Shown in pieces: positions 1 through 28,954 of a stretch of 28,954 nucleotides of DNA. The translations under genes and the position numbers were made by a program. Position 1 is the stretch's first letter. Every line of letters starts with the position of its first letter. This DNA is from a virus: the IMG/VR virus record IMGVR_UViG_3300009161_000173, positions 1 through 28,954 of that record; one strand, 5' to 3'. The notes under the pieces are model-generated. The model saw only the letters and a list, made by a program, of their open reading frames with translations, was not told the origin of the DNA and did not search any database.

Positions 1-258
1 ATGAGCCGTCACTGGTGCAACCCACATGAGTGGGAGTGTGAGGACTGCCAGGAGGAAACAGACGCGCAGGAGGTGACGCACACAGTCTCAGACGCCACAC
101 TGCGGCAAATCCGCACAGCACTGGCAGCAATGCTGTGCGCAAACGAGGAGCATTGCCCGACATTGCGGGAGGCACGACTGCTTTGCGTGGAGGCGATGCG
201 CTTAATAAACACAGAATTGAACACGAAAAACGCAGATGCGTTTAAACCAACAGAGTAA
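1..258 (+). CDS. Small hypothetical protein with N-terminal Cys/His cluster
   Basis: This is an 85-residue protein that I do not recognise. Its N-terminus holds C6, H9, C13 and C16, a spacing that could bind zinc; the rest looks helical. The ATG is the first base of the window, so its true start and ribosome site cannot be checked and it may be longer upstream. The next ATG follows the stop after two bases, so it is probably the first visible gene of the early operon. No function is assigned. Confidence 0.6.
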   Translation: MSRHWCNPHEWECEDCQEETDAQEVTHTVSDATLRQIRTALAAMLCANEEHCPTLREARLLCVEAMRLINTELNTKNADAFKPTE

Positions 259-260
259 AA

Positions 261-647
261 ATGAACACGAACACAGAAGAATTGAACATGACGACACAGG
301 ATTTGATTAAACGCTTACGTAACCTTGGCCCATTGGGCAAAATTATGGAGGAACTTGTTGTGGTTGCCGCCGACAGGCTGGAGGAGTTGCAGCGGGAAAG
401 CGACGAAGCCCGCGCCGAGGTGGAGCGGTTGAAGCAGAAACTTCACGAAGCCCGGATTGAGAACAGCGGGCAAGCGGCTCAACTCGAACGGACCCGTCCA
501 GATCCCTCGCGACTGGAGATTGCGGCGATGTGGATGTGTGGGTTTTTAGGATTCAATAATTGTAATACCTATACTAGGGAACACGTTATTGAACAGGCGT
601 TTATAAACGCAGACGAACTGATCGCAGCAGCAAAGGATGCCAAATGA
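261..647 (+). CDS. Hypothetical coiled-coil protein
   Basis: This is a 128-residue protein that I do not recognise. Residues from about 30 to 80 are rich in Glu, Arg, Lys and Leu with heptad-like spacing and should form a coiled coil. The C-terminal third has a different character, with a Trp/Cys-containing stretch and then an Ala/Asp/Glu helix. ATG 261 comes two bases after the upstream stop; an in-frame ATG at 288 is an alternative, as the intervening residues are Asn/Thr-rich and carry little information. The gene overlaps the next by four bases (ATGA at 644), so translation is probably coupled. Confidence 0.7.
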   Translation: MNTNTEELNMTTQDLIKRLRNLGPLGKIMEELVVVAADRLEELQRESDEARAEVERLKQKLHEARIENSGQAAQLERTRPDPSRLEIAAMWMCGFLGFNNCNTYTREHVIEQAFINADELIAAAKDAK

Positions 648-907
648 CCGACGAACGAATCAACGCGGCGATTGAGACAGTGTTGCACCGCAATGAGCAT
701 TGGATTATCTCAAGAGACTACTGCACCGACCTCAATGCAATGCATGAGGCGGAGAAGATAATTGAGCACTCTGACGAGCTTTTTCAAAAATACTACTTGG
801 CACTTTATGACGTTACCCAATCAACACGCTGGCCGGTGTGTGCAACCGCTCGCCAACGTGCAGAGGCGTTTCTGAGAACGATGGGCAAATGGGAGGAGGC
901 TGAATGA
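644..907 (+). CDS. Conserved phage-type hypothetical protein
   Basis: This 87-residue protein has a DLNAMHEAE segment near residues 29-37 and ends with a TARQRAEAFLRTMGKW-like helix. From memory this combination recurs in small proteins of many phages and prophages whose function is not established. It starts at the four-base overlap with the upstream gene, so the start is well supported. It lies among early genes ahead of the nuclease and primase, which hints at replication or early takeover, but no motif shows an activity. Confidence 0.75.
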   Translation: MTDERINAAIETVLHRNEHWIISRDYCTDLNAMHEAEKIIEHSDELFQKYYLALYDVTQSTRWPVCATARQRAEAFLRTMGKWEEAE

Positions 908-919
908 CCGTGATGCACG

Positions 920-997
920 GTGGAAGACCTCCGCAAGGCGGTGTGGTACATTCAGCGGGAAATCGAGCGCCATGAACGAAACTACGATTCAGAATAA
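920..997 (+). CDS. Possible tiny ORF or gene remnant (GTG start)
   Basis: A 25-codon reading frame runs from GTG 920 to TAA 997 and encodes a strongly charged helix (it begins VEDLRKAVWYIQRE). Its amino-acid make-up looks genuine rather than random. It is in the same frame as the gene ending at 907, separated from it by TGA 905-907 and TGA 911-913, so it may be a remnant of a longer version of that protein. There is no clear Shine-Dalgarno sequence. It overlaps the start of the nuclease gene by 26 bases. A rival frame, ATG 904 to TGA 975, touches both neighbours but has noise-like composition. Confidence 0.25.
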   Translation: MEDLRKAVWYIQREIERHERNYDSE

Positions 998-1397
998 AAT
1001 CCGTCTCGCGCTTGGATCGCGGCCCGACGTCCGACTGTTTCGCAACCACGTTGGCGTCGTCCGAGATGAACGTGGCCGGGTGCACTCATTCGGGCTCCGG
1101 AAGGGCTCGGCGGACCTTATTGGGTGGGTCACACTTAACGACTCAGCGGTTTTCCTAAGTATCGAAATTAAAACGGCAACCGGAAGGCTGCGGCCAGAAC
1201 AGCAGCAGTGGATGGACAACGTAAACAAATCGGGCGGGATTGCCTTTGTGGCGCGCTCGGAAGAGGAAGCACTCAAAACACTAAATGAAAAAATCACCTC
1301 GCGACGTAGCATCTTCACTCCACGAAATCGATTGGGAGACGAATCAAATGGGCTGGCTTCAATGCCCAGGCCAGCACCTTCATACCGGCCCGAATAA
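972..1397 (+). CDS. VRR-NUC domain nuclease
   Basis: This 141-residue protein has the layout of stand-alone phage VRR-NUC proteins, a PD-(D/E)XK-fold nuclease family that often accompanies phage replication genes. Visible motifs are GSAD at residues 45-48 (metal-binding Asp), EIK at 65-67 (Glu and Lys of the active site) and a QQQW helix at 77-80, followed by a GGIAFVARS strand. The domain fills residues 1 to about 104. The last ~35 residues overlap the primase gene in another frame and look unstructured. A likely role is cleavage of branched or damaged DNA during replication or recombination, inferred from the family and from its place just before the primase-helicase. Confidence 0.88.
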   Translation: MNETTIQNKIRLALGSRPDVRLFRNHVGVVRDERGRVHSFGLRKGSADLIGWVTLNDSAVFLSIEIKTATGRLRPEQQQWMDNVNKSGGIAFVARSEEEALKTLNEKITSRRSIFTPRNRLGDESNGLASMPRPAPSYRPE

Positions 1398-3762
1398 CCC
1401 CGCCGACTGCCGCATCACGCTCGACGACGGACGCCCTCCGACCATCCACTGTTTTCACGACTCCTGTAAAGCCGAGGTTGCAGCCGAAAACAAAGCACTG
1501 CGCTCTGCGATTGGACGCGCGGAGAAATCGACGGCCCCGATCCGTCATTCCGTCGTTGCCAAGCTGACCGCCGTTAAAACTCCACTCACGCCCCGAGATA
1601 TTCCAACGGTGATGAGCGGAGGACTGCAACGGCACCTCGCATCGTGCTTCGGACAGCACGAATTCGTTTCAATCGTCGCCGCGGACCCTTCAGGCGAGAT
1701 AAAATACAACGGACAAACGATGCACCCGGCCGAGGTTGTCCACGGGCAGGAGTTCCGAAAATACGGGACATTCATTCGGGTCAACCCGATGACCGAAAAC
1801 GGATCAAAGAACGAAGACGTCGCCTCATTTCGGCACGTGCTCATCGAGTCCGATAAAACCCCCAAGGCACTCCAGTGGGCTGCAATCGTCGCCAGTCGCC
1901 TGCCTATCAGCGCGGTCGTGGATTCAGGCGGAAAATCCTTGCACGCATGGGTGCGGGTCGATGCGGAGAACGCGGAGGAATACCGGGCGCGGGCAAAACG
2001 CGCGGCGGATGCCATGGACGCGTTCGAGGGCGTTGAGGTGGACCGCTCATGCCTCAACCCGGCACGACTCGCGAGGCTTGCGGGGTGCGCCCGCGGTGAA
2101 TCTCGGCAGGAACTCATCGCGCTCGGCATGGGCGCAGTATGCTGGGAGGAGTGGGAAACACCCGAACCCACTACGGTGGCACCGGTTCCCGTCGCGGAAA
2201 AGCCGTTTCTCATCCTCGGAAACCTGAATCGGGTCTATTACTACCTAAGCAGGCGCACGGCGTCTCTGGTGGCCCTCACGAGCGCGCAACACACCCGGAA
2301 CGCTTTGCTTGAACTTGCCCCCCTGTCATGGTGGGAAGCCGAAATGGATAAAAAAGGAGACGTCCTCATTCAGGTCGCGGTCGACTGGCTGATTCAGACG
2401 GCTGGCGGCATGGAGTTCTCTCCCGCTCACGTCCGGGGCCGTGGCGCATGGCTCGACGAGGGACGCGTCGTGTTTCACGCTGGCAACTCGCTTTTTGTCG
2501 ACGGCACTCCTGGGGACCTGCTCGCGGTGGAGTCTCGCTACGTTTACGCCCGGGCGGAACGACTCGGAGTGACGGCGGCGGAACCGCTTTCGAACGTCGA
2601 GGCGAACAAATTGCGGATGCTTCTCGGGTGTTTTCAGTTCGTGAACCCGCTCGACTCGCTGTTCATGGCGGGGTGGCTCGTCACCTCGGCCGTTTGCGGC
2701 GCTCTAGACTGGCGACCGCACGCGTGGCTCACGGGGGCCGCGGGATCGGGGAAAACCACGCTCCTTTCGGAGGTCGTCGAACCGCTCCTCGGGGACATTG
2801 CGCTGCACCTTCAGGGTAATACAACCGAGGCGGGCATTCGGCAGGCGCTTGGGTGCGACGCTCGGCCCGTTATTTTTGATGAGGCCGAGGGAGAAGGCGA
2901 ATCGGGGCAGAAACGGATGGCGGAGGTCGTCGCGCTGGCTCGGGCTGCGTCTCGGGAATCCGGGGCGGTGATGCTCAAGGGGGGCGCGGCTGGGCAGGCT
3001 ACCTCGTACCGCATCCGCTCGTCGTTCCTGTTTGCTTCCATCGCCGTTTCTCTCGACAAACGAGCGGACCAAGGGCGTATTACGGTGATGGAACTCATCC
3101 CAGAGCACCTCCGCACGGTGGATCGGTTTGGGGAAGCCAAGCAATTGATGGCGGAAACCGTCGACAACCCTGAATGGGCAGCAAGGTGGCGTGCTCGGTG
3201 CATTTCGCTCGCGGCGGTCATCGCGGCCAACGCAACGACGTTTAAGCAGGCCGCTCGGCACAAACTCGATGAGGCACGCAACGCGGACCAAGTGGGGGCG
3301 CTCCTTGCCGGGGCGTATGCGCTGACGTCGACCGATCGCATCACGTTGGACACGGCAGCGGGATGGGTTGACGCGCAAGACTGGACGTTCGCCAGTGGGT
3401 CCCGGGGAGAAACAGACGAACGATCACTACTGAACCGACTCCTCGAATCGTGGTTGCAGGTCGACACGCTCGATGGCCCGGGGCGCGCCCGCGTGACGGT
3501 GGCGGAGGCGATCCGGCAGGCGCTTTCCCATAACGACTCGCATGCACGCTGGGCCGAGGAAGCGCTGGCGCGCATAGGTATTCGCGTTCGCGAGGACCAC
3601 GTGGACATCGCGAACAACGGTACGGAACTTCGCCAGCGTTTCGGCGTGCTCCGATGGACTGATCAATTGAAGCGGTTCCCGGGCGCTGTTGCCATGGAGT
3701 CGCAGGTTCAGATCGGGGCAATGCGGAAGCGAACGGTGCGCTTGCCAATCGCCCTTTTTTAA
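1285..3762 (+). CDS. Primase-helicase (zinc finger, AEP-like primase, P-loop ATPase)
   Basis: This 825-residue protein should prime and unwind phage DNA. The N-terminus has a zinc-ribbon-like set (C27, H31/H33, C56, C61). Residues about 187-265 show archaeo-eukaryotic primase-like features: an IESD acidic strand, SGGKSLHAW at 214-222, and an Asp-containing CLNPARLARLAG segment. Residues 475-600 form a P-loop ATPase with Walker A GAAGSGKTT at 484-492 and Walker B PVIFDEAE at 528-535. The C-terminal ~200 residues look helical. ATG 1285 overlaps the nuclease gene by 113 bases; ATG 1348 has a better-spaced GGGAG and keeps all cysteines, so it is a fair alternative start. A strong terminator follows the stop. 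Confidence 0.87.
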   Translation: MKKSPRDVASSLHEIDWETNQMGWLQCPGQHLHTGPNNPADCRITLDDGRPPTIHCFHDSCKAEVAAENKALRSAIGRAEKSTAPIRHSVVAKLTAVKTPLTPRDIPTVMSGGLQRHLASCFGQHEFVSIVAADPSGEIKYNGQTMHPAEVVHGQEFRKYGTFIRVNPMTENGSKNEDVASFRHVLIESDKTPKALQWAAIVASRLPISAVVDSGGKSLHAWVRVDAENAEEYRARAKRAADAMDAFEGVEVDRSCLNPARLARLAGCARGESRQELIALGMGAVCWEEWETPEPTTVAPVPVAEKPFLILGNLNRVYYYLSRRTASLVALTSAQHTRNALLELAPLSWWEAEMDKKGDVLIQVAVDWLIQTAGGMEFSPAHVRGRGAWLDEGRVVFHAGNSLFVDGTPGDLLAVESRYVYARAERLGVTAAEPLSNVEANKLRMLLGCFQFVNPLDSLFMAGWLVTSAVCGALDWRPHAWLTGAAGSGKTTLLSEVVEPLLGDIALHLQGNTTEAGIRQALGCDARPVIFDEAEGEGESGQKRMAEVVALARAASRESGAVMLKGGAAGQATSYRIRSSFLFASIAVSLDKRADQGRITVMELIPEHLRTVDRFGEAKQLMAETVDNPEWAARWRARCISLAAVIAANATTFKQAARHKLDEARNADQVGALLAGAYALTSTDRITLDTAAGWVDAQDWTFASGSRGETDERSLLNRLLESWLQVDTLDGPGRARVTVAEAIRQALSHNDSHARWAEEALARIGIRVREDHVDIANNGTELRQRFGVLRWTDQLKRFPGAVAMESQVQIGAMRKRTVRLPIALF

Positions 3763-3820
3763 GCCAACGTGCGTTTTCAACCAATCAACCTTTGGACGGG
3801 TGGATTGGCCTGGACTGAAG

Positions 3821-3868
3821 AGTTCCCTCGGCCCGTCGCGTGACGGTGTCCGAGGGTTCTTTGTTTTT
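3821..3868 (+). terminator. Intrinsic terminator after primase-helicase
   Basis: CCCTCGG at 3825-3831 pairs with CCGAGGG at 3850-3856, and CCGTC at 3833-3837 pairs with GACGG at 3842-3846 around a four-base GCGT loop. A T-rich run (TTCTTTGTTTTT) follows at once. It lies about 60 bases after the primase-helicase stop and should end the early transcript. Confidence 0.85.
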
Positions 3869-3900
3869 GACTCAAAAACTCAACTCAAAGCCGAAATGGA

Positions 3901-3930
3901 GAGGTATAGTAGTATAGAGGTATAGTAGTA
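3901..3930 (+). repeat. Tandem 14-bp direct repeat
   Basis: GAGGTATAGTAGTA occurs at 3901-3914 and again at 3917-3930, two bases apart, directly before an alternating TA tract. Such short repeats beside an AT tract can be protein-binding sites at a replication origin or promoter; neither role is proven here. Confidence 0.7.
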
Positions 3931-3985
3931 GTAGTATATATATATATATATTTATATATGAGTATTTGTAGTATGTAGAGTTTTT
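3931..3985 (+). repeat. (TA)n tract in the 3763-4010 intergenic gap
   Basis: From about 3934 to 3959 the sequence is almost pure alternating TA with one TTT break, and it stays AT-rich to about 3985. This is the most AT-rich stretch in a moderately GC-rich window and would melt easily. It lies between the primase-helicase terminator and the next gene, so it could be a DNA-unwinding element, the promoter region for the downstream genes, or a variable microsatellite. I see no gene in this gap. Confidence 0.75.
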
Positions 3986-4010
3986 CCTCTGTAAACCCGC
4001 CAAACTGAAA

Positions 4011-4244
4011 ATGAGTGGGATTGAGTCAAATGAGTCTTTTTACGGGGTCGCCCCCGTTTGTGGGGCATGGGTGGCGCAGGTGATGGTGCATCCGCACAAC
4101 GAGGCCGTCATGCTCGCTGCCGAGGCAATGCTGGGATGTCCATGTGACTTGGTGTCGATGGCGTTCTATGGAGATGCGAAAATGGAAGGGCGCAGGCTGC
4201 TCGCGTGGAGCTTCCCCGGGAAGGGATGTGCTCAAGAGCATTGA
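4011..4244 (+). CDS. Small hypothetical protein
   Basis: This is a 77-residue protein that I do not recognise. The central part (HPHNEAVMLAAEAMLGCP) suggests one helix, and there are Cys residues at about positions 17, 43 and 45. It is the first gene after the terminator and TA tract, so it probably heads a new transcription unit. The start has no Shine-Dalgarno sequence. Composition fits the surrounding phage genes, but the short length keeps confidence moderate. Confidence 0.5.
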   Translation: MSGIESNESFYGVAPVCGAWVAQVMVHPHNEAVMLAAEAMLGCPCDLVSMAFYGDAKMEGRRLLAWSFPGKGCAQEH

Positions 4245-4276
4245 CAACGGATTGGCGGCAAGTACGGTAAAAAGCG

Positions 4277-4636
4277 ATGGACGAAGATGCCTTGGCTGAA
4301 CTGATGGATATTGCTGGCTTACGTGAGCGACAAGCCGAGGACGTCCTGCGCTGGCATGAGGACCGCATCATGGCGGAGCGCGAGACCATCGGGGGGCAGG
4401 TGGTGGTCCGCCTGCTTGGGTTCATCCTAGGGGCGCCGGGGCAAAGCCGCGTTGCCGACACGCGACTCCGAGCACTAGGAGTGGCGTTCGCCGCTGGGCT
4501 CAACGGGCTGACCGGGTACAAATCCATGACCGCTGCAGCAAACGGCGAGCACTGCAGCCCCAAGAGCCTGTCTCTAATCGCAGCCGAGGCTGGAGATGTC
4601 CTGAAGCTTCCAGGGGGGCCAAATCGGCGCTCCTAG
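4277..4636 (+). CDS. Hypothetical protein, possible DNA-binding helices
   Basis: This is a 119-residue, mainly helical protein that I do not recognise. The first ~45 residues are acidic and helical. The second half has two helices joined by a short turn (residues ~80-110, containing TAAANGEHCSPKSLSLIA) that could be a helix-turn-helix, though the match is loose. It lies between the early terminator and the ParB/glycosyltransferase pair. A packaging or regulatory DNA-binding role is possible from position only. Confidence 0.55.
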   Translation: MDEDALAELMDIAGLRERQAEDVLRWHEDRIMAERETIGGQVVVRLLGFILGAPGQSRVADTRLRALGVAFAAGLNGLTGYKSMTAAANGEHCSPKSLSLIAAEAGDVLKLPGGPNRRS

Positions 4637-4704
4637 CCCCCCCCATAAGGAATCTTTTACTGCTAGGGGCTTGAATGCGCGCGTGAGACTTCAACCCCGA
4701 TTCT

Positions 4705-5478
4705 ATGAGTGAGCAAAAAACGACACCTTACCAAATCGAACACCTGCCTTTAGACGCGCTTATCCCATACGCGAACAATGCGAGGAAGCATTCGCCCGAA
4801 CAGGTGGCGCAAATTGCCGGGTCAATTAAAGAGTTCGGCTTTAACAACCCAGTGCTCGTCGACCGAGGGAGCGGAATCATCGCAGGACACGGGCGCGTAA
4901 TGGCGGCGCAAAAGCTGGGGATGAAAGAAGTTCCATGTATCCGCCTTTCTCATCTTACCGACACACAGCGAAGGGCGTACATTCTTGCCGACAATCGTTT
5001 GGCTGAAATCGGTGGCGGCTGGGATGAGGAGCTTCTCAAAGCAGAGTTGACCGGATTACTCGGGGAAGGCGTCGACATCAGTGGACTCGGATGGGAAGAT
5101 GGATGGAACGATTCGGACGCGATTGAACCTGCGTACACGAGAAAAATTGAAACTCCGAATTACGAACCAAAGGGAGAAAAGCCAGAGGTGCAGGAGTTGT
5201 TCGACGACTCAAAGGAAAAATCTTTGCTGGAAAAAATAAATGCAAGCGGTCTACCGGAAGCGCAAAAATCTTTTTTAAAAAAAGCAGCTCAAAGGCATGT
5301 GATTTTTAATTATGAAAAAATCGCTGAATATTATTCACATTCAGAAAAAGAAGTTCAAGAATTAATGGAAGACTCCGCTCTTGTTATTATTGATTTCGAT
5401 AAAGCAATAGAACTTGGATACGTAAAATTGACAGAAGAAATTTCTGCTGAATATTTAAAGGACAATCCAAATGAATGA
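4705..5478 (+). CDS. ParB-domain protein (modification-associated type)
   Basis: This 257-residue protein begins with a ParB N-terminal/sulfiredoxin-type domain (residues ~10-105): an LIPYANNARKHS segment at 19-30, the signature IIAGHGRVMAA at 58-68, and DTQRRAYILADNRL at 86-99. The C-terminal ~100 residues form a separate helical region with a MEDSALVIIDFDKAIELG segment. There is no ParB centromere-binding HTH and no ParA nearby, so plasmid partition is unlikely. Phage ParB-like proteins of this type commonly lie beside DNA methylases or DNA-modifying glycosyltransferases. The next gene is such a glycosyltransferase and overlaps it by eight bases. Base composition drops sharply to AT-rich from about 5170-5220, inside this gene. 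There is no Shine-Dalgarno sequence at the ATG. Confidence 0.85.
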   Translation: MSEQKTTPYQIEHLPLDALIPYANNARKHSPEQVAQIAGSIKEFGFNNPVLVDRGSGIIAGHGRVMAAQKLGMKEVPCIRLSHLTDTQRRAYILADNRLAEIGGGWDEELLKAELTGLLGEGVDISGLGWEDGWNDSDAIEPAYTRKIETPNYEPKGEKPEVQELFDDSKEKSLLEKINASGLPEAQKSFLKKAAQRHVIFNYEKIAEYYSHSEKEVQELMEDSALVIIDFDKAIELGYVKLTEEISAEYLKDNPNE

Positions 5479-6328
5479 TGACAAATTAGTTGCGTTTATC
5501 TTAACGCATGGCAGACCGGATAAAGTCTTTACTTTAAGAACATTACGCAAGCACGGATTTACTGGAAGAATTATTTTGGTGTTAGACGACGAAGACAAAA
5601 CAGCACCTGAATACAAAAAGAATTTTAAAGAAGAAATAGAAATATTTTCAAAGACTGAAATCGCAAAAACATTCGATGAAGGCGATAATTTTCAAAATAG
5701 AAAAACGATCGTTTATGCTAGAAATGCTTGTTTTGAAATAGCACAAAAGCTTGGAATAAAATATTTTATTCAGCTAGACGATGATTACGTAAGCTTTAGT
5801 TATAGGCATAACGAAAAGCACGAATACGTAGACAAGGTAAATTTGAGAACGCTAGATTCAATTTTCGAAAGTCTTTTAAATTTTTACAAATCTATTCCAG
5901 CAACTTCAATAGCCATAACGCAAAACGGAGATTTCATCGGAGGAAAAAATGGGAACATCGGAAAAAAGCTGAAGCTAAAACGAAAAGCAATGAACACGTT
6001 TATCTGTTCAACCGAAAGACCGTTTACGTTTATCGGTAGGATCAATGAAGACGTGAATACGTACACGCAAAAAGCGAGCGTCGGGATGCTTTTTTTGACG
6101 GTTCCAAATTTGTCTGTGTCTCAAAAACAAACGCAAAGCAACTCAGGAGGAATGACGGAAACATATCTGCAACAGGGGACGTACGTTAAAAGCTTTTACA
6201 GCGTTATGTTTATGCCTTCGAGTGTAACGATAAAACCAATGGGGCCGGTAAACCCTAGACTCCACCATTCTGTAAAATGGGCAAATACGGTCCCTTGCAT
6301 TCTGTCTGAAACTTTAAAGAAAAAATGA
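5471..6328 (+). CDS. TET-associated-type glycosyltransferase (TAGT), DNA base modification
   Basis: This 285-residue protein matches my recollection of the phage TET-associated glycosyltransferase family, the catalytic relative of GREB1, proposed to add sugar to hydroxylated DNA bases. Visible features are FILTHGR at residues 9-15, the nucleotide-sugar strand VLDDED at 37-42, VYARNACF at 81-88 and the metal-binding QLDDDY at 101-106. The second half carries an EDVNTY segment and ends in a basic tail. It overlaps the ParB-domain gene by eight bases and the small terminase gene by four, so it is tied to both. No TET/JBP dioxygenase or cytosine methylase is visible; the substrate base might be made elsewhere. 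Codon use is strongly AT-rich compared with flanking genes, suggesting acquisition by transfer. Confidence 0.72.
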   Translation: MNDDKLVAFILTHGRPDKVFTLRTLRKHGFTGRIILVLDDEDKTAPEYKKNFKEEIEIFSKTEIAKTFDEGDNFQNRKTIVYARNACFEIAQKLGIKYFIQLDDDYVSFSYRHNEKHEYVDKVNLRTLDSIFESLLNFYKSIPATSIAITQNGDFIGGKNGNIGKKLKLKRKAMNTFICSTERPFTFIGRINEDVNTYTQKASVGMLFLTVPNLSVSQKQTQSNSGGMTETYLQQGTYVKSFYSVMFMPSSVTIKPMGPVNPRLHHSVKWANTVPCILSETLKKK

Positions 6329-6891
6329 AGCTTTCAGATCAAGCAGCAAAAGCGCAGGTTCAAAATATTCTCGCAAAACTTAAAGCGGGAAAGACGATCA
6401 CGCGCCGAGAACAGGCGCAGATTGAAGCCTACGAGCGCGGACAGGCTGCGCCAAAGACGACCCGGGAATGGGCAGCGCATTACAAGGTATCCCACGTTAC
6501 GATTATCAACTGGGGAAAGGCAGGCGCGCCACTGAATGGAACTGTCGAGGAAATGGACGCATGGAGGGCGTCGAAAGAAAAGCAGGAGCCGACAAAATAT
6601 TCGGATGCAAAACTTCAGAAGACGCTTCTTGAATGCAAGAAAATTGGCCTGGTTGTGGCGCAGCTTGAGGGAGAGCTGATTTCTAGGGCGTCGGTGCGGG
6701 AAGCAAACACCATGATCGCGGCAACACTGGCGGCGGAACTTCAGAACCTTGTCAGCGATTGCGTTTCAATTCTCGATGGCCTGCAAGGCGCGCAGATTCG
6801 GGAGAAGCTGGAACCCCGCGTGAATTTATTAATTGAACGAACAAATGAACGACTCGCAAACATTAAATCCGGCGTTCGCGGGATGGATTGA
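6325..6891 (+). CDS. Terminase small subunit
   Basis: This 188-residue protein should recognise phage DNA and present it to the large terminase. Residues ~50-85 (KTTREWAAHYKVSHVTIINWGKAGAPL) read as a winged-helix/HTH recognition unit like that of Nu1-type proteins. The rest is helical with a long C-terminal segment suited to oligomerisation and binding the large subunit. It overlaps the glycosyltransferase by four bases and the large terminase by 47. The call rests on the HTH and the adjacency to an unmistakable large terminase. Confidence 0.85.
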   Translation: MKLSDQAAKAQVQNILAKLKAGKTITRREQAQIEAYERGQAAPKTTREWAAHYKVSHVTIINWGKAGAPLNGTVEEMDAWRASKEKQEPTKYSDAKLQKTLLECKKIGLVVAQLEGELISRASVREANTMIAATLAAELQNLVSDCVSILDGLQGAQIREKLEPRVNLLIERTNERLANIKSGVRGMD

Positions 6892-8647
6892 GGGTTTTAA
6901 GGGGACCTTCAATGGCGACCCGCTGGATTGGATGAAGGCGAATGTTCGCCTTCCTCACTCGGCTCGGAGTTCAGAGTTTGACCCCGACATGGCACCATGG
7001 CTTAACGACATCATTCGAGCGGTGACTAACGACCGGGTGAAGCAAATCATTGTGCGAATGCCAACGGGCGCGGGGAAAACGACCTTCCTCGAACTCATCT
7101 GCCCGTATATCGTAGCAAATCAACCCGGGCCGATGCTCCTGGTCGAGCAAACCGATGACACATCAAAGGATTGGGCAGAGTCTCGACTCATGCCCGTTTT
7201 TGAAGCGTGCGAACCTGTCGCTAGGCTTTTCCCAGAAGACCGGCATCAGAAGCGGAAATCGGCCATTCTGTTTCCGCACATGGCACTTTTCATGAGCGGC
7301 GCAAACATGTCAGGGGCGCAGGGAAAATCCATGCGTTATGTCTACTGCGATGAGGCGTGGCAATTCAAAGCGGGCATTCTTGGAGAACTTCAGAAGCGTC
7401 TTCATGACCGAGTCAACCGCAAGTTCATTGTGTGCTCGCAGGGATGGGAATCTTCACACGAAACCGAATCGTTTTGGAAAATGGGAACGACCCACGAATG
7501 GGGGTACGAGTGCGCCGCGTGCGGGGTCTGGCAAAAATGGAGTTGGCTTGGGATTAAATACGACAACCCAGAGGAGGGCAAAGAATGGAACTGGCAGGCA
7601 CTCCGGGAATCGGTTCGGCACGAGTGCCCGGAGTGCGGGCACGTCACAGTAAACTCAACCGCGGGACGGCGCGCGATGTCAGCACATTCAAGTTACCGAG
7701 CCGAAGTGGGAGAAAACTCCATTGAAGGCAACGTCAACTTTACGCTGCCGGCATGGGCTGTGTGGTGGATTGACTGGGCCGACCTTGTGGTGGAGTGGGT
7801 CAAAGCCAATCAGGCAAAATTAAAAGGCAACATCGAACCGCTGAAGCAATTCAAACAAAAGCGAGGTGCGCAGGTTTGGACAAACGAAGAGGACAGGCCG
7901 ACAATAAATTTGCTCGCGGCAAACTACAGTAAAATGGAGTATGCGGACGGGCAAAAGATCGACGGGGAGGTGGTTCGGTTTTTAACGGTGGACGTGCAGC
8001 AGGACCATTTCTGGGCGTGTGTCAGGGCATGGAGAGCGGATGGAACTTCGATGTTGATTTGGTACGGGAAAGTTTTGACGCATGAAATGATCAAGCAACT
8101 TCAGGAGCGCATGGGCGTCAGGGACAACCTCGTTTTTGTAGACAGCGGATATGAGACAGGGACCGTTTACGAACTCTGCTCTAAAACATCACGGTACGTC
8201 AAAACCGACCTCGGAAACGAATGGATCCGGAACTCGGGCTGGACCGCTTTGAAAGGTTCGGGGACTGACAGGTGGGCGCACATTCCCGCAAACGGCAGAA
8301 AGCTAGAAAAATTCTTTTCGCCTCCAATCAAAGTGATGTCGCTTTCCGGCAACCATTGTCGGCTCATGCACTGGAGCAATTTGATTACAAAAGATAAGCT
8401 GTCGCATTTGCGCGCCGCGGGTCCTGACGTATGGGCGTTCCCGGAAGATGTCGGAGAAGAATACATGGAGCAGATCGTTTCGGAAGTGAAACGGGACGTT
8501 GTAGACAACCGGACAAAAGCCATCACCCAAAGGTACGTGACCATCAATCGAAACAACCACGCTTGGGATTGCGAGGCGATGCAGGTCGTTGCGGCCGCGA
8601 TTACCAACATCCTGAAAGGGCTTGCAAACGACGAGTCTCCCGTGTAA
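6845..8647 (+). CDS. Terminase large subunit, GpA family
   Basis: This is a 600-residue packaging motor and nuclease of the lambda GpA type. The ATPase has Walker A PTGAGKTT at residues 73-80 and Walker B RYVYCDEAW at 164-172. A zinc-binding insert has C223-x2-C226 and C261-x2-C264. The nuclease half shows the metal-binding strand FLTVDVQQDHFW and later FVDSGYETGTVY. Length is typical of the family. ATG 6845 is chosen; an in-frame TTG at 6833 would add four residues. The gene overlaps the small terminase by 47 bases. A terminator hairpin follows within 35 bases, so the packaging genes probably end a transcript. Confidence 0.95.
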   Translation: MNDSQTLNPAFAGWIEGFKGTFNGDPLDWMKANVRLPHSARSSEFDPDMAPWLNDIIRAVTNDRVKQIIVRMPTGAGKTTFLELICPYIVANQPGPMLLVEQTDDTSKDWAESRLMPVFEACEPVARLFPEDRHQKRKSAILFPHMALFMSGANMSGAQGKSMRYVYCDEAWQFKAGILGELQKRLHDRVNRKFIVCSQGWESSHETESFWKMGTTHEWGYECAACGVWQKWSWLGIKYDNPEEGKEWNWQALRESVRHECPECGHVTVNSTAGRRAMSAHSSYRAEVGENSIEGNVNFTLPAWAVWWIDWADLVVEWVKANQAKLKGNIEPLKQFKQKRGAQVWTNEEDRPTINLLAANYSKMEYADGQKIDGEVVRFLTVDVQQDHFWACVRAWRADGTSMLIWYGKVLTHEMIKQLQERMGVRDNLVFVDSGYETGTVYELCSKTSRYVKTDLGNEWIRNSGWTALKGSGTDRWAHIPANGRKLEKFFSPPIKVMSLSGNHCRLMHWSNLITKDKLSHLRAAGPDVWAFPEDVGEEYMEQIVSEVKRDVVDNRTKAITQRYVTINRNNHAWDCEAMQVVAAAITNILKGLANDESPV

Positions 8648-8677
8648 ACGTCGGGCGACAGATGGGGCTTCTCGGCT

Positions 8678-8719
8678 ACACCTCCCGCACTGGGTACCGG
8701 TGGGGAGGTGTTGCTTTTT
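8678..8719 (+). terminator. Intrinsic terminator after terminase
   Basis: ACACCTCCC at 8678-8686 pairs with GGGAGGTGT at 8703-8711, and inside it CACTGG (8688-8693) pairs with CCGGTG (8697-8702) around a GTA loop, with one bulged G. The run TTGCTTTTT follows. This is a very stable hairpin in the 94-base gap between terminase and the next head gene. Confidence 0.85.
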
Positions 8720-8744
8720 GCTTCACGTCTCGATCTTAGGTATG
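8719..8744 (+). promoter_or_regulatory. TGCTTCAC-N11-AGGTATG element, copy 1
   Basis: This is the first of three 26-base elements with identical ends and identical spacing. TGCTTCAC is at 8719-8726 and AGGTATG at 8738-8744, the last three bases being the proposed ATG. It lies right behind the terminator hairpin and shares TTTTGCTTCACGT with copy 2. TTGCTT and TATGAT could be read as a promoter with a 16-base spacer, but the other copies do not keep that -10. The function is unknown. Confidence 0.6.
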
Positions 8745-9020
8745 ATACCCGGACTTCGGTTGATGGTTACCGCAATGATGACCAGAGATTCCGTAGAGCT
8801 TGCTGCTTTACGCGATGGCGCATTTGAAATTTCAACCGCTCCAAACGGGCAGGGAACTTTGATTTCTTCCTCAATCAATGGTTCGGCGTTTACTTTTTCA
8901 ATGCCGGGATCTGCAACTCTTACACCAATGCAAGTGACTATGATTGCACAGCTTGCGTTAGACCATAAGTGTTCTGGGTTCGCTCGCCCGACCACAAAAA
9001 CAACCGTCCGCTTCCTTTAA
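8742..9020 (+). CDS. Small head protein, in the gpW position
   Basis: This 92-residue protein lies between large terminase and portal, where lambda has the head-completion protein W. From about residue 12 the pattern is helix, two short strands (TLISSSINGSAFTFS) and a second helix (TPMQVTMIAQLALDH), loosely like gpW, but sequence identity is not evident, so the role is positional inference. ATG 8742 is taken because it completes the AGGTATG element; ATGs at 8763, 8775 and 8778 are alternatives and would remove only weakly conserved-looking residues. The stop is two bases from the portal ATG. Confidence 0.62.
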   Translation: MIPGLRLMVTAMMTRDSVELAALRDGAFEISTAPNGQGTLISSSINGSAFTFSMPGSATLTPMQVTMIAQLALDHKCSGFARPTTKTTVRFL

Positions 9021-9022
9021 AA

Positions 9023-10504
9023 ATGTTGTCCAAACTTATCAACGGAGTGGCAAAACTCCTGAAACCGAAGAGCGAATACACCCGGGCGCAGGATCAACGG
9101 TTGATTGAGGCGGGATGGTGGGCGCAGCGTCCGTACTGGACAACACACGCGCAACCGATGTCGAAAAGTGTTTCGATGACCGAACACAAAACGCTGACAT
9201 CAGCGGCCAACAGGATTTACTGGAATTATGGCCCGGTTCAAGCGGGGATCGACGCTAAGGGCACCTACGCTGTCGGGCGCGCGTTTCGCCCTGTGTTTGC
9301 GGGGAAAGACAAGGAATGGGGAAAGATGGCTGAGGAATGGCTGGACGATTGGCAAAATGTCGCCTTCGTGGATGGCGTTGACTGGACGACAGGATTGTGG
9401 AGGTTGTCGGTCGCGATGGATCGCGACGGGGATCACGGAATTTTGCTTTCGGAAGCGAAGACTGGATTCCCCCAATTGCAGTCTATCCCGTGGCACGCGA
9501 TCGGCGTCAGGAACTCTGGGGAACTGATTGAAAAGGGTCCGTACAAAGGACTGCGCCAACACCTTGGAGTTGCCATCAATCCGGAAGGCAGACCCGTCGC
9601 ATTTTCAATTCTTGGCCCAACTGAAGAGCAGGATCAGTGGGTTTCGGCTCGGTCAATGATGCTTGTTCGGGAACATCCGAACGTCGATTTTTACCGAGGA
9701 CTCTCTTCGCTCACTTCCGGAATCATGGACCTTCGAGCTGCGTTTGAAATTGGACGCAACATCAAGCAGGCCGCTCAACTCGCATCTACGCTTGGGCTGA
9801 TCGTTCACAACGAAATGGGAATGGCAGATCCTACGGACCAAGCTTTTGCATATGCCGATGTTCCACCTCCCGGGCAGTCTGGGCTTCGCGTTGAAGAGCG
9901 CATGGGGGGAACGATTCAATATTTTCGCGCAGGTGCCGCGGAGAAACTGGAACAGCTTAAAAATGAAATTCCTTCGGAAGCTACGGATCGCCTCACTGAA
10001 CGCCTTATTCGTCAATCTTTGCTTGGTGCCGGCCTGCCTGTCGAATGGTTCTGGCGTAACGAAAACGGCGGCGCGGACGTTCGCGCGACAACTGAAAAGG
10101 TAAACCGCATCGTGAAGGACCGGCAGGACGTGCTGCGCATGAACGCGCGCCGGGCTATCGGATATGTTGTCAGCAAAGCAATTAAACTTGGGCAGCTCCC
10201 AGCGTACAAAGGCCCAGACGCTGGCGGATTTCTCAAGTGGACGTTCACGACGCCCCCAATTCTTACAGTTGACGCGGGGCGCGTTTCAGCAGCACAGCTT
10301 GATGCATATCGTGCTGGGATGGTCAACATGACGGAGATCGCTGCCGAGGGAGGAAAGACTCTCGATCAGCACCTAGACGAGCGCGAAGCTGAGATGGTCA
10401 ACATCCGTGAACGCTGCGCACGCTCCGGGCTGCCGTTCTCCGATTTCGTGCTGCAAACGCCGAACGGCAACGTGGCGCAACCTACTCCGACCCAAACGAA
10501 ATGA
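9023..10504 (+). CDS. Portal protein, lambda type
   Basis: This 493-residue protein forms the ring at the unique capsid vertex through which DNA enters and to which the tail attaches. It fits the lambda-type portal family in length and features: an N-terminal AANRIYWNYGPVQAGIDAKG segment, the VDWTTGLWRLSVAMDRDGDHGI and IPWHAIGVRN core, an LRAAFEIGRNIKQAAQLAST helix, and the later SLLGAGLPVEWFWRNENG segment. ATG 9023 sits two bases after the upstream stop without a Shine-Dalgarno sequence. The gene overlaps the protease by four bases (ATGA), the normal portal-protease order. Confidence 0.93.
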   Translation: MLSKLINGVAKLLKPKSEYTRAQDQRLIEAGWWAQRPYWTTHAQPMSKSVSMTEHKTLTSAANRIYWNYGPVQAGIDAKGTYAVGRAFRPVFAGKDKEWGKMAEEWLDDWQNVAFVDGVDWTTGLWRLSVAMDRDGDHGILLSEAKTGFPQLQSIPWHAIGVRNSGELIEKGPYKGLRQHLGVAINPEGRPVAFSILGPTEEQDQWVSARSMMLVREHPNVDFYRGLSSLTSGIMDLRAAFEIGRNIKQAAQLASTLGLIVHNEMGMADPTDQAFAYADVPPPGQSGLRVEERMGGTIQYFRAGAAEKLEQLKNEIPSEATDRLTERLIRQSLLGAGLPVEWFWRNENGGADVRATTEKVNRIVKDRQDVLRMNARRAIGYVVSKAIKLGQLPAYKGPDAGGFLKWTFTTPPILTVDAGRVSAAQLDAYRAGMVNMTEIAAEGGKTLDQHLDEREAEMVNIRERCARSGLPFSDFVLQTPNGNVAQPTPTQTK

Positions 10505-11325
10505 AGCACAAACGATTCTCACACATCATCGAAGCGGTTTACCACAAGCCGTGGTTCATTACCCCGGGAGGATACAAAGCGATTCGGCAGGTAGTTGACG
10601 CGCGTCTTGCGCGGGCCGAGATGCCTGACCTTTCGGAATACGAAGGGAATGAACGCGAAGAAATGACCATCGATGCAAACGGCATCGCGCATATCTGCGT
10701 TGAAGGAACAATGGCCCGGGGAATCTCGGCGCTTGAAGCCATCTGCGGAGGGTTCGATTATGAATGGCTGGAGGACGATCTTCAAGAGGTTCAGCGCGCT
10801 GGCGTGAAGGGAGTGTGGATTGAGTTCGACACACCAGGTGGCGCCGTTGAAGGCAACTGCGAATGCGCCGATATGCTCCAAGAGATCGCCAAGAAAACGC
10901 CAATCGTGGCGTGGTCTGATGGAACCTGCGCCTCTGCTGGGTACAACCTCGCGGTGTCCTGCACGAAACTCTATGGCTCGCAATCATCGACATGGGGAAG
11001 CATTGGCACGATCATCCCGTGGTGCGATGAGTCGGCCGCTTGGGAAGAAGAAGGAATGAAATGGGACCCCATCACGAACGCCGAGGGCGTGCTCAAGGGG
11101 GCCGGCATGGGGCCATCGCTGACAGCAGCTCAACGCGCGTCGCTTCAAGAATACGTTCAGGACGCGTTCGATCAGTTCCGGGGGAACGTGCTTCGGAACC
11201 GAAAAGTATCAGATGATGCCATGCGCGGGCAGGCATTCTTCGCACCCCGGGCGCTTGCGAACAATCTCATCGACGGCATTTCAACCGAACAGGTCGCATA
11301 TAATAAATTGCTTGCAATGGTCTGA
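10501..11325 (+). CDS. Head maturation protease, S49 (SppA-like) family
   Basis: This 274-residue serine protease should trim scaffold and portal during head assembly, like lambda gpC. The S49 core is clear: EFDTPGGAV at residues 108-116, the nucleophile in GTCASAGYN (Ser145) and the probable general base Lys199 in EGVLKGAGM. The Ser-Lys spacing of 54 matches that of Bacillus SppA closely. The C-terminal ~70 residues (QEYVQDAFDQFRGNVLRNRK and an ARALANNLIDGI-like segment) match the usual closing helices. It overlaps the portal by four bases. A terminator-like hairpin follows about 30 bases after the stop. Confidence 0.93.
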   Translation: MKHKRFSHIIEAVYHKPWFITPGGYKAIRQVVDARLARAEMPDLSEYEGNEREEMTIDANGIAHICVEGTMARGISALEAICGGFDYEWLEDDLQEVQRAGVKGVWIEFDTPGGAVEGNCECADMLQEIAKKTPIVAWSDGTCASAGYNLAVSCTKLYGSQSSTWGSIGTIIPWCDESAAWEEEGMKWDPITNAEGVLKGAGMGPSLTAAQRASLQEYVQDAFDQFRGNVLRNRKVSDDAMRGQAFFAPRALANNLIDGISTEQVAYNKLLAMV

Positions 11326-11358
11326 CGCATCGCCGATAGTGCGCTGAATCTGACATGG

Positions 11359-11399
11359 AAGACCCTCGCTTGCGGCACGGCAGGCGGGGGTCTTTTGCT
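11359..11399 (+). terminator. Intrinsic terminator after head protease
   Basis: AAGACCCTCGCTTGC at 11359-11373 pairs along its whole 15-base length (two G-T pairs) with 11380-11394 around the loop GGCACG. TTGCTT follows. This would cut or attenuate transcription between protease and scaffold. The T-run is shorter than in the other two terminators. Confidence 0.8.
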
Positions 11400-11421
11400 T
11401 CACGTAAGGGGTATAGGTATG
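11396..11421 (+). promoter_or_regulatory. TGCTTCAC-N11-AGGTATG element, copy 2
   Basis: TGCTTCAC at 11396-11403 and AGGTATG at 11415-11421, ending on the scaffold-like gene's ATG. Spacing is identical to copies 1 and 3. As in copy 1, it sits directly on the 3' side of a terminator hairpin. Here the middle also holds AAGGGG, which makes a good Shine-Dalgarno sequence seven bases from the ATG. Confidence 0.6.
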
Positions 11422-11817
11422 GACACACCCGCAACCTTGGCTGACGCGCTCTCTGCGCTGAATGCCGCTAATGTGCGCACGACCGAGCTTCACGCCGAGG
11501 TTGCTACGCTCAACGAACTTCTCAACGAAGCATCCGCAACAGGCAATGAGCGAAACGCTTTGAAAGCAGAACTCGGAGTGATTAACGCAAAAAACACGGA
11601 ACTTGCCCAGCAGCTTGCTGGCATTGTGAACAGCGTGAAAAGCGTAGATGAGCAGGCCGCTGCCGTAGTTGCTGCTGCTGGTCATCCTCCCGTCGAACTC
11701 ACTCCTAACCCGGATACGGTTGCGAAAAACGAAACTCTTGCTGAACGCCTTAAAAACGTAACAGACCAAGGGGAACGCACTCGCATTCGTCACGAATTTT
11801 TCAACTCACTCAAATAA
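11419..11817 (+). CDS. Scaffold-like coiled-coil protein
   Basis: This 132-residue acidic protein sits between head protease and capsid, where scaffolding or decoration proteins are found. Residues ~10-75 form a predicted coiled coil (repeated Leu/Ala heptads, TTELHAEVATLNELL and later). A Pro-rich linker at ~90-105 follows, then a basic C-terminal helix (ERTRIRHEFFNSLK) like the coat-binding end of scaffolds. ATG 11419 has AAGGGG seven bases upstream, one of the few clear Shine-Dalgarno sites here. A scaffold role is inferred from shape and place. Confidence 0.7.
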   Translation: MDTPATLADALSALNAANVRTTELHAEVATLNELLNEASATGNERNALKAELGVINAKNTELAQQLAGIVNSVKSVDEQAAAVVAAAGHPPVELTPNPDTVAKNETLAERLKNVTDQGERTRIRHEFFNSLK

Positions 11818-11830
11818 CCTCACTTAGCTT

Positions 11831-12727
11831 ATGTCGAACACACTCGGAACTTTAAATAGTGCGCTGATCCTTCAGACAGCGTTGTCGCTCGTTTTCACTA
11901 AACGTCCTCTCTTGCAAGCAATTAGCAAGGATCTGTCGCCGATGGGAGCGAAACAAAACCAAACAATCCTCACTCGCTTGAAGAGCATCCCTGCTGTCGT
12001 CAATGACGACCAGACGCTGCCCAGCTTCACGACGAGCGATGTTCCCGTCACGCTGGATCACGTAAAGCGTGTTGGCGCAACCTTCACTTCTGCTGAACTC
12101 AATTCGACTTCCCGTAATTTGATTGAGGAACTTGCCGAACCCATTGCGGTTGCAATGGCAAACAGCATCGTTGATTCCGTTGCTGCGTTGTGGACATCTG
12201 GAAATTTTTCCAACTACACGTTGGACAATACTCCCGGATACAACACGCTTATCGAACTTCGCAAGGCGTTTATTGATCGCGGGATCAATGGCAACCGCTA
12301 CCTGAGCGTGAATGCTGCAACCTACGCAGCCCTGTTGGAGGATCCGTTGATTACACGTCCGAACCGTTTTATGTCGGTTGGAACTGACATCATCCAGACT
12401 TCTGAAATTGCTGGCGTAGCCGGGTTCTCAAACATCTTTGAATACCCAGCCACACCAACTACTAACTTCATGACCGGGTTTGCTTGCACGCCTGAAGCTG
12501 TGGTATTGGCTTCCCGCGCTCCGCAGGACCCTCGCGAGGCGTTCGGTGGCAACATCCCCTTCCCTGGTAACTTTGAAGTGCTGACCGACCCAATGACAGG
12601 ATTCTCCGCTGCTGCCGTTGAATTCATCAACCCGCTCACGCTTGATGTGACCGTGTACCTGAAATGGATTTACGGCGTTGCAGTGGGCAACTCTGCTGCC
12701 GGCCAGCGCCTCGTCTACAACGACTAG
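11831..12727 (+). CDS. Major capsid protein (HK97 fold, possibly P22 coat-like)
   Basis: This 298-residue protein should form the capsid shell. The pattern resembles the P22 gp5-like coat group: an N-terminal helix, a TLDHVKRVGATFTSAEL strand pair near residues 75-92, the long ELAEPIAVAMANSIVDSVAAL helix near 99-120, then a LIELRKAFIDRGINGNRYLSVNAATYAALL unit near 140-170 and a C-terminal beta segment ending in YLKWIYGVAVGN. It has no long N-terminal delta domain, which fits a separate scaffold gene upstream. The start lies 13 bases after the upstream stop without a Shine-Dalgarno sequence. Capsid assignment is firm; the subfamily is less sure. Confidence 0.87.
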   Translation: MSNTLGTLNSALILQTALSLVFTKRPLLQAISKDLSPMGAKQNQTILTRLKSIPAVVNDDQTLPSFTTSDVPVTLDHVKRVGATFTSAELNSTSRNLIEELAEPIAVAMANSIVDSVAALWTSGNFSNYTLDNTPGYNTLIELRKAFIDRGINGNRYLSVNAATYAALLEDPLITRPNRFMSVGTDIIQTSEIAGVAGFSNIFEYPATPTTNFMTGFACTPEAVVLASRAPQDPREAFGGNIPFPGNFEVLTDPMTGFSAAAVEFINPLTLDVTVYLKWIYGVAVGNSAAGQRLVYND

Positions 12728-12747
12728 GCTTTAACGCAAAACGAAAT

Positions 12748-12933
12748 ATGCGCCTGCACGTTGTAATTAGCCGTTCGCCTTCAGGTTCGATCGTCACCCT
12801 TTATCTGGGTGACGGTCGGGCCGAAGCCCTTGATGCGTACACGCAAGCAAACGAGCCTGGGGATATTGTTGAGATGTATTCGTACATGGAAATATCCCGC
12901 CGCAAAGTGATTGCGTCAAAAAAGAAAAAATGA
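12748..12933 (+). CDS. Small hypothetical protein downstream of capsid
   Basis: This is a 61-residue basic protein that I do not recognise. It starts with two beta strands (LHVVISRSPSGSIVTLYLGDG) followed by a helix and ends in five lysines. ATG 12748 lies 20 bases after the capsid stop; the frame is open further upstream, but those residues overlap the capsid gene and look like noise. It overlaps the next gene by four bases. It lies in the connector region, but nothing shows a specific role. Confidence 0.65.
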   Translation: MRLHVVISRSPSGSIVTLYLGDGRAEALDAYTQANEPGDIVEMYSYMEISRRKVIASKKKK

Positions 12934-13232
12934 GCCGCTACCTTGAGATTACGGAAGCAGCAATGAAGCAGGCGCTTGCGTTTGCTTCAACTGACTCCGT
13001 GACCTACAAGGGCGTGACGGTTCACGCAGCAGCTCTCGAAGACACTTCGGACTCGTTGAATTTTGGAGGGTTTGAGCAGCATTTCAAAGGCGTGGTTTAT
13101 GTCCTAAAAACGGGCTTCCCTGAACCTTCCAAAGGCGACCGGATTGAACTGAATGGAACAACGCGGCGCATCACTGGGTGGACTGAAACGCCGGTGAACT
13201 GGGGACTGCATCTGGAGGACATCAGCCGATGA
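12930..13232 (+). CDS. Head-tail connector/stopper-like protein
   Basis: This 100-residue beta-rich protein is in the position of head-tail joining proteins such as lambda FII. It shows a YKGVTVHAAALED strand pair, then VLKTGFPEPSKGDRIELNGTTRRITGW, a pattern seen in small beta-barrel connector proteins (strand, PxxGD, strand, NGxxxRI). It overlaps the preceding gene by four bases and the following one by four. Role is inferred from this pattern and order. Confidence 0.68.
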   Translation: MSRYLEITEAAMKQALAFASTDSVTYKGVTVHAAALEDTSDSLNFGGFEQHFKGVVYVLKTGFPEPSKGDRIELNGTTRRITGWTETPVNWGLHLEDISR

Positions 13233-13609
13233 TGGACGGCCTTTTATGCGAAGAAATTCGCACTGCACTTCAGGCTGAATATCCCGGCGTTTACGTTGGG
13301 TTACCGCAGGACAACGAAGCAATTCCTGCCCCTGCAATTTTGCTCGAAATGCAAAGCGATGTTTTGCTGGGGTCACCATTTCAACGCGGCTCATTGACCG
13401 TCAACATTTGTTCGCAAGCCGATGACACATCCCCGGAAGAGCACACCGTTTTTGCTGCTGCGGTTGACGCGTCAATGCGCGCAGTGGCATGGGTGCCTGT
13501 GACCGTAAAACTTTACGGAATCGTTTGTCAGTCAACCAACATGCTCCGGGAAGAACGACACTGGAGAACCACAATCAACTACGTAATCGGCTTCGGCCCA
13601 ACATCTTAA
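13229..13609 (+). CDS. Tail terminator/completion-like protein
   Basis: This 126-residue alpha/beta protein starts with a helix (LLCEEIRTALQAEYPG) and continues with strands PAILLEMQS and RGSLTVNICSQAD, then helices and a final strand NYVIGFGPTS. That order and its position, just after the connector and before the tail genes, fit gpU-like tail terminators. GGAGG ten bases upstream supports ATG 13229; ATG 13232 is next to it. The assignment is by shape and order. Confidence 0.65.
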   Translation: MMDGLLCEEIRTALQAEYPGVYVGLPQDNEAIPAPAILLEMQSDVLLGSPFQRGSLTVNICSQADDTSPEEHTVFAAAVDASMRAVAWVPVTVKLYGIVCQSTNMLREERHWRTTINYVIGFGPTS

Positions 13610-13613
13610 ACTT

Positions 13614-13916
13614 ATGCCATCATTCGGGGTATCCAGTAATTTTGGAGGAACACCTCCAGCGGGAGGGATTCTTCAAAGCTCAGAAGAGTCAATCGACAAA
13701 GAGGTTGCAACAATTAAAGGCGCAACAGGAAGAACAGAAGAAGTATTGGCAAAACCTCGTCAGGTTAGAAATGTCACCATAAAAAGCAAAGGCGCTGCCG
13801 GACTTATTGCTGTTGCAGCAGGCCCAATGAGTAGCGGCACTGTAACAAGCGCAAAGTATTCTGAAACAAACGACGACTTTGGCACAAGCGAAGTCACAAC
13901 AACTTTCTACTCTTAA
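13614..13916 (+). CDS. Tail protein, tandem paralogue A
   Basis: This 100-residue beta-rich protein starts MPS-FG and continues with a KEVATIKGATG segment, a VRNVTIKSKGAAGLIAVAAG strand pair and a C-terminal block (SETNDDFGTSEVTTTFYS). The same four blocks recur in order in the next gene, so the two are probably an ancient tandem duplication. Placed right after the terminator-like gene, one or both may form the tail tube. It starts four bases after the upstream stop with no Shine-Dalgarno sequence, suggesting reinitiation. Confidence 0.7.
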   Translation: MPSFGVSSNFGGTPPAGGILQSSEESIDKEVATIKGATGRTEEVLAKPRQVRNVTIKSKGAAGLIAVAAGPMSSGTVTSAKYSETNDDFGTSEVTTTFYS

Positions 13917-13919
13917 TTT

Positions 13920-14225
13920 ATGCCTTCAACATTTGGGATTCATTCAATCAGCGGGGAACTAATTGAAGCTGTTGATTGCGAAGTCAAAGCGGACGTAAAA
14001 GAGCTGCTTACCTTCGCGGGCGCACATAGCGCAGCGCAGGCTGTGGACGTTACGTTTAGTTTTACTGTAAAAGGCAAAGGCACTACGGCTATTGTGGTTG
14101 GGGCTGGAGCCGGCGCACCGGATGGCGTGGATGGCCATGTCGTTATTACAAACGTAACGAAAACCCAAACCAATGAAGACTGGGAAGGATTTTCGTACAC
14201 CGGTGTCGGTTACAAATACGCGTAA
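13920..14225 (+). CDS. Tail protein, tandem paralogue B (tail tube candidate)
   Basis: This 101-residue beta-rich protein has the same blocks as the upstream paralogue: MPS-FG start, a KADVKELLTFAGAHS segment, VDVTFSFTVKGKGTTAIVVGAG, and a closing TQTNEDWEGFSYTGVGYKYA-like strand pair. It is more compact and regular than paralogue A. The predicted sandwich suits a small tail-tube subunit, though typical siphophage tube proteins are longer (roughly 150-250 residues). It starts three bases after the stop of paralogue A. Confidence 0.7.
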   Translation: MPSTFGIHSISGELIEAVDCEVKADVKELLTFAGAHSAAQAVDVTFSFTVKGKGTTAIVVGAGAGAPDGVDGHVVITNVTKTQTNEDWEGFSYTGVGYKYA

Positions 14226-14246
14226 CGCACTTCAACGAAATATCTC

Positions 14247-14690
14247 ATGAAAATAGGACAGCGTATAGATTTCGTACAAGACAACCTTCACCCGCTCAAG
14301 AGCCCTAACACGGACCTTGTAGCGGCGTGGTTGACGTGTGGTGGGTCACTTTTAAAAGAGGATCCATATTCATGGACCGTTGAGGAAACACCCGCAGGGC
14401 CAAAACAGACGATCACTTACCACATTGACGGTGAAGTGAATGTGACCAATCAAGGGGAACCTCTTTCATTTCAGGAATTTCGTCGGCGCTGGATGGATAA
14501 AGAATGGTGCGAAAAAAACGATGAGCACCTGATTTCATACATGCGTTTATTTCGGGACAACTCGGTGAAGTTTAAAGCGTGGATTAAGGAAGCGAAACCC
14601 GCCGTATTGATTCGCCGAGGAAGCCGAGTGGCAATCATTCATCCGGATCTTCCCGAAGCCCGAAAAACACAAATTCTTGCAGAACTATGA
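14247..14690 (+). CDS. Hypothetical tail-region protein
   Basis: This is a 147-residue protein that I do not recognise. It mixes helices and strands, with a Trp-rich middle (FRRRWMDKEWCEKN) and a C-terminal basic region (VLIRRGSRVAIIHPDLPEARK). It overlaps the tail chaperone gene by four bases and follows the tube candidates, so it is probably involved in tail assembly. There is no Shine-Dalgarno sequence at ATG 14247. No function is assigned. Confidence 0.65.
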   Translation: MKIGQRIDFVQDNLHPLKSPNTDLVAAWLTCGGSLLKEDPYSWTVEETPAGPKQTITYHIDGEVNVTNQGEPLSFQEFRRRWMDKEWCEKNDEHLISYMRLFRDNSVKFKAWIKEAKPAVLIRRGSRVAIIHPDLPEARKTQILAEL

Positions 14691-15091
14691 CACCAATAAA
14701 CGACTTTTTAGATGGGGAGAAAACCATTGCGGGTATGGTTTTCAGACCGTTCACAGTGGGCTCAAAACTATTATGCTCACAAATGAAACTAAGCATGTTC
14801 ATTGAGCCTGAAATTCCTATTACAGAAGAGGAAGCAATTCGTCAAATCATGGCATTTTCTTGGTTTCATGTTGCGCCTTTACGTGAAGTTCTTTGCGCAC
14901 TTCGAGAAGGGCGTGGAAATGATGAAGCTTTACTGTTTTCGTTTGGCGTTGAACCTCACGCGATTGAGGAAATTGTTTCTGAAATCAATCGGATTTCTGA
15001 AAGAGCAAAAAAGAACGCGGTTCAGGTCGTCGAAAAAAATACAACTAAAGACAAGGATGCGCCGGGAAACTCTGTGGGCCAGATTGGATAG
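14687..15091 (+). CDS. Tail assembly chaperone, short form (lambda gpG-like)
   Basis: This 134-residue helical protein is in the slot before the tape measure where siphophages carry G/GT chaperones, which coat the tape measure during tail assembly. Helices with an FSWFHVAPLREVLCALREG segment fill the middle, and a charged, flexible tail follows. The last codons contain a canonical -1 slippery heptamer (15064-15070), so this is the product made when no slip occurs. It overlaps the upstream gene by four bases. Sequence similarity to lambda G was not evident; the call rests on order and the frameshift signal. Confidence 0.8.
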   Translation: MTPINDFLDGEKTIAGMVFRPFTVGSKLLCSQMKLSMFIEPEIPITEEEAIRQIMAFSWFHVAPLREVLCALREGRGNDEALLFSFGVEPHAIEEIVSEINRISERAKKNAVQVVEKNTTKDKDAPGNSVGQIG

Positions 15092-15315
15092 AAAGCTGCA
15101 TCTACGGTCTGGCCAATAACTACGGATTTTCAGAGCACGACATTTTATGGACCATCCCCTACACTCGAGTGCTCAAATACATGCACGCGGCTATGTGGGC
15201 GAACGGTGCATGGACAATAAAGCAACAAGACGTTGCGCCGGTGGAGTTGTCAAAACTAATGGATTTATCAGCATCGGCCGCAATTTATGAGGACGAAACT
15301 TTCTGCGAAAATTGA
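14687..15315 (+). CDS. Tail assembly chaperone, -1 frameshift form (lambda gpGT-like)
   Basis: The second product of the same start. A -1 slip at G GGA AAC (15064-15070, codons 127-128) moves ribosomes into a frame open from 15049 to the TGA at 15313-15315, adding 81 residues for a total of 209. The extension reads as a true protein (DWIESCIYGLANNYGFSEHD, then ILWTIPYTRVLKYMHAAMW), like T domains that bind the tail tube. It has no good start codon of its own at its 5' end, which argues for frameshift expression. Its end overlaps the next gene by 29 bases. Confidence 0.82.
15064..15114 (+). promoter_or_regulatory. Programmed -1 frameshift signal (slippery site plus stem-loop)
   Basis: The heptamer GGGAAAC at 15064-15070 is in the correct X XXY YYZ phase with the short chaperone frame and differs from the lambda G/T site (GGGAAAG) in only the last base. 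After a six-base spacer, GGCCAGA (15077-15083) pairs perfectly with TCTGGCC (15108-15114). An inner TAGA/TCTA pair (15089-15092 with 15101-15104) is possible in the loop. Spacer and stem match known -1 signals. Confidence 0.85.
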
Positions 15316-16009
15316 AGAGGCTCGGTTCAAGCAATGGCTTGGAAACGTCCTTCGCACGTGCAAACGGGAGGTGTCCGTGGTTGCGCAGGAGAATTTCAAA
15401 TATGTAATTCGCGATTGCTTTTCGCTTACGCCACCAATGGCCGACACGTCTTACGCTAAAGGATTTGCGGCATCAAAACGAGCGATCAAAAAAGATACCG
15501 GAAAAGCGTTCCGCGCGCTCACTGAAAAAGGCTTGGCTCAACTTGCAAAGCGAAACCAAAAACTCCCTTCAGGAGGAATGTCGGCGGCGCTGAAATGGTA
15601 TAGGTCACAACTCGATGCGAACAAAAAAGTTCATTTGTCAGGCGATAAACGTCTGATTTCAAAACTCCAGCTTGAACAGCTTCGGCAGCATTTAATCAAC
15701 AACATCGGCATCACTGCCGCCGGTTGGGTTAAGGCAGCGAGAGAATTGAATGTGCGACCAGCGCCCCCGGATTGGGTCACAAAGCACACGGGCAAAAATC
15801 CGGGGTCGTATCAATTTCGAGTGTCCGGCAATTCGCTGAGTATGGTTGCAAAAAACACATCGAAGCACAATCGCTCGGACTACATTCAATCGACCATCTA
15901 CCGGGCGTTCCGCGCGAGGACAAACAACATCATGAAGAACATCACCAAAGCGCTTGCGGCAGGCAAGGTTGACGCTGCCGCAATTGATTGGGGACAAAAG
16001 GTGCGATAA
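15287..16009 (+). CDS. Hypothetical basic tail-region protein
   Basis: This is a 240-residue, strongly basic protein that I do not recognise. The N-terminal two thirds is helical (AKIEEARFKQWLGNVLRTCKRE and several Lys/Arg-rich helices). A beta segment near residues 170-190 (SYQFRVSGNSLSMVAKNTS) is followed by a helix rich in Arg and Asn. It lies between the chaperone and the tape measure, overlapping the frameshifted chaperone by 29 bases, and ends three bases before the tape measure ATG. A tail completion or minor tail role is plausible but unproven. Confidence 0.65.
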   Translation: MRTKLSAKIEEARFKQWLGNVLRTCKREVSVVAQENFKYVIRDCFSLTPPMADTSYAKGFAASKRAIKKDTGKAFRALTEKGLAQLAKRNQKLPSGGMSAALKWYRSQLDANKKVHLSGDKRLISKLQLEQLRQHLINNIGITAAGWVKAARELNVRPAPPDWVTKHTGKNPGSYQFRVSGNSLSMVAKNTSKHNRSDYIQSTIYRAFRARTNNIMKNITKALAAGKVDAAAIDWGQKVR

Positions 16010-16012
16010 CCT

Positions 16013-17587
16013 ATGGCATTTCAAGCAGCACTCAGCATGGATGTCAGCGGGTTCACCGCTGGCATTAACAAAGCATCCAGCGGCATTGCAAGCCTTGCGA
16101 ATACCGTCAAGGGCTTGGCTATTGTTGAATATGGGGGGAAGGCGCTAGGGGCCATGGCGGACGTTGTAGGGGGGGCTTTCAAAGGGATGTACAGCGCGAT
16201 GGAAGCAGGGGGCGCGCTTGTTGATTTATCGGAACAGACCGGGCTTGCCGTCGACAAATTAATGGTGCTTCAAACCGCATTCCAACAGGCGGGACTCGGG
16301 GCCCAGGAGGTGCAACCTGTCGTCAATAAAATGCAGAAGGCCATTGAGACTGCCGCAACCGAGGGCGGAACTGCTGCTGCTGTTTTTGATAAACTGGGAC
16401 TGAGTGCCGGGAAGCTTTCAGGGATGAAGGCTGACGAGCAATTGACGGCAGTTGGCGAAGCAATGAACAAAATTCAAAACCCAGCGCAAAAAGCATCCGT
16501 AGCGATGGAACTTTTTGGAAGAGGAGGTGGGAAGATGCTGGCGTTGTTCGCGAGCGGTGGATTAGACGACGCCGCGACAGCGGTGGGCAACCAGGCGCAG
16601 CTGATGAAAGAGAACGCTGGCGTGTTTGATAAGGTCACAGACATCCTTGGAACCGCTGCGACAAAACTCCAAGGGCTTTACGTGGGCATCGCAAGCAAGG
16701 TTGCGCCGATGCTGATGGAGGCGGTTGAAGCCTTTAACTCGGTTGACCTTTCAGGGCTTGGCGAACAAATTGGAACAATTGTTTCAGTCGTTCTTGAAGC
16801 GTTTTCGACCGGAGTTCTCGGGCAGCTCACTTTGGATTCAATGAAATACGCGTTCGTGTGGGCGGTGAACTTTGTATCATCAGCGCTTGCCGGGGTATTT
16901 TCGGGGATACTTCAAACCGTTGTCAGTACGTTCAGCTTAGTCACCTCGGCAGACTTTTGGGGAGGAGTGTTGACGGCTTTGGTAGGTGCTGCGCAGGAGT
17001 TCATCGCTATTCTGGCGGATGGCGTTGCAGGCATCCTTGATGAGTTTGCGACGGTGCCCGGGATTGGCGGTAAAGCGGGGAGCGCAGCAACAACCGTGCG
17101 CAACTACGCTGGTGAAGTTCGTGGGCGCTCACAAGACAATGTCATTTCAGGGCTGGAACTTATTCAGCCTATGATTCAAGGAATGAGCATGGACCTGAAA
17201 GGGGCCGTGGTTAACGCGGCAAACGCGGCACCGCAAATGGCGCAATCAACAGCCATCCCAGATTTGATTTCTAAACTTCAAGAAGGTGCTGCCGCAAGGC
17301 AAGAAAAAGTAAGGCAGGAGAACCCATTCAAAGAAAAAGACCTTGGCGGGGGGTTGTCTTTGAACGCGCAAAAGGGGCAAGCCATTGGAGATTTTTCTTT
17401 CGCGTCGTCGATGGCAAAAATTGGCGGCAGTCAATTTGGACCGGCCATGGATACGGGAACAAATCAACTTGCCGTTTCTCGGCAACAGTTAGAAGAGCAG
17501 CGCAAAATGTCGCAGCAACAGGGCCAATCAAATGCGCTGCTTAAACAAATCGCCGAAGCAAAAGGCGGCAACGCAACTTGGGGTTAA
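16013..17587 (+). CDS. Tail tape measure protein
   Basis: This 524-residue protein should set tail length and pass into the cell at DNA injection. It opens with FQAALSMDVSGFTAGINKAS, a typical tape-measure beginning, followed by Ala/Gly-rich helices with a SEQTGLAVDKLMVLQTAFQQ block near residue 70 and an ELFGRGGGKMLALF block near 160, both common in phage tape measures. A hydrophobic region at ~275-345 could span membranes. The C-terminus is charged and Gln-rich. At roughly 0.15 nm per residue the tail would be about 80 nm. It follows the chaperone region, as expected. Confidence 0.9.
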   Translation: MAFQAALSMDVSGFTAGINKASSGIASLANTVKGLAIVEYGGKALGAMADVVGGAFKGMYSAMEAGGALVDLSEQTGLAVDKLMVLQTAFQQAGLGAQEVQPVVNKMQKAIETAATEGGTAAAVFDKLGLSAGKLSGMKADEQLTAVGEAMNKIQNPAQKASVAMELFGRGGGKMLALFASGGLDDAATAVGNQAQLMKENAGVFDKVTDILGTAATKLQGLYVGIASKVAPMLMEAVEAFNSVDLSGLGEQIGTIVSVVLEAFSTGVLGQLTLDSMKYAFVWAVNFVSSALAGVFSGILQTVVSTFSLVTSADFWGGVLTALVGAAQEFIAILADGVAGILDEFATVPGIGGKAGSAATTVRNYAGEVRGRSQDNVISGLELIQPMIQGMSMDLKGAVVNAANAAPQMAQSTAIPDLISKLQEGAAARQEKVRQENPFKEKDLGGGLSLNAQKGQAIGDFSFASSMAKIGGSQFGPAMDTGTNQLAVSRQQLEEQRKMSQQQGQSNALLKQIAEAKGGNATWG

Positions 17588-17591
17588 ATAT

Positions 17592-18242
17592 ATGGCAACT
17601 CTTGTTAAATCAGTCACTTCGCGTGACACAAAAGGTTTTTACACAACCGAAAATACTTACGAAGCTTTTGATGGACCAATCTCAGCAACTTCTGGGGCAC
17701 GGTCTTGGTCGCAATCAATTAGCGATGGCAAGTACACTTTAGTCGAAACCTTTCAAGACGAAGTTCCAGACCCAGGCAACCCAGGTCAAAATTACTTTCC
17801 CGACACGTGGACAATGGAAGTTTCAACGTCTTCGGAGCCGATTGAAACGCACCCATATTTTTCGGATGTGCAGGATTACCAATGGTCGCAAGTTCGGCTT
17901 TGGAAAAACGGGACCCCGAGTCCGCCAGATTGGACACCATCAACAGCAGGTGGTTCGCTTGTAAAATATCAATCTTTGATAGACAAAGGCACAACCACTT
18001 ACCTTGCGCCACGCATTGTCATCAAGCACATTTATGTAAGCACATCAGCTCCATCACTCACTGGTGTTGGGGCTATTGTTTGGCCCGATGCACCGTTTTC
18101 AAGTCCCGCAGGGATTGACTATGTTCTCACGGGAGCTTCAATTGTGCGTGAGGGGGCAAACCTTAAAATTTCTCTCGAATGGCTTGGGAGTGCTTTTGGA
18201 GGCTGGGACCCCATTCTTTATTACGGAACCCCTCCAGCTTAA
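17592..18242 (+). CDS. Hypothetical tail-tip protein
   Basis: This is a 216-residue, mainly beta protein that I do not recognise. It is rich in Ser, Thr, Trp and Tyr (TWTMEVSTSSEP, DYQWSQVRLWKNG, LKISLEWLGSAFGGW). It directly follows the tape measure, where distal tail and hub proteins lie in other siphophages, but no Dit, gpM or gpL signature is visible. ATG 17592 lies four bases after the tape measure stop; earlier in-frame codons overlap that gene and are rejected. No Shine-Dalgarno sequence. Confidence 0.65.
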   Translation: MATLVKSVTSRDTKGFYTTENTYEAFDGPISATSGARSWSQSISDGKYTLVETFQDEVPDPGNPGQNYFPDTWTMEVSTSSEPIETHPYFSDVQDYQWSQVRLWKNGTPSPPDWTPSTAGGSLVKYQSLIDKGTTTYLAPRIVIKHIYVSTSAPSLTGVGAIVWPDAPFSSPAGIDYVLTGASIVREGANLKISLEWLGSAFGGWDPILYYGTPPA

Positions 18243-18243
18243 T

Positions 18244-18834
18244 ATGGACCTTCCCACAATCACTGCTGGAATGCGGTTGCTTGCCGATGACATTAACCGT
18301 ATCGCGCGCGAAGTTCGGGCCAGCGCAATAACCTCTGTTGTCGGTGGAAAGTTTATACGCTCTCAAGCGGGAACCAGCATCACGATTGATATGTCGGCAG
18401 GGCGAGGAGGAGGGGCAAGCACTACGATTTGCAACTTTCAATGTACGGATGCAACTATCACAGACCAAGGGACAAAAACTTTTAGGGTTGAGGTTCGTCA
18501 GCAGGTCGTCCTCGCTCCGAACGCGCGGTGGCCGCAAGGCATGTCAATTGACGGGCCTCCATTTCGGATCACGCTCACGGAATCGTCGTACATTTATTTG
18601 AAGTACATTTACGTGGACAACGATGTGATCATCAAACCGGATGAAGACGCAATCACCATCGCACACGACACAGACCCTTTTGTGAACACGGTGAACGAAG
18701 AATACGTTTTGATTGCAACGGTCAAAATCAAAGACAACGTGCTGACAATCACGAACGCGTGTCCCGTCAACTATCCGAACCCATGTCATTTGAACTGGAG
18801 CGCATCGCCTGAACCGCCTCCTACAAATCCATGA
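18244..18834 (+). CDS. Hypothetical beta-rich tail protein
   Basis: This is a 196-residue protein that I do not recognise. A short N-terminal helix (AGMRLLADDINRIAREVRAS) resembles attachment helices at the start of phage virion proteins; the rest is beta strands, including SSYIYLKYIYVDND and EEYVLIATVKIKDNVLTI. It ends in a Pro-rich tail. One base separates ATG 18244 from the upstream stop, so reinitiation is likely. Together with its two neighbours it probably builds the tail tip. Confidence 0.65.
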   Translation: MDLPTITAGMRLLADDINRIAREVRASAITSVVGGKFIRSQAGTSITIDMSAGRGGGASTTICNFQCTDATITDQGTKTFRVEVRQQVVLAPNARWPQGMSIDGPPFRITLTESSYIYLKYIYVDNDVIIKPDEDAITIAHDTDPFVNTVNEEYVLIATVKIKDNVLTITNACPVNYPNPCHLNWSASPEPPPTNP

Positions 18835-19409
18835 ACTGCTACGAGTTCACATCAAACTTAGTTAAGGAGCTTGATTTTGTCATCACGGTCACCATGAACG
18901 AAGATCAAGTGCCGTCGCTTCAAGGTGACGTTGAATTCACGAAAATATACCAATATCGATGGCTTCAGGTTTGCAACAGTTGGTATCCGCGCAGGTATGC
19001 GTACGATTGCCAGCGATTTTTAATTCTAACGACCGAATGGGACGGGACTACAAACAAGCCTCCCGACCAGTGGGACACTAGCAAAATCACGCCTGCGCTT
19101 GATCCTTACGCGTTTCATTCTTTTGGGCTTCTATGGCCCAAACCTTGGGACAACACGGACCCATATTACGAGCGCGGAGTTGCGGTTTGGGAAAATCGAA
19201 ACGCATATCAACACGTGGCCTATTTTTGGTTTGGCGACCCAAATTTTGAATCGCCTGCAAATATTTGGATCATGTTTGAACGGTTTGAGGACGGCGCAAC
19301 CGGAGTTATGGTTCCTGGGCCGCCCCCGCTTCCTTTTCCATGGGATGTCGAGAATCCCATTGGAACGGCTAAAGTAAAAATTCAAAAGAAAACAAATCCT
19401 ACCCCATGA
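18831..19409 (+). CDS. Hypothetical tail-tip protein, aromatic-rich
   Basis: This is a 192-residue protein that I do not recognise. It is unusually rich in Trp, Tyr, Phe and Pro (YQYRWLQVCNSWYPRRYAYD, FGLLWPKPWDN, VAYFWFGDPNF), suggesting a compact beta domain or a sugar- or protein-binding surface. A PGPPPLPFPW linker precedes a basic end. It overlaps both neighbours by four bases. Position points to the tail tip, but no known family is recognised. Confidence 0.62.
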   Translation: MNCYEFTSNLVKELDFVITVTMNEDQVPSLQGDVEFTKIYQYRWLQVCNSWYPRRYAYDCQRFLILTTEWDGTTNKPPDQWDTSKITPALDPYAFHSFGLLWPKPWDNTDPYYERGVAVWENRNAYQHVAYFWFGDPNFESPANIWIMFERFEDGATGVMVPGPPPLPFPWDVENPIGTAKVKIQKKTNPTP

Positions 19410-19624
19410 TCCCACGTTGGTTGGTGCAAAAACGACATGAGACTTGCGCTCTGTGTGAACTGAACCGAACGTGTGATGATAAATTCACCTTGCTCGATGA
19501 GGCACCATCGTGTACGGTCTCGAAGCTTCACAGCCTTGAGGACGAATTAAGATGGAGGAAGGCTTGGCCCGAAACAGCAGACGCTGTGAGTGGCTGTTGC
19601 GATCCTGCTTCACACGCGCCTTAA
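19406..19624 (+). CDS. Small Cys-rich protein
   Basis: This 72-residue protein carries six cysteines: C14-x2-C17-x5-C23-x12-C36, then C64-C65. Four or more of them could bind zinc or an iron-sulfur cluster. Some siphophage tail-tip proteins (lambda gpL) bind an iron-sulfur cluster, so a separate small metal protein here would be notable. It overlaps the upstream gene by four bases. Its last codons contain copy 3 of the TGCTTCAC element. I do not recognise a family with certainty. Confidence 0.6.
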   Translation: MIPRWLVQKRHETCALCELNRTCDDKFTLLDEAPSCTVSKLHSLEDELRWRKAWPETADAVSGCCDPASHAP

Positions 19625-19631
19625 AGGTATG
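19606..19631 (+). promoter_or_regulatory. TGCTTCAC-N11-AGGTATG element, copy 3
   Basis: TGCTTCAC at 19606-19613 and AGGTATG at 19625-19631, with the same 26-base span as the other copies. It overlaps the end of the Cys-rich gene and ends on the ATG of the first fibre-block gene. No terminator hairpin is visible in front of it, unlike copies 1 and 2. It may mark the start of the fibre unit. Confidence 0.55.
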
Positions 19632-19949
19632 CTTCCCGCTTTATTTTCAAACGCAATCACCCGGGGAAGCGATTGGACTTTTGGGTTTCAAGCGAGAAGC
19701 CAAGGGTCGACATCTCCGCTAGTCGATTTCACTGATTGGGAATTCTCTTCCACGCTGAAAACCGCAGACGGCGTGGCAATGACGACTCCGAGTTTTTCAT
19801 TGCACACACCCGAGTGCCCCGTGTTTAGTTTATCTCACACGCAGACAGCTTTGCTCGCCAAGCAGTCCGGCGCCGTGCTCACCATCAACGCCGTCCGCCC
19901 AGATGGCGCTTTTTTAGTTTTCGCGCGTGGGCGCATCACCATTTCTTGA
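19629..19949 (+). CDS. Small beta-sandwich protein preceding tail fibre
   Basis: This 106-residue beta protein has an N-terminal RGSDWTFGFQ strand, a DFTDWEFSSTLKTADG unit and closing strands ending ARGRITIS. From memory, similar short domains with this WTF/DFT-W pattern often precede or begin collagen-like phage fibres and baseplate receptor proteins, so a fibre-attachment role is likely. ATG 19629 follows the Cys-rich stop by four bases and completes the third AGGTATG element. The collagen-like fibre gene begins four bases after its stop. Confidence 0.68.
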   Translation: MLPALFSNAITRGSDWTFGFQARSQGSTSPLVDFTDWEFSSTLKTADGVAMTTPSFSLHTPECPVFSLSHTQTALLAKQSGAVLTINAVRPDGAFLVFARGRITIS

Positions 19950-19953
19950 CCCT

Positions 19954-22005
19954 ATGAGTTGCGATTCAAATAACGGTTGCGGGCCACTGATCATTGAGCT
20001 CTTTACGGGAGTTCCGGGAATTCCCGGTGAATCAACAATGCCCGGACCACAAGGGCCAATCGGACCACAGGGACCAATCGGGCCTCAGGGGCCGCAAGGC
20101 GTTCAAGGGCCGACAGGAAACACCGGCGCGCAAGGAAACACCGGCGCGCAAGGTGAACAGGGAATCCAAGGCGTGCCCGGAATCCAAGGGCTGAAAGGTG
20201 ACACTGGCGCAAAAGGGGACACCGGAAATACAGGTTCGCAAGGCGCGAAGGGCGACACGGGAGCGACAGGTTCACAAGGCGCAAAAGGCGACACCGGAAA
20301 CACAGGGGCGACTGGAGAACAAGGCATCCAAGGGATTCAGGGGGTACAGGGGTCAAAAGGTGATACGGGCGCAACAGGGCCGCAGGGTGAACAAGGAATT
20401 CAAGGCGTAAAAGGCGACACAGGTTCGCAGGGCGCAAAGGGAGATACCGGCGCGACCGGACCGCAAGGGGATAAAGGGGACCGTGGCGACCGCTATGCCT
20501 CCACATCGACTTCGAGCGTTGTCCTTGGCACTGGATCAAAGACTTTGACACTTGCCCCACTGGGGCTCGGGTACACGCTGGCGCAACCAATCATCATCGC
20601 CAGTCCGATTGGAGTCATGCACGGCGTGGTGACTTCGTACGCGCCACTGACTGGTGTTCTTGTTGCCGAAATTGCTTCGTACACAGGAAGTGGAACGGCA
20701 ACCGATTGGACGGTGAATCTCGACGGCGTTGCTGGTGTGCAAGGGCCACAGGGGCCAACCGGCGCAACAGGAGATACTGGAGCCACTGGCGCAACAGGTC
20801 CACAAGGGCCAAAGGGGGATACGGGAGCGCAGGGAAATGCAGGGGCCAAGGGAGACACGGGCACGACCGGTGCCAAAGGTGATACCGGGGCGCAAGGACC
20901 AGCGGGCGAAACAGGGGCAACGGGTGCTAAGGGGGACACGGGTACAGCGGGGCAAGGGCTAACTAATCGCGGCGCATGGAATACAACGAATACATACGCT
21001 GCCTACGATTTTGTGAGCAACGGCGGCAGCTCGTACATTGCGCTGAAATCAGTGCCGGCCAACACGGCAACGACCGATGCCGAGTTTTGGCAGGTGATGG
21101 CGATCAAAGGAAACGACGGCGCGACCGGATCAAAAGGCGACACGGGCGCGACAGGATCAACGGGAGCGCAAGGTGCAAAAGGTGACACGGGGTCACAGGG
21201 GCCGCAAGGTGAGCAAGGAATCCAGGGCATACAAGGCGCCAAGGGTGATCAAGGCAACGTCGGCCCACAAGGCCCAGAGGGCACTGTTACGATCGTAGCT
21301 GGCAGCATCGTCAGCGCATTTACTGGCAACGGATCCGCAACAGCATTTTCTCCGGTCGAAGGCTACAACGGCACGGACGCAGGCTCGTACATTGTAAGCG
21401 TTGGCGGCATCGATCAGCGCCCTACAACGGATTGGACGATCTCGAGCGCCAACAGCGGCACGATCACCTTTGCCAGCGCACCACCCAATGGCGCGTCAAT
21501 CGTCGTGCGCGCGTTTGTGGGGGCATCTGGAGGCGGCGGAGGAAGTGGAGACGCTACATCGCTTCAGGGCCGCGCATTAGCCGACACGGCACCGACTGAC
21601 GGGCAGGCAGTCGTTTGGGATGAAGCAAATGAAACGTGGAAACCCGGCACTGTTATAACAAACAATACATCCGCGCAACGGGCTTTTGCTATCGGTGACG
21701 CGTCAACTGCTGGAGACACAGGTTTTGCAATTGGGCCATACGCCAGAGCTGGCGCCTATGGGATGGCGATTGGCGCAGAAACGGTGGCAGGTCCATACGA
21801 GTTAATTATTGGGAGCGCCGCAGCGGCTCCTGCTTATAACATCGTGCAAATTGGTCCATACAGTCTTGGGGGGATGTCAAACGACATTCAAAATCACACT
21901 ACTCGAATTGATTTTCTGGACGGCGAAGAAGCAAACACTCGCAGCAAAATCAACGAAATTATCACATTTGTGAATTCCATCGGCGCTAACATCTCGCCTC
22001 TCTAA
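19954..22005 (+). CDS. Collagen-like tail fibre with adhesion domains
   Basis: This 683-residue trimeric fibre protein has three Gly-X-Y collagen-like stretches at residues ~19-179, 261-336 and 386-444. Between the first two is a beta domain (180-260). Between the second and third is a short segment (~340-385, RGAWNTTNTYAAYDF then SSYIALKS and EFWQVMA) that looks like a family 5/12 carbohydrate-binding module. Residues ~452-522 form another fibre beta domain (GNGSATAF, VGGIDQRPTTDWTI). Residues ~575-620 show YadA-head-like AIG-x-x-A repeats, and the end is a helix suited to trimerisation. It should bind the host surface. Gly-rich coding repeats make the DNA repetitive. Confidence 0.88.
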   Translation: MSCDSNNGCGPLIIELFTGVPGIPGESTMPGPQGPIGPQGPIGPQGPQGVQGPTGNTGAQGNTGAQGEQGIQGVPGIQGLKGDTGAKGDTGNTGSQGAKGDTGATGSQGAKGDTGNTGATGEQGIQGIQGVQGSKGDTGATGPQGEQGIQGVKGDTGSQGAKGDTGATGPQGDKGDRGDRYASTSTSSVVLGTGSKTLTLAPLGLGYTLAQPIIIASPIGVMHGVVTSYAPLTGVLVAEIASYTGSGTATDWTVNLDGVAGVQGPQGPTGATGDTGATGATGPQGPKGDTGAQGNAGAKGDTGTTGAKGDTGAQGPAGETGATGAKGDTGTAGQGLTNRGAWNTTNTYAAYDFVSNGGSSYIALKSVPANTATTDAEFWQVMAIKGNDGATGSKGDTGATGSTGAQGAKGDTGSQGPQGEQGIQGIQGAKGDQGNVGPQGPEGTVTIVAGSIVSAFTGNGSATAFSPVEGYNGTDAGSYIVSVGGIDQRPTTDWTISSANSGTITFASAPPNGASIVVRAFVGASGGGGGSGDATSLQGRALADTAPTDGQAVVWDEANETWKPGTVITNNTSAQRAFAIGDASTAGDTGFAIGPYARAGAYGMAIGAETVAGPYELIIGSAAAAPAYNIVQIGPYSLGGMSNDIQNHTTRIDFLDGEEANTRSKINEIITFVNSIGANISPL

Positions 22006-22009
22006 TTTT

Positions 22010-25000
22010 ATGCTCAACAAACCCACAGGCGACATGCTCAACGCAGCGGGATCCGCAACCCCGCAGGGACTCGGGACTGCCAGCGCTGGGACTGCCACGG
22101 CCTACTCTCGCGAAGATCACGTGCACGCAATTCCGACGCTGTCCGGGGATGTGACAAACACGGGCGCAGCGGTGACGGTTGCTAAAATTCAGGGATCTGC
22201 AGTGTCTGCCAGTGCGCCTGGCAGTGGGCAAGTGCTGACATGGGACGGTACGCAGTGGGCACCAGCGCAGGGCACTGGCGGCGGTGGTGGCGGTGGGGCT
22301 AATGGACTCACCTACTACCTCAATCAGGCCACAGCAGCAGACGCGCCTACGACCGGCATCACCGGCACGCCGCACCAACTCTGGCGCAGTGGCGAGGCCG
22401 CGCAGACCACGCTAACAAGCGGCAGCCTCACGCAAAATGTGTGGACGCTATTGGCTGGGTTTGTCAGCGAGTCAACACCCATTGACCCAGACGTAACGCT
22501 GATCCCGGCAGGACTGTGGGATTTCAACGTGTGGGCATACGGTGACGCTAACGTTAATGCAGGCACCAGCATTCGCTGCCGAGTCTACAAATACAACGGT
22601 AGCGCGTTGACTGAGATTGCGTCTCCATCCAGCGATCAGGTCATCAATGGCACGTCCGCGCAGTACTCGCTTTCTGTTTTAATTCCGCAGACAACGCTCC
22701 AATTAACCGACCGCATCTATGTGGCAATTGAGGGACGCGCGACAGGCAACAACCATAACGTCACGCTGCAGTTTGGCGACTCTACGCCAAGCCATGTTCA
22801 CACGTCCTTGCCGCTGGTGGGCGGCACAGGCCTTTGGAAAAGTATTGCTGGAGTGCTGCAATCGCCGGCGTCGTTGCTTGTTAACGCAGACGTGGATGCT
22901 GCCGCGGGGATTGCGTGGAGCAAAATAGAACCGTCGTATTTTGGTGCGCAAGTTAAGATTGTTGGGCGTGATGCAGCTACCATCCAGGGCTGTATTGACC
23001 TGTGCACAAGTGCCTCGGCCACAAATCCATTTACAGTCCTAATCCCGCCAAAAGCAGGAAATTACGTCGAAGATTTGACACTAAAAGGCAGTGTGGCGCT
23101 AGTGGGTTTAAGTAATCCGCTAAACTCGGATGCGATACAAATTCAGGGATCTCACACGTACACACCAGATCTTACTAGCAGCAACAGTAACCGCATCGGG
23201 CTTCAAAACCTGACGTTCATTACGGCATCTTTAACCGCCAACACGATCTCGGTTGTAGCTGGCACAGGTGGCGTCAAATACGCCTCGCAGCTTCGCTTCT
23301 CCGGGTGCGTATTTTCGGGAGGCAAAAACAGCGGAGTTAGTCACATCAACACATGCGACAACGTCGCGCTTTACATCGACAATTGTCGCTTTGAAAGCAC
23401 CACCGGCAACGCTGCTTCAAACGGAATTTTGCAAGGCAACGGACCGTTGTATCTGTCTAACAATGTGCTTTTTGACGTGTTCGGCAGGGCAATTGATGTG
23501 CCTGTGTCAACGACACTTACAAAAACGGCAACGTCCACGACTGGCTCGTTCACGCTGACTGTCAGCGACACGACAGGGTTGTCTGTTGGACAAAAGATTT
23601 CGGGCACAGGGCTCTATTCCACGACGACAATCACGGCTATCGGATCCGGCACGGTCACGATGTCAACGCCTCCGCAGACTGCTGCGGCTGGCTTCACGGC
23701 AACCTTTGGGCAGACACCGTACGTTGAGATTCACGACTCGGTTTTAGCAGGAAAAGGCGCAGAGACAGTACGACTTGGAAACGGGTTACTGACATGCAAT
23801 AACTCAAATTTTACAAACACAGCATCCGTCGGCAGTGGTATTAACATGCTCACATCCAACACGGTTGTCGGTATCGTCAGCTCGTCGTTTACGATCTCGG
23901 ATGTGACAGCCTACGTTATCACAGCGGCAGCGGCGACGTGTTACGCGGCACTTAATGGCATCGCATATTCCAGCTCAATCCTTGGCGCATATAGCACGTT
24001 GATTGGAGCCAACGTCACAGTGGCAGATTACTCCGCACGCGCAACCAGCATCGAAAACGGTGGCACCGGCGCGACTACTCAGCAGTCTGCACTCAATGCA
24101 CTTGCTGGTGCGGTGACGGCAAACCGCGTGCTGGCTGGGAATGGCACTAACATCACGTTGCGCGCGCTGGCTGCGGCGGATATCCCGAGTCTAGACACTG
24201 GCAAACTGACGACCGGCACGCTGCCGGTGGCGCGGGGTGGTACAGGCGCAACAACGTTGACCGGGCTTGTGAAGGGCAATGGCACGTCCGCGATGACTGC
24301 TGCTACTGCTGGCACGGATTACCAATCTCCAATCGGCACAATCTCTGGCATCGTCAAAGGCAATGGCGCAAACGCACTCACGGCAGCAGTAGCGGCGGAC
24401 GTTGCCGCGACGCTCGGCAGTCAGACAGCCGCCTATGTTTACGCAGCTCCAGCGGCTGCAGCAGGGACGCCAGTGTTTCGCGCATTGGTTGGAGGTGATC
24501 TTCCGGCGACATTCACGCAAAGCCAAACCTTTGCAGCAGGGACGACGACGGTGGCTCCGTTTAAGTTTCAGGCCGGAGTTAAACTCACGACAGCAGTTGC
24601 TCACGCAGTGGAGTGGGATGGGACAAACCTTTATGCTACTAACGCGACGCCCGCACGTCGTAGGGTGGCATACATCGACGACATTTGGACAACCGTTGCC
24701 ACTCCCGCTCCTACGGGCACAGTTGCGTTTTATTCCGAGACGCAAGATGTACTTTACTACCAGACGGCAGCAACCGGAGCCTGGACGCTCAACATCACGG
24801 GCACATCTGCCCCAGTGACGCTGAACACGTTGATGGCCATTGGGCAGAGCAGAACAGTGGTCTTGATGGTGCTTCAGGGAGCGACGGCATATGTACCATC
24901 CATTCAAATTGATGGAGCAGCGGTGACTCCGAAATGGGGATCGGAAGTAAGCACTGGCAACGCGAGCAAAACGGACATGATGTCGTTTACAATCCTTAAA

Positions 25001-25051
25001 ACCGCAGCCGCAACATTCACCGTGTTCGCAAGCATCACAAAATTTGCATGA
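22010..25051 (+). CDS. Large tail fibre/spike with beta-helix
   Basis: This 1013-residue fibre begins with phage-fibre motifs (TATAYSREDHVHAIPTLSGD), then a Gly run and a beta domain (~100-265). Residues ~320-660 have repeated short strands and Asn/Ser turns (LQNLTFITAS, LRFSGCVFSGG, YIDNCRFES, VEIHDSVLAG), typical of a right-handed parallel beta-helix such as surface-polysaccharide-binding or -cleaving spikes. GGTGATT repeats follow twice, each about 40-60 residues apart. The C-terminal ~110 residues (VAFYSETQDVLYYQTAATGA and beyond) look like a host-binding tip. No catalytic residues can be named. It starts four bases after the collagen-fibre stop, without a Shine-Dalgarno sequence. Confidence 0.85.
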   Translation: MLNKPTGDMLNAAGSATPQGLGTASAGTATAYSREDHVHAIPTLSGDVTNTGAAVTVAKIQGSAVSASAPGSGQVLTWDGTQWAPAQGTGGGGGGGANGLTYYLNQATAADAPTTGITGTPHQLWRSGEAAQTTLTSGSLTQNVWTLLAGFVSESTPIDPDVTLIPAGLWDFNVWAYGDANVNAGTSIRCRVYKYNGSALTEIASPSSDQVINGTSAQYSLSVLIPQTTLQLTDRIYVAIEGRATGNNHNVTLQFGDSTPSHVHTSLPLVGGTGLWKSIAGVLQSPASLLVNADVDAAAGIAWSKIEPSYFGAQVKIVGRDAATIQGCIDLCTSASATNPFTVLIPPKAGNYVEDLTLKGSVALVGLSNPLNSDAIQIQGSHTYTPDLTSSNSNRIGLQNLTFITASLTANTISVVAGTGGVKYASQLRFSGCVFSGGKNSGVSHINTCDNVALYIDNCRFESTTGNAASNGILQGNGPLYLSNNVLFDVFGRAIDVPVSTTLTKTATSTTGSFTLTVSDTTGLSVGQKISGTGLYSTTTITAIGSGTVTMSTPPQTAAAGFTATFGQTPYVEIHDSVLAGKGAETVRLGNGLLTCNNSNFTNTASVGSGINMLTSNTVVGIVSSSFTISDVTAYVITAAAATCYAALNGIAYSSSILGAYSTLIGANVTVADYSARATSIENGGTGATTQQSALNALAGAVTANRVLAGNGTNITLRALAAADIPSLDTGKLTTGTLPVARGGTGATTLTGLVKGNGTSAMTAATAGTDYQSPIGTISGIVKGNGANALTAAVAADVAATLGSQTAAYVYAAPAAAAGTPVFRALVGGDLPATFTQSQTFAAGTTTVAPFKFQAGVKLTTAVAHAVEWDGTNLYATNATPARRRVAYIDDIWTTVATPAPTGTVAFYSETQDVLYYQTAATGAWTLNITGTSAPVTLNTLMAIGQSRTVVLMVLQGATAYVPSIQIDGAAVTPKWGSEVSTGNASKTDMMSFTILKTAAATFTVFASITKFA

Positions 25052-26106
25052 ACCGTTTAACGCGAATTGCATCAACATCGTTTGGGCGCAGGGGCTCGGT
25101 AGCAGCAGCGGCTAAAAGCTTTACGTGGACATCACGCGCAACGCTTTCGGCGGCTCTTACTTATGTAGGGTATCGCAACGGCTACCACTGGGCGTATGGC
25201 ACTGACACAACGTATCCGTATTCCACAAACTATTGGTATCGATCGGCCAACGGAACAACGGGGTGGACGTTGTTTGCTAGTTGGATTTGCGGAAACTATA
25301 ACGCAGGTTCTGGAAAATGCGCTGGGGTTGAATTTGACTCAGTTGCAAATGTGTATTTTTGTGCTCTGACAATCACGCCAACTGATAGCAACCCAAACGC
25401 ATTTACGGCAATTGCGCGAGTCTACCTGAACGCGAGCACAGGGGCGTCGTCCGGGATTGGGCAAAACACAAATTCGCAGTTCAACTCGTACACGTCATCA
25501 ACGGATACGGGGACTGATTACCTGTTTGCATCCACCACGCTGAACAGTCTGCAAACGCTTTCTACGACTGGAATGTCACGGATACGAAAATCGGATGGGA
25601 CAGAGTTCACTTGCACGATCCCTGCCGACAACCGCGTCAACACTCCGCTGAAAAGCATCAACTCACTCGCGTTCGGAAATGGAATTGTCGTCGCTGGCGG
25701 CAACTACGATTTCATCACCTACGCAACCGACGGGATCGGGCAAACCTTCACCAACGTCACTGGGACGTTTACGACCGGGGATATTGTGGGGGTTGCTTAT
25801 GGCGCTGGAAAATTCGTCGCAGTAACAGGCGATGGTCGCGTTGCAACATCGACCAATGGCGCTACGTGGACAGTCACTGCAACGCTCACAAGCCCGGCGC
25901 CGGCCAACGGCATCACGTATGCTGCCGGGGTCTTTTTAGTAAATACCAGTAACGCATGGTTTCATTCATCCCCCGATGGGGTTACGTGGACCCGGCAGAC
26001 ATACCCAGTTTACGGGAGCCCGGGATGGTATGACAACCACCTGGGCGGCAATTCATCGCTTGCCGTTGCCATCACTTCTGGCGGACAGATACTAACTTCC
26101 CCATGA
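25048..26106 (+). CDS. Beta-propeller-like receptor-binding protein
   Basis: This 352-residue protein has repeats resembling BNR/sialidase-type beta-propeller blades, clearest from residue ~205 on: INSLAFGNGIVVAGGNYDFI, VAYGAGKFVAVTGDGRVATS with TNGATWT, ITYAAGVFLVNTSN with SPDGVTWT, and a closing SLAVAITSGGQILTS. The N-terminal half is Tyr/Trp/Ser-rich. It overlaps the large fibre and the holin by four bases each. A third host-binding part, or a cap on the fibres, fits its place between fibre and lysis genes. No enzyme residues were identified. Confidence 0.75.
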   Translation: MNRLTRIASTSFGRRGSVAAAAKSFTWTSRATLSAALTYVGYRNGYHWAYGTDTTYPYSTNYWYRSANGTTGWTLFASWICGNYNAGSGKCAGVEFDSVANVYFCALTITPTDSNPNAFTAIARVYLNASTGASSGIGQNTNSQFNSYTSSTDTGTDYLFASTTLNSLQTLSTTGMSRIRKSDGTEFTCTIPADNRVNTPLKSINSLAFGNGIVVAGGNYDFITYATDGIGQTFTNVTGTFTTGDIVGVAYGAGKFVAVTGDGRVATSTNGATWTVTATLTSPAPANGITYAAGVFLVNTSNAWFHSSPDGVTWTRQTYPVYGSPGWYDNHLGGNSSLAVAITSGGQILTSP

Positions 26107-26591
26107 CCACTTCTTGGATTTCAAAAATACTCCCCACAATTGGAAGCTTGCTCGGTGGACCGCTTGGAGGTGCCGCAGTGGAGGCCGCTGGGCGTGCTCT
26201 TGGGCTCTCCGACGCGACGGCCGATAAGGTTCAGCGGGCACTCACTTCGGGGCAGCTATCGGCCGACCAGATGGCCGCGTTGCAGGCTGCCGATTTGCAA
26301 CTCAAAACGCGGATGGCGGAACTTGGAATCGACGCCGAAAAAGTCGCCCAGGCTGATCGAGAAAGCGCACGGTCGATGCAGGTGCGCACTGGTAGCTGGG
26401 TGCCTGCTGCTTTAGCCTGCGTCGTCACTGTGGGGTACTTTGGGATCCTGCTCGGGCTTATGACCGGCGACCTGAAACTGTGGGATAATAGCGCAATGAC
26501 GCTTCTTTTGGGTGCGTTGACCACAGCATGGGGGAGCATTGTGGCGTTCTACTACGGAGCCAGTCATGTGCAACCAGAGCAAAAGAAATGA
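26103..26591 (+). CDS. Holin, 3TM-type family
   Basis: This 162-residue protein should make the inner-membrane lesions that time lysis. The N-terminus (GSLLGGPLGGAAVEAAGRALG) is a Gly/Ala-rich amphipathic or membrane segment, followed by soluble helices with an ADRESARSMQVR segment typical of phage 3TM-holin proteins. Two membrane segments lie at ~99-120 and ~130-153, and a charged tail ends in PEQKK. It overlaps the fibre-region protein by four bases and the next membrane protein by four. Confidence 0.82.
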   Translation: MTTSWISKILPTIGSLLGGPLGGAAVEAAGRALGLSDATADKVQRALTSGQLSADQMAALQAADLQLKTRMAELGIDAEKVAQADRESARSMQVRTGSWVPAALACVVTVGYFGILLGLMTGDLKLWDNSAMTLLLGALTTAWGSIVAFYYGASHVQPEQKK

Positions 26592-26893
26592 GCTACCTAA
26601 AGGACAACGGAGTTGACGCAGGATTGATTGCCGCAGGCCTAGCAGGCTCGCTGATGCTCATGAGCAAGACCGCAGGCCTTAACCCTGGGCGCACGGTGCT
26701 CGCAACCGTTGGCGGGGCCGCGAGCGCTAATTATGTGACTCCTTTGATCCTGCACTTAACAAAGTTAGACCACGATACTTACGCCTACAGTGTGGCGTTT
26801 TTGCTTGGTTTTGCGGGATTAAGAGCAATTGAAAAACTAACACAGCTAATGCTTCCGAATGAATCCGCTAACACTCGCAAACGCACTCGCTAA
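26588..26893 (+). CDS. Small membrane protein, lysis cassette
   Basis: This 101-residue protein has about three hydrophobic segments (AGLIAAGLAGSLMLM near residue 13, TVLATVGGAASANYVTPLIL near 35, AYSVAFLLGFAGL near 66) and a basic C-terminal tail. It could be a second holin, an antiholin or a pinholin partner; nothing separates these. ATG 26588 makes a four-base overlap with the holin; codons further upstream in frame overlap it and are rejected. The next gene begins inside its last 35 bases. Confidence 0.65.
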   Translation: MSYLKDNGVDAGLIAAGLAGSLMLMSKTAGLNPGRTVLATVGGAASANYVTPLILHLTKLDHDTYAYSVAFLLGFAGLRAIEKLTQLMLPNESANTRKRTR

Positions 26894-27263
26894 CGTCGTC
26901 GTGGCTGGTGCAGTTGCAGGCATGGCCATTAAAGTGTTTGGGGATCCTCAGCACAACATTCACCAGCATCCGCAGCTTTTTTGGATCCGCAAATTAATCT
27001 CCACCGTCGTTATTTGTGGCGCAGTTTTAAACCTCATCACGCTTTCAACGCCAGGGTGGACCGAGGTGATTTTGAACCTTGGTTTTGCCGGAAATTACCT
27101 ATTCTCGCTCTACTATCATGACCGTACTTCCAGTTCCAAGCATTCCGCCAATGCAGCAAAGATACCTCAACGGAATTCCCCCCGCAGGGCTCCAAGTGCT
27201 GGCAAAACCGAACCGCATTCTTCCTCCCGCCGGACAGGACGGAAACGGACTTCCACCCGATAA
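26859..27263 (+). CDS. Membrane protein with basic tail, lysis cassette
   Basis: This 134-residue protein has three likely membrane segments in its first ~85 residues (ANVVVAGAVAGMAIKVFG, ISTVVICGAVLNLITL, VILNLGFAGNYLFSLYYH). The last ~48 residues are Ser/Arg/Lys-rich and unstructured, and they share DNA with a Pro-rich ORF in another frame. That tail reads like an out-of-frame translation, so either the tail is dispensable or the two genes truly overlap. It begins 35 bases inside the preceding gene. Holin or antiholin roles are possible. Confidence 0.62.
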   Translation: MNPLTLANALANVVVAGAVAGMAIKVFGDPQHNIHQHPQLFWIRKLISTVVICGAVLNLITLSTPGWTEVILNLGFAGNYLFSLYYHDRTSSSKHSANAAKIPQRNSPRRAPSAGKTEPHSSSRRTGRKRTSTR

Positions 27264-27348
27264 AATTACGCCATATTCTGGCATTTACGACGAGCACGGG
27301 CGCTTGCCAACGCCAGCGTCAAACCTTACATTCCTCGCTAGTGTATGA
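27118..27348 (+). CDS. Pro-rich hypothetical protein overlapping membrane gene
   Basis: This is a 76-residue protein that I do not recognise. It is Pro-, Gly- and Leu-rich (SIPPMQQRYLNGIPPAG, NRILPPAGQDGNGLPPDKIT) with a regular composition that suggests real coding. It shares 146 bases with the tail of the upstream membrane gene in a different frame, and its stop overlaps the next ATG by four bases. No signal peptide or membrane segment is visible, so it is not an obvious spanin. ATG 27118 is chosen; earlier in-frame codons look like noise. Confidence 0.55.
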   Translation: MTVLPVPSIPPMQQRYLNGIPPAGLQVLAKPNRILPPAGQDGNGLPPDKITPYSGIYDEHGRLPTPASNLTFLASV

Positions 27349-27536
27349 TGCGCGAATTTCTCCAACATTTGGATGGCAAAGCCGATGAAATTGTCAAAGT
27401 CAATGCTGTTGGCGCTGTGGCTTTTGTCATTAGTTGGAGTGATTTTGACCATTATCTGCGAACCGCCGGACTAATTTTGGCGCTCGTGTATACCCTGTGC
27501 AAAATCTACCAAGCCGTCCAAGAAATTCGCAAATGA
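27345..27536 (+). CDS. Small membrane protein, lysis cassette
   Basis: This 63-residue protein has two hydrophobic segments (VNAVGAVAFVISW near residue 19, LRTAGLILALVYTLCKIY near 38) and a basic end, a hairpin shape seen in small holins. ATG 27345 overlaps the upstream stop by four bases, and ATG 27348 is next to it. The endolysin starts in its last four bases. With three other membrane genes nearby, several may act together as holin and antiholin. Confidence 0.62.
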   Translation: MMREFLQHLDGKADEIVKVNAVGAVAFVISWSDFDHYLRTAGLILALVYTLCKIYQAVQEIRK

Positions 27537-28141
27537 ACCTATCCGACCTCGGCATCAAATCCATCATCGGCTGGGAGTGCGGCGGCGAGGCCGAATACAA
27601 CAACGCACCGGAGTGGCCCGGAGAATCCAGCGGCGTCACCATTGGCATCGGGTACGACCTCGGAATGACGCCTGCAAATGAGATCGTCCAGGCATGGGGG
27701 CCCTATGTATCGAGTGATGAATTAAAAGTGCTGGTGGGCCTATCCGGCAAAACGGGACCAAAAGCGCAGCAGCTCCTGCCGCACGTCCGGCATCTGCGGT
27801 TTGCTTGGGAGACCGCTGAAACCGTTTTTCGCGAGACGACACTGCCGACGCATTTCTTGCGCACCTTGCGCGTTTACCCGCAAGTCGTTGACCTGCATGG
27901 ACACTGTGCCGGAGCGCTAGTAAGCCTAGTGTTTAACCGCGGGCCAAAGATGACTTCTGACAATGGGCGGCGCGTAGAGATGGCAGACATCCAAGCGCTC
28001 CTTAAAGCCAACAATCTTAACGCTATCCCTGAGCGCTTTGAGGCCATGCAAAGACTCTGGCCGAATACCGGCGGATTGCGGCGGCGGCGGCGTGAAGAAG
28101 CGGATTTGTTTCGACTCGGAATTGCGCAACGTGGCGAATAA
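27533..28141 (+). CDS. Endolysin, pesticin/T4 lysozyme-like muramidase
   Basis: This 202-residue enzyme should cut peptidoglycan glycan strands at lysis. The T4-lysozyme/pesticin active site is visible: Glu15 in IGWECGG, Thr36 and Asp42 in SGVTIGIGYDLG, matching the Glu/Thr/Asp triad of pesticin (Thr-Asp spacing is six in both). A later FNRGPKM segment and an Arg-rich C-terminus (GGLRRRRREEADLF) follow. There is no signal peptide, so it depends on the holin. It overlaps the upstream membrane gene by four bases; earlier in-frame codons are rejected. Confidence 0.9.
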   Translation: MNLSDLGIKSIIGWECGGEAEYNNAPEWPGESSGVTIGIGYDLGMTPANEIVQAWGPYVSSDELKVLVGLSGKTGPKAQQLLPHVRHLRFAWETAETVFRETTLPTHFLRTLRVYPQVVDLHGHCAGALVSLVFNRGPKMTSDNGRRVEMADIQALLKANNLNAIPERFEAMQRLWPNTGGLRRRRREEADLFRLGIAQRGE

Positions 28142-28153
28142 CATCGGTTTACG

Positions 28154-28190
28154 TTGACTTGCTAACGGCTAGCGAATCGGCTAGGCTAGC
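28154..28190 (+). promoter_or_regulatory. Possible promoter/operator with repeated GGCTAG
   Basis: TTGACT at 28154-28159 could be a -35 box. After it, CGGCTAG occurs at 28166-28172 and 28178-28184, 12 bases apart, and GGCTAGC follows at 28184-28190. No well-spaced -10 box is seen. The cluster lies between the endolysin and a small basic protein and may be an operator. This is a suggestion from pattern only. Confidence 0.3.
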
Positions 28191-28193
28191 AGA

Positions 28194-28379
28194 ATGGAAC
28201 TTAAACATTATTTTGCCAGCATTGGCGCGCGTGGCGGCGCGGTTTCTTCGCAAAAAAAAGCAGCAGCAGCACGGAAAAACGCGCAAAAACCGCGTCCTAA
28301 CGCTCGCAAAAACAACGAGTTGCGAAGAATCGAAAAAAATTCTCAAAAAAAGTATTTACTAGCGAACCCGCTTGGCTAA
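28194..28379 (+). CDS. Small basic protein, possibly nucleic-acid-binding
   Basis: This 61-residue Lys/Arg/Ala-rich protein has the segment FASIGARGGAVSSQKKAAAA followed by RKNAQKPR. Similar GxxGG-then-basic patterns occur in small DNA-binding or regulatory bacterial proteins, so it may bind nucleic acid. A rival frame (TTG 28159 to 28362) covers the same DNA but shows less regular composition. There is no Shine-Dalgarno sequence. The GGCTAG repeats just upstream could be its own operator; this is inference. Confidence 0.45.
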   Translation: MELKHYFASIGARGGAVSSQKKAAAARKNAQKPRPNARKNNELRRIEKNSQKKYLLANPLG

Positions 28380-28437
28380 ATATAAGCGCCGTCAAAGGGA
28401 ACTAACCCACGACAGAAACCAAAAAAAACACGACACA

Positions 28438-28608
28438 ATGACAACAGCACTCTTATACAAAATGGAAAACGTTTGGATTTTAGAAACGCGAATGAACAGC
28501 ACGCACCATGTTGCTCGCAGTTTTGAATTTAATACGGCAACTGCAGCTCGAATTTTTGCAAAAAACAACAAAATTTCGGTCAAACGCGCCACAGGGTGCG
28601 ATGCATAA
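28438..28608 (+). CDS. Small hypothetical protein
   Basis: This is a 56-residue protein that I do not recognise, with a KMENVWILETRMNSTHHVAR strand-like region and a basic, Ala-rich helix (FNTATAARIFAKNNK). ATG 28438 is chosen; an in-frame TTG at 28372 would add a Lys/Arg-rich stretch. No Shine-Dalgarno sequence is present. The next ATG is one base after its stop. Confidence 0.45.
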   Translation: MTTALLYKMENVWILETRMNSTHHVARSFEFNTATAARIFAKNNKISVKRATGCDA

Positions 28609-28609
28609 C

Positions 28610-28873
28610 ATGAGCACATCACACTACGCATCAAGGCCCGCGCAAAACGACATTGGATCCGACACCATCCGGATCCCGCTTGATCGCTCCTTACCTCCTC
28701 CCGCGCGTCCGTTAGGGCTCGTCATGTTCATCCTCGGCGGCATCATCCTTTGCGCCGATGGACTCATGGCCGCGTATTTCGCGGAGACCATTTGGGAGGC
28801 ATCAATCATTTGCACGTTGTCGATGCCCCTTGCGGTCATCGTGACATGCGTAGGGCGGGAGTTGCGCAAATGA
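28610..28873 (+). CDS. Small membrane protein
   Basis: This 87-residue protein has a polar, Pro-rich N-terminus (~35 residues) and two membrane segments (LVMFILGGIILCADGLMAAY near 41, IICTLSMPLAVIVTCVG near 66). I do not recognise the family. ATG 28610 lies one base after the previous stop, a spacing seen elsewhere in the window; ATG 28601 is in frame just upstream. It overlaps the next ORF by four bases. Confidence 0.55.
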   Translation: MSTSHYASRPAQNDIGSDTIRIPLDRSLPPPARPLGLVMFILGGIILCADGLMAAYFAETIWEASIICTLSMPLAVIVTCVGRELRK

Positions 28874-28954
28874 GAGCCCCAGCACAACGGTCCATGGAGC
28901 TTCAAGACAACCTTCCTTCCCAAGCGGCGGGAGGGTACGATAAAGACCTCGGCA
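28870..28954 (+). CDS. Partial gene cut by the window end
   Basis: An ATG at 28870 opens a frame that runs to the window edge (28 codons seen, beginning MRAPAQRSMELQ). It overlaps the preceding membrane-protein gene by four bases, the coupling used through most of the window, which supports it as a real start. Too little is visible to suggest a function. Confidence 0.5.
   Translation, partial: MRAPAQRSMELQDNLPSQAAGGYDKDLG

Follow-up and report, generated by a model that had tools for sequence, protein, structure and literature searches.

A conserved −1 frameshift signal in the candidate tail assembly chaperone gene of a metagenomic phage and its relatives

A phage from an environmental metagenome and its relatives very probably rely on a programmed −1 ribosomal frameshift within a gene for a tail assembly chaperone to make lambda-like G and G-T proteins, a reading that we draw from comparative sequence analysis. 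The anatomy of the signal, its conservation, selection on the −1 frame as coding sequence and the position in a tail operon are direct observations. The window, by which we mean the whole stretch of DNA analysed, comprises positions 1 to 28,954 of IMG/VR record IMGVR_UViG_3300009161_000173 (28,954 nt), and the frameshift site described below lies on its plus strand.

The probable frameshift site in the window

The 0-frame gene (14687–15091), a candidate gpG-like tail assembly chaperone, is an open reading frame of 134 aa with 128 codons to the shift point, and its 3′ end reads GAT GCG CCG GGA AAC TCT GTG GGC CAG ATT GGA TAG. This reading places G GGA AAC (15064–15070) in X XXY YYZ phase, as the original prediction had it, and the heptamer is followed by a 6-nt spacer (15071–15076), with identical spacing in relatives, and then by a hairpin whose arms, GGCCAGA (15077–15083) and TCTGGCC (15108–15114), are perfectly complementary over the seven base pairs foreseen. 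The 0-frame stop, TAG (15089–15091), lies inside the hairpin, 18 nt past the heptamer. Past the shift point, the −1-frame extension (15070–15315), a candidate T domain, starts with the codon CTC and translates as LCGPDWIESCIYGLANNYGFSEHDILWTIPYTRVLKYMHAAMWANGAWTIK..., until TGA at 15313–15315. The 81 codons of open frame and the predicted fusion of 209 residues (128 + 81) both came out at the lengths first proposed, and the label ‘complete lambda-type’ given to the signal holds for its anatomy.

The extension had also been described as having no start codon of its own, which stands for its beginning but not for its whole length. The −1 frame of the window opens only six codons ahead of the heptamer; the earliest start codon in it is a GTG, codon 34 counted from the heptamer, so that the first part of the extension cannot derive from its own initiation. 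The 8,075 codons of the window genes hold 35 in-phase heptamers of the XXX(AAA/TTT)Z type, and the heptamer alone is therefore weak evidence, such that proof must be comparative.

Conservation of the junction across relatives

IMG/VR was searched with the window protein and then with alignments, giving 5, 19 and 80 loci, which after removal of duplicates left 78 distinct loci, including the window and Akkermansia phage Moulinsart (that is, 77 relatives besides the window). Because these relatives were recruited by the protein sequence of the extension and not by the heptamer, conservation of the heptamer is an independent result. An in-phase XXXAAAC occurs at the junction in all 78 loci, each of which also carries a homologous extension, so that the lack of conservation in relatives which had been named as grounds for rejecting the lambda-type reading was seen for neither heptamer nor extension; AAAAAAC is found in 42, GGGAAAC in 27 (window included) and CCCAAAC in nine. 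The second codon is always AAC, with no AAG version among the 78 loci. By contrast with this constancy, the first triplet is exchanged wholesale, its 0-frame residue becoming Gly, Lys or Pro, with about six triplet switches on the best tree, at least two or three of them forced by starred branches. Protein constraint alone would not lead to such wholesale exchange, and conservation across the relatives removes chance as the origin of the signal in the window.

Sequencing error or a broken gene might be suspected from the frame change itself, which offers nothing more in favour of that explanation, but 78 distinct loci, drawn from many metagenomes and a sequenced isolate, show the identical change at one and the same base; the chance that this is the cause is negligible, and we consider it already refuted. 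Transcriptional rather than ribosomal slippage could also yield the fusion, and the run of six A residues in the AAAAAAC loci might suit it. It is nevertheless very improbable, as the GGGAAAC and CCCAAAC loci have no long homopolymer, and a conserved hairpin at a fixed 6-nt spacing is typical of a ribosomal stimulator.

Two further features of these loci were noted. A Shine–Dalgarno-like stretch of the GGGAGGA type lies 5–20 nt upstream of the heptamer in 49 of the 78 loci (e.g. L072, L060, L049), as against 10% in control stretches; it resembles the dnaX arrangement, is weak in the window (AAGGA) and is confounded by conserved residues, and we do not count it as an upstream stimulator. Two different G-T junctions (L071 and L087) were found on one contig, IMGVR_UViG_3300043391_000200, near opposite ends of its 35.6 kb, and this contig may be chimeric or unite two phages.

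The downstream hairpin

Positions 15077–15114 fold as a single hairpin of −17.2 kcal/mol (RNAfold; z −4.1), with none of 200 shuffles as stable. The helix is longer than first described, with the 5′ arm extended by UUG to 15086 through added U-G, U-G and G-C pairs and an inner helix stacked on it; that inner pairing, TAGA (15089–15092) with TCTA (15101–15104), had been raised as a possibility and is present in the predicted minimum-energy fold of the window.

Across the family, 74 of the 78 loci retain six or all seven of the pairs with the spacing unchanged, and the next best hairpin registers are the same helix shifted by one or two pairs. Among 46 representatives, 90.4% of cells are paired, compared with 16–48% when the 3′ arm is slid by one to three bases, and double-change cells number 34 as against 10.2 in shuffles. 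Sixty-six loci have no base other than C or G at either place of pair 1, and in 64 of them the pair is C-G or G-C; its 3′ member falls on the wobble position of an Ala codon. Pair 7 changes from A-U in the window to G-C in L006. Independent events at these pairs are few (two to three changes on the tree for pair 1; for pair 7 about five matching contrasts against one contrary, p 0.22), and covariation alone is thus suggestive. Codon usage in the arms is also restricted, with Pro codons being CCR in 78 of 78 loci (70% elsewhere) and the Leu codon of the 3′ arm YTG in 74 of 74 (55% elsewhere). Conservation of register and this codon restriction carry more weight than the covariation, although related sequences are not independent there either. 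Rfam returned no match at the frameshift site.

The extension as a protein

The original prediction took the extension to encode protein-like sequence, and the relatives agree. Across the homologous extensions, residues L2, P5, A16, G20, P31, H40, W44, G47 and T50 are invariant or nearly so, with the conserved T residues starting at the first codons past the heptamer, where L2 and P5 are invariant. In 15 pairs of relatives, over the first 44 codons, pN/pS is 0–0.27 in the −1 frame, whereas in the other two frames it is about 0.4–5, or undefined where there are no synonymous changes, with nearly all values about 1 or above and the lowest (0.395) from a single +1-frame pair. Across 243 pairs, codon positions 1, 2 and 3 of the −1 frame received 1117, 393 and 3209 substitutions, respectively. 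The extension is under purifying selection in this frame.

The same residues bear on the idea that G and T are translated separately, by internal initiation or by termination–reinitiation at T. Internal start codons do occur in the T frame, and in the Moulinsart record (GenBank ON453896) a short T piece is annotated on its own beside G, in just this way. We give separate translation very little credence, however, since conservation in T begins with the first codon past the heptamer while the −1 frame of the window opens only shortly ahead of the heptamer and lacks a start until well inside the extension, and since it gives the conservation of XXXAAAC no role.

The candidate G and T proteins and their tail operon

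The G protein is 17–57% identical in 31 relatives, and conservation extends to both sides of the junction. Neither Pfam nor PHROG gave a significant match for any of 32 members; the T of one relative matched phrog_978 ‘tail assembly chaperone’ weakly (E 0.039), and a sequence search of the PDB returned no match for G or T. The structure model of G has a pLDDT of 81, and that of T alone is of low confidence (pLDDT 69, pTM 0.34); the structure modelling left out the Moulinsart row. Foldseek searches of the PDB with G gave nothing significant, the comparison of the G model with the HK97 chaperone 2ob9 was weak and fell below unrelated rows (Z 2.8, rmsd 5.9 over 83 residues), and the top matches to G in a viral structure library are unnamed phage proteins. 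Scans of genome contigs with the G-T family found no bacterial genome that carries it, and a phage collection gave nothing by DNA search and no tblastn match with the window protein.

The gene following T, of 240 aa (15287–16009, plus strand), shares 29 nt with the end of the extension and stands between T and the gene for the tail tape measure protein (16013–17587, plus strand; phrog_9483, E 1.2e-14). Upstream of G, a 147-aa gene and two 100-aa genes occupy the place of the tail tube genes, which are assigned (13614–14225) by position only. This order of tail genes, G, T, one gene and tape measure is the same in 76 relatives, wherever contigs reach and genes are alike enough to be matched, and a place upstream of the tape measure gene fits a lambda-type G/G-T reading. 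The protein family is new, while the mechanism and genomic place are textbook.

Comparison with known systems

In lambda, G and G-T are reported to be made at about 30:1 and to be absent from the virion, with T linking the tape measure to the tube protein (PMC5009743). A check confirmed that lambda uses GGGAAAG, as the original prediction had it, and so differs from the window in having AAG and not AAC as second codon; the window differs further in its conserved hairpin and in the additional gene that separates T from the tape measure gene. Profile comparison (hhalign) with lambda gave P 0.034 for G and P 0.0071 for T, the latter over a 16-residue LARExG-like stretch, neither being significant. 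Two heptamers of the window family have been described in haloarchaeal viruses, the g-t sites of HCTV-1 and HCTV-2 being given as G_GGA_AAC and A_AAA_AAC in the same review (PMC5009743); these viruses have archaeal hosts and are likened here by their published heptamers alone.

Burkholderia phage KL1 offers a close parallel in layout. Its gp18/gp19 site reads GGGAAAC TGA, with a predicted frameshift and stem-loop (PMC3483164), and on checking the KL1 sequence we find the same heptamer as in the window, the adjacent stop of most relatives and, as in the window, one gene between chaperone and tape measure gene, though its T is longer (about 122 aa). We considered KL1 as a homologue and rejected it, the proteins not being detectably related.

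The only named member of the G-T family is Akkermansia phage Moulinsart (ON453896), which was first found through a divergent relative as a weak match (E 0.6–0.8) and then confirmed by profile comparison as having homologous G (hhalign E 4.8e-8) and T (3.7e-10). Its two genes, WAK79076 and WAK79077 (ON453896.1 10632–11332; L021:5633–6333), look like G and T of one frameshifted chaperone, with A AAA AAC TAG where they join, and three genes separate T from the tape measure gene, versus one in the window. The frameshift is unannotated in the record, in which the two are separate hypothetical proteins, just the omission of the fusion that had been expected of frame-by-frame annotation.

A different phage, Verrucomicrobia phage P8625, has a terminase resembling that of the window. 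Its gp18 (L102:9118–9738), in the matching place before the tape measure gene, was tried as a counterpart and set aside. It is a single-frame protein of 206 aa, about the length of the fusion, whose likeness to T is weak; no frameshift signal was seen in it and no such heptamer in the genes just before it.

Proposed mechanism and the role of the stop codon

That the shift occurs, at what rate, and that the products act as chaperones we infer from these observations. Most ribosomes would read 14687–15091 to give the gpG-like protein of 134 aa, while a minority would pause at the hairpin (15077–15114), where GGA is read by tRNA-Gly and AAC by tRNA-Asn. The two tRNAs would then slip together to GGG and AAA, one base back, after which translation would continue in the −1 frame to 15315, producing the G-T fusion of 209 aa. 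If the analogy with lambda holds, G would coat the tape measure protein, the T domain would recruit the tail tube protein, and neither would stay in the finished tail. The tRNA-Asn of E. coli is reported to slip in tandem only (PMC5009743), and the fact that the homopolymer triplet is never lost in 78 loci would follow from such tandem-only slippage. Counting against this main reading, A_AAA_AAC is far less shift-prone than A_AAA_AAG in E. coli (PMC5009743); so do the lack of a significant family or PDB sequence match for G and T, the weak likeness of fold to 2ob9 and the small number of independent covariation events.

The position of the 0-frame stop raises the question of what drives the shift. 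The stop is immediately behind the heptamer in 61 of the 78 loci; in the others, the window among them, it is 3 to 33 nt further on. It is conceivable, if unlikely, that the same −1 shift is driven mainly by slow termination, with the stop in the A site, slippage in the P and E sites on GGA AAC or AAA AAC, and the hairpin secondary. The frequency of adjoining stops is in keeping with this, the KL1 site as published is laid out in the same way (PMC3483164), and a stop beside the take-off site matters in the bypassing of T4 gene 60 (PMC5009743). Yet heptamer and hairpin are kept in the window despite its distant stop, and both remain constant through about nine changes of stop position on the tree; tandem-only slippage of tRNA-Asn, moreover, fits the strict XXX triplet with no need of a stop.

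Beyond the hairpin-stimulated tandem slip that we favour, one could speculate that the G-T family represents a distinct kind of switch, marked by the strict XXX AAC, the mostly adjacent stop and the Shine–Dalgarno-like stretch upstream, in which the tandem slip would be in competition with release factor and the speed of termination would tune it, the hosts perhaps being Verrucomicrobiota; we regard this as rather doubtful.

Other features of the window

Elsewhere in the window, a ParB_N-domain gene (PF02195, E 5.6e-7) and, immediately behind it, a gene for a TET-associated glycosyltransferase (TAGT, PF20691, E 9.5e-32) lie at 4705–6328, a pair that suggests modified DNA bases. A long collagen-repeat protein (PF01391, E 7e-41) lies in the tail-fibre region (19927–22005). 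The 298-aa protein at the capsid position (11831–12727) is 80–86% identical in L017, L018 and L029, whose tail proteins are mostly 34–51% alike; identity so far above that of the tail proteins is a sign of exchange between head and tail modules.

Significance

These results add a phage protein family that neither Pfam nor PHROG matches significantly. They also supply 78 aligned natural frameshift sites, varying in heptamer and hairpin, as a useful test set for frameshift predictors, one of which, PRFect, was trained on the tail chaperones of SEA-PHAGES genomes (PMC10885494). The set corrects a false gap in frame-by-frame annotation, including that of the deposited isolate Moulinsart, and extends a conserved frameshift signal to about 75 previously uncharacterised relatives.
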